From assembly GCA_947565635.1 (NCBI GenBank), contig CANOGU010000005.1, positions 18,383 to 82,382 on the forward strand: a stretch of 64,000 nucleotides of DNA. The letters run 5' to 3'. Origin of the DNA: an uncultured Lactobacillus sp. GTDB taxonomy: Bacteria; Bacillota; Bacilli; Lactobacillales; Lactobacillaceae. Position numbers and translations under genes: made by a program. The notes beneath the pieces were generated by a model that was not told where the DNA came from, searched no databases, and saw only the letters and a list, made by a program, of their open reading frames with translations. Shown here piece after piece: positions 1 through 64,000 of the stretch (within the stretch, counting starts at the first letter, position 1; the number at the start of each line of letters is the position of its first letter).

Positions 1-1986
1 GAGCCTATCGCTCCAGTTGTACCTGCTCCTCAAAAAGAAGAAACAAAGCCAACTCGTAAGAAAGACTTTACTCGTAAGAAACGTGAAGTGCCAGATTATG
101 AACGTGAAAGAAGCGAACATTCAGATAAGGCACGTCGTCGTAGAAATAAAAAGAATAAACGTATCAACCAAAGTAAAGAAGTCAAGAAGCAACCAACTCA
201 AAGAAAGGAACGTCCATTGCCAGAAACATTAGTTTATGAAGAAGGCATGAATGCTCAAGATTTAGGAAAACTTCTTCATAGAGAGCCTGCAGAAATTGTT
301 AAGAAGCTATTTATGTTAGGTGTTATGACTAACCAAAACCAATCTTTAGATAAGGATACTATTGAGCTTTTAGCAGCTGAATATGGTATTGAAGCTGAAG
401 AAAAAGTGCATGAAGATATCTCTGATATTGATACTTTATACACTAAGGAAATGGAAGAATCTAAAGCTTCTAAGCATCAAGAAAAACGTCCACCAGTTGT
501 AACAATTATGGGTCACGTTGACCACGGTAAGACTACTTTACTTGATAGATTGCGTCACACTAACGTGTCTGAACACGAAGCCGGTGGTATTACTCAGAGA
601 ATCGGTGCTTATCAAGTAAGAATCGATGATCGTTTAATTACTTTCTTAGATACTCCAGGACATGCCGCTTTCTCAAATATGCGTGCCCGTGGTGCTGAAA
701 TCACCGATATCGTTATCTTAGTAGTTGCAGCTGATGATGGTGTAATGCCACAAACAATTGAAGCTATTGACCATGCTAAGAGTGCTGGGGTTCCGATTAT
801 TGTTGCTGTGAACAAGATTGATAAGCCAGGCGCAAATCCTGATCATGTTATGGAACAACTTATGAAATATGGTTTAGTTCCTGAAGATTGGGGTGGCGAT
901 ACAATCTTTGTTAAGATCTCTGCTAAGACTGGTAAAAATGTTGAAGAGCTCTTGCAAATGATTTTACTTCAAGCTGATGTCATGGAACTTAAGGCTGATC
1001 CAGATCAAAAAGCAATTGGTACTGTAATTGAAGCTCGTCTTGATAAGGGCCGTGGTTCAGTAGCAGATATTTTAGTTCAACAAGGTACATTAAAGGTTGG
1101 AGATCCAATTGTTGTTGGTGATACATTTGGCCGTGTGCGTGTTATGACTAATGATAAGGGACGTAGAGTGAAGAAGGCTGCCCCATCTACTCCTGTAGAA
1201 ATTACCGGTTTAAATGATGTTCCAGAAGCAGCTGATAAATTGGTTGTCTTTGATGATGAAAAGACTGCTAGAAGCGTTGGTGAACAACGTGCTAAGAATG
1301 CCTTAGAAAAACAACGTGAAAATGTCCAACATGTTACTTTAGACAACTTGTTTGATACAATGAAGAAAGAGAACATGAAGGAAGTTGACATTGTTCTTAA
1401 GGCTGACGTTCAAGGTTCAGCAGAAGCATTGCAACAATCTCTTGAAAAGATCGAAGTTGAAGGTGTAAGAGTTAACATTATTCACTCTGGTGTTGGTGCC
1501 ATTAATGAATCTGATGTTACTTTAGCTGGTGCTTCAAATGCATTTATTGTCGGTTTCAATGTTCGACCAACTAATACTGCTAAGAGTCAAGCAGATTCTG
1601 AAGGTGTAGATATTCGTCTATATAACATTATTTACAAGGTTATGGATGATGTAGAAGCTGCAATGAAGGGTATGCTTGAACCTACATACGAAGAAAAAGT
1701 TACTGGTAACTTAACTGTTCGTGAAACTTGGAAGGTATCTAAGATTGGTACAATTGCTGGTGCCTTTGTTGATAACGGATATGTTACTAGAGATTCAGGT
1801 ATTCGTGTAATTCGTGATGGTATTGTTAAATATGATGGAAAAGTTGCATCTCTAAAGCGTTTCAAGGATGACGTTAAGGAAGTTAAGCAAGGATTTGATT
1901 GTGGTATCACAATTGAAAACTTTAATGACATTAAAGTTGACGATCAACTTGAGGCCTACGAGATGCAAGAGGTACCTGTTAAATAG
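1..1986 (+). CDS. infB: Translation initiation factor IF-2 (5' end outside window)
   Basis: IF-2 is the cytosolic GTPase that delivers fMet-tRNA to the 30S subunit and promotes 50S joining. The frame is open from base 1, so the true start lies upstream; the first codons seen encode the Lys/Arg-rich N-terminal linker. An IF2_N-like module follows (about 225-400), then the G domain with GHVDHGKT (G1, base 511), DTPGHAAF (G3, base 649) and NKID (G4, near 811), then the beta-barrel and C-terminal initiator-tRNA-binding domains. It leads the infB-rbfA-truB-ribF order usual in Firmicutes; rbfA starts 30 bases downstream with no terminator between, so the two are probably co-transcribed. Confidence 0.97.
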
Positions 1987-2016
1987 GCATCTTTTTTCAC
2001 AAAAAGGAGCTTAATT

Positions 2017-2388
2017 ATGAAACATAGAATTGGTCGTGTAGAAGGCGAAATTTTACGTGAATTGACAAAGATATTACGTAAAGATATTCGTGATCCACGT
2101 TTAAATGATGTCACTATCACAGCTGTAGAATGTACAAATGATTTATCATATGCGACTGTTTACTACGGTATGTTGACAGATGATCCAGCAAAGGAAAAAG
2201 AAGTAGCTGAAGGACTTGATAAAGCAAAAGGTATGATGCGTCACTTGCTTGGTCAAACTTTAACTGTTTACAAGGTTCCTGAGTTGATTTTTAAACGTGA
2301 TACTTCTGTTGCTTATGGTTCTAAGATTGATAAGTTAATTAATCAAGTCAAGAAGCAAGATCAAGAACGCGAGAATAAAAATAAATAA
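2017..2388 (+). CDS. rbfA: 30S ribosome-binding factor A
   Basis: RbfA is a small KH-fold protein that binds the 30S subunit near the 5' end of 16S rRNA during late maturation and cold adaptation. The product is 123 residues, normal for the family, and begins MKHRIGRVEGEI. The KH-type segment around RDPRLNDVTITAVECTND and the Lys/Glu-rich tail are as expected. The ATG follows AAAAAGGAGC at good spacing. It sits between infB and truB, all ribosome or RNA functions. A short GC hairpin with a T-run directly follows the stop. Confidence 0.95.
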   Translation: MKHRIGRVEGEILRELTKILRKDIRDPRLNDVTITAVECTNDLSYATVYYGMLTDDPAKEKEVAEGLDKAKGMMRHLLGQTLTVYKVPELIFKRDTSVAYGSKIDKLINQVKKQDQERENKNK

Positions 2389-2393
2389 ATGAA

Positions 2394-2417
2394 AGAGACG
2401 CCGAAAGGCGTCTTTTA
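2394..2417 (+). terminator. Hairpin terminator or attenuator between rbfA and truB
   Basis: Stem GACGCC (2397-2402) pairs with GGCGTC (2407-2412) around a GAAA loop, followed by TTTT. It lies only 17 bases before truB, so it may reduce rather than abolish read-through. Confidence 0.7.
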
Positions 2418-2433
2418 TTTTGGAGATTAAATA

Positions 2434-3327
2434 ATGCTAAATGGAATTGTAGTAGTAAATAAGCCACGCGGAGTAACCAGTAGTGACTGTGTTTATAAAT
2501 TACGAAAAATTTTACAAATTAGAAAAATTGGACATGCAGGTACACTGGATCCAGAAGTAAATGGGGTATTACCGATTGCAATTGGCCAAGCCACAAAGCT
2601 AATTGAATTGATGCATGAAAAACCAAAGTCATATATTGGAAGTGGAATGTTTGGTAAAGCAACCGATAGCTATGATTTAGATGGAACAACCACTGCAGAA
2701 GAAAAGATAGTTACTCCATTTACAAGTGATGAAATTATTAGTGGAATGAAAAAACTTACTGGAAAGATTGATCAAGTTCCTCCAATATATTCTGCGGTCC
2801 GTGTTAATGGTAAAAGACTTTATGAATATGCTCGAGAAAATATCCCAGTAGAACGTCCGAAAAGAAAAGTAAACATTTATAGTTATGAATTAACTCAAGA
2901 TCCAGAATATGATCCACTAGAAAAAACTGAAAGTTTTAATTTTGCTATTCGCTGTTCTAAAGGAACCTATGTACGATCCCTAGTAAATGATTTGGGAGAG
3001 GAATTGGGAGTTCCAGCTGTAATGACCAGTCTTACTAGAACTAGCAGTTCAGGTTTTGATTTAAGTCAAGCGGTAGATCTAGAAACTATTGAAAAAGAAA
3101 TAGATTATCCTGAAAAATGGCTTCAACCAATTGATAGCTTTTTCGTAGATTTACCCCAACTTCAAATATCACCAGATCAATTTAAAAGAGTTTCAAATGG
3201 AGCAAGCATTAAATTGAATACCACTTATGCCAAGGTAGCTTTGGTTTATAATGGACATATAAAAGCTATTTATCAACGACAAGGTAAAATTTATCGTCCT
3301 GAAATGATGCTTTTAAAAAATGAATAG
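2434..3327 (+). CDS. truB: tRNA pseudouridine(55) synthase TruB
   Basis: TruB makes pseudouridine 55 in the T-loop of tRNAs. The product is 297 residues. The catalytic Asp is residue 39 in the family motif GHAGTLDP, and the downstream GTYVRSLVNDLG segment (near residue 185) is also characteristic. The ATG at 2434 follows GGAG with 8-base spacing, just after the rbfA terminator hairpin. ribF starts 12 bases after the stop, so the two are probably translated from one message. Confidence 0.95.
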   Translation: MLNGIVVVNKPRGVTSSDCVYKLRKILQIRKIGHAGTLDPEVNGVLPIAIGQATKLIELMHEKPKSYIGSGMFGKATDSYDLDGTTTAEEKIVTPFTSDEIISGMKKLTGKIDQVPPIYSAVRVNGKRLYEYARENIPVERPKRKVNIYSYELTQDPEYDPLEKTESFNFAIRCSKGTYVRSLVNDLGEELGVPAVMTSLTRTSSSGFDLSQAVDLETIEKEIDYPEKWLQPIDSFFVDLPQLQISPDQFKRVSNGASIKLNTTYAKVALVYNGHIKAIYQRQGKIYRPEMMLLKNE

Positions 3328-3339
3328 TGAGAGTAAAAA

Positions 3340-4278
3340 ATGAAAGTAATAACCTTAGATTATCCTATTTCTGCACCTATCACGACTAAAAAGGTAATCT
3401 TAACGCTAGGTTTTTTTGATGGGGTGCATATTGGACATCAAAAACTCATTAAAGATGCTAAGCTAATAGCAGAACAAAAGCACTTACCATTAATGGTAAT
3501 GACTTTTGATAAACATCCTAAAGAAATTTATAAAAACGATCATAAATTTGTCTATTTAGAAACTGAGCAAGAAAAAGAGCGTAAAATGGAGAAGCTGGGA
3601 GTAGATTACTTAGTAATTATTAAATTTACTAAAGAATTTAGCCAGCTTTCGCCTCAAGATTTTGTTGATCAGGTGGTAATGAAACTCAAAGCTGATACAG
3701 TAGTCGTTGGTTTTGATTATACTTATGGCCCCAAAGATATTGCTAATGTAGAAAATCTACCTAAATTTGCTAAAGATAGATTTAAAATTGTAGTGGAGCC
3801 AAAACAAGCAATAGATAAAATAAAAGTGGGATCTACTTATATTAGAAAAGCTATTCAGCATGGAAATGTTGAACTAGCAGCTGAGTTACTTGGCCAGCCT
3901 TATGAAACTTCTGGCATTATTGTTCACGGATTCAGACGTGGACATAAAATTGGCTTTCCAACTGCTAATCTTGAAATTTCTGGCTCTAAAGTTTTACCAG
4001 CTGAGGGAGTTTATGCAACTAGAGCAAAGGTAAATGGAAAATGGCATGATGCTATGACTAGCGTTGGCTATAATGAAACTTTCAAAACAAATCATGGTTT
4101 GACAATTGAAACTAATATTTTTGATTTTGATGAAGAAGCCTATGGTAAGCCACTAACTTTAGCCTGGTACAAGTTTATCCGTAAAAATAAAAAGTTTTCT
4201 GGTATAGAAGAACTTTCACATCAATTAGATCAGGATAAGCGTGATATTAAACAATATTTTTATAAATTGAAAAACTAA
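3340..4278 (+). CDS. ribF: Bifunctional riboflavin kinase / FAD synthetase
   Basis: RibF converts riboflavin to FMN and then FAD in the cytosol. The product is 312 residues, the usual length for the two-domain enzyme. The N-terminal adenylyltransferase domain shows GFFDGVHIGH (residues 24-33, with the HxGH nucleotide-binding motif). The C-terminal flavokinase domain shows GHKIGFPTANL (near residue 207). It closes the infB-truB cluster. The next gene, an ABC-F ATPase, is separated by a regulatory leader of about 250 bases and is a separate transcription unit. Confidence 0.95.
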   Translation: MKVITLDYPISAPITTKKVILTLGFFDGVHIGHQKLIKDAKLIAEQKHLPLMVMTFDKHPKEIYKNDHKFVYLETEQEKERKMEKLGVDYLVIIKFTKEFSQLSPQDFVDQVVMKLKADTVVVGFDYTYGPKDIANVENLPKFAKDRFKIVVEPKQAIDKIKVGSTYIRKAIQHGNVELAAELLGQPYETSGIIVHGFRRGHKIGFPTANLEISGSKVLPAEGVYATRAKVNGKWHDAMTSVGYNETFKTNHGLTIETNIFDFDEEAYGKPLTLAWYKFIRKNKKFSGIEELSHQLDQDKRDIKQYFYKLKN

Positions 4279-4359
4279 TTTTAGGGTTACTTTTATATAA
4301 TCTATGTGATAGAATATTTCTATCAATTGAAATTTAATATTTGAAAGAAGGTTACGCCG

Positions 4360-4371
4360 TTGCGTTTTTAA
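4360..4371 (+). other. Putative three-codon leader ORF (Met-Arg-Phe)
   Basis: TTG CGT TTT TAA (4360-4371) is preceded by AGAAGG (4346-4351) at 8-base spacing, a credible ribosome-binding site. It overlaps the 5' arm of the leader hairpin, which is where a stalled ribosome would need to sit to free the antiterminator strand. Very short leader ORFs are known upstream of antibiotic-responsive ABC-F genes. This one is inferred from position only. Confidence 0.5.
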
Positions 4372-4520
4372 TCTTGCAAAATAGCATAGTTGAATTTTAA
4401 TAATTATTTTCTTTTATAAGGACAACTGTGCACTTTTGACAAGATTAAACGTAGATGGGGATCTTCTTTTTTTGCTTAACTAGGAGAAAGTCTACACTTG
4501 TCAAAAGTGTAGGCTTTTTT
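4363..4520 (+). promoter_or_regulatory. Ribosome-mediated transcription attenuator of the ABC-F gene
   Basis: Three mutually exclusive pairings are visible. (1) Leader hairpin: 4363-4391 pairs almost end to end with 4423-4451, for example TTTAATCTTG with CAAGATTAAA and GCATAGTTG with CAACTGTGC. (2) Antiterminator: CACTTTTGACAAG (4431-4443) is the exact reverse complement of CTTGTCAAAAGTG (4497-4509). (3) Terminator: AGTCTACACTT pairs with AAGTGTAGGCT just before TTTTTT (4515-4520). Pairing 1 hides the antiterminator strand so the terminator forms by default; a ribosome stalled on the upstream ORF would release it. AT-rich -10-like boxes lie at 4296-4315. Confidence 0.8.
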
Positions 4521-4535
4521 CGTGAGGTGATTAAT

Positions 4536-6047
4536 ATGAGTAATATTAATATTTCAAATCTTTCTTTTAGATATCAAGATAGCTCAGATAATATATTTAA
4601 TAATTTAAATTTAGACTTGGATAGTAGTTGGAAATTAGGTTTAGTAGGAAGAAATGGAAGGGGAAAGACAACCTTCTTAAATCTTTTACGAGGTAATTTA
4701 AGGGGAACAGGAAAGATACAAGCTAAACTTGAATTTAACTATTTTCCACTTACTGTTAATAATCAGGATCAATTAACTTTATATGCGCTGCAAGAACAAG
4801 TTTCATTTGAACAGTGGGAGCTTGAACGTGAATTAAATTTAATGAAAGTTGATCCTGAACTTATTTGGCAGCCTTTTAATTCTTTAAGTGGTGGAGAACA
4901 GACTAAGATTTTGTTGGCACTATCCTTCATTAATAAAAATAGTTTTCCTTTAATTGATGAGCCCACCAATCATTTAGATGAAGACTCCAGAATGCAGGTT
5001 ATAGCTTATTTACAACAACATTCTAATGGCTACATTGTGGTGAGTCACGATCGTGCTTTCTTAAATCAAGTAACAAACCATATCTTAGCAATTGAAAATA
5101 CCGAAATTCATTTGTATCAGGGAAATTTTGCCAGTTATGAAGATACAAAGACAAAGCGAGATAAGTTTAATCAAGATAAGAATGAAAAACTTCAAGGTCA
5201 AATTAGAAGTTTGAACGAAAGTAGAAAGCGAGTAAAAGGATATTCTCTTCAATCAGAAAACAATAAAAAAGCAAGTGCTCATAAAAATGAAATCCATGCA
5301 TTCATTAATAAAGGTTTCTTTAGTCATAAAGCGGCTAAAATAATGAAAAGATCGAAGAATCTTGAAAGAAGAATGGATAAGAATATTCAAGATAAAAAAG
5401 GCTTAATGACAAATATTGAGTCTATTTCTGAATTAGAAATGAACTTTCATCCCAACTATCATGGAACTCTATTAGAAGCGCAGCATTTAGATCTTACAGT
5501 CCAAAATAAGAAATTGTTTGAAGATTTAAATTTAACTATTAAAAATCATGGGATTGTAGCTCTAGAAGGAAAAAATGGATCTGGAAAGTCTACATTTTTG
5601 AAAAATATTTTAAAACCAGATAAAAATGTGATTTCTAAAGGAAAGCTTGATATTGTTAATGGCTTAAAGATATCATATTTACCACAAAATTTTATTGAAT
5701 ATTCTGGTACTTTATCTCAGTTTGCAGAAAAAGAAAAAATATCTTATGAAAATCTATTAAATATTCTTAGAAAAATGGGTTTTCCGAGAGAAAGCTTTGT
5801 CACAAAAATTGAAGAAATGAGTATGGGACAGCAAAAAAGAGTGGCGATTGCCAAATCATTGGTAGAAGAAGCAGATATATATTTATGGGATGAGCCAGCT
5901 AATTATTTAGATGTGTTTAACCAGGATCAGTTAATTAACATGTTAAGAAAAGAACAACCGGCAATGCTATTAATTGAACATGATAAGTATTTTATTAGTC
6001 AGGTTACAGATAAACGAATAAAATTAGGAGATGTAAAAGCTAAATAA
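4536..6047 (+). CDS. ABC-F family ATPase, probable ribosome-protection antibiotic resistance protein
   Basis: This is a soluble tandem ATPase with no membrane segments, so it is an ABC-F protein and not a transporter. Antibiotic-resistance ABC-F proteins (Lsa/Vga/Msr/VmlR types) dislodge lincosamides, pleuromutilins, streptogramins or macrolides from the ribosome. It has 503 residues, close to Lsa-type lengths. Domain 1 has GRNGRGKT, LSGGEQ and LIDEPTNHLD; domain 2 has GKNGSGKST, MSMGQQ and WDEPANYLD. A long basic linker lies between them. I chose ATG 4536 (GAGGTGA just upstream) over an in-frame ATG at 4455 that lies inside the attenuator. The attenuator supports antibiotic induction. The exact drug class cannot be read from sequence. 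Confidence 0.85.
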   Translation: MSNINISNLSFRYQDSSDNIFNNLNLDLDSSWKLGLVGRNGRGKTTFLNLLRGNLRGTGKIQAKLEFNYFPLTVNNQDQLTLYALQEQVSFEQWELERELNLMKVDPELIWQPFNSLSGGEQTKILLALSFINKNSFPLIDEPTNHLDEDSRMQVIAYLQQHSNGYIVVSHDRAFLNQVTNHILAIENTEIHLYQGNFASYEDTKTKRDKFNQDKNEKLQGQIRSLNESRKRVKGYSLQSENNKKASAHKNEIHAFINKGFFSHKAAKIMKRSKNLERRMDKNIQDKKGLMTNIESISELEMNFHPNYHGTLLEAQHLDLTVQNKKLFEDLNLTIKNHGIVALEGKNGSGKSTFLKNILKPDKNVISKGKLDIVNGLKISYLPQNFIEYSGTLSQFAEKEKISYENLLNILRKMGFPRESFVTKIEEMSMGQQKRVAIAKSLVEEADIYLWDEPANYLDVFNQDQLINMLRKEQPAMLLIEHDKYFISQVTDKRIKLGDVKAK

Positions 6048-6062
6048 TTAAAGGAGAAAAAA

Positions 6063-6689
6063 TTGGTATTTGACTATAAAAAAGAATATAAAGATTTATA
6101 TTTTCCAAAAAAGAAGCCTGAATTAATAACTATTACTGAAATGAACTATCTAGCAGTTTCAGGAAGCGGGGATCCAAATAAAGAAGATGGAACATATAAA
6201 AATGCTCTAGAAATGCTGTATAGTGTCGCTTATACCATTAAAATGAGTAAAAAAGGAGAACACAAAATCCTAGGTTATTTTGATTTTGTTGTTCCACCTC
6301 TTGAAGGTCTCTGGTGGATGAGGGATGATTCAAAAATCGACTACTCTCATAAAGAAAACTTTTCTTGGATTTCAATGATTCGTTTACCCGACTTTGTTAC
6401 TCCTAAAGAGTTGGATTGGGCAGTTAAAACTGCTAGTGAAAAGAAGAAAAAAGATTTCTCGAAAGTAAAATTTTTTAAATATAACGAAGGACTATGTGTC
6501 CAGCAAATGCATATTGGTAGTTATGATGACGAACCGACGACAATTGAAAATATGCATAAATTTGTTAAGTCAGAAAATTATCAAATTGATATAAAAAATC
6601 CACGCTATCATCATGAAATATATTTAAGTGATCCGCGAAGAACTAGAGTAGATCGTGTAAGAACTGTAATCAGACTACCGATTAAATAA
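6063..6689 (+). CDS. GyrI-like small-molecule-binding domain protein
   Basis: A 208-residue soluble protein that resembles the GyrI-like (SOUL/BmrR effector-binding) family: MNYLAVSGSGDP near the N-terminus, GLWWMRDD in the middle, and a C-terminal HHEIYLSDPRR segment. Stand-alone GyrI-like proteins bind or hydrolyse small hydrophobic toxicants. The start is TTG 6063 after AAGGAGAAAAAA. It begins 15 bases after the ABC-F gene and is followed by a strong terminator, so the two probably form one drug-responsive operon. The ligand is unknown. Confidence 0.7.
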   Translation: MVFDYKKEYKDLYFPKKKPELITITEMNYLAVSGSGDPNKEDGTYKNALEMLYSVAYTIKMSKKGEHKILGYFDFVVPPLEGLWWMRDDSKIDYSHKENFSWISMIRLPDFVTPKELDWAVKTASEKKKKDFSKVKFFKYNEGLCVQQMHIGSYDDEPTTIENMHKFVKSENYQIDIKNPRYHHEIYLSDPRRTRVDRVRTVIRLPIK

Positions 6690-6693
6690 ATTT

Positions 6694-6721
6694 GAGCAAG
6701 TACTAAGTACTTGCTTTTTTT
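6694..6721 (+). terminator. Rho-independent terminator after the ABC-F/GyrI-like unit
   Basis: GCAAGTACT (6696-6704) pairs with AGTACTTGC (6706-6714) with almost no loop, followed by seven T residues. Confidence 0.85.
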
Positions 6722-6739
6722 GTTAAAAATCAAATTGAT

Positions 6740-6766
6740 TTAGCACTCTACTTGAACAATTGCTAA
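6740..6766 (+). promoter_or_regulatory. Upstream CIRCE-like operator overlapping the hrcA promoter
   Basis: TTAGCACTC (6740-6748), 9-base spacer, AATTGCTAA (6758-6766). The left arm is a perfect CIRCE half-site; the right arm is degenerate. It overlaps a likely promoter with TTGAAC (6752-6757), 16 bases, TATTAT (6774-6779), so HrcA bound here would block RNA polymerase. Confidence 0.75.
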
Positions 6767-6787
6767 AGTATGGTATTATATAAATTG

Positions 6788-6814
6788 TTAGCACAGAAGA
6801 AAGAAGAGTGCTAA
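6788..6814 (+). promoter_or_regulatory. CIRCE operator in front of hrcA
   Basis: TTAGCACAG (6788-6796), exactly 9 spacer bases, GAGTGCTAA (6806-6814). It matches the CIRCE inverted repeat with two mismatches in the left arm and lies between the promoter and the hrcA start, as expected for HrcA autoregulation. Confidence 0.9.
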
Positions 6815-6830
6815 TGATGGGGGCGAGAAA

Positions 6831-7889
6831 ATGTTGACTGAACGGCAAGAACTTATTTTAAAGACTATTATTATGGACTTTACTCAGACACATGAGCCAG
6901 TAGGTTCCAAGACCGTGATGAATCAACTGCCTGTCAAGGTCTCCAGTGCAACGGTTCGAAATGAAATGGCGGTTTTGGAAGAGAAAGGGCTACTTGAAAA
7001 GACACACTCTTCAAGTGGACGAATTCCTTCTACTGCTGGCTATCGATACTATTTGGATCATTTAATTAATCCAGTAAAAATACCAGCGTCTGTCTATAAT
7101 CAAATTGTTTACCAGTTAGACCAACCCTTTCAACAAGTTAATGAAATTGTGCAGGAAGCTGCGAAGATTTTATCTGATTTGACTAACTATACAGCTTTTG
7201 CAGCAGGACCTGAAACCCATTCGGTAAAAGTTACGGGTTTTAGAATTGTTCCTCTATCTAGTCATCAAGTGATGGCCATTTTAGTCACTGATGATGGTAA
7301 TGTAAAGAATCAAATTTATACTTTGCCTCATCACACTAACGGGGAAGAAATTGAAAAAGCTGTTCGATTGATTAATGATCAATTAGTTGGAAAATCACTT
7401 AGTTCAATTAATGAAGTATTACTCAAGCGAATTGCTGATCATCTTATTGCTCGAGGATCTGCACCGGAAATATTAGATCTCTTACAAGATGTCATTAAAG
7501 ATGCGGCTAGTGAGCAAATGTATGTTTATGGTCAAATTAATCTTTTGAGTAATTATGAAAATGATGATTTAACCAAGATAAAATCACTTTATAAGTTAAT
7601 TGATCAAAATGATGCACTTTCAAGTTTAATTGGTTTTAATCCTGAAGATGAACTGAAAAATGATTCTAGTTCTAAAGTTCAGGTTAAATTAGGTTCAGAA
7701 TTACCATCTGATTTACTTGAAAATTATAGCTTATTAACTGCACAATATAGTGTTGGAAAATATGGTAAAGGAACAATTGCACTACTAGGGCCAACAAACA
7801 TGCCATACTCGCAGATGATCGGATTACTCGAGTATTTTAGGAATGAACTAGCAAAGAAATTGTTAGATTATTATGGTAGATTTAAGTAA
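6831..7889 (+). CDS. hrcA: Heat-inducible transcription repressor HrcA
   Basis: HrcA represses class I heat-shock genes by binding CIRCE; its activity is tuned by GroEL. The product is 352 residues. The N-terminal winged helix starts [13 protein letters not shown] and contains the conserved [16 protein letters not shown] segment (near residue 38) and [21 protein letters not shown]-like and dimerisation parts follow. It is the first gene of the hrcA-grpE-dnaK-dnaJ operon, preceded by two CIRCE elements. grpE starts 11 bases downstream. Confidence 0.97.
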
Positions 7890-7900
7890 GGAGGTTAGCT

Positions 7901-8479
7901 GTGAGTAAAGAAGAGTTTCCGCATGAAAAAGATTTAAAGGACGAGGTGACCCCAGATAAGGCACCAAAAAAAGATCCAAAAGCAGCTCCGAAAGAGGAAG
8001 TTAAGGAAAATCCAGTAGAGAATTATGAAAAAGAAATTGCTGAATTAACTGCTAGAAATAAGGATCTTGAAGATAAATACTTACGTAGTGAAGCTGAGAT
8101 TCAAAATATGCAAGCGCGCTATGCAAAAGAACGTGCTCAGTTAATAAAATATGAGTCTCAAAGCCTAGCTAAAGAAGTTTTGCCAGCAATGGATAACTTG
8201 GAGCGAGCATTAGCTGTTAAAGCCGATGATGAAGCTGCTAAGCAACTCCAAAAGGGCGTTCAGATGACTCTTGATTCATTAGTTAAATCGATGAAAGATC
8301 AAGGAATTACTGAAATTAAAGCTGAGGGTAAAACTTTTGATCCTTCTCTTCATCAAGCTGTTCAAACTGTAGCAGCAGAAAATGATGAACAAAAAGATCG
8401 CGTAGTTAAAGTTTTACAAAAAGGATATCAATATAAAGATAGAACATTAAGACCAGCAATGGTTGTAGTGGCTCAATAA
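7901..8479 (+). CDS. grpE: Nucleotide exchange factor GrpE
   Basis: GrpE releases ADP from DnaK and acts as a thermosensor dimer. The 192-residue product has a charged, Lys/Asp/Pro-rich disordered N-terminus (residues 1-45), a long coiled coil (about 45-120) with [11 protein letters not shown], and a beta-rich head ending [13 protein letters not shown]. The start is GTG 7901, preceded by AAGGAGGT overlapping the hrcA stop region. dnaK follows 17 bases later. Confidence 0.96.
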
Positions 8480-8496
8480 GAAAGGAAGTTCCATAT

Positions 8497-10371
8497 ATGT
8501 CAAAAGTTATTGGTATTGACTTAGGTACGACTAACTCTGCTGTTGCCGTACTTGAAGGTAAAGAACCTAAAATTATTACTAACCCAGAAGGTAACCGTAC
8601 AACTCCTTCTGTAGTTGCTTTTAAAAATGGTGAAATTCAAGTTGGAGAAGTAGCTAAGCGTCAAGCAATCACTAACCCTAACACTATTGTTTCAATCAAG
8701 AGTCATATGGGTGAAGAAGGCTACAAAGTTAAAGTTGGCGATAAGGAATACACTCCACAAGAAATTTCAGCTTTCATTTTGCAATACATTAAGAAGTTCT
8801 CTGAAGACTATTTGGGTGAAAAGGTAACTGACGCAGTTATTACTGTTCCTGCTTATTTCAATGACGCACAACGTCAAGCTACTAAAGATGCTGGTAAAAT
8901 TGCTGGCTTAAATGTTCAAAGAATTATCAATGAACCAACTGCTTCAGCTTTAGCATATGGTCTTGATAAAGATGAAAATGATGAAAAAGTATTAGTATAC
9001 GATCTTGGTGGTGGTACTTTCGATGTTTCGATCTTGCAATTAGGTGATGGAGTCTTCCAAGTATTATCAACTAATGGTGATACTCACCTTGGTGGTGACG
9101 ACTTTGACCAAAGAATTATGGATTGGTTAATCCAAAACTTTAAGGAAGAAAATGGTGTTGACTTATCTAACGATAAGATGGCACTACAACGTTTAAAGGA
9201 TGCTGCAGAAAAGGCTAAGAAAGACTTATCTGGTGTTTCCTCAACTCACATTTCACTTCCATTCATTTCTGCTGGAGAAGCTGGTCCACTTCACCTTGAA
9301 GCTGATTTGACTCGTGCTAAGTTTGATGAATTAACTGATGATTTAGTTCAAAAGACTAAGGTAGCATTTGACAATGCTTTAAGTGATGCAGGTTTGACTG
9401 TAAATGATATTGACAAAGTTATTTTAAACGGTGGTTCAACTCGTATTCCTGCAGTTCAAAAGGCTGTTAAGGATTGGGCTGGAAAAGAACCAGATCACTC
9501 AATTAACCCTGATGAAGCTGTTGCTTTAGGTGCAGCAATTCAAGGTGGTGTTATCTCAGGTGATGTTAAGGACATTGTTTTACTTGATGTTACTCCATTA
9601 TCACTTGGTATTGAAACTATGGGTGGTGTCTTCACTAAGTTAATTGACAGAAACACTACTATTCCAACTTCAAAGAGCCAAATCTTTTCAACTGCAGCTG
9701 ATAACCAACCAGCAGTAGATGTTCATGTTTTACAAGGTGAACGTCCAATGGCCGCTGATGACAAGACCTTGGGACGCTTTGAATTAACTGATATTCCACC
9801 AGCACCACGTGGCGTTCCACAAATTCAAGTTACTTTTGATATCGATAAGAACGGTATTGTAAACGTATCTGCTAAGGATATGGGTACTGGTAAGGAACAA
9901 AAGATTACCATTAAGAGTTCTTCTGGTTTATCAGATGAAGAAATCAAGAAGATGCAAAAGGATGCTGAAGAGCATGCTGAAGAAGATAAAAAGCGTAAAG
10001 AAGAAGTTGATTTACGTAACGAAGTAGATCAATTAATCTTTACTACTGAAAAGACTTTAAAGGAAACTGAGGGTAAAGTTCCTGAAACTGAAACTAAGAA
10101 TGTTCAAGATGCTTTAGATGCTTTGAAGAAGGCTCAAAAAGACAACAACTTGGATGAAATGAAAGAAAAGAAAGAAGCTTTATCAAAGGCTGCTCAAGAT
10201 TTAGCTGTTAAGCTTTACCAACAAAATGGTGGTGCTCAAGGTGCAGCTGGTCAAGCTGGCCCTCAAGGCCCACAAAATGGTGGTCAACCAAACAATGATA
10301 ATGGCTCAGACAACGGTCAAGGTGGTTCAACTGTTGATGGAGACTTTCATAAGGTAGACCCTGATAAGTAA
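8497..10371 (+). CDS. dnaK: Molecular chaperone DnaK (Hsp70)
   Basis: DnaK is the ATP-dependent Hsp70 chaperone. The product is 624 residues. The nucleotide-binding domain opens with [11 protein letters not shown] and includes [17 protein letters not shown] and [11 protein letters not shown]. The substrate-binding domain and helical lid follow, then a Gly/Gln/Asn-rich tail ending DFHKVDPDK. Like other Gram-positive DnaKs it lacks the insertion near residue 80 seen in proteobacteria. A strong hairpin separates it from dnaJ, so dnaJ is probably expressed at a lower level. Confidence 0.98.
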
Positions 10372-10394
10372 AAAGTTTTATAATTAAATCAAAC

Positions 10395-10430
10395 AAGAAA
10401 AGAACTGCGTGATTGTAGTTCTTTTCTTTT
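10395..10430 (+). terminator. Terminator between dnaK and dnaJ
   Basis: A perfect 12-bp stem, AAGAAAAGAACT (10395-10406) with AGTTCTTTTCTT (10417-10428), runs into T residues. It probably sets the dnaK/dnaJ ratio by partial termination. Confidence 0.7.
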
Positions 10431-10450
10431 ATGAATAAAGGAGTTTTCAG

Positions 10451-11617
10451 ATGGCACAACGTGATTATTATGATGTGCTGGGTGTTGATAAAAATGCTAG
10501 TGAAAGTGAAATTAGTAAGGCATATCGTAAACTAGCAAAAAAATATCACCCAGACTTAAACCATGAACCTGGTGCTGAAGAAAAATACAAGGAAGTAAAT
10601 GAAGCATATGAGGTTCTCCATGATAAACAGAAAAGAGCTCAGTATGACCAATTTGGCCAAGCAGGTGTAAATGGTCAAGGTGGCTTTGGTGGTCAAGGCT
10701 TTGGCGGTTTTGGCGGCCAAGGTGGATACTCATCTCAAGGCTTTGGTGATTTTGGCGATATTTTCGGTGATATCTTTGGTTCAGCATTTGGCGGAGGCAG
10801 AAGTCGTGTAGATCCAACTGCACCGCAAAAAGGTCAAGATTTAGATTATACAATGACGATTGACTTTATGGATGCAATCAAGGGTAAAAAGACCGATATT
10901 ACCTATACTAGAAGTGAAGTTTGTCCTACTTGTGACGGCTCTGGTGCTGAAAAAGGTACTCATCCAATTACGTGTGATAAATGTCATGGAAGTGGGGTAA
11001 TGACGGTAACTCGTCAAACACCACTCGGTGTTATTCAACAACAAACTACTTGTGACAAGTGCGGAGGACGCGGAACAATTATTGAACATCCATGTCAAAC
11101 TTGCCATGGTCAGGGCACCGTCGACAAAAAGCAGACTCTTCAAGTTACTGTTCCAGCTGGTATTGATAATGGACAACAGATTCGTTTAAGTGGTCAAGGC
11201 GAAGCTGGAAAAAATGGTGGTCCTTACGGTGACTTGTACATTGTATTTAGAGTTAAACCAAGCAAAGAATTTAGAAGAAATGGTACAACTATCTATACTG
11301 AAGCTCCAATTTCATTTGCTCAAGCAGCTTTAGGAGATAAAATTCGTGTAAATACAGTTCATGGTCCAGTTGATTTAACTATTCCGGCAGGAACTCAACC
11401 TAATACTAACTTTAAATTACGTGGTCAAGGTGTACCAAAGATAAATGGTACAGGCAATGGAGACCAAGAAGTAACAGTTAAAGTAGTTATTCCAAAGAAG
11501 ATAAATGATAAGCAGAAGGAAGCTTTGGTTGATTACGTTAAAGCTGGTGGCGGTAATATTTCCCCACAAGAAAAGAATTTCTTCGAACGTTTAAAAGATA
11601 AGTTAAACGGAGAATAA
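10451..11617 (+). CDS. dnaJ: Co-chaperone DnaJ (Hsp40)
   Basis: DnaJ stimulates DnaK ATPase and delivers substrates. The 388-residue type I protein has a J domain with the HPD motif (YHPDLN, near residue 36), a Gly/Phe-rich linker (about 65-115), four zinc-binding repeats [24 protein letters not shown] and CQTCHGQG (about 155-215), and a C-terminal substrate domain. The ATG at 10451 follows AAAGGAG. Last gene of the hrcA operon. Confidence 0.97.
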
Positions 11618-11622
11618 AAGTG

Positions 11623-11666
11623 AAAACGTATATCTCTATAAGTCTTGAGGTATGCGTTTTATTATT
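11623..11666 (+). terminator. Probable terminator after dnaJ
   Basis: AAAACGTATATC (11623-11634) pairs with GGTATGCGTTTT (11649-11660), including two G-U pairs, and is followed by a T-rich stretch. Confidence 0.6.
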
Positions 11667-11728
11667 TGTAATAAATAATTACTTCAATAAAAATGTTGCA
11701 TTAAGAATTTTATCTAGTCGTAGGCCTT

Positions 11729-11737
11729 TGATATAAT
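11729..11737 (+). promoter_or_regulatory. Extended -10 promoter element for lepA
   Basis: TGATATAAT gives a consensus TATAAT (11732-11737) with the extended -10 TG. No good -35 is seen. It lies 25 bases before the lepA ATG. Confidence 0.6.
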
Positions 11738-11761
11738 TAATAAAGCGAAAAGGGTGAGAAC

Positions 11762-13600
11762 ATGGATATAAAAAAATTACAAGATTATCAAAAACATATT
11801 CGAAATTTTTCAATTGTTGCCCATATTGATCATGGAAAATCAACGATTGCAGATCGTATTTTAGAATTAACAGATACTGTTTCTGAACGTCAAATGAAAA
11901 ATCAATTACTTGACGATATGCCACTAGAACGGCAACGTGGTATAACTATTAAGCTAAATTCTGTAGAAGTAAAATACCACGCTAAAGATGGTGAAACATA
12001 TATCTTTCACTTAATTGATACTCCAGGCCACGTAGACTTTTCATATGAAGTTTCAAGATCATTAGCGGCCTGTGAGGGGGCACTCTTAGTAGTGGATGCC
12101 ACTCAAGGTGTACAAGCACAAACTTTGGCTAATACTTATTTAGCTATTGATGATGACTTGGAAATTTTACCAGTTATTAATAAGATCGATTTACCATCAG
12201 CTGATCCCGAAATGTGTAAAAATGAAATTGAAGAGATGATTGGTCTTGATGCTTCAGATGCAGTAGAAGTTTCAGGAAAAACAGGTCAAGGTATTCCTGA
12301 ATTACTAGAAGAAATTGTGAAAAAAGTACCTGCACCTGACGGTGACCTCAATGCCCCATTAAAGGCTTTGATTTTTGATTCAAAATATGATGATTATCGC
12401 GGTGTTGTTTTATCTGTTCGAATTGAAGAGGGAACGGTTAAACCAGGCGATAAAATTCGTATTATGAATACTGGAAAAGAATTTGAAGTAACAGAAGTAG
12501 GTGTTTCAAGTCCACATCCAGTTAAAAAAGATATGCTTATTGCTGGGGACGTAGGATATTTAACTGCTAACATCAAATCAGTTCGTGAAACTCGTGTTGG
12601 TGATACCATTACTAGTGCTGAAACTCCAACTGAAAAGCCACTTCCAGGTTATCGTCAAATTCCACCAATGGTTTACTCTGGTATGTATCCAGTTGACAAT
12701 CAAAAGTATGATGATTTGAAAGAAGCGCTTCAAAAGTTACAATTGAATGATGCTGCTTTAGAATTTGAACCTGAAACATCTCAAGCTTTGGGCTTTGGTT
12801 TCCGGTGTGGATTTTTAGGATTGCTTCATATGGACGTTGTTCAAGAAAGACTTGAGCAAGAGTTTGGTATGGATTTAATCATGACCGCACCAAGTGTAGA
12901 CTATCATGCTATTATGAACGACGGATCAACTAAGCTGATTGATAACCCAGCTGATTTGCCTGATGCTGGTGAATATAAGGAAGTTCAAGAGCCTTATGTT
13001 AAAGCAGAAATTATGGTGCCAAATGATTTTGTGGGACCAGTAATGGAATTATGTCAGCGAAAGCGCGGCGAATTTGTAACTATGGATTACTTAGATAAGT
13101 ATCGAGTAAATGTTATTTACAATATGCCATTAGCCGAAATTATTTATGATTTCTTTGATGAATTAAAATCTTCAACTAAGGGCTATGCATCCCTTGATTA
13201 TGAGATAACTGGTTATCGTGCAACGGACTTAGTTAAAATTGATATGCTTCTTAATAAAGAACCTATCGATGCTCTCAGCTTTATTGCACACCGTGAAGAA
13301 GCACAAAATCGTGCTCGTCAAATGACAACAATGCTGAAGAAATTAATTCCGCGTCAGAACTTTGAAGTTGATATTCAAGGTGCCATTGGAGCTAAAATTA
13401 TTTCTCGTGCAACCATTAAACCATATCGTAAAGATGTTACTTGGAAGATTCATACCGGTGACCCTGATCGACGTGCAAAATTGCTTGAGAAACAGCGTCG
13501 TGGTAAAAAGAGAATGAAAGCAGTTGGTAGAGTAGAAGTGCCTCAAGATGCATTTATGGCTGTTTTAAAAATGAACGATGACGATATTAAAGGTAAATAA
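11762..13600 (+). CDS. lepA: Elongation factor 4 (LepA)
   Basis: EF4/LepA is a ribosome-associated GTPase, close to EF-G, linked to back-translocation and subunit biogenesis. The 612-residue product has G1 AHIDHGKST (near residue 21), RGITIK (G2), DTPGHVDF (G3) and NKIDLPSA (G4). The LepA-specific C-terminal domain has [18 protein letters not shown] and the basic KRRGKKRMK tail region. It stands alone between two terminators with its own promoter. Confidence 0.97.
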
Positions 13601-13615
13601 GTAACATAACTTTAT

Positions 13616-13646
13616 AGACGTACCAAGGTTTTGGTACGTCTTTTTT
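13616..13646 (+). terminator. Terminator after lepA
   Basis: AGACGTACCAA (13616-13626) pairs with TTGGTACGTCT (13631-13641), followed by TTTTTT. Confidence 0.9.
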
Positions 13647-13737
13647 GTTAAAAATCTATCGCTAAGGTAATTGATATTCTTTTTCTAAATTTGTGTTAGA
13701 ATTTATAACAGTATCAATTAATTAAGGAATAGAAAAA

Positions 13738-14427
13738 ATGGCACAAACAAAGAAAAATAATTCCAAGAAAACTTGGATCATTAGAATTGCTGCAATTATT
13801 TTATTAATTATCGGATTAGGGATGATTTTCAATAGTCAGATCCGAGATATGATGGTTAGACAAAATCAAACGACTGCCTTAAAAAAGTTGAATAAAGAAA
13901 CTGTTAAAAAGAATCAAAAGAAAAAAGGAATGTTTGATTTTTCTAAGGTAGAGGAAATCGACTTTGGTCAAGTAACAAAATCGCGTGTCAATAATACAGC
14001 GGATGCAATTGGCGCGATTGCGGTTCCCAGCGTAAACATGTACTTACCAATTATGAAAGGGTTAAGCGACGATGCCATGTCAACTGGCGGAGGAACTATG
14101 AGACCTGATCAAGTGATGGGAAAGGGAAACTATCCGTTAGCTGGACACTATATGACTGCTAAGGGAGTATTATTTTCACCACTAGAAAACACTAAAATAG
14201 GTGAAAGAGTATATTTGACTAATCTAGATAAGATTTATGTCTATCGAATATATATGAAAAAAATTGTTGATCCAACTGCGGTTTGGCTAGTTGATAATAC
14301 TAAGGAAAATATTGTTACTTTAATTACTTGTGCTGATGGCGGAGTTAATCGCTGGGCAATTAGAGGAAAATTAATTGCAGAAGAACCAGCAACAGACAAA
14401 AACCTTCAAGTGTTCAAGCTTAAATAA
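13738..14427 (+). CDS. srtA: Class A sortase
   Basis: Sortase A is a membrane-anchored cysteine transpeptidase that links LPxTG proteins to peptidoglycan. The 229-residue product has a basic N-terminus, one membrane segment (about 14-32) and the sortase beta-barrel with the catalytic triad: His in LAGHYMT, Cys in TLITCADGG and Arg in RWAIRGK. The start ATG 13738 follows a weak purine-rich site. It is monocistronic and followed by a strong terminator, which suits a housekeeping sortase; substrates are not in this window. Confidence 0.93.
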   Translation: MAQTKKNNSKKTWIIRIAAIILLIIGLGMIFNSQIRDMMVRQNQTTALKKLNKETVKKNQKKKGMFDFSKVEEIDFGQVTKSRVNNTADAIGAIAVPSVNMYLPIMKGLSDDAMSTGGGTMRPDQVMGKGNYPLAGHYMTAKGVLFSPLENTKIGERVYLTNLDKIYVYRIYMKKIVDPTAVWLVDNTKENIVTLITCADGGVNRWAIRGKLIAEEPATDKNLQVFKLK

Positions 14428-14466
14428 AAGGATTTACTTCTTAATTGAAAGGAAGTAAATCCTTTT
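14427..14466 (+). terminator. Terminator after sortase A
   Basis: AAAGGATTTACTTC (14427-14440) pairs perfectly with GAAGTAAATCCTTT (14452-14465), running into T residues. Confidence 0.88.
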
Positions 14467-14473
14467 TAACTTT

Positions 14474-14482
14474 TGCTATAAT
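14474..14482 (+). promoter_or_regulatory. Extended -10 promoter for recJ
   Basis: TGCTATAAT contains consensus TATAAT (14477-14482) with an upstream TG. It lies just behind the srtA terminator and 45 bases before the recJ start. Confidence 0.65.
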
Positions 14483-14526
14483 AGAAACTTAGATGTTTAT
14501 AGATGATTTAGGTGAACTAGAAAATA

Positions 14527-16797
14527 ATGAAATGGCAACAAAGACAAGCAACTAATTTAGATCAAGAGTTAATTAAGGATTATGGTTTAACTGATATTCA
14601 AGCTAAACTTTTTGCTTTAAGAGGGATAAATACTGCAGAAAAATTAGATTTTTGGTTAAATGCAGACGAAAATGATCTAGCTGATCCTTTTTTGATGCAT
14701 GATATGGAAAAGACAATTGATCGAATTAATCAAGCAATTGATAATGGTGAAAAGATAACCATCTATGGTGATTATGATGCGGATGGAATCACAGCAACTA
14801 GTATCATGATGGATACTTTGGAAATTTTGGGTGCCGATGTCCATTTTTTTATTCCCGATAGATTTAAAGATGGTTATGGACCGAACATGACTCGCTATCA
14901 AGAGATAGTAGAAGATGGAACTAAGTTAATTATTACTGTTGACAATGGTGTAACTGGTGTAGAAGAAATAAAGTACGCTCAAGAACATGGTGTCGATGTG
15001 ATTTTAACTGATCATCATACTTTTCAAGATCAAAAACCAGCAGCCTTCAGTACTGTTCACTGTAATTATCCTGGCCAGAAATATCCATTTGATGATTATT
15101 GTGGAGCAGGGGTTGCGTATACAATTTGCCGTGCATTAATGCAAGATACAATGCCTGAGCTATTAGATTTGGCCATGATTGGAACAATTGGCGATATGGT
15201 AAAGGTTACTGGTGAAGGCCATATTATTGTAAAACGTGGTTTAGATATTCTGAATCAAACTGAACGACCAGGATTACGCGCTTTGATTAAACAAGCGGGT
15301 CTAACTATGGGAGAAATTACGGCAACAGATGTTGGCTTTAATATTGCACCTAGATTAAATGCTGTTGGACGTTTGGCAGATGCTAGTTTAGCCGTGGAAT
15401 TACTTTTAAGTGATGATGAAGAACAAGCTGAAAAAATAGCCGCTAGGATTGAAGAATTAAATAATGAGAGAAAAGAACTTACAAGTAAAGTTTATGACGA
15501 TTGTTTAGCTCAAGTTGAAAAGAATGGCTGGCAGCATCGAAATACTCTAGTTATTTATAATCCTGATTTTCATGAAGGTGTCTTAGGACTCGTAGCAAAC
15601 AAAGTGGTCGAAAAGTTGCATAAACCTACTCTTGTCCTCACTAAGGATGAAACTGGTGAATTAAAGGGATCTGGCCGATCAAGCGAAGGATTTAATTTGT
15701 TTAATGCTCTAGAGCCAATGAAGGATGATCTTTTAGATAAATTTGGTGGTCATGATTTTGCCTGTGGCTTATCTTTAAAAGCCGACAAGCTTGAAGAATT
15801 ACGAGTACGCTTTGAGGATAGTTTTAAACCAAGTACTGATCTTGAGGTAAAAGATTTTGACTTTGAATTAAATTTAAAAGAAGTTACGCCTGATACCATA
15901 GCTGAGATTAATCTGGTTGGTCCATTTGGAACAGGTAATCCTGAACCAATTTTTAGTATTAGTGAGCCCCATATTAAGAGTCTATTTAAAATGGGAAAAG
16001 ATAAAAATCATGTAAAGTTTACAGCAGAAAAAAATGCGGGGAAGCTTACAATTGTTGGTTTTAACAAGGGATTTTTAAATCAAACATTACTTCCTTTTAT
16101 TAAAGAACTTTACGTTACTCTTTCTCTTAATAGCTGGAAAAATATTTCGAATGTTCAAGGGATGCTAGCGGGGATTGAATATGGAGCTCCAAAATTAGCT
16201 GTTTTTGATGAAGTAATTGATATGCGGCAAGAAGACTATGTGATGGGATTTGCTGATAAGTATTTGATTTTTGATAAAAAGATTATTCCGTGGGCTAGGA
16301 ATGGATTAGGGATCCCAGAAGGAAAGATTAGTCTAGCAAAAGATTACAATGGAGATTCTGAAGTAGTAGCTTTATTAGATACGCCACGCAATCAAATGGA
16401 GTTAAATGTTGCTTTGGAGAAAAAGTATCAACAGCTTTATTTACGCTTTTTATTTGATCAATTACCAATCAATACTTTGCCAAGTAGGGATGCTTTTGGT
16501 GCAACTTTAAAATATATCTATGCACATCCAAACTTAAGTATTGATGATTACCAGGCTGTATCTTCTTATCTTGGTTTAGATTATCAAGCTGTTTTATTTA
16601 TTTTACGTGTATTTTTTGAATTGAATTTTGTCTCATTTACTGATGGAAAAATTATCGGGAATAAGAATCCCGAAAGTAAAAAACTAACTGCTTCAAAATA
16701 TTTTAATAGTATATCCTCTCAGATAAAATTTACTAATCAGTTAAGAACGATGCCATCAAATCAATTGATTAATTATGTTAAACAATATTTGAAGTGA
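14527..16797 (+). CDS. recJ: Single-stranded-DNA-specific exonuclease RecJ
   Basis: RecJ is a 5'-3' ssDNA exonuclease in RecF-type recombination, mismatch repair and base-excision repair. The 756-residue product contains the DHH phosphoesterase motifs YGDYDADGIT (near residue 79), DNGVTG, LTDHHT and IGTIGDMV, then the DHHA1 domain with GSGRSSEGFNLF and GGHDFACG, then an OB-like region and the C-terminal extension typical of Firmicutes RecJ. RNA-free spacing to apt suggests a separate promoter for apt. Confidence 0.95.
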   Translation: MKWQQRQATNLDQELIKDYGLTDIQAKLFALRGINTAEKLDFWLNADENDLADPFLMHDMEKTIDRINQAIDNGEKITIYGDYDADGITATSIMMDTLEILGADVHFFIPDRFKDGYGPNMTRYQEIVEDGTKLIITVDNGVTGVEEIKYAQEHGVDVILTDHHTFQDQKPAAFSTVHCNYPGQKYPFDDYCGAGVAYTICRALMQDTMPELLDLAMIGTIGDMVKVTGEGHIIVKRGLDILNQTERPGLRALIKQAGLTMGEITATDVGFNIAPRLNAVGRLADASLAVELLLSDDEEQAEKIAARIEELNNERKELTSKVYDDCLAQVEKNGWQHRNTLVIYNPDFHEGVLGLVANKVVEKLHKPTLVLTKDETGELKGSGRSSEGFNLFNALEPMKDDLLDKFGGHDFACGLSLKADKLEELRVRFEDSFKPSTDLEVKDFDFELNLKEVTPDTIAEINLVGPFGTGNPEPIFSISEPHIKSLFKMGKDKNHVKFTAEKNAGKLTIVGFNKGFLNQTLLPFIKELYVTLSLNSWKNISNVQGMLAGIEYGAPKLAVFDEVIDMRQEDYVMGFADKYLIFDKKIIPWARNGLGIPEGKISLAKDYNGDSEVVALLDTPRNQMELNVALEKKYQQLYLRFLFDQLPINTLPSRDAFGATLKYIYAHPNLSIDDYQAVSSYLGLDYQAVLFILRVFFELNFVSFTDGKIIGNKNPESKKLTASKYFNSISSQIKFTNQLRTMPSNQLINYVKQYLK

Positions 16798-16931
16798 TCA
16801 TTACTAGTTATAAATTATTAAAAAGTTCGGTTTAAGCCTGATTTTAAAGCAAAAATTTGGTAAAATATACAAGTCAAAGACCGCTAGGTCTAATTTTTCA
16901 ATGAGAGTCTAAAATGGAGGTTTCTCTTTAA

Positions 16932-17459
16932 ATGGCAATTGATTTTAAAGAACACATTGCAAGTGTACAGGATTTTCCAAATAAGGGGATTGTCTTTCGC
17001 GATATCACCCCAATTTTGCAAGATGGGAAATTATATCGCGCTGCTACCCATGAATTAGCTGATTATGCTAAAAGTCGTGGAGCAGAAGTAATTGTTGGAC
17101 CAGAAGCCCGTGGATTTATTGTTGGCTGTCCTGTTGCAACAGAATTAGGAGTTGGTTTTGTACCAGCTCGTAAGCCTCATAAGTTGCCACGCGAAGTAGA
17201 AAGTGCTTCTTATGATTTAGAATATGGTTCTAATGTCTTAGAAATGCATAAAGATGCAATTAAGCCAGGTCAAAAAGTTGTAATCTGTGATGACTTGATG
17301 GCAACTGCTGGTACTCTTCACGCAACTAAGGAATTAATCGAAAACTTAGGCGGAGAAGTAGTAGGGGCAGCATTTTATATTGAATTAACTGATCTTAAGG
17401 GAAGAGAACAATTCCCAGATTTAGACATATATTCTTTAGTAAAGTACAGTGATGCTTAA
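16932..17459 (+). CDS. apt: Adenine phosphoribosyltransferase
   Basis: Apt makes AMP from adenine and PRPP in purine salvage. The 175-residue product is standard length. The PRPP-binding motif is [13 protein letters not shown] (near residue 117); GPEARGFI and the ARKPHKLP loop are also typical. The ATG at 16932 follows GGAGG. A small hairpin, AGACC-GCTA-GGTCT, with a short T-run lies in the leader near 16880-16900 and could attenuate. recJ-apt adjacency is common in lactobacilli. Confidence 0.95.
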
Positions 17460-17465
17460 TGCTTG

Positions 17466-17493
17466 AACGGAACTCGATTGAGTTCCGTTTTCT
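17466..17493 (+). terminator. Terminator after apt
   Basis: AACGGAACTC (17466-17475) and GAGTTCCGTT (17480-17489) form a perfect 10-bp stem followed by T residues. Confidence 0.88.
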
Positions 17494-17514
17494 TTTGCTT
17501 ATTTTTAATCTCTT

Positions 17515-17543
17515 TTGTATTAATTTAACAAAAAGCGCATAAT
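17515..17543 (+). promoter_or_regulatory. Promoter of the amino-acid permease
   Basis: TTGTAT (17515-17520), 17-base spacer, CATAAT (17538-17543), 40 bases before the permease start. Confidence 0.65.
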
Positions 17544-17583
17544 AGTTAATGTTTGTATGAAAGAGGGAGTGTTTTAGTTTTTT

Positions 17584-19092
17584 ATGAAAAAAGACAAATC
17601 AGTCAAAATCGGATTAAAGAGTCTAGTTTTGATGATCTTTTCAGCTATTTTTGGCTTTAGTAATTCTTTAACAGCCTATTACCAAATGGGTTATGCAAGT
17701 ATTGTGTGGTATATCATAACCGCAATTTTATTCTTTTTACCATCAGCTTTAATTTTTGCCGAATATGGTGCAGCTTTTAAAGGAGTTAAGGGTGGAATTT
17801 TTTCTTGGCTTAAAGGCTCAGTTAGTGAAAAAACTGCTTTTATCGGTACTTTTATTTGGTTAGCTGCTTGGGTGGTTTGGCTTGTATCATCGACACAATT
17901 TTTCTTAGTATCGGTATCAACAGCCATTTCAGGCCATGATACTACTCAAAGCTGGCACTTTTTAAATTTGACATCAACACAACTTTTAGGAATTTTAGAA
18001 GTAGTATTTTTAGTAGTCGTAACATTCTTTGCTGCTAAAGGTGTTGATAAGATTGCAGCTGTAAGTAATGTTGGGGGCTTTTTTACTTTAGCCATTACAA
18101 TTGGTTTTACTTTGGTATCAATTTTAGTATTCTTTTTGAATCATGGAAAGTTAGCAGAACCTTTAACAGCTCAATCACTAGTTCATTCACCTAATCCGGC
18201 TTTCCAATCTCCAATTGCCGTTGTATCTTTCATTGTTTATGCTTTGTTTGCTTACGGTGGTCTAGAAACATCAGCTGGTGTGATTGATTCAGTAGATAAA
18301 CCTGAAAAAACGTTTCCTAAGGCTTTAATTACTGCAATGATTTGGATGACGGCATTATATGTTTTAAATATTTTGATGTGTGGTGTAGCTGCTAACTGGA
18401 GCAGTCAATTAAGTGGTAAAAATGTTGATTTGGCTAATGTTGAATATGTTTTAATTAACAATTTGGGAGTTGAAACAGGTAAAGCATTTGGACTTTCTCA
18501 TTCCGCAGCATTAGCTTTAGGATCTGCTTTTTCCCGTTTTGCTGGATTAGCTGACGTTTTAGCAGGAATTTCAGCAGCATTTTTAATGGTTTATTCACCT
18601 GTTAAGTCCTTTATTGAAGGATGTGATCCAAAACTTCTGCCTAAATCCTTAGTTAAATTAAATCGACACGGAATGCCAGAGCGTTCAATGTGGCTTCAGG
18701 CTGTTATTGTTAGTGTTATTATTTTATTTATTTCCTTTGGTGGTAACGCAGCCGGACAATTCTATACTATTTTAATGGATATGATGAATGTTTCTTCATC
18801 TGCCCCATACTTATTTCTGATTGGTGCATATCCATTCTTTAAGATGAAAAAAGATATTGATCGCCCATTTATCTTTATTGAGGGTAAAAAACGTGTGTGG
18901 GCCGTAACAATTGTTGTTTGGCTTGTAGTAGCAGTAGGAATCGTCTTTACTTGTATTGAGCCATTATTTACTGGTGATTATGCAACTTCATTCTGGACCG
19001 CTATTGGACCAGTGGCATTTGGTGTTATCGCTTGGATATATTATTCATATCAAGAAAGAAAACCTGTTACTGTAGTTGGTGAAGAAGAATAA
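17584..19092 (+). CDS. APC-superfamily amino-acid permease, YjeM (glutamate/GABA) type
   Basis: A 502-residue integral membrane protein with about 12 predicted helices, first helix SLVLMIFSAIFGFSN. The conserved APC segment ALFAYGGLETSAG (near residue 220) and the cytoplasmic stretch DKPEKTFPKAL are present. Overall it resembles YjeM-type glutamate/GABA family carriers; the true substrate cannot be read from sequence. The gene is monocistronic with its own promoter and a shared terminator with the convergent cls gene. The start ATG is 12-15 bases from GAGGGAG, a long spacing. Confidence 0.8.
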   Translation: MKKDKSVKIGLKSLVLMIFSAIFGFSNSLTAYYQMGYASIVWYIITAILFFLPSALIFAEYGAAFKGVKGGIFSWLKGSVSEKTAFIGTFIWLAAWVVWLVSSTQFFLVSVSTAISGHDTTQSWHFLNLTSTQLLGILEVVFLVVVTFFAAKGVDKIAAVSNVGGFFTLAITIGFTLVSILVFFLNHGKLAEPLTAQSLVHSPNPAFQSPIAVVSFIVYALFAYGGLETSAGVIDSVDKPEKTFPKALITAMIWMTALYVLNILMCGVAANWSSQLSGKNVDLANVEYVLINNLGVETGKAFGLSHSAALALGSAFSRFAGLADVLAGISAAFLMVYSPVKSFIEGCDPKLLPKSLVKLNRHGMPERSMWLQAVIVSVIILFISFGGNAAGQFYTILMDMMNVSSSAPYLFLIGAYPFFKMKKDIDRPFIFIEGKKRVWAVTIVVWLVVAVGIVFTCIEPLFTGDYATSFWTAIGPVAFGVIAWIYYSYQERKPVTVVGEEE

Positions 19093-19103
19093 ATAAGAAA
19101 AAA

Positions 19104-19142
19104 AGACATACTCAACTAAAAATTGAGGATGTCTCTTTTTTT
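19104..19142. terminator. Bidirectional terminator between permease and cardiolipin synthase
   Basis: AGACAT-A-CTCAA (19104-19115) pairs with TTGAG-G-ATGTCT (19123-19135). A-rich on the left and T-rich on the right, so it can serve both convergent genes. Confidence 0.8.
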
Positions 19143-20628
19143 ATAAAATTGGTGATAATAATCTTGAAAAGTATTGTTTAAATTTACGCCAATGAGATTG
19201 TTTGTCAAAGTACTCTTTTGTGAGTAAAGTTGACTCTTTTAAATCTTCTTCAAAAATTTCTTTTAATTCCTTGGTGAGAGCTGCGCTATATGTAAAAGCA
19301 TTTACTTCAAAGTTTAATTGATAACTACGAAAATCTTGATTTGCCGATCCGACTGAAGCAATATTAGAACCGCTAACCATAGTTTTCGCATGAATAAATC
19401 CATTATCGTATTTATAAACTTTAACTCCTTGATTAACTAGGTACTTTGCGTAGTATTCAGTTGCTCGGTAGACAAAGGGATGATCAGGCATAGAAGGAAT
19501 CATAATTCGTACATCAACGCCACTTTTTGCTGCAATAATTAAAGCCTCTAGGATTGAATCACCTGGAATTAAGTAGGGAGTTTGAATGTAGACGTATTTT
19601 TGTGCTTGAGCAATTATTTCTTCATAAGCTCGCCGAATACCAAAATGACTATTATCTGGTCCAGATGAAACAATTTGCATTGGTACCAAGTCTTTAGATT
19701 GAACTACTTTTAATTCAAATGTTTCAATTAAGCTATCAATATTATATTTTGGAAGATGAGATTTACGGCAGCTTGTATTCCAATCCATTGCAAAGCGAAT
19801 TTCCATTAATAAGGCTGCTTGCCCTACTACGCGTAAATGGGTATCACGCCAGTGTCCAAATTTCTTACTTCGATTAATATATTGATCGCCAATATTGAAC
19901 CCTCCAATATAGCCAATTTTATTATCAATGATTACTAATTTACGGTGTAAATGGTAATTAGCACGAGGAGTAGTAAAAAGACGGTTTCCAGCTGTTGAAA
20001 TGAAAGGTTGCGCTTCTCCTCCTAAATGACGAAGTTTTTTAAAAAAAGATGGTCGTGTACCACGAGAACCGCTTGCATCATATAAAACTCTAATTTTAAC
20101 GCCCCGACTGGCTGCTTTTTCTAAAGCTTGTAAGACCTGATTTCCTAATTGGTCATCATAAAATGTATAAAATTCTACATTAATACTTCTTTTAGCTTCC
20201 TCAATATTTTTTATAAGATTTGGAAACAAAACTTGTCCGTCGATAAAAGTCTCAACTTCGTTATTAAAAGTTAAAAGGGCATCATCATTGTTTAAATTTA
20301 GTTCTACTAGCCGTCTTGCACGTGGATTCTGAGATTTACTTGGTAGCAAGTCATGGATTCGTAATAGCCTATTTTGTTCATTAAGAAAATGATCACGAAT
20401 TTTTTTCTGTTCAGTTTCAATTGAGAAAATATCATCGTGTGATAATTGTCGGCCAGTAAATAAATATAAAACAAATCCAACATACGGTAAGATACATAAA
20501 ATCAAAAGCCACGCCCAAGTAGAAGCAATGTCACGATGACTACGAAAAACAGTCCAAATTGCTAGCCCAACATTAATTAACCAAAGAATTTCGATTATCC
20601 TTCTAATTATGTCCCAAGTTAAAATCAT
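19141..20628 (-). CDS. cls: Cardiolipin synthase (phospholipase D type)
   Basis: Cls joins two phosphatidylglycerols into cardiolipin at the membrane. The 495-residue product has two N-terminal membrane helices (about 8-27 and 38-57) and two PLD HxKxxxxD motifs: HRKLVIIDNKIGYIGG (near residue 230) and HAKTMVSGSNIASVGSAN (near residue 415). The start ATG (20628 on the minus strand) follows a G-rich site. It is divergent from thyA and convergent with the permease. Confidence 0.93.
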   Translation of the reverse strand: MILTWDIIRRIIEILWLINVGLAIWTVFRSHRDIASTWAWLLILCILPYVGFVLYLFTGRQLSHDDIFSIETEQKKIRDHFLNEQNRLLRIHDLLPSKSQNPRARRLVELNLNNDDALLTFNNEVETFIDGQVLFPNLIKNIEEAKRSINVEFYTFYDDQLGNQVLQALEKAASRGVKIRVLYDASGSRGTRPSFFKKLRHLGGEAQPFISTAGNRLFTTPRANYHLHRKLVIIDNKIGYIGGFNIGDQYINRSKKFGHWRDTHLRVVGQAALLMEIRFAMDWNTSCRKSHLPKYNIDSLIETFELKVVQSKDLVPMQIVSSGPDNSHFGIRRAYEEIIAQAQKYVYIQTPYLIPGDSILEALIIAAKSGVDVRIMIPSMPDHPFVYRATEYYAKYLVNQGVKVYKYDNGFIHAKTMVSGSNIASVGSANQDFRSYQLNFEVNAFTYSAALTKELKEIFEEDLKESTLLTKEYFDKQSHWRKFKQYFSRLLSPIL

Positions 20629-20763
20629 TAGAATTCCCCCAAAAGTTTATAATATATAATTCTACCATACCGATGAATATACAAAATGTAGTGTTTGTAT
20701 TTACCAATACACAAAATATATGGTATTTTAAGATGAAGACGCGGAATAGAAAGAAGAAATAAA

Positions 20764-21720
20764 ATGGCAACTTTAGAGCAACCATATTTAGATTTACTAA
20801 GTAAAATAATGAATGAAGGGCATGACAAGGAAGATAGAACTGGAACAGGTACTAGAAGCCTGTTTGGAGCCCAAATGAGATTTGATTTAAATGATGGTTT
20901 TCCGATTTTAACTACTAAAAAAATACCTTTTGGACTTATTAAGAGCGAATTATTATGGTTTTTACGGGGAGACACTAATATCCGTTTTTTGCTAGAACAT
21001 AATAATCACATTTGGGATGAATGGGCCTTTAAAAACTGGGTAGAGAGCAGTGAGTATCAGGGTCCAGATATGACTAATTTTGGTCTTAGAAGTCAAGAAG
21101 ACCCAGAATTTAAAAAGATCTATCAAGAAGAAATGGAAAAATTTGATCAAAAAGTCCTAGCAGATCAAACTTTTGCAGAAAAGTATGGAAATTTAGGAGA
21201 TGTTTATGGTGCCCAGTGGAGACATTGGCAGAAACGTGAGGGTGGTTTTATTGATCAAATTCAAAATGTAATTGATCAAATTAAGAAAACACCATACTCT
21301 CGCCGCTTAATTGTGAGTGCATGGAATCCAGAAGATGTACCAACGTCCGCTTTACCTCCATGTCATGTTTTGTTTCAGTTTTATGTTAATGATGGTCGTT
21401 TAAGCCTACAGCTGTATCAAAGATCCGGAGATATGTTTTTGGGTGTACCGTTTAATATTGCAAGTTATGCTTTACTAGTAAATTTAATTGCACGTGAAAC
21501 GGGGCTAAAGCCAGGTGAATTTATTCATACTTTAGGGGATGCTCATATTTATAAGAATCACTTTAACCAAGTTAAAGAATTATTGAATCGATCTGCATAT
21601 GATGCTCCTATGCTTTGGCTAAATCCGGATAAAAAATTAGTACAGGATTTTGAAATGAAAGATATCAAGTTAATTAATTACCGGCATCATGGCACTATTA
21701 AGGCGCCGGTAGCCGTTTAA
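20764..21720 (+). CDS. thyA: Thymidylate synthase
   Basis: ThyA methylates dUMP to dTMP using methylene-tetrahydrofolate. The 318-residue product contains the start segment [12 protein letters not shown], the active-site Cys in [12 protein letters not shown] (about residue 199), and the dUMP-binding GDAHIYKNH near residue 258. Its length includes the insertion typical of lactobacilli (L. casei type, about 316 residues). dfrA starts 18 bases after the stop, a thyA-dfrA operon coupling dTMP synthesis with folate recycling. Confidence 0.97.
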
Positions 21721-21737
21721 ATGTTGAGGAAAGAACA

Positions 21738-22241
21738 ATGATTAGATTTATTTGGGCAGAAGATGAAAATGGATGTATTGGTTACCAAGGTGCTTTGCCC
21801 TGGCATTTGCCCGCTGATTTAAAACATTTTAAAGAGCTGACTAGTAATCATATTATCGTTATGGGACGAAAAACATTTGATAGTTTTCCAGGATTACTTC
21901 CTAAAAGAAAACATATCATCCTTTCTACTAATCCAATTTTACAACGTAAATATCAAGATAATTCACGAGTTAAAGTTTTTTCACAAATTAAACAGTTGAA
22001 AAATTGGATCGAAGATCACACTGAAGAAACAATTGATATTATTGGGGGTGCTGAAGTTTTTAAAGAATTTAAGGATGAAGTAGATGTTCTTGAAAAGACA
22101 AAAATTCACCATATATTTAAGTGTGATACATGGATGCCGGAACTAAAGTACGAAGACTTTAAATTAGTAAATTCCGAAAGTCATCATCCAAATGGAAATA
22201 ATAAATTTGATTACGACTTTTTAGAGTATAAGAGAATATAA
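21738..22241 (+). CDS. dfrA: Dihydrofolate reductase
   Basis: DHFR regenerates tetrahydrofolate after ThyA oxidises it. The 167-residue product has the family N-terminus with GYQGALPWHLPADLKHF (residues 14-30), the NADPH-binding MGRKTFDSF and the IIGGAEVF motif near residue 98. Start ATG follows GAGGAAAG. A hairpin terminator follows the stop. Confidence 0.95.
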   Translation: MIRFIWAEDENGCIGYQGALPWHLPADLKHFKELTSNHIIVMGRKTFDSFPGLLPKRKHIILSTNPILQRKYQDNSRVKVFSQIKQLKNWIEDHTEETIDIIGGAEVFKEFKDEVDVLEKTKIHHIFKCDTWMPELKYEDFKLVNSESHHPNGNNKFDYDFLEYKRI

Positions 22242-22266
22242 GGAACTTCACTTATAAATTATTTAG

Positions 22267-22312
22267 AAATGCTGATATTTATTACTTTTTTGTAATGGTA
22301 TCAGCATTTTTA
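22267..22312 (+). terminator. Terminator after dfrA
   Basis: AAATGCTGATA (22267-22277) pairs with TATCAGCATTT (22299-22308 region), followed by T residues; an inner ATTAC/GTAAT stem may extend it. Confidence 0.8.
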
Positions 22313-22320
22313 TGTATTTA

Positions 22321-22332
22321 GTTACCGGTAAC
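22321..22332. promoter_or_regulatory. Perfect palindrome GTTACCGGTAAC upstream of the sugar carrier
   Basis: A 12-bp perfect palindrome just upstream of the MFS promoter and cre site. Its position suits an operator for a local LacI/GntR-type regulator, but the protein is not identified here. Confidence 0.5.
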
Positions 22333-22345
22333 AATTAATCCTGTA

Positions 22346-22374
22346 TTGAAAGCATTTTCACTCTTGCTTAATAT
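22346..22374 (+). promoter_or_regulatory. Promoter with overlapping cre site for the MFS carrier
   Basis: TTGAAA (22346-22351), 17 bases, TAATAT (22369-22374). TGAAAGCATTTTCA (22347-22360) matches 13 of 14 positions of the CcpA cre consensus and covers the -35. A second, weaker cre-like TGAAAGCGCTTAGC starts at 22383. This predicts catabolite repression. Confidence 0.7.
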
Positions 22375-22417
22375 AAAATTATTGAAAGCGCTTAGCTGAA
22401 AAGTGAGGGAGAAAATT

Positions 22418-23761
22418 ATGGATGAAAATAACAAAGTATCTGGCTTACCAGAACTTACAAAAAGTGTGATCTGGATGATTAATTTTGGGTACTTAGGTAT
22501 TCAAATTGCTTTTACTCTTGAAACATCACAAATGAGTCGAATTTTTCAAACCTTAGGAGCTGATCCAACTAAGCTAGGGTGGTTCTTTATTTTACCGCCT
22601 TTGGCTGGGTTAGTGGTACAGCCAGCTATTGGATCATTCTCTGACCGAACTTGGGCTCCAAAACTTGGTGGAAGAAGATTACCTTACTTATTAATTGGGA
22701 TGATCTTTGCAGTGATTATGATGTTATTTTTGCCAAACATTGGGAGTTTAGGCTTAGGATATGGCTCTATTGAAGCATTAGTATTTGGAGCTATTGCAAT
22801 TGCAATTTTAGATGTAGCAGCAAATATGGCTATGCAACCATTTAAAATGATGATTGGTGATATGGTTAATGATGAGCAAAAATCATATGCATATGGTATA
22901 CAAAGTATGCTTTCAAATTCAGGTGCAGTAATTGCAGCATTTTTCCCATTTCTATTAACAGTTCTAGGAGTTGCTAATACTGCTAAAAAGGGTGTAGTAC
23001 CTCAATCAGTTGTAATTTCATTTTATGTAGGAGCTACAATACTTGTCATTACAAGTTTGTTAACCGTAACAAAAGTTCATGAATATGATCCAAAAACTTA
23101 TGCTCGTTATCATGGTATTAAAGAAGAAGATAACAAAGAAGGCGGAAACTGGTTTGAACTGTTAAAAAAGGCACCTAAAGTTTTCTGGCAAGTTTCATTA
23201 GTACAATTATTTTGTTGGTTTTCATTCCAATATTTATCAACTTATGCTACAGGTGCAATTGCAGAAAATGTTTGGAAAGTAACAGATCCATCTTCGGCTG
23301 GTTATCAATTAGCCGGAAACTGGTTTGGGGTTTTAACAGCTGTTCAATCAATTGCCGCAGTGATATGGTCATATGTTTTGGCAAAGGTGCCAAATGATCA
23401 TCATAAGGTTGGATATGGTATTAGTTTATTATTAGGAGCAATAGGATATGGTTCCATCTTCTTTATCCATTCTCAAAATATTTTGATTGTATCATTTATT
23501 TTAATTGGAATTTCTTGGGCAGCTATGAACACTTATCCACTAACTATGGTTTCTAATGCCTTATCCGGTAAACACATGGGGACGTATTTAGGTTTATTTA
23601 ATTGTTCCATTTGCTTACCTCAAATAATTGCTTCATTATTAAGCTTTATACTATTTCCACTAATGAAATATTCAATGCCGGCGATGATGCTGACTGCAGG
23701 AATTTCGGGTGTTTTAGCAGCAGTTTGTGTGCTGTTTATTAAGGAAACATATAAAAACTAA
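22418..23761 (+). CDS. MFS/GPH-like sugar (maltose/sucrose-type) transporter
   Basis: A 447-residue polytopic membrane protein, about 12 helices. The motif GSFSDRTWAPKLGGRR between helices 2 and 3 (near residue 75) resembles the SLC45/GPH-related sugar:H+ symporters annotated as maltose or sucrose carriers in lactobacilli. Start ATG 22418 follows GAGGGAG; an in-frame GTG at 22403 lies inside that ribosome site and is rejected. The cre-overlapped promoter fits a catabolite-controlled sugar carrier. Exact substrate unknown; no sugar hydrolase is adjacent. Confidence 0.75.
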   Translation: MDENNKVSGLPELTKSVIWMINFGYLGIQIAFTLETSQMSRIFQTLGADPTKLGWFFILPPLAGLVVQPAIGSFSDRTWAPKLGGRRLPYLLIGMIFAVIMMLFLPNIGSLGLGYGSIEALVFGAIAIAILDVAANMAMQPFKMMIGDMVNDEQKSYAYGIQSMLSNSGAVIAAFFPFLLTVLGVANTAKKGVVPQSVVISFYVGATILVITSLLTVTKVHEYDPKTYARYHGIKEEDNKEGGNWFELLKKAPKVFWQVSLVQLFCWFSFQYLSTYATGAIAENVWKVTDPSSAGYQLAGNWFGVLTAVQSIAAVIWSYVLAKVPNDHHKVGYGISLLLGAIGYGSIFFIHSQNILIVSFILIGISWAAMNTYPLTMVSNALSGKHMGTYLGLFNCSICLPQIIASLLSFILFPLMKYSMPAMMLTAGISGVLAAVCVLFIKETYKN

Positions 23762-23769
23762 AGTTTATT

Positions 23770-23814
23770 AAAAATAGGTTACTCTGATAAACATATCAAA
23801 GTAACCTATTTTTC
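23770..23814. terminator. Bidirectional terminator between MFS carrier and P-type ATPase
   Basis: AAAAATAGGTTAC (from 23770) pairs with GTAACCTATTTTT (23801-23813). A-rich and T-rich flanks allow function on both strands for the convergent genes. Confidence 0.85.
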
Positions 23815-23834
23815 TATGGATTTAGTATGGGTTA

Positions 23835-26102
23835 TTACTTGTTTTTCATAATTGGTTGATAGAATAAATCAATTATAATTGCTGCAACTAAGGCCACAAT
23901 TATGGTTAAGGCAAGATTTACAAAACTAATTTGAGTCATAGCCAAACCCAATAATGCTAAAGCAAAAGTTAGCAAGACATCAATAATTTGAACTATAGCA
24001 ACTGATTTTGATGGAGCTGACTGCCAGAAAAATTTTCTAGTTCTAGTAATTAATACAATCAACATTGCACTTAAAACTAAGTAAACATAAACCATTGTAG
24101 AAACAGTTCCTTGAGCATAGTGGTGAGATACAAGGTACCAAACAAAGCCAAAACCAATTACAGTCCATCCTGCAGCAAGAGAGAAAGCAATCTTAGCTAA
24201 TTTAAGCATATTCCAACTTTCAGGCTTATAGGTAATATGCGTATTATCGGTTCCAATCATCATAGTTACCATATTATTCATAATGGTATAAATAACCATT
24301 GCATTTAATGCCATTGGAATATAGTTAAAGCATAGGTAACCAAATGTTAAAAGCATTGTTAGTTCTGCTGTCCGAGATAATTTGGTTAATGACCAGGTTG
24401 TCATTCTTTGGTAAACTCTGTGGCCGGCATCAAGAATTTTAACAATTGGGGTTAAACCATCTTCTAGGAGAACCATCTTACCACTTCGTTTAGCAACATC
24501 AGCAGCATTTGAAACGGCAATTCCAACTTCAGCTTGCTTTAATGCGGGAGCATCATTAACTCCGTCACCAGTCATCCCCACAATATAGCCATCTTTTTGG
24601 AATAGTTTAACCATCTTAAGCTTGTCTTCCGGTAAAACATCAGCAATTCCGGCTAAATCATTAACGTCAGTTTTATCATTGAAATCGTGAATTGAGATAA
24701 CTTTTCCTTTTAAGCCAACCTCTTTAGCAACAGCTTCTGCAGTTCTGCGGTTATCTCCAGTCAACATAATTGGTTTGATTCCGCGTTTTTTAAGTTCTTC
24801 TAGAGCTTTCTTTGAATCTGACCTGACTTTATCACGTAAAATGAATATTCCAGCTAGTTTGTCATTAATTAGAACTGCAACTGAACGACCAGCAGTAAAA
24901 TCAATATTTTTAGCTTCTTTATCAGCATTTTTATCTATTAAAGAAAGTTGCTTAAAAGAACCTAACTTAATATTGTAGTTACCAACAATAGCCATTGAAT
25001 ATCCAGTATCAGATGTGAAGGGGACAAATTTTTCCGGAGTATCAGGACTAATATCTTTTTCTTTTAGGTATTCATCAATGGCAGAATCAATGATACTAGG
25101 ACTACGTTTATCAGTAGCTGCTCCAACTAAGGCAAGAACTTCGTTATTGGGAAGGTTGCTGAGATTGTCCCATTGAGAGACGGCCGTCTTGTTTTCAGTA
25201 ATTGTTCCAGTTTTATCAAGTAGCAATAAGTTTAAGTTTGCCGCATCTTGAATACCGGTTAAGTCAGATGTTAATACTCCTTCTTTACTTAGACGAGTTG
25301 CCTCAAAAGAATTAGATAAAGCAAATGTAGATGGCATAGCAACCGGAATAGAGGCGATAAACATCATGGCTAAGAATGGGAGCATTTCAATGACATTTTG
25401 TCCTCGAATCAATGCTGCGATTACTAAAATTAAAGTTAATACACCGTCTAAGAGACAGAGGTAATAGATAATTTTGGTTAATAGCTGTTGTAAATGACCA
25501 GGAGCAGCAGAATTGTTGATTAAATTAATAGTTTTTCCCGAACGGGAATTGCTTCCTGTTGCCGTTACTACTGCTAGGGCATCCCCATCCACTACGGTAG
25601 TTCCGGCATAAGCAGTATCACCAACAGATTTTTTAATGGCTTTTGATTCACCAGTAATTGAGCTTTCATCAACTGTAATCTGTCCTTGAGCAATTTTTAC
25701 GTCAGCTGCTAAAACATCCCCACGTTTTAAGCTGATCAAGTCCCCAACAGCAAGAAATTTTGAATTTATTTGTTTCCATTTTCCACTTCTTTTTACAGAC
25801 ACTATTGGAGTTAGCTCATGAGAAATTGTATTTAGAACTCTGCGAGACTTTTTCTTTTGTGTAGCTCCATTAAACGCTGCAAATAAAAGCATTAATAAAA
25901 CAAATAAGGACTGGATCCATTTACCTAAAATGCATTCTAATAATAAGGCTGCTTCTAAAATCCAGGCCGATAAGTTCCATAACTTGGACATAAATTCTTT
26001 AAAGAAATTAAATTCAGGTTCGGGAACTTCATTTAGACCATCTTTTTTAAGACGCTCTTCTGCCTGGGCATCGGTTAACCCTTGCAGTTCTTCATTTTCC
26101 AT
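23835..26102 (-). CDS. Plasma-membrane H+-translocating P-type ATPase (P3A-like)
   Basis: A 755-residue P-type ATPase. It has the actuator motif TGES (about residue 152), the phosphorylation site DKTGT (about residue 296), the nucleotide-binding domain and the hinge MTGDGVNDAPALKQA. Overall size, the short N-terminus and lack of heavy-metal motifs fit the type IIIA proton-efflux ATPases related to fungal and plant H+ pumps, found in lactobacilli. It would export protons and aid pH homeostasis. It is divergent from a LysR gene with an inverted repeat between them. A cation other than H+ is possible. Confidence 0.8.
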   Translation of the reverse strand: MENEELQGLTDAQAEERLKKDGLNEVPEPEFNFFKEFMSKLWNLSAWILEAALLLECILGKWIQSLFVLLMLLFAAFNGATQKKKSRRVLNTISHELTPIVSVKRSGKWKQINSKFLAVGDLISLKRGDVLAADVKIAQGQITVDESSITGESKAIKKSVGDTAYAGTTVVDGDALAVVTATGSNSRSGKTINLINNSAAPGHLQQLLTKIIYYLCLLDGVLTLILVIAALIRGQNVIEMLPFLAMMFIASIPVAMPSTFALSNSFEATRLSKEGVLTSDLTGIQDAANLNLLLLDKTGTITENKTAVSQWDNLSNLPNNEVLALVGAATDKRSPSIIDSAIDEYLKEKDISPDTPEKFVPFTSDTGYSMAIVGNYNIKLGSFKQLSLIDKNADKEAKNIDFTAGRSVAVLINDKLAGIFILRDKVRSDSKKALEELKKRGIKPIMLTGDNRRTAEAVAKEVGLKGKVISIHDFNDKTDVNDLAGIADVLPEDKLKMVKLFQKDGYIVGMTGDGVNDAPALKQAEVGIAVSNAADVAKRSGKMVLLEDGLTPIVKILDAGHRVYQRMTTWSLTKLSRTAELTMLLTFGYLCFNYIPMALNAMVIYTIMNNMVTMMIGTDNTHITYKPESWNMLKLAKIAFSLAAGWTVIGFGFVWYLVSHHYAQGTVSTMVYVYLVLSAMLIVLITRTRKFFWQSAPSKSVAIVQIIDVLLTFALALLGLAMTQISFVNLALTIIVALVAAIIIDLFYQPIMKNK

Positions 26103-26123
26103 AAAAATCCTCCGTTAATTCTC

Positions 26124-26169
26124 TATTTTCTTAAAATATTTTAGCGCAGTTCTTGTTATTAAGAAAATA
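26124..26169. promoter_or_regulatory. Inverted repeat in the ATPase / LysR divergent promoter region
   Basis: TATTTTCTTAA (26124-26134) is the exact reverse complement of TTAAGAAAATA (26159-26169). The spacing and position suit a LysR-type regulator binding site controlling the ATPase and itself. Confidence 0.5.
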
Positions 26170-26225
26170 TCAAATTAAGATAGGAGATATTAAAAATATA
26201 GATAATAAGTTAAAAGGTATTAATA

Positions 26226-27074
26226 ATGAATATTAAACAATTAAAATATTTTTTAGTGGTTGCTGAAGAGCGGCAGATTACGTCTGCTGCTAAAAAGTTA
26301 TATATTGCTCAGCCACCTTTAAGTTATCAGTTAAAACAATTAGAAAAAGAAGTAGGGGTGCAGCTTTTTGTTAGAACTGCTCATGGGATAGAACTGACAG
26401 AAGCGGGAAAAGTATTTCAAAAATATGCTGAAAAAATTGTCGCTCTGAGTATATCTGCTCAAGGCCAAATCCATCAAATTAAAGAGGGTGAATTAGGAAA
26501 AATTAGAATTGGGGTCATTTCTTCTTGTGGAGGGGTTGTCCCAAATGAACAATTTAAAAAATTAGTAAAATACTATCCTAATGTATCATTTGAAATACAT
26601 GAAGCAAACACTTTTGGTATTGTTGAACAACTACAAGATGGAATATTAGATTTAGGAATAGTAAGGACACCTTTTAATCTTGAAGGACTAAATTTTAAAG
26701 ACTTTCACCAGGAACCAATGGTAGCAGTGACAAGAGAAGAATTTTTTGAAAGAGGAGAAATTAAACATCTTAATGAATTAAAAGATAGGCCGATAATTTT
26801 ATACCGAAGATTTCAAGAAATATTCAATCGTAGTTTTCGGCACCAGGGAATAAGGCCGTTCTATTCAGTAACTTGTGATGATGCAAGAACAGCAATTCAC
26901 TGGGCCGATGAAGGCTTGGGGATAGCTTTAGTTCCGGAATCGATCGCCCTTACTTATGCAAAAAGTAAGCTTATCCCAGTAAAGCATACTAACTGGATTA
27001 CCCACTTAAATTTAGTATGGCGTAAAGATAGAGAAGTGACGCCACTAATGGAAAAGATTATTGAAATGTTTTAA
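26226..27074 (+). CDS. LysR-family transcriptional regulator
   Basis: A 282-residue LysR regulator. The N-terminal winged helix (residues 1-60) shows MNIKQLKYFLVVAEE and the recognition segment QPPLSYQLKQLEKEVG, followed by the LELTEAG-like GIELTEAG. The C-terminal periplasmic-binding-like effector domain runs from about residue 90. It is divergent from the H+-ATPase, so that pump is the likely target. The effector is unknown. Slightly shorter than the 290-300 residues common in the family, but no truncation is evident. Confidence 0.88.
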   Translation: MNIKQLKYFLVVAEERQITSAAKKLYIAQPPLSYQLKQLEKEVGVQLFVRTAHGIELTEAGKVFQKYAEKIVALSISAQGQIHQIKEGELGKIRIGVISSCGGVVPNEQFKKLVKYYPNVSFEIHEANTFGIVEQLQDGILDLGIVRTPFNLEGLNFKDFHQEPMVAVTREEFFERGEIKHLNELKDRPIILYRRFQEIFNRSFRHQGIRPFYSVTCDDARTAIHWADEGLGIALVPESIALTYAKSKLIPVKHTNWITHLNLVWRKDREVTPLMEKIIEMF

Positions 27075-27075
27075 A

Positions 27076-27104
27076 TTAAAAAAGCCAACCACTTTTGGTT
27101 GGCT
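27076..27104 (-). terminator. Leftward terminator of the 31-residue microprotein gene
   Basis: AGCCAACCA (27083-27091) pairs with TGGTTGGCT (27096-27104). The T-run exists only on the minus strand, so it ends leftward transcripts from the small gene and not the LysR gene. Confidence 0.7.
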
Positions 27105-27111
27105 AAAAAAT

Positions 27112-27207
27112 CTAATTATGTTTAACAATTTTATAGTTTAGATAACGCTCAACAGCCTGGCGCATCAACTTGATTTTGCGGGGCTTGTAAATAATGATCT
27201 TTGCCAT
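27112..27207 (-). CDS. 31-residue basic microprotein
   Basis: ATG at 27207 (minus strand) encodes 31 residues, MAKIIIYKPRKIKLMRQAVE at the N-terminus and ending NYKIVKHN. The ribosome site GAAAGGA lies about 8 bases upstream, a TATACT box lies further upstream, and a clean leftward terminator starts right after the stop. This is the full architecture of a real gene, too short for routine ORF calling. The product is strongly basic with a hydrophobic patch and no recognised domain. Confidence 0.65.
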   Translation of the reverse strand: MAKIIIYKPRKIKLMRQAVERYLNYKIVKHN

Positions 27208-27355
27208 AATACGAGTCCTTTCATTATCAATTAGTATAGCTTTAAGATACAGAAAAACTATGAAAGAATGATGACTTTTTAAAGATTAATTTTAGAATTA
27301 GTTATTTTGTATTTACCATTTATTTTTTAATTGCTATAATAAAAACGTTGTAATT

Positions 27356-27443
27356 GGAGAGTTGGCAGAGTGGTAATGCACCGGACTCGAAATCCGGCGA
27401 ACCGGCTTATACCGGCGCGCAGGTTCAAATCCTGTACTCTCCT
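27356..27443 (+). tRNA. tRNA-Ser (anticodon CGA)
   Basis: Acceptor GGAGAGT (27356-27362) pairs with ACTCTCC (27436-27442). The anticodon stem CCGGA/TCCGG holds the loop CTCGAAA with anticodon CGA. A long variable arm (CCGG/CCGG) marks a class II tRNA, and the T-arm is GCAGG-TTCAAAT-CCTGT. A TATAAT-like box precedes it near 27334-27340. The base after the acceptor stem is T, unlike the G usual in tRNA-Ser. It borders the prophage integrase gene. Confidence 0.93.
27420..27443 (+). other. Probable prophage attachment site (attL) in the tRNA-Ser 3' end
   Basis: A tyrosine-recombinase gene starts its region within about 110 bases of a tRNA 3' end and points toward it. This is the classic arrangement where the T-arm and acceptor 3' half form the att core. 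The second copy should be at the right prophage end, outside the window, so the core cannot be delimited. Confidence 0.6.
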
Positions 27444-27500
27444 TATTTGAATAAAAGAATGTTGATATAGCAACGTTTAGAGTACTAAAAATACTAGAAT

Positions 27501-27519
27501 GGTAACATTTTGGTAACAT
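27501..27519. repeat. Direct repeat GGTAACAT between tRNA and integrase
   Basis: Two copies of GGTAACAT (27501-27508 and 27512-27519) lie beside the likely att site; they could be arm-type integrase sites. Speculative. Confidence 0.35.
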
Positions 27520-27562
27520 ATATAAAGAAAATGCATCCGGAAGGGTGCATTTTCTTTATATA
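27519..27562. terminator. 20-bp hairpin terminator overlapping the integrase stop
   Basis: 27519-27538 pairs with 27543-27562 (one G-U) around a GGAA loop. It contains the integrase stop codon and separates it from the tRNA. Confidence 0.8.
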
Positions 27563-28731
27563 TTTAATTGCTTTAATGCATTAACTGCATCTTCTTTATT
27601 TTTATTATTTACATGCGTATAAATATCTAACGTCATTTGGATATTTTCATGACCAAGCAGCATTTGAACAGTTTTAGGTTTTACATTAGTTTCCGCAATA
27701 AGTAGTGTTGCAAAAGTATGTCTAAAGCCATGAACTGTTATATGACGTAAATCAGGTTGTGGTTCTTTTAAGTTGTGTGTTTTTGCATACTTAACTTTTT
27801 CCTCATGATCTTTAGCATAAATTGATTTGAGCCATTGATCTGGTTTGCTCATTTTTAAATACGTTCCTTTAATTGTGTGAAAGAGCTTGTTAGAGATGAC
27901 TTTTCGCTTTTGCTTATAATCTATCAAAACTTCTTTTAAACTGTCTGAGATAGGTAAAATACGCTTAGATTTAGGTGATTTAGGTGGCTGGATAATTGTT
28001 TTATTGTCTAAACCATATGCCAAGGTTTTATTTATGGATAAAGTACCTGCTTTTAAATCAATATCTTGCCAAGTCAAAGCTAATGCTTCGGATTTTCTAA
28101 GACCGGTAGCAGAAAGTAGCTTGAAGTAAGTATATTGAACTAATCCATACTCTTTGGCCACTTCAAGAAATTGATTTAGTTCCTCTCGTGTATAAACATT
28201 ATGTTCAGTATCTCTACGTGGTCGAGATGTCTTTTTAGGGATAATGATCCGCTTTAAAGGATTTTCAGACACATAATTTAACCGAATACCATATTCAAAA
28301 AGAGCATTAAATTCATTAATAGCGTCCCTATATTTAACAATTTGTTTTGCTTTCCTATCAGCCCACTTTTGTAATTCAGCTACTGTAATCTTGTCAACGT
28401 ATTGGTTACCAAAATCCGGAATAACATGGTTATCAAAGACTTGTTTATTTTTATTCGCAGTAGATTCTTTTACCTGAGTTTTATAGTTTTCAAACCAGAG
28501 ATCACGTAATTCAAAAACTTTAATCTGCTTTTGCTTTACAAAATTATCTGGTTTAGTTTGAGATAATTTGTTGAATACTGCTTCTGCTTCAGCATAGGTT
28601 TTAAAACCGCGCCTGTGAACTTGCACTCGATCACCATTGCTGTTTTGACCTAGTGAAATTACAAATTCATACCGTTTTTTTCCAGACTTTAATTTATAAT
28701 CTTTGATACTGGTGTTTTTTCTTTTTGGCAT
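27556..28731 (-). CDS. int: Prophage integrase (tyrosine recombinase)
   Basis: A 391-residue tyrosine recombinase for site-specific integration. The N-terminus has an arm-binding-like basic region, followed by a SAM-like core-binding domain (about 60-160). The catalytic domain has the first Arg in SATGLRKSEAL, the HxxR in HGFRHTFATLL, and the nucleophile Tyr in TLDIYTHV near the C-terminus. It points at tRNA-Ser. The start ATG at 28731 follows a strong AGGAGG, but that site can be buried in a 14-bp pairing. Confidence 0.93.
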   Translation of the reverse strand: MPKRKNTSIKDYKLKSGKKRYEFVISLGQNSNGDRVQVHRRGFKTYAEAEAVFNKLSQTKPDNFVKQKQIKVFELRDLWFENYKTQVKESTANKNKQVFDNHVIPDFGNQYVDKITVAELQKWADRKAKQIVKYRDAINEFNALFEYGIRLNYVSENPLKRIIIPKKTSRPRRDTEHNVYTREELNQFLEVAKEYGLVQYTYFKLLSATGLRKSEALALTWQDIDLKAGTLSINKTLAYGLDNKTIIQPPKSPKSKRILPISDSLKEVLIDYKQKRKVISNKLFHTIKGTYLKMSKPDQWLKSIYAKDHEEKVKYAKTHNLKEPQPDLRHITVHGFRHTFATLLIAETNVKPKTVQMLLGHENIQMTLDIYTHVNNKNKEDAVNALKQLNI

Positions 28732-28740
28732 AATAAAAAA

Positions 28741-28797
28741 CCTCCTATTGTAGCCTGAATATGAACTCTGCTACAATAAGAGGGCGGAGTTCATATT
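28741..28797 (-). promoter_or_regulatory. Interlocked inverted repeats burying the integrase ribosome-binding site
   Basis: On the integrase message two repeat pairs interleave. B (28783-28770) pairs over 14 bp, with one G-U, with B' (28754-28741); B' includes the AGGAGG of int. A (28797-28784) pairs with A' (28771-28758), one mismatch. The order A-B-A'-B' forces either alternative folds or a pseudoknot. It could control integrase translation, or the repeats may be DNA sites for integrase or a repressor. Confidence 0.55.
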
Positions 28798-28829
28798 TTT
28801 ATGGCTTTGTTAATCGAATTTATGTTGAG

Positions 28830-28884
28830 CTATTGGCGTAGCTCATTTCTTCCCACTAATGTTGGCGCATCGGTGGGATTTTTT
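28830..28884 (+). terminator. Hairpins upstream of integrase, plus-strand terminator-like
   Basis: GAGCTA/TAGCTC (28828-28847 region) is followed by TCCCACT (28851-28857) pairing with GGTGGGA (28872-28878) and TTTTTT. The T-run is on the plus strand although neighbouring genes are leftward, so an antisense transcript is possible. Confidence 0.45.
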
Positions 28885-28885
28885 A

Positions 28886-29104
28886 TTAAGATTTATATTT
28901 AAAAGTTTTACCGCAATCCATGCAAATCATTTCAATTTTTTTGCTATTTTTACCAGCAAATCCAGCAAGTGATCCTACGCCACCAACTAGAACCGTACCG
29001 GCAACTGCCTTACCAACAGAAAAAGCCTTTTTCCTTCGACCGATTGGCTCAACGTTAGTAGATTTACATTTAGGGCATCGCGGCCCTTTATGAAATAATC
29101 CCAT
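28886..29104 (-). CDS. Zinc-ribbon protein with glycine-rich core
   Basis: 72 residues. An N-terminal CPKCKS and a C-terminal CMDCGKTF form a split zinc ribbon around a Gly/Val/Ala-rich middle (AGTVLVGGVGSLAGFAG), which is membrane-like or a short hydrophobic hairpin. The ribosome site is weak. It lies between integrase and the accessory block of the lysogeny arm. Function unknown; similar small zinc-ribbon proteins occur in many Firmicutes. Confidence 0.65.
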   Translation of the reverse strand: MGLFHKGPRCPKCKSTNVEPIGRRKKAFSVGKAVAGTVLVGGVGSLAGFAGKNSKKIEMICMDCGKTFKYKS

Positions 29105-29149
29105 TTTTTTAAATACTCTTAGATAACTTGTATATTTTTGCGTGTAAGT

Positions 29150-29707
29150 CTATGGATTAATATCCGAATTAGATGCTTCTGCTGCCGTTTGTGCTTGAAT
29201 ATCTTTTTCTTTTTGTGTAGGTGAACCATCTGAATTGATTAATCCATTTTGACGAAGCCATTCACCTTGTCCTTTAACCCAATCATCAGCTGAACCATCG
29301 GCATTAGATCCTGCAGCATGATCTTGACCGGGAAGAAGAGGGTGTCCATTTGGATCATATCCACGCTCTTTATTAATTTGGCCTTGATTTTTTTGCTGTT
29401 GTGGCTGAACCTGCGTGCTTTGTTTTTGAGTCTGAGTGGTATTAACTGAATTTTTGTTATTCTGTTTTGCGACTACATTTTCATTTTGTTGAGATTCTTT
29501 TTTTGTTCCGTCAGTACTCTTATTATCTGCGCTAGGCTTTTCTTTATTAGCTTTTTTCTTATGAGATTGTTTTTGAGATTTGTGTTTTTCAACTTTTGTT
29601 GCTGTGTTCGCTTGCTTGGTGCTACTTGAATGATTGGGGAGACCTAAGGCTCCAATCGATACACCAACTAAAGCAATTGCACAAAACGAAATAATATTTC
29701 TTTTCAT
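29150..29707 (-). CDS. Secreted Lys/Gln-rich low-complexity protein
   Basis: 185 residues. A signal peptide (MKRNIISFCAIALVGVSIGA) is followed by a very Lys/Gln/Asn-rich disordered stretch (about 28-115), then a conserved-looking C-terminal part with GYDPNGHPLLPG and DWVKGQGEWLRQNGLI. No lipobox after the signal. AGGATC precedes the ATG. It lies in the lysogeny arm and may be expressed from the prophage, so lysogenic conversion of the cell surface is plausible. No family is recognised with certainty. Confidence 0.6.
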   Translation of the reverse strand: MKRNIISFCAIALVGVSIGALGLPNHSSSTKQANTATKVEKHKSQKQSHKKKANKEKPSADNKSTDGTKKESQQNENVVAKQNNKNSVNTTQTQKQSTQVQPQQQKNQGQINKERGYDPNGHPLLPGQDHAAGSNADGSADDWVKGQGEWLRQNGLINSDGSPTQKEKDIQAQTAAEASNSDINP

Positions 29708-29807
29708 TTTTAGATCCTATGTATAGATGAACTGCTGCAATAGTATATTTCCTATACTAATTATCTTGATTATGATAGTTCAAAATAACTATCACTCCCA
29801 AATTAAG

Positions 29808-30215
29808 TTATTTTGTTAAAAGATTGGAAATGATTGTAGTAATGACTGAAATAATAATTCCACCAATAGCGGTATATAACAACCAATTTATTTTTTCTTT
29901 GTTATGGTTTGCTGTATTTTTAACATCATTTAATTTTAGTTCAAGTTTATTAAATTGCTTATCAACTTCATTGAAACGACCATCCATCTGACGTTGCATA
30001 TCAACAAAATTATTATTAATTTCTGCAAACTTATTATCTATATGATGCAATATTTTTTCGTTACTTAATTCTAATTCCTGATGAGTTACATATTTATTAT
30101 CCATAGGTGGTTCACCTCCATTACTATTATCTCTCAATCTATTTTTAGTGGGCAACGTTCCAGGCTTTACTTGATTAACGCGAGTAGAGATCTCGATTAC
30201 CTTATTGTCTTGCAT
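29808..30215 (-). CDS. Coiled-coil protein with C-terminal membrane anchor
   Basis: 135 residues: a polar N-terminus, a coiled coil (about 55-105) and one C-terminal helix INWLLYTAIGGIIISVITTI. The layout resembles XhlA-type phage proteins, but the gene is in the lysogeny arm. Start ATG 30215 overlaps the stop of the upstream gene (TAATATG), implying coupled translation. A second in-frame ATG at 30104 also has GGAGGTG upstream, so a 98-residue form may be made too. Confidence 0.6.
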   Translation of the reverse strand: MQDNKVIEISTRVNQVKPGTLPTKNRLRDNSNGGEPPMDNKYVTHQELELSNEKILHHIDNKFAEINNNFVDMQRQMDGRFNEVDKQFNKLELKLNDVKNTANHNKEKINWLLYTAIGGIIISVITTIISNLLTK

Positions 30216-30216
30216 A

Positions 30217-30714
30217 TTAATTCACCATAATTCGTGTACTTAAAAATGTTCCAATACGCATTGTTTCGCCAATTCCCATCTCTGTTGAGGATTTAGTAGA
30301 GTATGCTAATCTTAGAAAAATAGCCGATAGTGGAAAAGTGGCACTTTCCCCATTCTCAATATTTACAGTTAGATTTTTAGGTACTTCAAACTCATAAGTT
30401 AAATTTACTAAATTAGTTTTTTCAGATTTTATTTTAGCAATAGGAAGCTGAATATACTGAAATGCGATGTATGCACCCGTTGGAATAGAGTAAGCATCTA
30501 AGTAAATCCGAGCTTTATCGCCGTCATGTAAGTTAGATAGAAGGTCTGGCTCTATATTTGCCACAGCATTTATTTTAACCGTAGTTTTTTCTTTATCATT
30601 AAGCTCTATTTTATATATTTGTTCATCATTTTCATTCAATATTTGAAACGATACCAATCCTATAACACTATGTTTAGGATACTCAGGTATTCCGTTGTAT
30701 AAATTTGTATCCAT
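30217..30714 (-). CDS. Beta-rich protein of unknown function, coupled to the membrane coiled-coil gene
   Basis: 165 residues, soluble, with alternating hydrophobic stretches suggesting a beta-sandwich (HSVIGLVSFQIL, FQYIQLPIAKI, LTVNIENGESATF). No signal peptide or known motif is seen. AAGGAGC precedes the ATG at good spacing. Its stop overlaps the start of the next gene, so the two are made together and probably act together. Function not recognised. Confidence 0.55.
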   Translation of the reverse strand: MDTNLYNGIPEYPKHSVIGLVSFQILNENDEQIYKIELNDKEKTTVKINAVANIEPDLLSNLHDGDKARIYLDAYSIPTGAYIAFQYIQLPIAKIKSEKTNLVNLTYEFEVPKNLTVNIENGESATFPLSAIFLRLAYSTKSSTEMGIGETMRIGTFLSTRIMVN

Positions 30715-30934
30715 GAAATGAGCTCCTTAAATTATTTTTTACGTATCTAATATAGCTTTCTCTAAAAGTAATCAGATTTAGAATTACAGATTTGATTCTT
30801 TGATTTAAGTTCTTTTTCTCTGAGCTAGAGTGCTAGCTAACTTCATTGAATCTTTCTTTTTGTCTAATCACTTTATCCTTATTTTTGATTATCTCTTTAA
30901 TTTATGAACTTAAGATCATAAATCATTATTTATA

Positions 30935-31579
30935 TCAGTTGGAAGAAGCGTCTTCATCTGAAGTATCGTGATAAGTGAAGTTATCCATTCCTGCCTTAAG
31001 TTTATATGGAGAACCTAATGGAGAATTATCTTCTGTATTTCTAGCTTGGATACTGTAATCTTCAGTAACCTTAGCTGTTTTATAATCAAGATCATATTCA
31101 ATCGCAAATTTAATTGTTTTTCCTGGGAGAACTTTCGAATCTCCATTTCTTAAAAGCTCTTCCCATTTGGTCCCATTGTCTGCTTCATCACTTCCCGGAA
31201 CCAACTCGCGTTCACTATTAGACAGAACTTGGTTAACTTCTAAATTGTATAGTGCCCATTCTTTGGGAGATACAGGCTTGCTAGATTTATTTGTAAAAGT
31301 TCCCTCTAGTATAACCATAGTAAAGCTTTTTAAGTTTCTATACTGATCATTAACTTTTACATTAGTTATTTTATCAATAGAAATTGAACCATTATTTGTA
31401 GTGTAACGATTTCCTACAAATCCCTTATCATTAGAACCTGATGCCGCATCTTTAACTTTTTTAGAGCTTGAATTTGAGTATCGGGATTCTATAGCATTAT
31501 TTGATGAGGTAGAGCAAGCAGTTGCCCATAAGGCTAGAAGCAATAATCCGGCAGTCCCAGCTAGATGTCTTTTTTTCAT
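30935..31579 (-). CDS. DUF5067-like lipoprotein
   Basis: 214 residues from ATG 31579, which has GGAGGAAAAT directly upstream; an in-frame start 24 bases further out lacks one. The signal peptide ends in a lipobox-like ATAC (Cys about residue 22), so the protein is probably anchored to the outer face of the membrane. The folded part has the ITNVKVNDQYRNLKSF and EGTFTNKSSKPVSP segments that resemble DUF5067/immunoglobulin-like lipoproteins. As a lipoprotein in a lysogeny module it could act in superinfection exclusion. Confidence 0.65.
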   Translation of the reverse strand: MKKRHLAGTAGLLLLALWATACSTSSNNAIESRYSNSSSKKVKDAASGSNDKGFVGNRYTTNNGSISIDKITNVKVNDQYRNLKSFTMVILEGTFTNKSSKPVSPKEWALYNLEVNQVLSNSERELVPGSDEADNGTKWEELLRNGDSKVLPGKTIKFAIEYDLDYKTAKVTEDYSIQARNTEDNSPLGSPYKLKAGMDNFTYHDTSDEDASSN

Positions 31580-31606
31580 ATTTTCCTCCAATAAATGACA
31601 CAATTT

Positions 31607-32032
31607 TTATTTCGTTGCTAGATAATTTATGACCCAATCTTTATAAGAAACTGGAATGCAGTAATAAAGCATGAAATTATCTATATTCCAATCTTCTTTA
31701 GGCACATCATAGAAGTAATAGTCAGCAAGAATTTTGATTCCCGTTTGTGATGCTTTGACTTCGACAGGCGATGAACTACTTTCTCCGCAATAGAATTGCT
31801 TGCCAAAATCCTTGTTTAAAATATGGCCAATCTCGTGAGATATTTGAAATGGTAATTCTTCCTCGTCAGTATTGAGGTTAATTACCATTTTTCGTTTACT
31901 AGGCACACTGCAAGAAGGCGTATCTTTATGAAGATCATAAGTGGTTTCAAATGCAATGCCATGATCCAAAGCATAGTTGAAGAGATAAGTAACTGTATTA
32001 CTATCTGTATATAATTTATTCATCATCGTCAT
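31607..32032 (-). CDS. ImmA/IrrE-type metallopeptidase
   Basis: 141 residues with the zinc-peptidase motif HEIGHIL (near residue 67), typical of ImmA, which cleaves the ImmR/CI-like repressor of mobile elements on induction. It overlaps the repressor gene upstream by 17 bases and follows it in the same operon, the usual immR-immA arrangement. Start ATG 32032 has AGAAGG upstream; a slightly later ATG is possible. Confidence 0.85.
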   Translation of the reverse strand: MTMMNKLYTDSNTVTYLFNYALDHGIAFETTYDLHKDTPSCSVPSKRKMVINLNTDEEELPFQISHEIGHILNKDFGKQFYCGESSSSPVEVKASQTGIKILADYYFYDVPKEDWNIDNFMLYYCIPVSYKDWVINYLATK

Positions 32033-32348
32033 TCTTAAGTAACCTTCTTATAATTTTTAAGTCTTCCGGTGGAATAGGGCGTCCCTGAAATGTAAATATA
32101 GTATCATCGTCGTCTAGATCGGCTTGTGCTTTATTTCTAGAAGATGGATTGTGGTCATCAGTTAAGCCCTTTAAATAGTCGGTAGTAGTATTTAAAACTT
32201 TGGCAACTGCTGCTAAAGCATCTGAACCTGGCTTTTTTGATTTCCAATTATAAATTGTATTTGTCCCTAATTTAGCCTTATCGTTAACTTCACGCAGAGA
32301 CATTTTTCTGATTTTTGCTAATTTTTTAGTCCGTTCAAATTCAATCAT
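32016..32348 (-). CDS. CI-like prophage repressor (XRE-type HTH)
   Basis: 110 residues from ATG 32348 (GGAGAA upstream); a TTG start at 32375 would add 9 residues. The N-terminal helix-turn-helix (about 8-60) reads MSLREVNDKAKLGTNTIYNW, followed by a short acidic tail without a peptidase domain. It is transcribed leftward with immA and faces the Cro-like gene across operators carrying AGTCTNTAGACT sites. It is the likely lysogeny repressor, and ImmA its antagonist. Confidence 0.85.
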   Translation of the reverse strand: MIEFERTKKLAKIRKMSLREVNDKAKLGTNTIYNWKSKKPGSDALAAVAKVLNTTTDYLKGLTDDHNPSSRNKAQADLDDDDTIFTFQGRPIPPEDLKIIRRLLKNDDDE

Positions 32349-32379
32349 ATCAAGGAATTCTCCAATCCTTGACAAAAAA

Positions 32380-32548
32380 AGTCTGTAAAAAGACTAAAAT
32401 TATATTGACTTATTTAGTCTTTAGACATAAACTATTAATTGTCAACAAGTTAATAAACAAATTAATGAACATCAAAATTTTATTTTTTAGTATGGGAATA
32501 CTTATTTAATGTTTATTTGTTATACATTGATATTAGTCTATAGACTAA
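32380..32548. promoter_or_regulatory. Lysogeny switch region with three AGTCT...AGACT operator-like sites
   Basis: Site 1 is AGTCTGTAAAAAGACT (32380-32395), site 2 AGTCTTTAGACA (32416-32427), site 3 TTAGTCTATAGACTAA (32533-32548, a perfect 16-bp palindrome). A minus-strand TATAAT (32399-32404) lies between sites 1 and 2, so repressor binding would control its own promoter. A TTGATA box (32527-32532) abuts site 3 for the rightward promoter. Confidence 0.7.
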
Positions 32549-32580
32549 CTGATGTCAATAACTTTAGTACAAATTAATTT

Positions 32581-32598
32581 ACAAGTTAATTAACTTGT
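32581..32598. promoter_or_regulatory. 18-bp perfect palindrome ACAAGTTAATTAACTTGT
   Basis: Perfect palindrome just before the Cro-like gene; a half copy AACAAGTTAAT recurs near 32444. The sequence differs from the AGTCT sites, so a second regulator (Cro-like or antirepressor) could bind it. Confidence 0.5.
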
Positions 32599-32629
32599 TG
32601 GAATTAAATCAAAAGGAAGTGAAAAAAGA

Positions 32630-32845
32630 ATGCCAATTGAAGAAAGATTAGAAACAGCAACGCATGCCGTGGAATCAGAGATTAAAGTTGCTCTTATTAG
32701 AAAAGGATGGACTCAAGCTTATCTAGCTAAGAGATTAAATATTAGCCGTCAACAACTTAATCAGGCTGTTAAAGGAAGTAATTCCAAAAGAGCCAAAGAA
32801 ATTAGAGAAACCATTTATGAAATTTTAGGAATGGAGAGTGAGTAA
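32630..32845 (+). CDS. Cro-like HTH protein
   Basis: 71 residues. A helix-turn-helix is visible in WTQAYLAKRLNISRQQLNQA (about 26-45), with a basic C-terminus. AAAGGAAGTG precedes the start. It is the first rightward gene after the switch region and is directly followed (stop then ATG) by the antirepressor gene. Expected to oppose the CI-like repressor and drive the lytic programme. Confidence 0.75.
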   Translation: MPIEERLETATHAVESEIKVALIRKGWTQAYLAKRLNISRQQLNQAVKGSNSKRAKEIRETIYEILGMESE

Positions 32846-33619
32846 ATGGAACTTTTAAATTTTGAAGGACAACAAGTTTTAGATAGTCGAGAAGTTGCTA
32901 AAGTTATTGGTAAGCGACACGACCACTTAGTAAGAGATATTGATGTGTATATTTCGGATATTCAGGAAAACCCAAATTTGGGGAATGGCTCTACGACAGT
33001 ATTTTTCATCCCTAGCACATATAAATTAAGTAATGGGCGTCAGTATCGAAATTATCTTCTTACCAAACAGGGATGCGAGTTTGTAGCAAATAAGATGACA
33101 GGTAAGAAGGGTAATCAATTTACAGCCCAGTACGTCAGCTTATTTAACCAAATGAAAACTACTCTTAGTCAACCCGAACTCATCATGGAACAGCTAAGAA
33201 AAGAGTGGGACATTCCTACAACATTAGGTGGAGCATTACAACTCGCTGCTAATCAACAGGTAGAAATCGAAAAGATGAAACCTAAAGTTGATTATTACGA
33301 GAAGCAAATGAGAAATCCTGGCCTTATGACTGCAACAGAAATTGCTAAAGATTATGGTTGGTCAGCTGCGACTCTGAATAAGGAATTACATAAACGTGGT
33401 GTGATTTTTAAACAAGGTAAGCACTGGGTACCTTATTCAAGATATGCAGGTAAGGGCTACACACAATATGAGCCATTTGATTATCAACACAGTAATGGTC
33501 AACCTGGCGTTCACAATAACTTAAAGTGGACCCAAAGAGGGAAGAAGTTCATCTACGATTTATTAGCTGAAGATGGAATTAAGCCAGTAGTCGAACAGAT
33601 GGGTTTGTTGGAAGCATAA
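32846..33619 (+). CDS. Rha-family phage antirepressor with C-terminal KilA/ANT domain
   Basis: 257 residues. The N-terminal half matches the Rha regulatory family (VLDSREVAKVIGKRHDHLVRDI, then YLLTKQGCEFVANKMTGKKG). The C-terminal half matches the phage antirepressor KilAC/ANT domain (MTATEIAKDYGWSAATLN, then VHNNLKWTQRGKKFIYDLL). Such proteins relieve repressor action after induction. It starts on the base after the Cro-like stop codon. Confidence 0.85.
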   Translation: MELLNFEGQQVLDSREVAKVIGKRHDHLVRDIDVYISDIQENPNLGNGSTTVFFIPSTYKLSNGRQYRNYLLTKQGCEFVANKMTGKKGNQFTAQYVSLFNQMKTTLSQPELIMEQLRKEWDIPTTLGGALQLAANQQVEIEKMKPKVDYYEKQMRNPGLMTATEIAKDYGWSAATLNKELHKRGVIFKQGKHWVPYSRYAGKGYTQYEPFDYQHSNGQPGVHNNLKWTQRGKKFIYDLLAEDGIKPVVEQMGLLEA

Positions 33620-33639
33620 AGGTGAATAGGGAGTAAATT

Positions 33640-34050
33640 ATGAAAGTAAAAAAGGATGATCTAACTATTAAAGCCTTTATTTATGCCGAAAGAAAGCTCA
33701 TTCGGAAAAGAATACAACTTTATGATGAGATGCTGAATTTGAATGGAACTCAATCAATTACAAATAAACTTTTAAAACTAAAAAATATAGAAGTTGATAG
33801 GTTGGTACAAATTGAGAGTTTAGTGACTAACCACATAGATTCGCCTGAGGCAATTGCTGACTTCTTGTTAACTAAAGATGAACTAAAGATAGGTACTGGT
33901 TGCAAAATTAAACAAGCTCCGTATGGAATTTATATTGATGATATTAAACAAGAAGGCGTGAAAGATGTGCAAATTAAAAAGAACTCCCGTCAATGGACAG
34001 AAGTTCAAATAACCTATATGGCCAATTCATTTATTAAAGAAAAAGTTTAG
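33640..34050 (+). CDS. Hypothetical early phage protein
   Basis: 136 residues, helical and basic N-terminus (KLIRKRIQLYDEMLNL), then a beta-rich part (KIKQAPYGIYIDDI). GGGAG precedes the ATG. Its last 17 bases overlap the convergent DUF2513 gene. No family recognised; soluble. Confidence 0.55.
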   Translation: MKVKKDDLTIKAFIYAERKLIRKRIQLYDEMLNLNGTQSITNKLLKLKNIEVDRLVQIESLVTNHIDSPEAIADFLLTKDELKIGTGCKIKQAPYGIYIDDIKQEGVKDVQIKKNSRQWTEVQITYMANSFIKEKV

Positions 34051-34390
34051 CAATGGTTCTAGTTATTGCAGGAATAGTTACAGGTATTCCTTCTTCCTTT
34101 AATACATTTTTGACTTTATTCCAGTGAGTTTCTTCACTAATTGAGTCAATAAATCGATGGCCTTCAGGAGTTATATCACGAAGATTAAAGTAATACGTGT
34201 TTGAAAGATCAGTATCTACACTCCCTTCAATGAGTCCAGCATCAATTGCCTGCTTTAAAGAATACACGGCATCCGATTGAGAATAACCTTTATCAACTAC
34301 ATTTTTAATAACAACAGAGGCTTGTGGATGAGTAGGTAGATTTTGCATTTCTATCATCACTTGTCTCAATACTTCGTAATTCAACTTCAT
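34034..34390 (-). CDS. DUF2513 family protein
   Basis: 118 residues, a winged-helix-like fold: MKLNYEVLRQVMIEM at the N-terminus and NLRDITPEGHRFIDSI in the middle fit DUF2513, common in phages and mobile elements. I chose ATG 34390 because AAAGGAGGTGA, a near-perfect anti-SD match, lies directly upstream; longer readings have none. It runs against the surrounding rightward early genes, so it has its own promoter and may be expressed in the lysogen. Confidence 0.75.
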   Translation of the reverse strand: MKLNYEVLRQVMIEMQNLPTHPQASVVIKNVVDKGYSQSDAVYSLKQAIDAGLIEGSVDTDLSNTYYFNLRDITPEGHRFIDSISEETHWNKVKNVLKEEGIPVTIPAITRTIAKLFL

Positions 34391-34486
34391 ATATGTCACC
34401 TCCTTTCTAAAGGAGATAGAAAAATTATAGCAAATAGAAAAGAGAGAACTTATAAAAGATTTAATACAAATGAAGGAGATGATTTC

Positions 34487-34696
34487 ATGCAAATCGCAAT
34501 CCCAGAACGAGTTATTGAAAGAGCTATTCAACAGAAGTATTTGACCGTGACGGCATCAGCAAACTTCTTAGGAGTTAGTCCATCTACATTTAGAATTTGG
34601 CTGAAAAAGTTTGATTTTAAGCCAATTAGTATTGATGGCCAAATCTTATATGACAAGGATGTCTTACAAAAGTTTATGGAGGATCACAAACTATGA
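34487..34696 (+). CDS. Small HTH (excisionase/MerR-like) protein
   Basis: 69 residues from ATG 34487, preceded by GAAGGAGATGATTT. It has a helix-turn-helix in TVTASANFLGVSPSTFRIWL followed by a wing-like ILYDKDVLQKFMEDH, as in excisionase-like or AlpA-like DNA-binding proteins. A longer in-frame reading from 34343 overlaps the opposite-strand DUF2513 gene and lacks a ribosome site. It could direct excision or regulate early genes. Confidence 0.65.
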   Translation: MQIAIPERVIERAIQQKYLTVTASANFLGVSPSTFRIWLKKFDFKPISIDGQILYDKDVLQKFMEDHKL

Positions 34697-34842
34697 GGAA
34701 ATGGATTAATCAAAAAATTAACGAATTTATGGGTACTGCACTCACAATTAGAGAAACCGAAATTCTAACACTAAGTACACTCATTACTGCATTAGTAGCA
34801 ATTGTTTTTACGATGTACACAGCGATTTTTCCAAATATTTAA
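34693..34842 (+). CDS. 49-residue membrane microprotein
   Basis: The ATG overlaps the previous stop (ATGA). The product has an amphipathic N-terminus (MRKWINQKINEFMG) and one membrane helix (LTLSTLITALVAIVFTMYTA). No family recognised. Typical of small phage membrane proteins of unknown role. Confidence 0.5.
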   Translation: MRKWINQKINEFMGTALTIRETEILTLSTLITALVAIVFTMYTAIFPNI

Positions 34843-34860
34843 GTAAGGTGATGAAAAAAT

Positions 34861-34992
34861 ATGATTAAAAACAAAAAATACAGGGATCCATTTAAAGGGA
34901 TGAGCTTTAAAGGAAAACCTGTATCTAGAGAAGAATATATTGCAGCTTATGAAAGCTACATTAAGCGTTGTTCTGGCGAAGCCAAAGATTAG
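34861..34992 (+). CDS. 43-residue basic phage protein
   Basis: ATG 34861 follows AAGGTGATG. The product starts MIKNKKYRDPFKGMSFKGKP and ends CSGEAKD. No motif known. Its 3' end overlaps the convergent 91-residue gene by 32 bases. Confidence 0.45.
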   Translation: MIKNKKYRDPFKGMSFKGKPVSREEYIAAYESYIKRCSGEAKD

Positions 34993-35236
34993 TTCTAGAT
35001 GAATTGGTTCTAAAACTAGAAAATTCAGAAATTGAAACTCTGATTGTATCTTCAAGACATTGGATTTCGTCAAAAATTTTATCTATGTCTAAAGGACTAA
35101 TTAAAATGATTTCTGTAGGTAAATGTTGAAACCATTTTGTATCAGGTAAATTTTCTAGTTTAGTTCTAATAGCTACTGCCAACGGTTGATTAGTGGGTGC
35201 AACTTCATAATCAAACGTTACAAGGTACTTATGCAT
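34961..35236 (-). CDS. Hypothetical 91-residue protein in antisense orientation
   Basis: The start at 35236 follows AAAGGAGGATTAATT, a strong ribosome site, so the gene is probably real although it opposes its neighbours. The pattern is strand (KYLVTFDYEV), helix (AVAIRTKLENL), strand (TEIILISP), helix (DKIFDEIQCLED), strand (RVSISEFSSF), which suggests a small ferredoxin-like fold, as in Cas2/VapD-type proteins, but no family motif is certain. Function unknown. Confidence 0.55.
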   Translation of the reverse strand: MHKYLVTFDYEVAPTNQPLAVAIRTKLENLPDTKWFQHLPTEIILISPLDIDKIFDEIQCLEDTIRVSISEFSSFRTNSSRTNLWLRQNNA

Positions 35237-35299
35237 AATTAATCCTCCTTTCTTGGAATTAATTATAACAATAGTCAGACTTGAAAAGAGGTGAGGTAG

Positions 35300-35446
35300 A
35301 TGACGCTAGAAACACGATTAATCAGTAACAGTAATGCTTTCTTCACTAGAGAAACAAGACAACCGCTTATACATGATGAATATCAAAAGCAATTTGAGAC
35401 AGATTTAATGACAACAAAAAAGCCGTTAACTGCGCCAACAGTTTAA
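35300..35446 (+). CDS. 48-residue phage protein
   Basis: ATG 35300 follows GAGGTGAGGTAG. The product starts MTLETRLISNSNAFFTRETR. No motif known. The 3' end carries a small CGTTAA/TTTAACG hairpin (about 35423-35448). Confidence 0.45.
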   Translation: MTLETRLISNSNAFFTRETRQPLIHDEYQKQFETDLMTTKKPLTAPTV

Positions 35447-35482
35447 CGACTACAAAAAATACAAAACCAAAGGAATTATAAC

Positions 35483-36379
35483 ATGAATAAGATTAACGAA
35501 GCTAAAAAAGACATGATTACGTTTGAAAATGAAAATTTTCCAATTAGTTTTAAAAAGGCTGAAATAGACTTTCCCGGGTACGAGCTACTAAATGCTAAGG
35601 TAGATGATTTAGCTAAAGGCTGGGAAAGCTATGTAGTAACTTCTAAATCGTATCCTTACGATAAAAAGACTAGGGCAGAACTAAATCGCATTCGGAAAGC
35701 CTTAAATGATCGAAGAAAATCAATTACACAACAAGCTAGTCAACCTATTGATGAGTTTACTGCTCAAATTAAATCACTTGATTTGAAAATTAAGGTAGCT
35801 GTTGATCACATTAGTGAAGGAATTAAGTCTTTTGATGATAAAGCTAAAAAAGACAAACATCAGCAGAATTTATTGCAACTGGGTAAGATTGCAGTTGAAT
35901 ATAATGTGCCTTTACAGGAGCTTGATTACCAAAAAAAGTGGGATAACAAGACCACTAGTTGGGGAACTATTGAAGAAGAAGCTAGACAACAATTTGAAGT
36001 AATTGCTGAAAGACTAAAGGCTAGAAAAGAAGCTGAGCAATTTATTGCTACTAAGGCTAATGAGTACACTAAACCTGCTATGACTGCTAGTCCATATCTT
36101 CAAATGCTTGATTATAAGTCGCTGCCTGACGTACTAACTCAAATGGATAATGACCATGATTATTTAATTAAGCAGGCTAAACAGCAAGAAGAAAATCGCA
36201 AGAAAGCTATAGAATCGCTTGAACAACATGGCGATAAGTATGTCGATGCCAAAACCGGTGAAGTAGTTGATAAGGTACATAGCGTCACACTTAAACTTAC
36301 TGGTACCACAGAACAATTAACAGCTCTGTCTAACTTTATTCGAGACTGGGGTATTAGCTATGAGAGGGTGAGCGAATAA
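35483..36379 (+). CDS. DUF1351 phage protein
   Basis: 298 residues, largely helical with coiled-coil stretches (about 60-120 and 170-240). The NKINEAKKDMITFENENFP start and YPYDKKTRAELNRIRKALND segment fit DUF1351, a family found next to ERF or RecT-like recombination genes in Firmicutes phages. AAAGGAATTATAAC precedes the start. The stop and the ERF start share one base (TAATG). Probably aids recombination or ssDNA binding; role not established. Confidence 0.75.
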   Translation: MNKINEAKKDMITFENENFPISFKKAEIDFPGYELLNAKVDDLAKGWESYVVTSKSYPYDKKTRAELNRIRKALNDRRKSITQQASQPIDEFTAQIKSLDLKIKVAVDHISEGIKSFDDKAKKDKHQQNLLQLGKIAVEYNVPLQELDYQKKWDNKTTSWGTIEEEARQQFEVIAERLKARKEAEQFIATKANEYTKPAMTASPYLQMLDYKSLPDVLTQMDNDHDYLIKQAKQQEENRKKAIESLEQHGDKYVDAKTGEVVDKVHSVTLKLTGTTEQLTALSNFIRDWGISYERVSE

Positions 36380-37197
36380 TGTTATTTCAAGGTAAAGAGG
36401 AACTGAGAGCAGAATGCTTTTCTGCTTATATTCAGGCTAAGTCGCTGATAGATCAGCCTAAAAAAGATAAACATGTTCATATCATTCCGAAAAATCCAAA
36501 TTCTGATCCATATGACTATTACTACGCAGATTTAGCTGCAATTGATAGTGCAATTATAAAAGCGACTAAGCAGGTTAAAGACCGCAAAGATCAAATTGCT
36601 TTAAGTTACATTCAGGATGTTAAAAATAATCAAGATGGTGTAATTGTCACTACAGAAATTATTTTTTCAAATGGTGGACGCATTACAATGTCCGATCTGT
36701 GGTTTAAAACCTACACTACTAGCTCACCTCAGCAAGTTGCCGGCATAATCACTTATGCTAAAAGATATTCTTTGAGTGCAGCTTTCGGAATTGCAAGTGA
36801 AGATGATGACGATATTAAGACGCTAATTGAAACAGGAAACTATCAACCTACTGATAATCCACCACATAAGCTAGGGCGTAAGGAACTAGATGAATATATA
36901 GTGCAATATATGGGTTCTCCAGCAAGATTAGTAGATATTTATCAGGAATATATTGATGGTATTCCAGAAGCTGGTGGTTGGATTAAAAGTCGACACGATG
37001 AACAAACAGCAATTGCAATCAAGCAGCTTAATCAAGCTTATCATCAACAAGAAGCTGATAAAAAGGCAAAAGAAGAACAAGAACTTAAGGCTAAAGAAAA
37101 GCAAGCTGCGCTTAATAAAGTTCAACAGACTAAAAAGGATCCATTTGAAGATAAAAAAGTAGAATCTAAAGATCCTGAAGTAGATAAATTGTTTTAG
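36379..37197 (+). CDS. erf: ERF-family single-strand annealing recombinase
   Basis: 272 residues. The ERF core spans about 1-160 and ends in YAKRYSLSAAFGIASEDDDD, a close match to the family signature. A Lys/Glu-rich coiled C-terminus follows. ERF proteins anneal complementary single strands, supporting phage genome circularisation and recombination. No SSB or exonuclease partner is visible nearby, which is unusual. Confidence 0.85.
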   Translation: MLFQGKEELRAECFSAYIQAKSLIDQPKKDKHVHIIPKNPNSDPYDYYYADLAAIDSAIIKATKQVKDRKDQIALSYIQDVKNNQDGVIVTTEIIFSNGGRITMSDLWFKTYTTSSPQQVAGIITYAKRYSLSAAFGIASEDDDDIKTLIETGNYQPTDNPPHKLGRKELDEYIVQYMGSPARLVDIYQEYIDGIPEAGGWIKSRHDEQTAIAIKQLNQAYHQQEADKKAKEEQELKAKEKQAALNKVQQTKKDPFEDKKVESKDPEVDKLF

Positions 37198-37206
37198 GTA
37201 ATAGTA

Positions 37207-37526
37207 ATGGTAAAAATCAAAAAGGTATACGACAAACATTAGATGAATTAGATGAAAAAATTAATAATTTTATTTCAGATAAAAATGTAATCGATATTAG
37301 ACTGAACACTTGTACTGATGATGTTTATGACACAATTTTTTATATAGCGGTTGTTATGTATGAAAACAAAGCTACAACTCAACTTAGAAGAAAGGCGTTT
37401 GAATTTTGTTCAGATGATGAAGTAAACAGTTTTATCCAAAATCATGATGTTATTAAAGTGGAAAATTTCGGCACAAATTCAGAAGAAATTACAACAGTTG
37501 TGACTTATAGAGAGACAAAAAAGTAA
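37207..37526 (+). pseudogene. Cse60-like gene with an early frame change
   Basis: ATG 37207 (AGGT upstream) starts MVKIKKVYDKH and then stops at 37240. The -1 frame from the same place is open to 37526 and reads TLDELDEKINNFISDKNVID and so on, which continues the Cse60-like pattern. So one base appears missing between about 37213 and 37239. It may be a mutation, a sequencing error in the A-runs (37212-37223), or translational slippage on AAA-AAG (37219-37224). The intact product would be about 106 residues. The next ORF starts inside the stop (TAATG), so coupling is kept. Confidence 0.6.
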
Positions 37527-37600
37527 TGCCAGCTTGGATATACGCAGCGCTGTACTTGATGATATTAGCGTTAGGAATTCTGTTAGTAGGAGCAATATGA
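37526..37600 (+). CDS. 24-residue membrane microprotein
   Basis: ATG 37526 shares a base with the previous stop (TAATG) and the TGA overlaps the next start (ATGATG). The product is MPAWIYAALYLM followed by ILALGILLVGAI, a single membrane helix. Overlap on both sides argues that it is translated. Confidence 0.5.
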   Translation: MPAWIYAALYLMILALGILLVGAI

Positions 37601-37818
37601 TGAAAAAAGTAAGATTTTACGATGAAGAAAAGTATAAATGGGCGTTAGATAGTGCACTAGATGCTTTAAGTAGAGAAGACAAGAAAACTTTTATGACTAG
37701 GGTATTTGATATGAGCGTAGCTAGCAATTTAGATCAAATGGATATTTTATACATGTTTGCTCAAACCTCTTACTCAACCAGTCTGCAATCAAGTTTTATT
37801 TTTGGAGGACATAAGTAA
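37597..37818 (+). CDS. Hypothetical 73-residue phage protein
   Basis: Starts at ATG 37597 or 37600 behind TAGGAGCAAT; an in-frame TTG at 37534 is rejected because it lies in the microprotein. Helical and charged (YDEEKYKWALDSALDAL). Its stop overlaps the next start. No family recognised. Confidence 0.55.
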   Translation: MMKKVRFYDEEKYKWALDSALDALSREDKKTFMTRVFDMSVASNLDQMDILYMFAQTSYSTSLQSSFIFGGHK

Positions 37819-38006
37819 TGAGCAACGATTTTCGACGTTATCACTTAGCGCATGATGAAGCATATAAGAGCTTAAATTTGATTCATAAGTATGATACTGC
37901 ATCCCTTACGGTGCAAGACTTATGGAAGCTAAAACAGGCAGCATACCGTGAAGGATATCTGCGTGCGATGGATGTAAGACAATACAGAGATACGGGATTG
38001 GAATGA
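37818..38006 (+). CDS. Hypothetical 62-residue phage protein
   Basis: Starts in TAATG overlap with the previous gene and its stop overlaps the next start (ATGA). Helical, charged (DLWKLKQAAYREGYLRAMDV). Unknown function; a coupled member of the early operon. Confidence 0.5.
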   Translation: MSNDFRRYHLAHDEAYKSLNLIHKYDTASLTVQDLWKLKQAAYREGYLRAMDVRQYRDTGLE

Positions 38007-38473
38007 TAAAACTAGAACTAGGAGCTGATACAGTGAGTTTATTTCCGGAATTAGATGAGAAAGAGACCTTAAAAGAAGTAGCGAAATTCTTTACTAAAGA
38101 TTTAGAACGATTGCTATTAATGAGTGGCCATGAATTAGTAGATCTTAAGTCTCCAACATTAAGTTCGGCTCCTGGTCATAGCAATGGTAGTAACAACAGT
38201 GAAAAGGCAATAATCAGAGGCTTAAATGCTGAAGCTATGGTTAGAGCAACTAGTGACACAATCCATCATTGTTCGCACAATTCTCAAATTATTTTGATAG
38301 GATTGTTTATTCGGAAATGGCCATGGAATGAAGTCAAGCCACTAGTTTACAGTGAGAATAATAAGTTCAGCTATTTACGCAGAAAAGCAATGTTTGAGTT
38401 TGCTGATGGCTTTGACTATTGGCAAAGAGTAAACAACTGCCAACCTATCATTGACCTACACAAGTATAAATAA
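38003..38473 (+). CDS. ArpU-family late transcription regulator
   Basis: 156 residues. The C-terminal part, KFSYLRRKAMFEFADGFDYW, has the pattern of ArpU/RinA-type phage regulators that switch on packaging and structural genes. It is the last early gene and is followed by a terminator-like hairpin and a noncoding stretch, the usual position just before the terminase module. Confidence 0.75.
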   Translation: MIKLELGADTVSLFPELDEKETLKEVAKFFTKDLERLLLMSGHELVDLKSPTLSSAPGHSNGSNNSEKAIIRGLNAEAMVRATSDTIHHCSHNSQIILIGLFIRKWPWNEVKPLVYSENNKFSYLRRKAMFEFADGFDYWQRVNNCQPIIDLHKYK

Positions 38474-38535
38474 GGGTAATTTGCGGGAATATGGTGGTAA
38501 TTCGTTGATACTTATCTATGCTTAAATATATATTG

Positions 38536-38559
38536 TCGAAAAAAGTAAAAGTTTTTCGA
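38536..38559. repeat. Perfect 8-bp hairpin TCGAAAAA / TTTTTCGA
   Basis: TCGAAAAA (38536-38543) and TTTTTCGA (38552-38559) around an 8-base loop. It may be a protein-binding site or a weak transcription end after the ArpU-like gene. Confidence 0.5.
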
Positions 38560-38570
38560 TAAATCTATTA

Positions 38571-38610
38571 GTACGGTTTGCAATACGAGCAATATTCCTC
38601 CGTATTTTTT
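38571..38610 (+). terminator. Terminator of the early operon
   Basis: GTACGG (38571-38576) pairs with CCGTAT (38600-38605) and is followed by T residues to 38610. Confidence 0.55.
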
Positions 38611-38694
38611 ACAGTTTTAGATCTGAAAAGATCTCTCAGCATGTTAGCTATTTTAAACTCGGCCCTTACTGTTAAATAGTCTCATGGTTAACAT

Positions 38695-38729
38695 GCAGCA
38701 ATATTTAGGTTCGATTCCTACTTGTTGCT
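38695..38729 (+). ncRNA. tRNA-like minihelix (acceptor plus T-arm only)
   Basis: GCAGCAA (38695-38701) pairs with TTGTTGC (38722-38728, one G-U), enclosing TAGG-TTCGATT-CCTA. This equals the acceptor/T-arm half of a tRNA with no D or anticodon arms. Confidence 0.4.
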
Positions 38730-38846
38730 TACCTAGGGTTTTGATGCTACTTCCCTAGGATTAAATATGCGATGCCCCAACGGTTCGGGAGAGCGTATCG
38801 TAGTTGAGAGTTGGTTATCTGTTTGCAGGATCGCAGCAGATACCGT

Positions 38847-38925
38847 GGGTACGACGACACAATTTGGAATTAGAAAGAAGGTATCTTCTTTCACAATATA
38901 TCAGGTTCGAATCCTGACGTACTCA
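38847..38925 (+). ncRNA. tRNA-like element with a tetraloop hairpin in place of the anticodon arm
   Basis: Acceptor GGGTACG (38847-38853) pairs with CGTACTC (38918-38924). A perfect T-arm TCAGG-TTCGAAT-CCTGA (38901-38917) is directly stacked on it, and a discriminator A follows. Where an anticodon arm should be there is an 8-bp stem GAAAGAAG/CTTCTTTC closed by GTAT, so no anticodon loop exists. Confidence 0.5.
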
Positions 38926-38958
38926 TTGTCCGGCGGAAAACGGACGTAAAAATTAAAT

Positions 38959-39125
38959 CTTTACCTTGTCATACAATTGGTAAAGTACTTTAAATGATAA
39001 ATTCACGGAATAAGTCATTTAATTTTACAGTTATCAGGTTGATTGTTTTAGCGGTAGGCAGGTGAACTGAACACGTGACTAATGTAATCCCTACCTTAAA
39101 CTGTAAAGCACACACCGCAACAATC
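38959..39125 (+). ncRNA. Candidate structured RNA with a pseudoknot
   Basis: CTTTACC/GGTAAAG (38959-38985) and TAAATGA/TCATTTA (38991-39021) are followed by two interleaved helices: TTTACAGTT (39024-39032) with AACTGTAAA (39099-39107), and GATTGTT..GCGGT (39041-39055) with ACCGC-AACAATC (39114-39125). GGTAGG/CCTACC (39053-39058 and 39090-39095) is an alternative inner helix. No ORF or RBS explains this. Confidence 0.45.
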
Positions 39126-39163
39126 GTAAAAGCGTAGCATAAGAGACGCGGCTTTCCTAGTCT

Positions 39164-39236
39164 GGCTCGTTGGTCAAGTGGTTTAAGACACTGGTTTTTC
39201 ATACCAGTAACACAAGTTCGATTCTTGTACGAGCTA
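39164..39236 (+). tRNA. Prophage-encoded tRNA-Glu (anticodon TTC)
   Basis: Acceptor GGCTCGT (39164-39170) pairs with ACGAGCT (39229-39235), discriminator A. The anticodon stem ACTGG/CCAGT closes a loop holding TTC; the T-arm ACAAG-TTCGATT-CTTGT is complete. CCA is not encoded. It sits inside the prophage between early and late modules. Confidence 0.88.
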
Positions 39237-39385
39237 TGGGAATTAATTGAATTAATTCACTGCGTTAATAGAATTCCTCTCTATAATATGTATTTAACAC
39301 TTGAGGCTATTGCTCTGTGTTCGCTGTGCGGACATGCATTTCTTATAGGGATGCCCCTTCAAAATTATTTTGTTAAAGAGCAAAT
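39237..39385 (+). other. Noncoding stretch between tRNA-Glu and the armless tRNA-like element
   Basis: AT-rich with small hairpins: GGAATT/AATTCC (about 39239-39280) enclosing ATTAA/TTAAT, and GTTCGC-TGT-GCGGAC near 39320. No gene or clear promoter seen. Confidence 0.5.
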
Positions 39386-39441
39386 GGGAAATATCTCTGA
39401 ATGGTGAGACATTAAGCTGGGTTTGACTCCAGTATTTCCCA
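39386..39441 (+). ncRNA. tRNA-like element lacking the anticodon arm
   Basis: Acceptor GGGAAAT (39386-39392) pairs with ATTTCCC (39434-39440), discriminator A. D-arm: TCTC-TGAATGGT-GAGA (39394-39409). T-arm: CTGG-GTTTGACT-CCAG (39417-39432). Only seven bases (CATTAAG) join the D and T arms, so the anticodon arm is absent. The 56-base length equals a 73-base tRNA minus a 17-base anticodon arm. Confidence 0.5.
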
Positions 39442-39459
39442 TAGTCCTTATTAGGACTA
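39442..39459. repeat. Perfect hairpin TAGTCCT-TATT-AGGACTA
   Basis: A 7-bp stem directly behind the tRNA-like element; it could serve as a 3' processing or termination signal although T residues are few. Confidence 0.5.
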
Positions 39460-39464
39460 AAATT

Positions 39465-39538
39465 CCGTTCGTTTCAAGAAAGTCAAGTCTTTTAATTAGG
39501 CTTGGCTTTTCTATAATTATTTTTGGAACGAACGGAGG
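39465..39538 (+). promoter_or_regulatory. Nested hairpins: terminator inside an outer stem reaching the DUF4145 ribosome site
   Basis: Inner terminator AAGTCAAGTC (39480-39489) with GGCTTGGCTT (39499-39508) then T-rich bases. Outer stem CCGTTCGTTTC (39465-39475) with GGAACGAACGG (39525-39535), which touches the GGAGG (39534-39538) of the next gene. Read-through transcripts could thus be poorly translated. Confidence 0.55.
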
Positions 39539-39547
39539 ACTTTATTT

Positions 39548-40156
39548 ATGAATAGCTATAGAGATTATTATATTGATATAAATTCAAATTGGAACGTAGA
39601 TGAGATGCCTAATAAAAAATATATTTGTGGTTACTGTGGAACTTTAGTTTCAAGTGTTCGTGGAATGTCTTTAATGAATATTACTAGTAGAGAACCTTCG
39701 ACAAATGTCGGAGTTTATATTTGTACAAATTGTAATCTGCCATCTTTTATTTCTTATGATAGGCAAGTTCCAGGAAATAGATTTGGTGCAGCGGTAAATA
39801 ATGTTCCTGATGAAGTAAATAAAGTGTATGAAGAAGCTAGAAGTTGTTACGCTGCTAACGCTTATACGGGTACTGTGTTACTATGTAGAAAACTATTGAT
39901 GCATGTTGCTGTTGATTTAGGCGCTAAAGATAATTGTAAGTTTGTTGAATATGTAAATTATTTGGCTGATAGCCATTTTGTAAGTGTGAGAAGTCATGAA
40001 TGGGTTGATCAAATTCGTAAATATGGAAACGAAGCACCTCACGAAATCCAAGTTAATACTCAACAAGATGCACAAAAAATTATAAAATTTTGCGAAATGA
40101 TATTAAAAATGAATTATGAATATCCTTCGGAAATAAATGATTCAGATAATAAATAA
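39548..40156 (+). CDS. DUF4145 (HEPN-like) protein with zinc ribbon
   Basis: 202 residues. N-terminal zinc ribbon with CGYCG and CTNC (about 28-62), then a helical DUF4145 domain (about 95-190) with YTGTVLLCRKLLMHVAVDLG and IRKYGNEAPHEI. DUF4145 belongs to the HEPN-related helical families seen in restriction and defence proteins. It lies between the tRNA cluster and the packaging genes and is not a core phage gene, so a moron role such as defence or host takeover is possible. Catalysis is not shown by sequence. Confidence 0.7.
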   Translation: MNSYRDYYIDINSNWNVDEMPNKKYICGYCGTLVSSVRGMSLMNITSREPSTNVGVYICTNCNLPSFISYDRQVPGNRFGAAVNNVPDEVNKVYEEARSCYAANAYTGTVLLCRKLLMHVAVDLGAKDNCKFVEYVNYLADSHFVSVRSHEWVDQIRKYGNEAPHEIQVNTQQDAQKIIKFCEMILKMNYEYPSEINDSDNK

Positions 40157-40160
40157 ATTT

Positions 40161-40184
40161 AGGTCAGCGTAAGCTGGCTTTTTA
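40161..40184 (+). terminator. Terminator after DUF4145 gene
   Basis: AGGTCAGC (40161-40168) pairs with GCTGGCTT (40173-40180, with G-U pairs) around GTAA, followed by T residues. Confidence 0.65.
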
Positions 40185-40197
40185 TTTTGGAGAAAAT

Positions 40198-40830
40198 ATG
40201 TCGAATAATTATAAATTTAAACGAAATTGGGAAAATGCTGAAAAAGCCATTTATGATGGTGAAGGTGAGTTTGATATTCCTATAATTGCGCCAGAAGATT
40301 ATCATAACGTTGAATGGATTGGATTCAATAAGGATAGAGCTACACAAAACAGAGAAAATAAAGGGATTCATTTCTTTTTAGATGATTATCAATTCGTAAG
40401 ACTATGGAAAAACGTTGATAGATATGTAGATTTGCTCAAAAGTTATGATTTCGTCATGTCGCCAGATTTTAGCACCTATACTGATTTTCCTAAGGCAATG
40501 CAGATTTATAATCATTATCGCAAACATTGGATAGCTGCTTATTTACAAGAACATGGAGTTCATGTTATTCCAACTATAAGTTGGTCGACTTTGGACAGTT
40601 TCGAATGGTGTTTTGATGGAGAGCCTCAGAACAGTACAGTTGCCATTTCTAGTGTGGGATGCAGCAAAACAATAGATAAATTTATTACTGGATATAATGC
40701 AATGATTGACAGACTGCATCCGTCAACAGTTATTTTTTATGGAGATATACCGGCTGAATGTAAAGGCAACATAGTGCATGTTAGTTCATTTACCGAAAAA
40801 TGGAGAGAGGCGAAAATGCTTGGGTGGTAG
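40198..40830 (+). CDS. DUF4417 protein
   Basis: 210 residues matching DUF4417, a family in phages and integrative elements: IPIIAPEDYHNVEWIGFN near the N-terminus, YDFVMSPDFSTYTDFPKAMQ in the middle and a C-terminal VIFYGDIPAECKG. GGAGAAAAT precedes the ATG. The end overlaps a +1-frame ORF beginning LGGRGSASG, so the two may be made by coupling or as a fusion. Biochemical role unknown. Confidence 0.8.
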   Translation: MSNNYKFKRNWENAEKAIYDGEGEFDIPIIAPEDYHNVEWIGFNKDRATQNRENKGIHFFLDDYQFVRLWKNVDRYVDLLKSYDFVMSPDFSTYTDFPKAMQIYNHYRKHWIAAYLQEHGVHVIPTISWSTLDSFEWCFDGEPQNSTVAISSVGCSKTIDKFITGYNAMIDRLHPSTVIFYGDIPAECKGNIVHVSSFTEKWREAKMLGW

Positions 40831-41224
40831 AGGATCAGCATCGGGAATAAGTGATAAAGGAAGAAAATATGGAACAGAATATCGCACTTTATTTCAATCT
40901 AATAATATTAAATTTATCAAATATAATATAAGTAAGAGTGCGACCAGTCCCTATGAAACTCGTTCTAATCACAGAATTTATGTAACCATAAATAATAAAA
41001 ATGAGCCTAAATATATAACGATGTACAGAAATAATGGTAAGAGATTAGCACAAATTGATATCTCAGGTCCGGCACATACTCAAGATGGAAGAAAATTTGA
41101 AACGCCCCATATACATGTAGGATATGAGCATCAAGGTTCGTACGTAAGGAATTTAAATTTCGGGGAGAAGAGATTATTATCTAGAACTAAAAATATTTGG
41201 TACAATAAGAAAAAAGACAAGTGA
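40820..41224 (+). CDS. GGRGSASG-start protein with PHIHVGYEH motif (possible nuclease-like domain)
   Basis: 134 residues from TTG 40820 (GGAGAGGCG upstream), overlapping the DUF4417 stop in the +1 frame. The body is basic and beta-rich; the C-terminal half has NGKRLAQIDISGPAHTQDGR and FETPHIHVGYEH, which resembles the small RNase-like toxin domains attached to phage or polymorphic toxin proteins. That resemblance is recall-based and uncertain. A longer in-frame reading from ATG 40778 lies wholly inside DUF4417. Confidence 0.55.
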   Translation: MGGRGSASGISDKGRKYGTEYRTLFQSNNIKFIKYNISKSATSPYETRSNHRIYVTINNKNEPKYITMYRNNGKRLAQIDISGPAHTQDGRKFETPHIHVGYEHQGSYVRNLNFGEKRLLSRTKNIWYNKKKDK

Positions 41225-41264
41225 ACGTAGTTTATTAGAGAGAAGAACAATGGCACTATGCTTA

Positions 41265-41360
41265 ACAAGCGATTCACGAGTTTACTATGAAAATAGTAGA
41301 TAGTTAGGTGGACGTGCATAGAGGTCAGATAGGTGCGGGTGCAAATCTCGCCTTGCTTGT
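41265..41360 (+). ncRNA. Possible tRNA-like fold before the terminase genes
   Basis: ACAAGC (41265-41270) pairs with GCTTGT (41355-41360). A perfect TACTAT-GAAA-ATAGTA hairpin (41283-41298) and a T-arm-like GCGGG-TGCAAAT-CTCGC (41335-41351) lie inside. It departs from tRNA geometry (a 3-base gap before the acceptor strand), so this is weak. Confidence 0.3.
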
Positions 41361-41367
41361 CTTACAG

Positions 41368-41398
41368 AAGACGATACTCAAACGAGTGTCGTCTTTTA
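41368..41398 (+). terminator. Strong terminator upstream of the packaging module
   Basis: AAGACGATACTC (41368-41379) pairs with GAGTGTCGTCTT (41384-41395), loop AAAC, then T residues. Confidence 0.85.
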
Positions 41399-41438
41399 TT
41401 TTGCGTTAAATTTTAGAAAGGTGGTGTGGTGATATGTC

Positions 41439-42296
41439 ATGAGCAAAATAGAAGATGCAAAAGCAGATTACTTAGCAGGAATGAAGTATAAGGATATTGC
41501 TAAGAAATATGGAGTTGCATTAAGTACTGTTAAGTCATGGAAGACTAGAAATAAGTGGCAACGTAATAATGCAACCAAAAGGAAAAGTATGCATACAAAA
41601 CAAAAAAGTACGCGTACAAAACGAGAAAAGGTTGCACCATCATTACCATCACCAGAATTACCAAATAATGATGAACTTACTGATAAGCAAAGAGCCTTTT
41701 GCCTGTACTATTTGCAACGATATAATGCGACCTGGGCTTATCAAAAAGCTTATGGCGGAAACTATGAAACTGCATTGCGAGCAGGACCAAGATTGTTGGG
41801 AAATGTTGGAGTTAAAAATTACTTAGCTGAGCTAAAGAAACAACAATCGCAAGATCTATATGCGACTGCAAATGACATATTGCTGCGCTATTTAAAGCAG
41901 GCGACTAGTGATGTTACCGATATTCTGTCTTTTAAAACGAAAAAGCGCTTAGTTTACTACAAAATTCATGATAAAGATGGTCCATACGAGGATGCTGGAG
42001 GTAAGTTCAGGTATGAGCCTAAGATTGATCCAGAGACAGGTGAACAAGCGTATTACTACGAACATCTAATTACTCTAAAAGATAGTAGCAAGATCGATAC
42101 GTCGAATATTAAGAGTATTCGAATAGATAAGGGTGAGCCTGTAGTTGAGATGGAAGATAGACAAAAGGCAATGCAGATTTTACTTGATCGATTACCAGAA
42201 CCTGAAGTTAATGATGAAAGTACTAACTCATTGCTGGCTGCGCTTACCAATGGTATGAAGAAGATATGGAGTAAGGATAATGATGAAGATAGTTAG
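41439..42296 (+). CDS. terS: Phage terminase small subunit
   Basis: 285 residues. The N-terminal HTH, DIAKKYGVALSTVKSWKTRN (about 19-38), binds pac DNA. A basic linker follows, then a terminase small-subunit core with DKQRAFCLYYLQRYNATWAY (about 83-102), as in YqaS/PBSX-type small subunits. The start ATG 41439 follows a GGTGGTG-rich site. It overlaps terL by 17 bases and begins the late operon. Confidence 0.88.
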   Translation: MSKIEDAKADYLAGMKYKDIAKKYGVALSTVKSWKTRNKWQRNNATKRKSMHTKQKSTRTKREKVAPSLPSPELPNNDELTDKQRAFCLYYLQRYNATWAYQKAYGGNYETALRAGPRLLGNVGVKNYLAELKKQQSQDLYATANDILLRYLKQATSDVTDILSFKTKKRLVYYKIHDKDGPYEDAGGKFRYEPKIDPETGEQAYYYEHLITLKDSSKIDTSNIKSIRIDKGEPVVEMEDRQKAMQILLDRLPEPEVNDESTNSLLAALTNGMKKIWSKDNDEDS

Positions 42297-43557
42297 ATTT
42301 AATTTCACTCCATTTTCAAAGAAACAATTACAGGTATTAAGTTGGTGGACTAATCCAACCCTTAAAGATTATGAAGCTATTATCTGTGATGGATCGGTGC
42401 GTGCTGGTAAGACGGTAGTAATGATTTTATCTTATGTGATCTGGTCTATGACTCAATTTAATGGACAACAATTTGGGTTAGCAGGTAAGACGATTGGTTC
42501 ATTTAGACGTAACGTATTAAGACCGTTAAGAAGTATGTTAGAAAGCGAAGGCTATATTATTAGAGATTCGCGTTCAGAGAATATGCTGACAATTAGCAAG
42601 AATGGACATACAAATTTTTACTTTATCTTTGGTGGTAAAGATGAAGCATCGCAGGATCTAGTTCAAGGTATTACTTTGGCTGGATTCTTTTTTGATGAAG
42701 TCGCACTTATGCCACAAAGTTTTGTCAATCAAGCAACGGCCAGATGTTCAGTAAGTGGTGCGAAGATGTGGTTTAATTGCAATCCATCTGGTCCATATCA
42801 TTGGTTTAAATTAGACTGGATTGACCGACTAAAAGGTAAACGGGCATTAAGGTTACATTTCACAATGCACGATAATCCATCCCTTGATAAGGCGACGATA
42901 AGTAGATATGAACGCATGTATTCAGGAGTGTTCTATCAGAGATATATCCAAGGTCTATGGGTAATGTCGGAAGGAGTTATCTATGACAATTTTGATAAAG
43001 ACACAATGGTAGTTAATGAATTACCCAATCATTTTGAAAAGTATTATGTATCTTGTGACTACGGTACATTAAACCCTACTGCGTTCCTATTATGGGGACG
43101 CAACCATGGAGTTTGGTACCTGGTTAAAGAATACTATTACTCAGGAAGAACTACATCCCGTCAAAAGACGGATGAAGAGTATTGCCATGATCTCAAAGAG
43201 TTTCTTGGGAACATTAGGGCTGAGATGATTATTGATCCTTCTGCAGCTTCTTTCAGTACAACTTTACGACAGAATGGTTTTAAAGTCCGAAAAGCTAAAA
43301 ACGACGTGATCGATGGCATTCGCGTTACACAAACTGCAATGAATGAAGGAAAGATCAAGTTTAGTAATAATTGTCCTAATTTATTTAAAGAATTAGCAAG
43401 TTACGTTTGGGATGAAAAAGCTGCTGAACATGGAGAAGATAAGCCTGTTAAGCAACATGATCACGCATGTGATGCAATGAGATATTTTGTTTACACAGTT
43501 ATCTATAAGCGGGTTAATGCAAAAGTTACTAAGCGTCCTCTGATTCGTGGATTATAG
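42280..43557 (+). CDS. terL: Phage terminase large subunit (PBSX type)
   Basis: 425 residues; ATP-driven DNA-packaging motor with nuclease. Walker A is SVRAGKT (near residue 45), Walker B is AGFFFDEVALMP (near residue 135), and the nuclease part has CDYGTLNPTAFLL and later DHACDAMRY. Matches the PBSX family. Its start overlaps terS; portal follows 15 bases later. Confidence 0.93.
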   Translation: MMKIVRFNFTPFSKKQLQVLSWWTNPTLKDYEAIICDGSVRAGKTVVMILSYVIWSMTQFNGQQFGLAGKTIGSFRRNVLRPLRSMLESEGYIIRDSRSENMLTISKNGHTNFYFIFGGKDEASQDLVQGITLAGFFFDEVALMPQSFVNQATARCSVSGAKMWFNCNPSGPYHWFKLDWIDRLKGKRALRLHFTMHDNPSLDKATISRYERMYSGVFYQRYIQGLWVMSEGVIYDNFDKDTMVVNELPNHFEKYYVSCDYGTLNPTAFLLWGRNHGVWYLVKEYYYSGRTTSRQKTDEEYCHDLKEFLGNIRAEMIIDPSAASFSTTLRQNGFKVRKAKNDVIDGIRVTQTAMNEGKIKFSNNCPNLFKELASYVWDEKAAEHGEDKPVKQHDHACDAMRYFVYTVIYKRVNAKVTKRPLIRGL

Positions 43558-43572
43558 AAAGAAGGTGTAAAG

Positions 43573-45072
43573 GTGGCATTAGTGATTGATAAAGATTTAC
43601 TTGGCGATATAAATGAACCCAATATTGAAGCCATAAATTATGCAATTACAGAACTAAAGAGTCGTCAAAAACGATTAGACATGCTGTCTGATTATTACAA
43701 CGGAAAGCAAGAAATTGAAAAGCATACATTTGAAAATGCTAATGTTGGAGCTTCTAATGTAATGATTAATCATGCTAAATACATAAGTGATATGAATGTT
43801 GGATTTATGACAGGTAATCCGATTAAGTATGTTGCTGATAAAGGAAAGAATATTGATGATATTTTAGATATATTCAAGCAAATTGATATCCATAAGCATG
43901 ATATTGAATTAGAAAAAGACTTATCTGTATTTGGTTATGGCTATGAATTACTGTATTTAAAGCAAACTGATCCTATAATTGCTAGAGATAAATTAGGAAA
44001 TGAGAAGCTTACACCTAATACTGATTTAAAGATTGAAGTAATAGATCCTCGGGCAACCATTGTAGTAACGGATGATACGGTTGAACATGAACCATTATTT
44101 GCCGTTTTTGCTCAAGAAAAGAAAAACCTGAGCGGAGAAATAAATGGTTATAGTATTACTGTTTATATGCCTCAGAGAATTGTAGAATACCGTACAGAGC
44201 TGGGAATGGAAGTAGCCTCCACTGATCCCATTGTATATGATGGTGAAAATCTATTTGGTGCAGTTCCAATAATCGAATATCGAAATAATGAAGAACGACA
44301 AGGCGATTTTGAACAATTGATTTCGCTTATTGATGCATATAACTTGCTTCAAACGGATCGAATTTCAGACAAGGAAGCTTTTGTGGATGCACTTCTTGTT
44401 ACGTTTGGTTTTGGTTTAGATAATGATGAAGACGATAAACAAAGGCTAAATAGAGGTGTTATCGAAGCTCCTCCACGCGAAGAAGGAGCAGATATTGAGT
44501 GGTTAACTAAAAGCTTTGATGAAACACAAGTAAATCTGTTAAGCCAATCCATTGAGAATGATATTCATAAGATTTCATATGTGCCAAATATGAATGATGA
44601 AAAATTCATGGGTAATGTATCAGGTGAAGCAATGAAGTTCAAATTGTTTGGCTTGGAAAACTTGTTATCAATTAAGCAACGTTATTTCTTTGATGGCTTA
44701 CGCCGAAGATTACAGTTAATGCAGACGATAGTAAACATTAAGGGGGCAAATGATGATGCTAGTGGATGTAAAATTTCACTTACTGCAAATATTCCATCTA
44801 ATCTGTCAGATGTTGTAAATAACATCAAAAATGCAGATGGTGTCATCCCTAGAAAATATACGTATAGTTGGTTGCCCGACGTTGATAGTCCTCAAGATGT
44901 AATTGATGAAATGAATGAGCAAGATGCCGAAACTATTAGAAAGAATCAAGATGCTTTACGACAACAAGATCCTGATCGATTAGAACTGGAGGAGTCTCAA
45001 GATGATTCGAGTGAAGATAATAAAGAAATCCAATCAGACAACAATCATAGCAAGCGGACACGCTCAATATAG
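43573..45072 (+). CDS. Phage portal protein (SPP1 gp6-like)
   Basis: 499 residues forming the DNA entry ring at the capsid vertex. Start GTG 43573 after GAAGGTG. Recognisable portal segments include the LSDYYNGKQEI-like MLSDYYNGKQEI, NVMINHAKYISDMNVGFMTG and the core IPIIEYRNNEERQGDFEQ-like VPIIEYRNNEERQGDFEQ. The acidic C-terminal end overlaps the Prp-family protease gene by 71 bases in another frame. Confidence 0.92.
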   Translation: MALVIDKDLLGDINEPNIEAINYAITELKSRQKRLDMLSDYYNGKQEIEKHTFENANVGASNVMINHAKYISDMNVGFMTGNPIKYVADKGKNIDDILDIFKQIDIHKHDIELEKDLSVFGYGYELLYLKQTDPIIARDKLGNEKLTPNTDLKIEVIDPRATIVVTDDTVEHEPLFAVFAQEKKNLSGEINGYSITVYMPQRIVEYRTELGMEVASTDPIVYDGENLFGAVPIIEYRNNEERQGDFEQLISLIDAYNLLQTDRISDKEAFVDALLVTFGFGLDNDEDDKQRLNRGVIEAPPREEGADIEWLTKSFDETQVNLLSQSIENDIHKISYVPNMNDEKFMGNVSGEAMKFKLFGLENLLSIKQRYFFDGLRRRLQLMQTIVNIKGANDDASGCKISLTANIPSNLSDVVNNIKNADGVIPRKYTYSWLPDVDSPQDVIDEMNEQDAETIRKNQDALRQQDPDRLELEESQDDSSEDNKEIQSDNNHSKRTRSI

Positions 45073-45289
45073 TGCTAAAGGTTCTGATATTGTTTGTGCT
45101 GCATTTTCTACGCTTATTACTCATACTGTAAATAATTGCACTAAAGTAACTGCAACTGATAAAGATGGCGTATTAGTTACTATATTTTCAGACCCTAAAA
45201 GTATTGAAAATAAAACGCTATTAAATGCATTTGAAAATACAGTTAACCAATTGATTGACCAATACGGCCAATACATTTCTTGGTGTTGA
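45002..45289 (+). CDS. prp: Phage-encoded Prp-family cysteine protease
   Basis: 95 residues matching Prp (YsxB), the cysteine protease that trims the N-terminus of ribosomal protein L27 in Firmicutes. The active-site region reads SGHAQYSAKGSDIVCAAFS: His 20 and Cys 32 sit in the conserved GHA and DIVCA positions. Start ATG 45002 lies inside the portal gene behind GGAGGAG. It sits exactly where head phages place maturation proteases. Scaffold, capsid and tail tube of this phage all carry N-terminal LxLQRFA-like motifs, close to the L27 cleavage motif, so it is probably their processing enzyme. Confidence 0.85.
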   Translation: MIRVKIIKKSNQTTIIASGHAQYSAKGSDIVCAAFSTLITHTVNNCTKVTATDKDGVLVTIFSDPKSIENKTLLNAFENTVNQLIDQYGQYISWC

Positions 45290-45294
45290 TATAG

Positions 45295-46383
45295 ATGAAA
45301 ATTAATAAGAAGAAATTTACTTATTGGCAGTTACGTGATTTACAAGATGAGCAAAAAAATCAGGATGAAGCAACTGAAAGACTAAAAATAATTAATAATG
45401 CATATCAAAAAGCACAATCATATTTAAGCGACGAGGTTCAAAAAATCTATCGTCGCTATTTTTATGCAGATATTTCAAAAGATGAAGTAGCAACAATTAT
45501 GTCATCACACATTTCTCCTTCTGAATTGGTTACCCTTAAAGCCTTATCGTCTGGTATTACTGATAAAGGAAGTAGACAGGCAGTGGATGATTACTTAGGT
45601 AGACTTGCAGCTAAGAGCAGAATTACACGACTTGAAGAAATGCAACTTAAAGCATACATTGCTGCAAAATCGGCTGGAGCAACTGAACTAGATCAGAATG
45701 TTAAGTTGCATACCGAAATAATGAAGCATGCTTGGTCAGAGGCGGAGAAACAAAGTGCTGTTTATGACACTACTAAGGATTACACCTTGCACTCTCCTCA
45801 CTCTGTAGAAGTCAAGCAGGACAAAATAATCATTAAAAATCCTGATACTGGTAAAGAAGTAGCTACTGTTCCAATGGATAAAGATATTCCCAAGAGTAAG
45901 GTTACTGAAATTCCTAATCGCTATGTTGAAAAGGCATTAGAAACTCGCTGGAAAGGGAAGAATTTTTCATCACGTATCTGGGGTAATACAGACAAATTAG
46001 CCGAAAGATTGCAAGAATTATTTACAGTTAAAGAAATGAGTAATCTTCCTGAACGTGAAATGATTAAGCGAATTGAACAAGAATTCAATGTTGGTAAGTT
46101 CTATGCTAGTCGCTTGATTAGGACTGAAGCTAATTTCTTTTATTCTAAAATTAAGCTAGATAATTGGCGTAAACGTGGAGTTAAGCAATATCAATTGCTA
46201 GCAGTTATTGATAGTCGTACTAGTAAGATATGCAGATCAATAAATGGTAATGTCTATAATGTTAAAGATGCAGTATTTGGTAAGAACGTTCCACCACTGC
46301 ATCCCTTTTGCCGTACAGTTCCAGTAATTTATCTGGGTAATGCTAGAAGTACTAATAATAAACCGGTAAAAAGTAATTTGTAG
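45295..46383 (+). CDS. Phage head morphogenesis protein (MuF / SPP1 gp7-like)
   Basis: 362 residues. The helical N-terminal two-thirds lead to the MuF-type C-terminal module with FYASRLIRTEANFFYSKIK and VIDSRTSKICRSINGNVY, ending PPLHPFCRTVPVIY, whose Cys/His pattern is conserved. This minor capsid protein is packaged near the portal and may be injected with DNA. It starts 5 bases after the protease gene. A terminator-containing gap follows. Confidence 0.88.
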   Translation: MKINKKKFTYWQLRDLQDEQKNQDEATERLKIINNAYQKAQSYLSDEVQKIYRRYFYADISKDEVATIMSSHISPSELVTLKALSSGITDKGSRQAVDDYLGRLAAKSRITRLEEMQLKAYIAAKSAGATELDQNVKLHTEIMKHAWSEAEKQSAVYDTTKDYTLHSPHSVEVKQDKIIIKNPDTGKEVATVPMDKDIPKSKVTEIPNRYVEKALETRWKGKNFSSRIWGNTDKLAERLQELFTVKEMSNLPEREMIKRIEQEFNVGKFYASRLIRTEANFFYSKIKLDNWRKRGVKQYQLLAVIDSRTSKICRSINGNVYNVKDAVFGKNVPPLHPFCRTVPVIYLGNARSTNNKPVKSNL

Positions 46384-46452
46384 ACCTAAGCAAGTCATAA
46401 AACTGCTTTAAAAACTAAATATACGTATGTGGATTTGTTGCTGCATATCTTG

Positions 46453-46487
46453 AAGTCACTGTGTAGAAATATGGAGTGGCTTTTTTC
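46453..46487 (+). terminator. Terminator between MuF-like gene and scaffold gene
   Basis: AAGTCACT (46453-46460) pairs with AGTGGCTT (46475-46482, one G-U), followed by T residues. It may set a step-up in expression for capsid genes from a downstream promoter. Confidence 0.7.
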
Positions 46488-46531
46488 ATGCAGTTATTTT
46501 GCGAATGTGCATGGGTAGAAAGGAAATATTT

Positions 46532-47173
46532 ATGGAAAATAAATTTTATGAAGGTTTATTAAAACTTGATTTGCAACGATTTGCTGATGAAGGACAAGGC
46601 GCGGGAGGTGATGACAACAATACACAAGACAATGTAAAAGATGATAGTCCAACTGATGAACAACCTTTTAAAACATTTAGTACTCAATCAGAATTGGATT
46701 CTTTCGTAGATAAGAAGTTGGCTAAGGCTTTAGATACAGCTCGCTCTAAGTGGGAAAAAGAACAAAACGATAAAGCTCAAAAAGCTAAAGATCTTAAGAA
46801 GATGTCTCCAGAGGAACGCCAAGAGTATGAATTTAAGCAACGGGAGCAAGCGTTGCTTGATAGAGAAGCTGATGTAACTAAGCGTGAAAACAAGAGTAAA
46901 TTGGCAACTCAGCTAATTACCGATGGCTTACCAGCAGAACTAGTAGATGTTTTTGACGATGTTCTAACTGATGAGGATAAAATGACAGATACTTATCAAA
47001 AAGTTAGTGACGTTTTTAGAAGTGCTGTTCATGATGCTGTTGAAACTCGATTAGCTCAAGGTGCAAAACCACCAAAGATCTCAGGCAATACTCAAACTAC
47101 CAAAACTACTGGAGAAATTTTTGCTGAAAGAGCTAATGAATCTCAAAATGTAAAAAATGATTTTTGGAATTAG
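46532..47173 (+). CDS. Phage scaffold protein (DUF4355) with N-terminal Prp-type motif
   Basis: 213 residues from ATG 46532 (AAAGGAAAT upstream); an in-frame TTG at 46499 is rejected. The N-terminus reads LLKLDLQRFADEG (residues 8-20), then an acidic stretch and a long coiled coil (about 55-140) with KMSPEERQEYEFKQREQAL, typical of DUF4355 scaffolds that assemble the capsid and are then removed. The LDLQRFA motif matches the Prp site, so the N-terminus is probably trimmed during maturation. Confidence 0.85.
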   Translation: MENKFYEGLLKLDLQRFADEGQGAGGDDNNTQDNVKDDSPTDEQPFKTFSTQSELDSFVDKKLAKALDTARSKWEKEQNDKAQKAKDLKKMSPEERQEYEFKQREQALLDREADVTKRENKSKLATQLITDGLPAELVDVFDDVLTDEDKMTDTYQKVSDVFRSAVHDAVETRLAQGAKPPKISGNTQTTKTTGEIFAERANESQNVKNDFWN

Positions 47174-47185
47174 AAAGGAATAAAT

Positions 47186-47557
47186 ATGTACACACAATTT
47201 CAAAATGGTAAGCAATTAAATTTTCTTGCTTCTGAAAAATTTACTGCTTTTCCAGAAACAATTAACAAAGATAATTACAATGTAAAAACTGACGATCTAG
47301 GTCGAAAGTATATTCCAGCTGGTACTGTGTATCCAACTAATGATGCTAAAGCAATTGGCATTACTGTTAATGATGTTTATGTGACAGATGGTGATACTAA
47401 TCAAATGGTTGCAGTAATGCGTGAAGGCTGGGTCTTAAGTCAACGCCTTGACCCAGTGCCAACAGCTGACGCAATTAAGGCAATGACGGTAATTCATTTT
47501 AAGGACCTAGAAACAGAAACAACCCCATCAACTGATGATACACATAAGGTTCAATAA
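47186..47557 (+). CDS. Probable head decoration or capsid-associated protein
   Basis: 123 residues, beta-rich, between scaffold and capsid, where decoration proteins lie. GRKYIPAGTVYPTNDAKAIG resembles the head-stabilising/decoration family of siphophages (lambda gpD position). No Prp motif. Function is inferred from position and composition. Confidence 0.55.
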   Translation: MYTQFQNGKQLNFLASEKFTAFPETINKDNYNVKTDDLGRKYIPAGTVYPTNDAKAIGITVNDVYVTDGDTNQMVAVMREGWVLSQRLDPVPTADAIKAMTVIHFKDLETETTPSTDDTHKVQ

Positions 47558-47572
47558 AGGAGAAAATAGTAA

Positions 47573-48622
47573 ATGAAAGATCAAAAGTTAAAACTAAATT
47601 TACAACGATTTGCTACACCAATTCTTGATATGTTTAGCCAAAGCACTGTTCTTGACTATACTCGCAATCGTCAATATCCAGATATGTTAGGCGATACTTT
47701 ATTTCCAGCTGTTAAAGTACCAACTCTTGAAGTAGATATTTTAAAAGCGGGGAATCGAGTACCAACCATTGCTAATATTTCAGCATTTGATAGTGAAGCT
47801 GAAATTGGTAGTCGTGATGCAAGTAAGATGACTGCTGAATTAGCATATGTAAAGCGTAAAATGCAACTTACTGAAGAAATGCTGATTAAGCTTCAAGCAC
47901 CACGTAATACGGCTGAAGAAAATTACTTAAAGCAATACGTTTTTGATGATATTGACGCTATGGTTCAAGCTGTAAAAGCTCGTGGCGAAAAGATGACAAT
48001 GGAAATGTTTGCCACTGGTAAGATTACTGATAACGCAAATGGTATCTCTATTGATTATGGTGTGCCTAAGAAACATCAAACATCACTAACAGGAAACAGT
48101 GCCTGGGATAAGGATGGTGCATCTATTATTGAAAACTTGCAAGATTGGTCTGATAAATTAGATATCACTCCTACAAGAGCCTTAACTTCTAAGAAGGTAC
48201 TTCGAGTATTAATGCGCAGTACTGAAATTAAAGAAGCTATTTTTGGTAAAGATACAGGTCGCGTAGTCGGTCAATCAGATTTAGACCAATGGATGACTGC
48301 ACAAGGATTGCCAGTTATTCGTGCTTATGATGGAAAATATCGTACAGAAGATGCTAAAGGCAACGTTACAACTCAATCTTACTTCCCAGAAGATAGAATT
48401 GTGCTATTTAACGATGAAGTACCAGGTCAAAAGATTTATGGTCCAACTCCAGAAGAAAATCGCTTGATTTCAAGCAATGCACAAGTTTCTAATGTAGGCA
48501 ATGTGATGGCTAAGGTATATGAAACAAGTGAAGACCCAATTGGTACTTGGATTCTTGCAGCTGCAACTATGCTTCCATCATTTGCCAGTGCAGATGATGT
48601 TTTCCAAGCTAAAGTGCTCTAA
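47573..48622 (+). CDS. Major capsid protein (gpE family) with N-terminal Prp-type motif
   Basis: 349 residues. The body, with LDMFSQSTVLDYTRNRQYPD and GDTLFPAVKVPTLEVDIL, fits the lambda gpE-like major capsid family. The N-terminus MKDQKLKLNLQRFATPI carries LKLNLQRFA (residues 6-14), matching the L27 Prp site. Cleavage after Ala 14 would leave a mature protein of about 335 residues. AAAGGAGAAAATAGTAA precedes the ATG. Confidence 0.9.
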   Translation: MKDQKLKLNLQRFATPILDMFSQSTVLDYTRNRQYPDMLGDTLFPAVKVPTLEVDILKAGNRVPTIANISAFDSEAEIGSRDASKMTAELAYVKRKMQLTEEMLIKLQAPRNTAEENYLKQYVFDDIDAMVQAVKARGEKMTMEMFATGKITDNANGISIDYGVPKKHQTSLTGNSAWDKDGASIIENLQDWSDKLDITPTRALTSKKVLRVLMRSTEIKEAIFGKDTGRVVGQSDLDQWMTAQGLPVIRAYDGKYRTEDAKGNVTTQSYFPEDRIVLFNDEVPGQKIYGPTPEENRLISSNAQVSNVGNVMAKVYETSEDPIGTWILAAATMLPSFASADDVFQAKVL

Positions 48623-48639
48623 TTGTGGAGGTGCTTAAT

Positions 48640-48948
48640 GTGGATCAAATGGCAGAACTGGTTTCATCCCTAAGCACAAGATTACAGGCTTCTGATAATG
48701 ACTTAGTAACAGACTTAATTAAAGAAGCAATTGCGCAAGTTCTAGATTATACTGGGCAAAAGAAGTTAGTTGGCAACATGGATATCTATGTTAAAAAGCT
48801 AGCAGTTATTAATTACAATCGACTAGGTATAGAGGGCGAAACTCAACGAACAGAGGGTGGAGTTACTAATTATATTGAAACTGGTATTCCTAAAGATATT
48901 CGATTGGGACTAAACCATTATCGAATAGCAAAGGTGACTAGATTATGA
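48640..48948 (+). CDS. Head-tail connector (gp6/gp15-like)
   Basis: 102 residues, helical, from GTG 48640, which has GGAGGTG six bases upstream; an in-frame GTG at 48625 overlaps that site. VTDLIKEAIAQVLDYTGQKK fits gp6-like/SPP1 gp15-like adaptors that attach to the portal. Stop and the next start overlap. Confidence 0.7.
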   Translation: MDQMAELVSSLSTRLQASDNDLVTDLIKEAIAQVLDYTGQKKLVGNMDIYVKKLAVINYNRLGIEGETQRTEGGVTNYIETGIPKDIRLGLNHYRIAKVTRL

Positions 48949-49298
48949 GATTAAAAGAAAGTGATTTAACAACCGTTTATATTAGAAAACCTGCGGATAT
49001 TCAAGATGATGAGGGTTATACAACCAAAGGTTGGAGTGATTCTCAATCAATTAAAATGAATGTTCAATCTGCTGGCGGTTCTGTTAATGCTCAACTTTAT
49101 GGAAAAGATATTAAGTACGTTAAAACGTGCAAATATCAAGGAAAAGAGCTTTCAGAAGGACATGGAGAAGGCTATGGAATTTGTTTAAATGTCCCCGGCA
49201 CTAGTAATCCAGATTATAAGATTACAGCTATTCAGGAGTTCTCTACTCATAAAAACGTCACCTTAGAGCGAATAAAAAGGGATGAGCAAAATGATTAA
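48945..49298 (+). CDS. Head-tail joining / stopper protein (SPP1 gp16-like)
   Basis: 117 residues, beta-barrel-like, with QSAGGSVNAQLYGKDI near the middle. Position second in the connector cassette and size fit the stopper. Overlaps both neighbours by a few bases. Confidence 0.65.
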   Translation: MRLKESDLTTVYIRKPADIQDDEGYTTKGWSDSQSIKMNVQSAGGSVNAQLYGKDIKYVKTCKYQGKELSEGHGEGYGICLNVPGTSNPDYKITAIQEFSTHKNVTLERIKRDEQND

Positions 49299-49839
49299 TG
49301 TGGAACTAAAAGGGCTTGATGAGCTAAAGACAAAACTTAAAAAGCTCCCTAGCGTAGTTGCTAGTGCTACAGCTAACGGACAAGAAACTGCCATTGAACA
49401 AGCAGAAGCCTATGCAGTGGACGAATTGCAATCCAGCATAAAGTATTCTACTGGCGAACTTGCACGGAGCTTTAAGCATGAAGTTAAAATTGATAATGAT
49501 GAAGTTATTGGTCGCTGGTGGAACTCGTCTATGGTTGCAGTGTTTCGTGAATTTGGTACTGGTTTGGTTGGAGAAATGTCCGATAAACAACTTCCACAAG
49601 GTGTTGCAATTACTTATCGACAAACACCGTGGTTCTTTCCAGTTGATTCGGTTGATTTAGATTTAACTAAAATTTATGGCATACCTAAGATTAAAATCAA
49701 CGGCCAATATTTCTATAGAACTGCTGGGCAACCAGCTAGACAGTTCATGACGCCTGCTGCTAATCGAATTGAAAAGGAAGCACCAGAAATCATTAAGAAA
49801 TCTGTAGATCAAGAATTGCGTGATAAGTTAGGTGATTAG
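49282..49839 (+). CDS. HK97 gp10-like tail component
   Basis: 185 residues. VELKGLDELKTKLKKLP, VAVFREFGTG and GQPARQFMTPAANRI are typical of HK97 gp10-family neck/tail proteins. It overlaps the stopper gene and is followed directly by the tail-completion gene. Confidence 0.8.
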   Translation: MSKMINVELKGLDELKTKLKKLPSVVASATANGQETAIEQAEAYAVDELQSSIKYSTGELARSFKHEVKIDNDEVIGRWWNSSMVAVFREFGTGLVGEMSDKQLPQGVAITYRQTPWFFPVDSVDLDLTKIYGIPKIKINGQYFYRTAGQPARQFMTPAANRIEKEAPEIIKKSVDQELRDKLGD

Positions 49840-50208
49840 ATGGAAATTTATAATGTTAAAGCACTTGTCTTTAAGACACTTAAATCTATTCCAGAATTAA
49901 AAATGGTTTCACCTTCTTATCCTGGTAAATTCACAGCATTCCCGACTGCGATTTATTCAACTAGTCAGTCTTCTTATATACGCAATGCCTATCAGGAAGA
50001 AACTGATACAGAATGGAAGATAACAATTGATTTATATAATGACAAAGGATCACTAACACAAATAAAAAATAAGCTCATTGCTAAGTTTTCAGCAATGGGC
50101 TTTTCTAATAGTATTGGCGATCAAGATTTGAATGGAGTAGCACGAGTAGTACTTGTATTTACAGGAATTGTAGATAACACAAGTAAACGTGTATATCAGA
50201 AAGGATAA
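49840..50208 (+). CDS. Tail completion / terminator protein
   Basis: 122 residues, start on the base after the previous stop. FPTAIYSTSQSSYIRNAYQE and WKITIDLYNDKGS fit gpU/gp17-like tail-completion proteins. Function from position and size. Confidence 0.65.
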   Translation: MEIYNVKALVFKTLKSIPELKMVSPSYPGKFTAFPTAIYSTSQSSYIRNAYQEETDTEWKITIDLYNDKGSLTQIKNKLIAKFSAMGFSNSIGDQDLNGVARVVLVFTGIVDNTSKRVYQKG

Positions 50209-50211
50209 AAA

Positions 50212-50703
50212 ATGAAAAACGTAAAAATATATAGCAACTTATTGAAATTAGATATTCAACGATTTGCAGTTGATAGTTCCGAAGGACTTGTAGGAACAGG
50301 AACTAAGTTAGAAAGATCAGAAGATGGGTCTACCTGGGAAGAAATTGCAGATATTAAAACTATTCCTGAATTAGGTGGAGATACTGAAAAGATTGATGTT
50401 ACTACCTTAGCAGATGATAGACGTAAGCAAGTGGAAGGTATCCAAAATGCGTCTAACGTACAATTCCAAGCTGTATATAAGGGTGCTAGCTTTGCTAAAG
50501 CACTAAAAGAAGCTGGTAACCGTAAGCAATACAACTGGAAAGTTACTTATCCAGATGGCATGACTGCAACAATGCGTGGATCCTACAATATTAAGTTTGG
50601 TGCCGTAGCCGTTAACGGGGCATTAGGTTACACAATTACTATTACTGTATCTGATGGTCCTCACTTTACTGCTGCTGGATCAACTCAACCTGCAAGTAAG
50701 TAA
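50212..50703 (+). CDS. Major tail tube protein with N-terminal Prp-type motif
   Basis: 163 residues. LVGTGTKLERSEDGSTWEEI, VTTLADDRRKQVEG and the C-terminal YTITITVSDGP fit phi13/TP901-like tube proteins. The N-terminus has LLKLDIQRFAVDS (residues 10-22), the third copy of the LxLQRFA-type site in this phage. A tail tube with a Prp site is unexpected, as known Prp phage targets are capsid and scaffold. It is followed by a strong hairpin. Confidence 0.85.
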   Translation: MKNVKIYSNLLKLDIQRFAVDSSEGLVGTGTKLERSEDGSTWEEIADIKTIPELGGDTEKIDVTTLADDRRKQVEGIQNASNVQFQAVYKGASFAKALKEAGNRKQYNWKVTYPDGMTATMRGSYNIKFGAVAVNGALGYTITITVSDGPHFTAAGSTQPASK

Positions 50704-50711
50704 TAGTCAAT

Positions 50712-50747
50712 GATAGGCGTGGGTTCGATTCCCACGTCTATTTTTTA
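50712..50747 (+). terminator. Terminator with the shape of a tRNA acceptor/T-arm minihelix
   Basis: GATAGGC (50712-50718) pairs with GTCTATT (50736-50742), stacked on GTGGG-TTCGATT-CCCAC (50719-50735), then TTTTTT. The loop is a perfect T-loop sequence. It lies between tail tube and chaperone and may lower downstream expression. Confidence 0.7.
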
Positions 50748-50777
50748 TAGAAATATTAAAAAAGGAGAAATTGAATT

Positions 50778-51191
50778 ATGGCAACAACAATTAAGAAAGC
50801 AACTAAGACAGTACAATTGGGTGATCTTGAACTTGATTTAAAGCTTGGTGGACGTGAGATTTTTAAGATTGAACGACGCTTAGGCAAATCAATGCTCTCC
50901 CTCTTCATGGATTCGCAAGGTGGCAATAAATTGCCGCCAGTTAATGAAATTCTGATTGTTCTACAAGGCGCAAATCAAAGTCATGGTGTAACAGATAAGC
51001 GCGTTATTGAAGCGTTTGAACAATATTTAGATGATGGGCACACTACTATGGACTTATTTAATGAGTTGATGGAACTATTTGATGAATCTGGTTTTTTCGG
51101 CAAGAAAAAGAAGAAGGGTACCAAGACCAATACGGAATCGGAAGAAGTAACTCTCGATTCAGTGGAAACAACCGAAGACGAACTGATGTAA
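50778..51191 (+). CDS. Tail assembly chaperone (gpG-like)
   Basis: 137 residues. TTIKKATKTVQLGDLELDLK at the N-terminus and DELMELF-like helices fit gpG-type chaperones. The C-terminus is Lys- and Glu-rich. T TTT TTC at 51092-51098 (reading frame GGT TTT TTC) is a canonical -1 slippery heptamer, after which the -1 frame is open through to 51571. Confidence 0.8.
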   Translation: MATTIKKATKTVQLGDLELDLKLGGREIFKIERRLGKSMLSLFMDSQGGNKLPPVNEILIVLQGANQSHGVTDKRVIEAFEQYLDDGHTTMDLFNELMELFDESGFFGKKKKKGTKTNTESEEVTLDSVETTEDELM

Positions 51192-51571
51192 ACGAGGAGC
51201 ATTTTGATACAGTCTCAGATCTATTCAAACATCTATACCCAATTGCAGTTGAATCAGGTATAGATGCAGATCACTTTTGGGATATGGATTTTGGCGAGAT
51301 TATGACGCAAATAAATGCTAATGAAAAGCGAAGATTAGAAGATCTGCGTGCTAAAGCATACATGGACCATCGCTTAAGTGAGATGGTTGCATTTGCCTTT
51401 AATGATCCTGCTAAAATGCCAAAAGTTGAAGAAGCGTATCCATTTGTCAAAGACAATGTGGAAGAGACTCCTAAACCGGCTGAACCTGATTGGAAACAAG
51501 ATCAGGCTCTATTAATGCAACAAGCTCAACGGATTAAGCAATTTAATAAAGATAAAGGAGGTGGAAGTTAA
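51098..51571 (+). CDS. T-part of the tail chaperone, made by -1 frameshift (gpGT-like)
   Basis: After slippage at 51092-51098 the frame reads CGG CAA GAA and stays open to TAA at 51571. The fusion is about 264 residues (107 from the first ORF plus 157). The T-part includes NEEHFDTVSDLFKHLYPIAV and FGEIMTQINANEKRRLEDLR. An ATG at 51284 lacks a good ribosome site, so frameshift expression is more likely than a separate start. It ends in TAATG overlap with the tape measure. Confidence 0.75.
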   Translation, partial: RQEKEEGYQDQYGIGRSNSRFSGNNRRRTDVNEEHFDTVSDLFKHLYPIAVESGIDADHFWDMDFGEIMTQINANEKRRLEDLRAKAYMDHRLSEMVAFAFNDPAKMPKVEEAYPFVKDNVEETPKPAEPDWKQDQALLMQQAQRIKQFNKDKGGGS

Positions 51572-54500
51572 TGGATTTAGAAGAACTTGAATTAAGGTTT
51601 ACTGCCAATTATGGGGATGTAATGCGAAAGCTTGATGAGTTCACTAATATCATCAGTCAGAAAACTAATGATATGCAATATAAGATTCAAGATGGCTTAG
51701 GCAAAATCAATCAGTCAATGAATGATAATGTGTCAAAAGCTGATGAATCTGCTAAGGAAGAAGTTCGTCAGCGTACTGAGGCTGAAAATGCTAAGCAAAA
51801 ATTGTTAGAACAAACTCTTAATACTCAAAATGATGTTACTGATAAGGTTATCCAAGGGAATAAAGAGCAAGCTGAAAGTTCCAAAGAAGCAGTTAATCAA
51901 TCGGAGAAGAGTTTGGATAGTTTAACTGCACGGCTACAAGAGGCTTCTAATATGCAACAACGAATTGCACAGCAAACTAGTGCAGCGCGTGAGGCTGTAT
52001 CTGATATCGCTAAGCCTAAAGAACAGCCACAGAGAAGAGAACGAGCAACAACACGTCCACAAGTTCAGAATTCAAGTTTTGATGATTACCAAGAAAAACG
52101 AATTCAAAGTTATATGCCTAAAAGACCTGTTGATTTAGGCATTGATGATGAAATCCAAGCTGAAGCCTCTCGTGCTAAAAAAGAAGTTGATGGGCTGGTC
52201 ACTCACATCAATGAAAAGATGGAACAAGCTCGGTCTATGCAACGTAGAATCGCTACTTTAACTGCTAACCGAGATAATCTTGATATGAGTAAGCAAGGAA
52301 GTAAAGTTAAGTCAATGAGACTGGACGATCAAATTGCTGATGCTCAAATTAAGATGGCAAGATATCAGAACCAAGCCAAAGCTCTTGCGCAAGAAATGTC
52401 GCAGGAGCTTAATTCAATTCCTTCATCTCTTAAGCGTATTGAAACTGAAATGGATCAAACAGAAGGTAAGATTGAACGAATTAGACGCTCGATTGCTGAA
52501 ATGAGAGATAATGATGCCACTCTTGGAAGATCCGCGGGTAATGATAAGGAACTTAAGCAAGCAGAAGCTGAATATAAGCGCTTGGTAGCTAGAAGTGATG
52601 AACTTGCTAAAGCTTATAGTTATGTAAGTTCTCGTGGAGATGAGCTAAAGGCTAGTTCTTCTAGAATTAACACTGAGCTATCTGAAGAAAGCAAAAACGT
52701 GTCAGGTCTGAGCTCCAAATTTAGCAGACTTCGAAATACTATCTCTAATGTTAACTCGTCTTTAAAACGCTTTGGCAATAGTGGAAGTTCTTCTATGCGT
52801 CGAGCTGGTGGTGGTGCGTCAATGTTAAGCGAACGTCTTAAGGGCGTTCGGATGGCAATGCGTATGCTAGCCAGCCAATTAATTGTATTTACGTTGCTCT
52901 ATCAAGCAATTATGATGCTAGCCCAAGGTATGGGTGCAGCGTTAATGACTAATAAGCAGTTTGCAAGTAGCTTTAATGCAATTAAAGTAAATCTGTTAAC
53001 TGCTTTTTATCCTATTTATAGCTATGTTTTACCAGCTGTAAATGCTTTGATGAACTCACTAAGAAGAGCAACAACATGGATTGCTCAATTTAGTTCTGCT
53101 TTGACAGGAATGAGTTTATCTAGTGCTAGAAGTGGAGCGCATGGTTTGTACGATCAAGTGCAAGCGATGAATGATACTTCTAAGGTGGCAAGTAAGGCTA
53201 ATGAAGCTGTTAAAAAACAACAGCAAGAACAAGCTAAAGCTGTACAACGTGCTAACCAGCAAATTGCCCAAGCCAATCGTCAAGGTGCGGCGGCAGTTGC
53301 AGCCGAAAATGAGCGAATCAAGGCATCTAATGAACAAGCTAAAAAAGCGTTCGAAGATACTAAGAAAGCTAATGAAGACTTGCAAGCTTCCTTGATGGGC
53401 TTCGATGAGCTTAATGTTCTTGATAACAGTAAAAATAATCAAGATAATGGTTCATTTGAGGCACAACCATTAGAGAAGTTTACTCCGCAACAAAAGCAAG
53501 ACAGTCCTATTTTTGATGATGCTGGATTAGATGATAGTGGTACAGGAGACGGTACCCAGGGACTTGACTGGAATGTTCCATTAGAAGCTTCACAGAATGC
53601 TATTGATGCAGCTAACAAGGTCAAAAAAGTTCTAGGTGAGATCTTTGACCCAATGAAGAAAGCTTGGGATGAAAAAGGTCAAGCTGTTGTGGATGCTGCT
53701 AAATACTCATGGCAGGAAATTAAACGCTTGTTAGGGGATGTAGGTAATTCATTTTTACATGTCTGGGATAATGGTACCGGACAAAAAGTAATGGAGAACT
53801 TACTTCAACTGCTAGCGGATATGCTGAATATTATTGGCGACATTGCGAGGGCGTTTGCTGAAGCATGGGAAGAAGGTGGACGAGGAACAAGGTTTATTCA
53901 AACAATCTTTGACTCGTTGAACAACATTCTTGTTGCTATCCACCACATAGCTAAATCATTCCGGGACGCGTGGAATACGGGCAATCTTGGTAAGAGAATT
54001 TTTGCTAACCTCTTAGATTTAGCTACTAAATTAGTTCAATTTATTGGAGACATTGCAAAATCATTCGATGAGGCATGGCAACACGGTAATACTGGTACAA
54101 AGTTATGGCAAGCATGGCTAAATGCATTGAACAATATTCTAGATATCTATAAGAATATTGTTACTTCAATTGATGAAGCGTGGAAGCATTCAAATCTAGG
54201 TGTTTCAATCTGGAGTCATTTAATTCAAATTGTTACTGGTGTAGGCAATACAATTGGCAACTTAGCTGGTCAATTCGATAAAGCATGGCAACATGGTAAT
54301 GTTGGTACATCAATTTTTAAGACTCTTCTAGGCATGGTTGATGATATGCTTGGTGCTCTTGGGGATATGGCAACGTATACTTCAAACTGGGCTAAAAAGC
54401 TTGATTTCACTCCACTATTGAAGTCAATTGACAACTTGCTAAAATCTATTCGACCTGTAACAAAAGATGTTTGGGATGGCTTATCTTGGGCTTATAAAAA

Positions 54501-57500
54501 CGTCTTACTTCCACTTGCGGGATTCACAATTACTCAAGTAATTCCTGAGTTCTTTAATGCATTAGCTGCTGCACTTAAGGTTGTTCATAGTGTAGTCAAA
54601 GCGGCTAAGCCAGTTTTTGAATGGTTCTATGATAGTTTTATCAAGCCATTAGCTAAAATAGCTGGATTTGCGATTGTGGAAGCTTTAAAACTTTTAACTA
54701 AAGCACTTGAAGGATTATCTGATTGGATAGACCATCACCAAACAGCAGTTAAGATTATGACTGCAACTTTGCTTACATTATTGGGCATTAAAGTTGCTAG
54801 AGCTACTATTGCAGGTATTCAAAGCTTTACTGATACTCTTAAGATTCTGGCAATGCTTAAGTTCGATAAGCTAAAAGCTGGTGTTAAGTATGCTGATGAT
54901 ATGCTTGGTGTTGTAGTTGAATTTGCCAAACATCCAATTCTTAATATCAAAGAACTTGCAAAATTAAGCTTTGAAAATATTAAAGGTGGCTATGCGCACA
55001 TAAAAGATTTATGGAGTGAAGTAAATCAAGGCTGGCAAGACAGTAACTTAGCTAAGACTGACTTCCTTAAATCAGCTCGATCTTCTATTCAATCTGGCGA
55101 ACCAATGAAGTTAGGTCAGAAATTGGGTACTGGATTATCAGGCGCAATGATTGCCGTAACTTCTGGAATTGACATCTACAAAGGTATCAAAGCTAAGAAC
55201 AAAGAAGAAAAGTTTGCTGATTTTGGTTCTGGAATTGGTGGAGCTATCGGTGGTGGTATTGGCTTATTCTTTGGTGGACCATTAGGTGCAGCAATTGGTC
55301 AACAAGTCGGCTCATTTATTGGTAAATGGGGCGGTGTTGGTGCTTCTAAGTTCGGTGATGGCTGGGCTAAATACGGTAAAGGTAAGAAACCCAAAGATTG
55401 GGTTGAAGCAATTGGCTTTAAATCACACGAGATCTTGGACAACTTTACTTCTTGGGCTAAGTCGGTTGGTAAAGACATTAATACCAACATTACTAAGGGC
55501 AAGAAGGAAGTTCAAACTGCTAGCTCTAATATCCGTAAATGGTCAACTAATTTTATCTCTAATGCTAAGAAAGATATTAAATCTTGGGCACAAAATATCG
55601 GTTCTAACATTCATAAGGATGTAGACAAAGGTAAGAAATTAGCTAAACAAGCTGGAGATAAAGTAAAAGAATGGTCTACTAGCTTTATTAGTGATGCTAA
55701 AAAGAAGGTTCATGATTGGTCTTCTCAAATTGGTTCTAATGTAAATAATAGCGTTGAAAATGGTCAAGCCATGGCTAAGAATGCTGGAACTAAAATTAAA
55801 AACTGGACTACAGGCTTTAGAGAATCAGCAAGTGGACTAGTAAGATCTTGGGCTGAAAGACTAGGAGAGCACATTAATAATGGCTCTGAATCATCTCGTT
55901 CTGGAGCCACTAATGCCGGTAATAAGCTTTCTCAATGGACAAGAAGTTTCTTTGGAGGAGCTAATCAAAGTGTTTCTAGTTGGGCCAGTGGTCTAGGTGG
56001 TCATGTTAATGACGGCATAGGTGGAGCTTATAACTCTGCTAAAAATGCTGGTGAACGTCTAGGAAGCTGGGTTTCTAGTTTTAGACATGATACTTCAAGA
56101 AAACTTGGTTCATGGGCCGGAACCCTTGGGAGCACAATTGGGAATGGAATTACTGATGGACTGCACAATATTAGTCGAGCCGTTCGAAAAGTAGTTAACG
56201 CAATTGTTAAACCAGTGCAAAATGCTACTAATAAAGTTAGAGACGGTATTAACTGGGTACTTGGTAAACTTGGCGGTGGCTCAATTGGCTGGGGATTTTT
56301 TGATTGGAATTCTTATGCGAATGGGACAAATAGCCACCCAGGTGGATTAGCCTTGGTTAATGATCAAGCCGGAGACACTTATCGGGAAAGTTATGAATTA
56401 CCTAACGGAGAACAAGGCTTATTCCCAGCTGAACGTAATTTGTTAACTTATTTGCCAGCTGGCACAAAAGTTAAAACTGCAACTGATACGGCTAATGAAT
56501 TAGCAGCTATGGTTCCCAAATATGCTGGTGGTATAGGTAACTTTAATTTCGATTTTAGTGGTATCTTTAGCGGAATTAGTAGCGCTCTTGGAAACCTAAA
56601 TTTTGGGAATATATTTGATGGAGTTGGCAATTTTGTTGATGGTGTAATGGAGGAACTTGAAAAAGTTACTGATGATATAACTCATCCAGAACGATTAGTT
56701 AACTACATTATTGATAAATTTGTCACCTATGATTGGAGTTTAGGTGACGCTTCATTAAAGTTTGCTAAAGGCGCTGTGCATCAAGAAAAGAAAGGCATGA
56801 TGAATTGGGCTAAGAAAGTTATCAATCAATTTGGTGGTGCAACTCATCAAACAGGGCCAGGTGCGGAAGGTTGGCGTAGTGCTGTTAAGAAAGCACTACG
56901 AAAGAATGGTCTACCTGCAACACCAGCGTATGTAAATGCATGGGTTCGTCAAATCCAAACTGAGTCTGGTGGTAATGAACATGCTGTACAAGGCGGTTAT
57001 ACGGATATCAACACCTTAACAGGAGACTTGGCAAAAGGATTGTTGCAAACTATCTCTGCAACTTTTAACGCTTATAAATTCCCTGGTCACGGTAACATCT
57101 TCAATGGGTACGACAACATGCTTGCTGCTATCAATTATGCAAAGCATCGGTATGGATCGGATATGCTTGCTGTAATTGGTCATGGTCACGGTTATGAAGA
57201 GGGGGGATTAATTGCTAAACACGGTTTCTATGAAATCGGTGAAGGGGACAAGCCAGAAATGGTAATTCCGTTAACTAACCGTGAATTAGGCATGAGAAGA
57301 ATTAATGAAGCTATTGCTTTCATGAATAATAACTTTGGCAATGGCTTACAACTCCCTACCTCTCTAAATAGAAACTCAATTAGTAATGACTCTATTTATG
57401 CTGAAAATCAGTCCAATGCTTCCACAATGAAAAGTGGAGGCTTCAAGGAGATGAGTACAGAGTTAGTAAATGCGATTATCCAAGCTCTTCAATTCCAAGA

Positions 57501-57636
57501 TATTAATAGTAACAATGGAAAGCCAATTGACTTACATCTCTCCGTAAAAATTGGTGATGAGTCCTTCGGTGAACATGCCATTAAAGGAATTAATGCCATT
57601 AATCAAAGAAATGGTAGAAATATGCTAAATCTTTAA
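51571..57636 (+). CDS. Tail tape measure protein with transglycosylase domain
   Basis: 2021 residues; sets tail length and may degrade peptidoglycan on injection. Residues 1-410 are coiled coil, followed by hydrophobic MLASQLIVFTLLYQAIMMLA (about 432-451). Trp-containing repeats of the type AFxxAWxxGNxG occur about five times at 720-920, and IKSWAQNIGSNI-like repeats about six times at 1273-1520. A C-terminal SLT transglycosylase-like domain lies at about 1763-1870 (WVRQIQTESGGNEHAVQG, GLLQTISATF), then IGEGDKPEMVIPL. The start overlaps the frameshift ORF stop. Confidence 0.93.
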   Translation: MDLEELELRFTANYGDVMRKLDEFTNIISQKTNDMQYKIQDGLGKINQSMNDNVSKADESAKEEVRQRTEAENAKQKLLEQTLNTQNDVTDKVIQGNKEQAESSKEAVNQSEKSLDSLTARLQEASNMQQRIAQQTSAAREAVSDIAKPKEQPQRRERATTRPQVQNSSFDDYQEKRIQSYMPKRPVDLGIDDEIQAEASRAKKEVDGLVTHINEKMEQARSMQRRIATLTANRDNLDMSKQGSKVKSMRLDDQIADAQIKMARYQNQAKALAQEMSQELNSIPSSLKRIETEMDQTEGKIERIRRSIAEMRDNDATLGRSAGNDKELKQAEAEYKRLVARSDELAKAYSYVSSRGDELKASSSRINTELSEESKNVSGLSSKFSRLRNTISNVNSSLKRFGNSGSSSMRRAGGGASMLSERLKGVRMAMRMLASQLIVFTLLYQAIMMLAQGMGAALMTNKQFASSFNAIKVNLLTAFYPIYSYVLPAVNALMNSLRRATTWIAQFSSALTGMSLSSARSGAHGLYDQVQAMNDTSKVASKANEAVKKQQQEQAKAVQRANQQIAQANRQGAAAVAAENERIKASNEQAKKAFEDTKKANEDLQASLMGFDELNVLDNSKNNQDNGSFEAQPLEKFTPQQKQDSPIFDDAGLDDSGTGDGTQGLDWNVPLEASQNAIDAANKVKKVLGEIFDPMKKAWDEKGQAVVDAAKYSWQEIKRLLGDVGNSFLHVWDNGTGQKVMENLLQLLADMLNIIGDIARAFAEAWEEGGRGTRFIQTIFDSLNNILVAIHHIAKSFRDAWNTGNLGKRIFANLLDLATKLVQFIGDIAKSFDEAWQHGNTGTKLWQAWLNALNNILDIYKNIVTSIDEAWKHSNLGVSIWSHLIQIVTGVGNTIGNLAGQFDKAWQHGNVGTSIFKTLLGMVDDMLGALGDMATYTSNWAKKLDFTPLLKSIDNLLKSIRPVTKDVWDGLSWAYKNVLLPLAGFTITQVIPEFFNALAAALKVVHSVVKAAKPVFEWFYDSFIKPLAKIAGFAIVEALKLLTKALEGLSDWIDHHQTAVKIMTATLLTLLGIKVARATIAGIQSFTDTLKILAMLKFDKLKAGVKYADDMLGVVVEFAKHPILNIKELAKLSFENIKGGYAHIKDLWSEVNQGWQDSNLAKTDFLKSARSSIQSGEPMKLGQKLGTGLSGAMIAVTSGIDIYKGIKAKNKEEKFADFGSGIGGAIGGGIGLFFGGPLGAAIGQQVGSFIGKWGGVGASKFGDGWAKYGKGKKPKDWVEAIGFKSHEILDNFTSWAKSVGKDINTNITKGKKEVQTASSNIRKWSTNFISNAKKDIKSWAQNIGSNIHKDVDKGKKLAKQAGDKVKEWSTSFISDAKKKVHDWSSQIGSNVNNSVENGQAMAKNAGTKIKNWTTGFRESASGLVRSWAERLGEHINNGSESSRSGATNAGNKLSQWTRSFFGGANQSVSSWASGLGGHVNDGIGGAYNSAKNAGERLGSWVSSFRHDTSRKLGSWAGTLGSTIGNGITDGLHNISRAVRKVVNAIVKPVQNATNKVRDGINWVLGKLGGGSIGWGFFDWNSYANGTNSHPGGLALVNDQAGDTYRESYELPNGEQGLFPAERNLLTYLPAGTKVKTATDTANELAAMVPKYAGGIGNFNFDFSGIFSGISSALGNLNFGNIFDGVGNFVDGVMEELEKVTDDITHPERLVNYIIDKFVTYDWSLGDASLKFAKGAVHQEKKGMMNWAKKVINQFGGATHQTGPGAEGWRSAVKKALRKNGLPATPAYVNAWVRQIQTESGGNEHAVQGGYTDINTLTGDLAKGLLQTISATFNAYKFPGHGNIFNGYDNMLAAINYAKHRYGSDMLAVIGHGHGYEEGGLIAKHGFYEIGEGDKPEMVIPLTNRELGMRRINEAIAFMNNNFGNGLQLPTSLNRNSISNDSIYAENQSNASTMKSGGFKEMSTELVNAIIQALQFQDINSNNGKPIDLHLSVKIGDESFGEHAIKGINAINQRNGRNMLNL

Positions 57637-57653
57637 AAGGAGGAAATGAGTGA

Positions 57654-58010
57654 TTGTATTCTTTAAAAATTTCTGGGACAGTGGTTAATCCTGCTCCGCA
57701 AACTATGCAAGTTGCTATTCAAGACATAGATGCTAAAGCAACTCGGGACGCACAAGGGCTTTTACATAGAGACAGAGTTGCCACAAAACGTAAAATAAAT
57801 TTATCCTTTGGTGCTCTAACTGTGTCCGAATGTGCCAGAATTTTAGCCTCTGTTAAAGCTGAGTTCTTTAATGTTGAGTATCTGGATCCAGAAACAGGCC
57901 AAAATAAATCGGGCACTTTTTATGTTGGTGACCGAACTGCACCCGTCTATTCTTTTGTAGATTCCGTACCAGTATGGAAAGGTCTTTCGTTTGATTTAAT
58001 TGAACAGTAG
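57654..58010 (+). CDS. DUF6711-like tail protein
   Basis: 118 residues from TTG 57654 (AAAGGAGG upstream at 10 bases). YSLKISGTVVNPAPQTMQV and KRKINLSFGALTVSECARIL fit DUF6711. It lies between tape measure and the large tail protein, where the distal tail hub would be. Confidence 0.7.
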   Translation: MYSLKISGTVVNPAPQTMQVAIQDIDAKATRDAQGLLHRDRVATKRKINLSFGALTVSECARILASVKAEFFNVEYLDPETGQNKSGTFYVGDRTAPVYSFVDSVPVWKGLSFDLIEQ

Positions 58011-58021
58011 GAGGTGAAAGA

Positions 58022-61000
58022 ATGCTAAAACAAATCAAAGAAGTTCAAGATGCGTGGCGAGCTACACAACGAACTTTAGATATTAAAGTAGTTGTTAATG
58101 GTAAGACCTATGAAGCTACTGATATCAATAGTCTGAAATATGATTCGGGAGCATATACCGGAGATACATTTTCAATTGGTTCTACGTACTCCAATAATGT
58201 GCAGATCGAATTTTCTCATCTTGTTGAAGGATTGAAGCTAGGAATGGAAGTCCGTCCTAGTATTGGAATAAAAACGTCTAAAGGCTATATCTATGAGCCA
58301 TTAGGCGTTTTTATTATATCCAGCGAAATAAAGATGGATCGAAATAATAATTTAACATCTATTAGTGCTAGCGATAGATTTTGTGGATTAGAGGGTACGT
58401 ATAAATCTAAACTAGTATATCCTGCAAAAGTTTTAGATATAGTTGCAGAAATTTGTGCTCAATCTGGAGTTAAAGCTAACGCTGATGATTTAGCACGGCT
58501 TCCACATCAAGCTGATTTACCTATTCCAATTAGTGGCCAAAGTTATAGAAAAGCTCTAGGTTGGATTGCACAACTATACGCTGGTTATGCTACATTTGAT
58601 CGACAAGGATTGTTTACTATTCGCACAATTGCTGAGCCTAATTATGAATTAGATCCTAGTCAATATGAACAAGCAGGACTAACTAAGAATGAAGCACCAT
58701 ATAAAATTAGTGGTATTCAGTGTCAAACAGTTATTACTACTGAAACTAGAGATGGCGAGAACACTGAAGAGACAAAAACTTATCAAGTTGGTAATACTAG
58801 TGGTTCGCAAATTAAGCTAGAGAATAATATTATGACGCCTGACCGGCTAAATAATATTTGGGAGCAAATTAAAGACATTAGTTTTTATCCATTTAACTTG
58901 AATTGGTTCGGCAATCCTGCTATTGAAGCTGGTGATTGGCTACGGTTAGAGGACAAGCAAGGTAATAAATTTATAGTTCCTAATAACAGTTACACGCTTG
59001 ATTTTAATGGTGGACTTTCAGCAACTTCAAAAGCTGATCAAACATCGTCTACTGATTCAGCAATTAGCTGGAGAGGTACTTACGCTCAAACTATTGAAGA
59101 ACTTCAAGCACGTAAAGCACCTGACGGTACAGTTATTTTTCCACCTAGTGTAGTAGAGCCTCCAAAGAATGCTAAGCCTAATGATGTCTGGTTTAAGCAG
59201 AACGGTAATTCTACAGAATTGTGGGTATTTACTGAACAAGAAAATGGAACAGGCAAGTGGGTCAGAAGAGATCTGACTCCAGATGAAGTTAAAAAGCAGG
59301 TTCAAGAAGCACAAAGTGGCTTAAGTGATGCAAAAAAACAAATTGCTGATAATCTTGCCAAAGCTGATGGAGATATTGCCGAACTAAACGCAAGTATCAG
59401 AGATCAGAAAAAAGCATTTGATACTGATATTGATGAGCTTAATGCAAGTATTAGAGATCAGAAAAAAGCATTTGATACTGATATTGATGAACTTAATGCA
59501 AGCATTAGAGAGCAGAAAGGAACACTTGATGGTCTAAGTACAACCATCAATACAGTTGCCATCCCTAAAATTACTGATGTAACTAACAAAGTATCTGATG
59601 CTCTGACTAAAATTAATGACCAGAAAAATATTGTTAGTGGATTGCAAAATCAAGCTACTCAACAAGGAAAAGATGTCTCTAAGATTACTACTGATGTTCA
59701 TGGTGTAACTGTTGATCTAGCTAATCTCAATGGGGATGTAAATCAAACAAAAGCCACAGTTCAAGGGCTGCAGTCCACACTAGGTAATGCACAAGGCGAT
59801 ATTGCCCAGATTAAAGTAGATGCGAAGAAACTGGAAGCTAGTCTATCTGGTAAAGTTGATAATTCTACGTATGCTAACTTTGTTAATGCTACAAATAATG
59901 CTTTAAACGCTAAGTTGGTTGCTAGTGATTTACGTGGATATGCTAAAACTACTGATGTGCAAGCTACAGCTAATGGTCTGCAGCTTAATATCAATAGCGT
60001 AACGGATAAATTGAATAATCTAAGAATTGGAGCTGATAACCTATTAAACGGGACAGGTAATCTCAAGGATTATTTAATAAATACAGGTGGAAAAATAAAT
60101 GAATTTAGTAAAGTTGACTTTATTCCACCCATACAAAATCATCCTGAAATAACAGCTTATATGCACTCCTGGGGAGATTGGCAGTCAGCCTACTCTAAGC
60201 AAAAAATATTACTGGAAAAAGATAAAACATATTGGTTTGGATTTTACTACTGTACTGATAGAACTAGCGGATCACCATTTAAAGCGTTTAATATATACAG
60301 TAATAAAAATGATGATACAAATAGTTCAAAATTTTGGGGATGTTTTAATACCAGTGAGTATTCCTTTTTTGATAACTCTTCCCGAAAATGGTTGTGGCGT
60401 ACACTAAAGATCATTGGAGATGGTGAAGTATATCAAAACTTTAGGGTTGAACCTAGTGGAAGAGTAGATAATTCAGCCTATTTTGCTGGGTATACTCTAG
60501 TCCAATCTGATGTAGCGCCAACTGGTCATGTAGATTCATTTGAAGATACAAAACATGAGCTGTCACAATTATCAGCTCAAATTACTGCCAACAACCAAAA
60601 ATTTAGTTCATACTACACAAAAGTAGAAACTGATAATCGTGCAAATTATGCGAAAAATGATGCCGTTAATGCGATTAAAAACGACAATAATTGGCACGGT
60701 TTAAGTAATATCCTTACTAACAGCGGTTTTTTGCAAAATGCAGATGGATTTATTCAAAAAGTTCAACAAGCCACTGTTCCTATGTTTGGCGGTAGTGGGA
60801 TTAACTTGGTGAGTGGAACTAGTAATATATGGAGTGATTCAGGTTGGAATGATTTTAATGGAACGTCTAATCAAACAAAAGTAATTGGAAAGTTCTATCT
60901 AGATGGATTAACAGCCGGTGATTGGGTAACACTGCATCTTGACTATCAGTATCAAAACTTAAGTGGCTCTAATTTAGCAATTCTTGTACAAGGATGTGGA

Positions 61001-63415
61001 GACAAAACTGGTTGGTCTTATGAGCCATTTGACTTGCCTTGGCAAAGTCTACAAGCTTCATCTAATTTAAAATGGGGTTCATTTAATAAAACTTTTCAAA
61101 TTACTAATGAAGCTCTAAAAAATTATTATTTTACAGTACAAATTAGAATAGATAATGCAAGAGGCGGATGGCTTCAGTGGAGAAGCTTCAAAATTGAAAA
61201 AGGAAAGGTAGCAACTCCATGGTCTGCTTCTCCTAATGACTACACGAACCTACAGTCACAAATTAGCCAAACCGCTGGAATGATAAGTACTGTGGTTGGA
61301 AAGGTAAATAATCTAGAGATTGCAACAAATGTACAGATAGTAGACCATGGCATTGATCTAAATGCCTATAAATCCACTGGAACTTGGTTTGTAAAAGGAT
61401 CAGGAACTAATGCACCAGCTTCTAATTGGTTTTATTTAGATGTGAAAAAAGCTAGTGACGGAAGAATTGTTCAAACTTGGCAGAGAGATGACGTTCCTAC
61501 GGATAGATATACTAGAACTTACATTGATAATCACTGGTCAAGTTGGGAACGGAGTGCAAGTTATTCAGAATACAGCACACTAAATCAAACTGTAAAAGGA
61601 TTGCAGTCTACCGTATCAAACAACTACACGAACCTGCAGTCACAAATTAGCCAGACTGCTGGAACGATAAGAAGTGAAGTAACGAATAAAACCACTAATC
61701 TACAAAGTCAAATCACTCAAAATGCTAATAATTTTAACGTCAGATTACAAAATGCTACTTCTGGTGGAGGAATAAATTTAGCGCGTAATACAAGTGATGT
61801 ATGGAGTGATTCAGGTTGGAATAACTTTAATGGAGCATCTAATCAAACTAAAATAATTACTCAAGTTTATTTTGAAGGATTACATGTGGGCGACTGGGTA
61901 ACTGGCTATATTGAGTACCAATATCAAAATCTTTCAGGTAATGATATGTATATCTATATTCAGGGGTTTGGTAATAAAACTGTATGGAATGGCAGTCAAT
62001 TTGGACCATCAGCTCAACAATTATTTGCATCTAGCGATGTAAAACATGGTGAATTTAAATTTAGTTTTCAGTTAACTGAAGATATGGTTTATACGTGGAG
62101 AAATAATTACTATAATGTACAACTCCGTGTAGATAATGCAAAAGGCGGATGGCTTCAATGGAACAGGATTAAATTTGAGAAGGGGACTGCAGCTACGACT
62201 TGGTCTCCATCACCAAATGATAAAGTTTCTAAAAACAAGATTCTTGCTCAAATCAACGTAGCGGCCGGCACAACTTTAATCCAGAATGACAAAATTTATA
62301 TGGATGCTAGCTCAACTGTATTTTCTGGTAAAGCCTTCATCCCGGATGCAGCAATAACTAATATTTCGGCTGATAAGATCAACACCGGTACGCTCGATGC
62401 CGGCAGAATTAATGTAATTAACTTAAATGCAAATAACATCACTACTGGGACAATTAATGGAGCCAATTTGAAGATTAATCTTAATAGTGGTGAGATTCTA
62501 TTCCAAAAAGGACGCATTGCTTCCACGAATGGATTGCTGAACATTGATCTTAATTTCGGTACCATGAGTGTTACAGGTTGGGGAGGAGCCGGAGTTTATT
62601 TTCAAAATGGAAAAATGATTCTAGATGATGGTACGACACCTAATTTAGATTTGGATTTGAGTCCAAAATACGGAATGATCAGTCGTTCAGGTGACCCTCT
62701 AAACAATGGACTCTTTGGAATGCAACTTGAATCACCAAATGGTGTCATAATGAAAACTAAAAATTATAATGGTAATCTTTTCCGTGGTTGGGTTGACAAA
62801 GAATTTAATGGTGCATTTTTAGGAGTATCTGCAAAGGGAGATACTGATATTATAAGCGGAAGACATACTAACATTTCTGGAGGACTACCATATGGCGATT
62901 CCTATCCCCAACAACCAACGATTGTTATTGGTACAGACGATGGAAGAGATACTAATGGTAGCGGAAAAAAAGGAAGTCGTATTGTGCTGGCTGCTTCTTA
63001 TGTCCACTTCCCAGACGCATATAAAACTACCACTGGTTCAGCACCAAATATGTTTATTGCGTGGGATGGTGCAATTGTTCGCTCAACCTCTGCATCCAAA
63101 TACAAAACTGATATAAAACGTAATCATTCCACCGATTATGGTGAGAAACTTTTAAACTTACCAATTGCAACCTGGACTGACAAGGGTCAAAAAGAAAGAT
63201 ATGAAACTGGAAAACGGCATATCAAACCAGAAAAATATTTTGGCATGATTGCTGAAGATCTAGCAGATGCGGGTCTGGATCTTTTAGTAAGTCGTAATCC
63301 ACAAACGCATGAAATAGAAGGTATTCAATATGAAAGAATAGGACCAGCCCTTTTACCGGTAATTAAAGAATTAAAAGATAAAGTAAATAGATTGGAGAAT
63401 AAAGTAAATGAATAA
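58022..63415 (+). CDS. Large modular tail-tip / receptor-binding protein with S74 chaperone
   Basis: 1797 residues. The N-terminal tail-hub module (about 1-330) has GVFIISSEIKMDRNNNLTSI. A coiled region has a tandem repeat ELNASIRDQKKAFDTDID (about 454-500). Two near-identical jelly-roll-like carbohydrate-binding modules (GINL..SDSGWN..., about 925-1075 and 1248-1400) flank a pyocin-knob-like module (about 1105-1185). A beta-helical stretch leads to the C-terminal S74 intramolecular chaperone (ASKYKTDIKRNH, then YERIGPALLPVIKELK). The chaperone auto-cleaves after helping trimer folding. It is the probable host receptor binder. Confidence 0.88.
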   Translation: MLKQIKEVQDAWRATQRTLDIKVVVNGKTYEATDINSLKYDSGAYTGDTFSIGSTYSNNVQIEFSHLVEGLKLGMEVRPSIGIKTSKGYIYEPLGVFIISSEIKMDRNNNLTSISASDRFCGLEGTYKSKLVYPAKVLDIVAEICAQSGVKANADDLARLPHQADLPIPISGQSYRKALGWIAQLYAGYATFDRQGLFTIRTIAEPNYELDPSQYEQAGLTKNEAPYKISGIQCQTVITTETRDGENTEETKTYQVGNTSGSQIKLENNIMTPDRLNNIWEQIKDISFYPFNLNWFGNPAIEAGDWLRLEDKQGNKFIVPNNSYTLDFNGGLSATSKADQTSSTDSAISWRGTYAQTIEELQARKAPDGTVIFPPSVVEPPKNAKPNDVWFKQNGNSTELWVFTEQENGTGKWVRRDLTPDEVKKQVQEAQSGLSDAKKQIADNLAKADGDIAELNASIRDQKKAFDTDIDELNASIRDQKKAFDTDIDELNASIREQKGTLDGLSTTINTVAIPKITDVTNKVSDALTKINDQKNIVSGLQNQATQQGKDVSKITTDVHGVTVDLANLNGDVNQTKATVQGLQSTLGNAQGDIAQIKVDAKKLEASLSGKVDNSTYANFVNATNNALNAKLVASDLRGYAKTTDVQATANGLQLNINSVTDKLNNLRIGADNLLNGTGNLKDYLINTGGKINEFSKVDFIPPIQNHPEITAYMHSWGDWQSAYSKQKILLEKDKTYWFGFYYCTDRTSGSPFKAFNIYSNKNDDTNSSKFWGCFNTSEYSFFDNSSRKWLWRTLKIIGDGEVYQNFRVEPSGRVDNSAYFAGYTLVQSDVAPTGHVDSFEDTKHELSQLSAQITANNQKFSSYYTKVETDNRANYAKNDAVNAIKNDNNWHGLSNILTNSGFLQNADGFIQKVQQATVPMFGGSGINLVSGTSNIWSDSGWNDFNGTSNQTKVIGKFYLDGLTAGDWVTLHLDYQYQNLSGSNLAILVQGCGDKTGWSYEPFDLPWQSLQASSNLKWGSFNKTFQITNEALKNYYFTVQIRIDNARGGWLQWRSFKIEKGKVATPWSASPNDYTNLQSQISQTAGMISTVVGKVNNLEIATNVQIVDHGIDLNAYKSTGTWFVKGSGTNAPASNWFYLDVKKASDGRIVQTWQRDDVPTDRYTRTYIDNHWSSWERSASYSEYSTLNQTVKGLQSTVSNNYTNLQSQISQTAGTIRSEVTNKTTNLQSQITQNANNFNVRLQNATSGGGINLARNTSDVWSDSGWNNFNGASNQTKIITQVYFEGLHVGDWVTGYIEYQYQNLSGNDMYIYIQGFGNKTVWNGSQFGPSAQQLFASSDVKHGEFKFSFQLTEDMVYTWRNNYYNVQLRVDNAKGGWLQWNRIKFEKGTAATTWSPSPNDKVSKNKILAQINVAAGTTLIQNDKIYMDASSTVFSGKAFIPDAAITNISADKINTGTLDAGRINVINLNANNITTGTINGANLKINLNSGEILFQKGRIASTNGLLNIDLNFGTMSVTGWGGAGVYFQNGKMILDDGTTPNLDLDLSPKYGMISRSGDPLNNGLFGMQLESPNGVIMKTKNYNGNLFRGWVDKEFNGAFLGVSAKGDTDIISGRHTNISGGLPYGDSYPQQPTIVIGTDDGRDTNGSGKKGSRIVLAASYVHFPDAYKTTTGSAPNMFIAWDGAIVRSTSASKYKTDIKRNHSTDYGEKLLNLPIATWTDKGQKERYETGKRHIKPEKYFGMIAEDLADAGLDLLVSRNPQTHEIEGIQYERIGPALLPVIKELKDKVNRLENKVNE
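59381..59518 (+). repeat. 54-base tandem repeat in the tail-tip gene
   Basis: Units start at 59381 and 59435, with a partial third from 59489. They encode the 18-residue heptad-like unit ELNASIRDQKKAFDTDID. Units one and two differ only at a few third positions, so the copy number may vary between strains. Confidence 0.85.
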
Positions 63416-63563
63416 CGATAATGCGGTATCACAAAAATTAATTAACAAATTAGCAGTTAGTGAGTATAATAACGCAGTTTTAGAAGCAAAAGTTGATGAA
63501 CTAACTCAAGAATTGAACCAATTAAAGGCAGAAAAGGAGAATAAAGATGTTAAAAACAAGTAA
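63408..63563 (+). CDS. 51-residue coiled-coil phage protein
   Basis: Starts 8 bases before the tail-protein stop (GGAG upstream) and ends after the next gene's start, so overlapping on both sides. The sequence KVDELTQELNQLKAEKEN is a coiled coil. Similar small proteins follow the tail-fibre genes in many siphophages. Confidence 0.6.
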   Translation: MNNDNAVSQKLINKLAVSEYNNAVLEAKVDELTQELNQLKAEKENKDVKNK

Positions 63564-63807
63564 GTCGATTGCAATTTCAGGCCGCTCAATGGTAGATGAT
63601 AAGCAAGTAGCAACTTTTAACGCTAATATTTATGAGGCTAATGTTTCAGGTGGCAGTGACAACATTAATATGATTATTACCGATCGAGATTTATATGATG
63701 CAAATAAAACTGTTGTAAGAAAAGATCTTCAAGATTTTCAAACAAAAGTATGGTCAGCACAAGATGAAGTGATGGCAGGAAGTGATGAAAAGGCAAGTGA
63801 AGGTTAA
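63547..63807 (+). CDS. Hypothetical 86-residue phage protein
   Basis: Starts MLKTSKSIAISGRSMVDDKQ with AAAGGAGAATAAAG upstream, and is beta-rich with TFNANIYEANVSGG. Lies between the tail-fibre gene and the lysis region. Its stop overlaps the next start (TAATG). Function unknown. Confidence 0.65.
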   Translation: MLKTSKSIAISGRSMVDDKQVATFNANIYEANVSGGSDNINMIITDRDLYDANKTVVRKDLQDFQTKVWSAQDEVMAGSDEKASEG

Positions 63808-63968
63808 TGAACGAGATAGCAAAATTATGGGAAAATATAAAACAAAATCCTCTGCATTTAATCATTGGGCTAATGATTTTTTTATCAGGGAGCTTTTTGT
63901 TACTTTGTGATGATTTCTTTCTTTGGCCGCCTGAATGGACCAATGTTTTTAATGAAATCCGCCCGTAA
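63807..63968 (+). CDS. 53-residue membrane protein, holin-like
   Basis: Starts in TAATG overlap. An N-terminal charged part (MNEIAKLWENIKQNP) precedes one membrane helix (LHLIIGLMIFLSGSFLLLC) and a short DDFFLWPPEW tail. Position just before the expected lysis cassette suggests a holin or holin-like protein. A terminator hairpin follows. Confidence 0.5.
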   Translation: MNEIAKLWENIKQNPLHLIIGLMIFLSGSFLLLCDDFFLWPPEWTNVFNEIRP

Positions 63969-63994
63969 ATCCCCGTATTTTAATGCGGGGATGG
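63969..63994 (+). terminator. GC hairpin after the membrane protein gene
   Basis: ATCCCCG (63968-63974) pairs with CGGGGAT (63986-63992). The T-run lies in the loop and little follows, so function as a terminator is uncertain. Confidence 0.35.
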
Positions 63995-64000
63995 ATAGGG

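Follow-up and report, generated by a model that had tools for sequence, protein, structure and literature searches.

Why should a prophage of an uncultured Lactobacillus encode a Prp-family cysteine protease of its own, and which proteins would such an enzyme cut? The question is raised by a 64-kb stretch of DNA, called here the window in its full length, for which an initial annotation had claimed that the phage uses its own Prp on three structural proteins, and that the enzyme could also act on host ribosomal protein L27. We consider it probable, at about four chances in five, that the prophage carries a self-sufficient module for Prp-type leader processing, with its own enzyme owing to the loss of cellular Prp from the host genus.

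The prp gene and its protease family

The 5′ part of the head operon contains the following features:

43573..45072, + strand: portal protein gene (PF05133, phrog_64)
44988..44994, + strand: Shine-Dalgarno-like GGAGGAG for prp, within the portal gene (from the sequence)
45002..45289, + strand: phage-encoded Prp-family cysteine protease, 95 aa (PF04327, phrog_4478, PDB profile match)
45295..46383, + strand: minor head protein gene, directly 3′ of prp (PF04233, phrog_115)

The description of a 95-residue protease gene overlapping the portal gene proved correct: the two ORFs share 71 nt, out of frame, and the product matches the PF04327 profile with 63.5 bits (cut-off 27, E 2.2e-17) and phrog_4478 ‘peptidase’ with E 9.9e-29. 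A single-sequence search with the window Prp found no match among PDB sequences, while a profile built from five phage Prps retrieved S. aureus Prp (4PEO/7KLD, E 1.2e-10) with the GHA and DIVC segments aligned. Judged against H22, D31 and C34 of SaPrp, the catalytic His and Cys and conserved Asp of PF04327 (MEROPS C108), His20 and Cys32 are the predicted catalytic residues and Asp29 the structural one, and G19, H20, A21, G27, D29, V31 and C32 are invariant across 16 phage Prps. Outside the portal overlap, prp is under purifying selection in four of five pairwise comparisons (dN 0.04-0.09, dS 0.20-0.48), the closest pair (L142) being uninformative (0.031 against 0.022). The gene lies between portal and minor head, not in the rplU-prp-rpmA location of cellular type. 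Placement of phage and host Prps in a family tree, suggested along with the initial annotation, put the window Prp within a starred group whose 32 rows are exclusively phage, and phage Prps form a group apart in this tree.

Leaders on scaffold, capsid and tail tube

The putative substrates, which share an operon with prp, and their leaders are arranged as follows:

46532..47173, + strand: scaffolding protein gene (PF14265, 101.7 bits; start by comparison with Lj965)
46532..46582, + strand: scaffold leader of 17 residues, MENKFYEGLLKLDLQRF, with the predicted cut 5′ of the Ala codon at 46583 (motif scans)
47186..47557, + strand: cement/decoration-type head protein, no motif (phrog_909 ‘major head protein’; weak, sub-cut-off PF22758 cement match)
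47573..48622, + strand: major capsid protein, Phage_cap_E (PF03864, 188.3 bits)
47573..47611, + strand: capsid leader of 13 residues, MKDQKLKLNLQRF, with the predicted cut 5′ of the Ala codon at 47612 (motif; leaderless homologs begin there)
50212..50703, + strand: tail tube protein (PF08813, 113.3 bits)
50212..50265, + strand: tail tube leader of 18 residues, MKNVKIYSNLLKLDIQRF, with the predicted cut 5′ of the Ala codon at 50266 (motif; invariant residues)

The near-identity of the three N-termini, already pointed out in the initial annotation, was confirmed by scanning: the window contains exactly three LKL[DN][LI]QRFA leaders, versus none expected, and they reside on the scaffold, capsid and tail tube listed above, those on capsid and scaffold being characteristic of an 80alpha-type phage. 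A more permissive pattern, [DN][LIVM]Q.[FLMY][AS], searched on both strands no more than 40 codons from a start in frames of at least 50 codons, returned the same three genes only. The scaffold ORF as listed begins at TTG 46499; since MENKFYEGLLKLDLQRFA in the Lj965 scaffold lies four codons past a stop, and a purine-rich stretch is found 5′ of ATG 46532, the latter appears to be the likelier start.

In the mechanism that we propose, the 95-residue Prp, whose gene lies just ahead of those for the head proteins, would cleave the Phe-Ala bond of L-x-L-[DN]-[LI]-Q-R-F|A, so that scaffold, capsid and tail tube would lose leaders of 17, 13 and 18 residues, respectively, in the course of assembly. 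Catalysis, the exact position of the cut and its timing are predicted here from sequence.

Conservation of the module in related loci

We sampled relatives by capsid or tail-tube (TTP) homology, obtaining 154 loci, with some contigs represented twice: 107 are Prp-positive, 31 contain portal and minor head genes without any Prp in the stretch, and 16 are undecided. In counts that include near-copies, the site or a near variant is present on the scaffold in 107/107 Prp-positive loci (98 strict; 63/63 by distinct frames), on the tail tube in 102/107 (96 strict; 45/50 by distinct frames) and on the capsid in 63/107 (58 strict; 35/49 by distinct frames). This conservation supports the idea of a phage-borne Prp with three substrates, their cleavage being predicted; as the site is missing from the tail tube in five Prp-positive loci and from the capsid in 44/107, not every substrate is needed.

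Fifteen of the 16 regions examined belong to the window phage type and are arranged portal-Prp-minor head-scaffold-cement-capsid; the 16th (L092) has a cellular-type Prp followed by L27. In the phage-type regions, the site was found in 14 scaffolds plus one near variant, in 11/15 capsids, and in 13 tail tubes plus one near variant among the 14 tail tubes found. The scaffolds of L144, L202 and L207 have the motif placed further in. Motif-bearing viral chunks (at least 120 stretches, 80 of them examined, many too short for calling absence) were left out of these counts; they are dominated by one recurrent N-terminus, MEQTQKLKLNLQHFA, which is that printed for 80alpha gp47 (PMC9405229, Table 1).

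The leaders could instead be uncleaved signals for assembly or co-folding, bound by a Prp relative acting as a chaperone. The scaffold of 80alpha cannot do without its N-terminus, which nevertheless need not be cleaved, and binding to a shared chaperone has been discussed (PMC5744158); moreover, in a comparison of distinct sequences with raised score thresholds (reducing scaffolds from 36 to 34 and tail tubes from 32 to 31), the leader is kept in 34/34 scaffolds and missing from 7/32 capsids. Those leaderless capsids, however, begin at the predicted cut, their start Met aligning with the Ala that follows F|A. Together with the invariant catalytic His and Cys of the 16 phage Prps, and with P3 Gln, P1 Phe and P1′ Ala as the invariant leader residues in eight aligned tail tubes, this makes a purely chaperone-like role improbable, and argues for proteolytic removal of the leaders.

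Co-occurrence of the motif and Prp

The motif pattern occurs in 7/75 genomes of the host genus, and a backward control pattern in 3/75. By this pattern, N-terminal motifs on phage structural genes are confined in the genus to the three Prp-bearing prophages; the further matches in G005, G043, G058 and G068 were rejected as leaders, being either short frames (57, 54 and 33 codons) or placed within one of 589 codons. None of the nine other scaffold matches in the genus, one of which comes from another contig of the genome that holds the window, has an N-terminal motif; all nine resemble other scaffold subtypes, and two fall below the family cut-off. In the family sample the pattern is found in 25/301 genomes, and matches outside phage structural genes are internal or in short frames, apart from L301 (G077), which is close to the start of a 195-codon frame. 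L304, L305 and L308 read NFQ or DFQ, and L317 lies in a 26-codon frame.

Among phages with a phage Prp and the strict motif, P2 is Arg in 25/33 scaffolds, 22/24 capsids and 23/28 tail tubes; in host L27s it is Phe or Leu in 62/70 and Arg in 4/70. A P2-Arg specificity code was rejected: Prp-positive phages with P2 Met, Leu, Lys, His and Phe occur, so P2 Arg is at most a clade tendency.

Prp and L27 in the host genus

PF04327 matches were found in 3/75 genus genomes, all three prophage-borne, the gene being placed between those for portal and minor head. Neither PF04327 nor a 32-row profile detected a cellular Prp in the 75 genomes (the window host assembly being 79.6% complete, and G032 having 7% contamination); the profile added only five weak matches (E 0.003-0.24), each inside a longer frame. 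The gap between rplU and rpmA, which holds no gene in the host, measures 7-24 bp in 70/72 genus loci (2 not measurable), and 316-382 bp in the best-scoring 30 Prp-positive family loci. On an L21+L27 tree of 116 rows, to which the genus contributed 51 of its 72 loci, Prp presence needs four changes, of which starred branches force only one.

The host genus thus appears to have lost both the cellular Prp and the canonical L27 site, which would leave the phage no host enzyme to borrow, unlike 80alpha in S. aureus, and this lack is probably why the phage keeps its own prp. The initial annotation had overlooked the absence of a cellular Prp from the genus, the likeliest reason for the phage copy. 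Four genomes that have a cellular-type Prp, G085, G186, G210 and G258, likewise harbor Prp-carrying prophages, which counts against our explanation, and host lack is therefore not the sole setting in which phage Prps occur. Such genomes would fit a phage Prp that is redundant with the host enzyme, as it would be for 80alpha, and hence accessory, and so would G077 and G198, in which motif-bearing scaffolds coexist with a lone Prp match that scores like a cellular gene and is presumably cellular. For the window phage, with no cellular Prp found in its genus on which it could rely, redundancy is very unlikely.

Host L27 begins MMINNLEALKLFAHHK and does not conform to canonical NLQxF|A; it is a poor Prp target because the recognition Gln is missing. 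This residue occurs in 0/72 L27 N-termini of the genus, 69/72 having Lys. The suggestion that the phage enzyme also acts on host L27 and interferes with the assembly of ribosomes, for which a leader still ending in LKLF-A would speak, is thus hardly credible, the Gln being absent throughout, P5 Asp/Asn missing from 52/72, and the host living without a detectable cellular Prp. Ribosomes of the genus seem independent of the Prp pathway, given that L27 lacks the Gln and no cellular Prp was found, and the genus contradicts the statement in section 3.1 of PMC9405229 that Prp is encoded by every species whose L27 is long.

Implications

With a phage prp kept in a Prp-less genus, a protease that other phages borrow from the host becomes a cassette carried by the phage itself, and such bacteria provide a natural background without cellular Prp for asking what Prp cleavage does in heads and tails. 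Tentatively, several lineages of Lactobacillaceae type may have shed Prp yet kept the L27 leader, recoded from Gln to Lys in Lactobacillus, as an escape from Prp-dependent phages that was answered by phage-borne Prp. If so, Prp loss would remove a host factor that such phages need, the survivors being those that carry their own, and the L27 leader would either persist harmlessly in the ribosome or be removed by another enzyme. If long-L27 bacteria indeed live without a cellular Prp, Prp-directed drugs would spare them, and their L27 leader would call for a different explanation. Literature titles and abstract openings yielded no description of a phage-encoded Prp or of a Prp-less L27, which is not proof of absence.

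Comparison with known systems

Like the window phage, 80alpha has N-terminal Prp sites on scaffold and capsid (KLKFNLQFF|A, KLKLNLQHF|A; PMC5744158, PMC9405229), with leaders of a similar length, 13-14 residues. It differs in using a host-encoded Prp (PMC5744158), whereas in the window the protease is part of the phage head operon, and the window adds a tail-tube leader and has Arg at P2. According to PMC5744158, 80alpha stays viable when capsid or scaffold is left uncleaved, and the role of the cleavage is still unclear; this dispensability speaks against our explanation. Extension of the substrate set to the tail tube, claimed in the initial annotation, agrees with the conserved site, but as a novelty it is preceded by phi13, a Prp-type motif having already been noted on the major tail protein of this phage in the Discussion of PMC5744158, described there without an accompanying phage Prp.

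The capsid protease of phage CP-1, the other clan CR enzyme according to PMC9405229 (section 3.1), is by the description given there a phage cysteine protease that trims the capsid N-terminus, although its leader, at about 40 residues, is longer than those of the window. Cellular Prp/YsxB (S. aureus 4PEO/7KLD; DUF464) shares PF04327 and the GHA...DIVC active site with the window Prp, which differs in lying outside rplU-rpmA, in its phage-only tree group and in a host L27 without the canonical site. The Lactobacillus prophage Lj965 (NC_005355) and the Oenococcus phages phi9805 and Krappator149 have the gene order and leaders of the window and a gene annotated only as ‘peptidase’, with Prp identities to the window of 86.3%, 37.3% (over 67% of the query) and 28.7%, respectively.

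The prophage Prp gene and its predicted substrates

The head operon of the prophage runs in the order terminase, portal, Prp, minor head, scaffold, cement, capsid, connector genes, tail tube, tail chaperone and tape measure, with the names of terminase and tape measure taken from sequence and from Lj965, an L. johnsonii prophage carrying the same module. The following features of the window are relevant:

27356-27443: tRNA-Ser(CGA), likely attachment site
27556-28731: putative integrase ORF, adjoining tRNA-Ser
39163-39237: tRNA-Glu, within the prophage, directly ahead of the late genes
45002-45289, + strand: Prp, overlapping the portal gene

At the place equivalent to tRNA-Glu, Lj965 (locus L005, 1675-2250) has four tRNAs (Ser, Glu, Tyr and Phe).

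The initial annotation proposed that the phage carries its own Prp, and this was borne out: the ORF is a clear PF04327 member by profile match, a five-sequence profile leads to the solved S. aureus Prp with the active-site residues of both in alignment, and the protein is 86% identical to Lj965 Prp. The leaders claimed for scaffold, capsid and tail tube are all present, and elsewhere in the window the leader pattern is absent from both strands. Judging from sequence, the phage Prp would most likely cut all three proteins between Phe and Ala during assembly, in a host that appears to offer no Prp of its own.

Conservation of the module

The gene order is common to 15 phage-type Prp regions (Lj965, two Oenococcus phages, one Latilactobacillus phage, the congeneric genomes G001 and G032, and nine from other genera), in which the site is found on 14/15 scaffolds (the 15th being a near variant), and 11/15 capsids. 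Fourteen tail tubes were found, of which 13 have the site and one has a near variant. A larger sample, chosen by Prp alignment as the best 80 from each of two collections, comprised 65 phage loci, 72 cellular loci with rplU/rpmA beside the gene, and 23 assigned to neither class (160 in total). Among the homologous phage proteins here, the leader is present on 34/34 distinct scaffolds, 25/32 distinct capsids (24 strictly) and 31/31 distinct tail tubes, 28 of the latter with Asp/Asn (one ending in FT) and three with Lys or Glu.

Another sample, selected for homology to capsid or tail tube, yielded 154 loci with the same contigs recurring: 107 have Prp, 31 have portal and minor head without a Prp in the stretch, and 16 were assigned to neither group. 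Including near variants, Prp-positive loci carry the scaffold site in 107/107 cases (98 strict; 63/63 distinct frames), the tail-tube site in 102/107 (96 strict; 45/50 distinct frames), five tail tubes lacking it, and the capsid site in 63/107 (58 strict; 35/49 distinct frames). The 31 Prp-less loci have in common the scaffold leader NLQFFA and leaderless capsids (27 distinct) with nearly identical starts, and none of these loci was found to have a homologous tail tube; L533 is one of about 30 such loci. Their phages may be users of host Prp.

Within the genus, the motif pattern matched in 7/75 genomes, and a backwards control pattern gave three matches in three genomes. Only in the three genomes that bear Prp (the window's own, G001 and G032) are the matches N-terminal on phage structural genes. 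Scaffold-family matches number 12 across 11 genomes, two of them below the family cut-off; all three scaffolds adjoining Prp have the motif, and none of the other nine does, including one from the window's genome (contig C12). Since these nine look like other subtypes, the co-occurrence counts as support but not as a strict test.

Origin of the phage Prp

Family-tree placement put the window Prp inside a starred set whose 32 rows are exclusively phage sequences. On the tree of 162 sequences (102 cellular, 60 phage), the cellular and phage labels need 8 changes, as opposed to 49 in shuffles, with starred branches forcing two, although the deep forks are unsure because the alignment has few columns (108) and some of the branches are long. 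The few label changes and the all-phage placement argue against recent capture of this Prp from a host.

Cellular Prp and L27 in the host genus and family

A PF04327 search found only the phage gene in the window's own genome and matched 3/75 genomes of the genus (1/60 among those of good quality); all three matches belong to prophages and lie between the portal and minor head genes, and no cellular Prp was found with this profile in the 75 genomes. The search is sensitive, as it matched 216/301 genomes and 30/40 genera of the family, prophage copies included. A second, 32-row Prp profile added only five matches in the genus, with E-values of 0.003-0.24; four sit within frames of 384-393 aa and one within a frame of 4769 aa.

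L27 was found in 72/75 genus genomes, one of which has a second, partial match. The suggestion that the phage Prp also acts on host L27 was not supported: the recognition Gln at P3 is missing in 72/72 (Lys 69, Asn 2, Thr 1). P2 is Leu in 72/72, P1 is Phe in 51, Leu in 18 and Tyr in 3, and P1' is Ala in 70 and Ser in 2. The replacement of Gln by Lys in 69/72 beside the invariant Leu suggests a site maintained, yet recoded, in a genus where no cellular Prp was found. The L27 N-terminus of the window's genome (L002, 1134-1764, contig C11) is the same as that printed for L. johnsonii in Table 2 of PMC9405229; together with the 86% identity to Lj965 Prp, this points to Lactobacillus as the host genus. 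The rplU-rpmA gap is 7-24 bp at the 70 measurable genus loci, and 316-382 bp at all 30 loci with Prp inside (best-scoring family matches), the L27 sites of which read NLQ[FYL]F[AS] or DLQFFS.

Among the 85 genomes of the family that gave no Prp match, we looked at 23 outside the host genus, together with four in which the sole match is prophage-borne (27 genomes, 12 genera). Their rplU-rpmA gaps are 10-33 bp, and some of these genera have rplU and rpmA adjacent and an apparently intact NLQ[LMF][FL][AS] on L27. Such sites without cellular Prp occur at L105, L106, L108, L109 and L112 in genus g15, and at loci of g2, g7, g8, g17 and g39; three g15 genomes (G204, G249, G267) have no Prp match other than a prophage-borne one. 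Given the short gaps and retained sites in the examined genomes, long L27 without cellular Prp appears common in the family, counter to the statement in PMC9405229 that every species with long L27 encodes Prp.

Novelty and predicted position of the cut

The family of the protease is known, as is the motif, both on capsid and scaffold and on a tail protein, and phage Prp copies are already in databases, labelled "peptidase". The proposed extension of the substrate set to the tail tube holds as to conservation of the site but not as to novelty of the motif on a tail protein. Literature searches found no description of a phage-borne Prp with scaffold, capsid and tail tube as its substrates, nor of bacteria that lost Prp and kept an L27 leader in recoded form.

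Among eight aligned tail tubes, leader length goes down to eight residues and the invariant leader residues are Gln, Phe and Ala, which are the Prp recognition residues. In seven distinct leaderless capsids the start Met aligns with the Ala following Phe, as if these genes encoded the mature end directly. In the Prp-led sample, the leader is missing from several capsids but from no scaffold. This mirrors phage 80alpha, for which PMC5744158 reports that pre-cleaved scaffold yields no capsids, whereas pre-cleaved capsid protein is viable.
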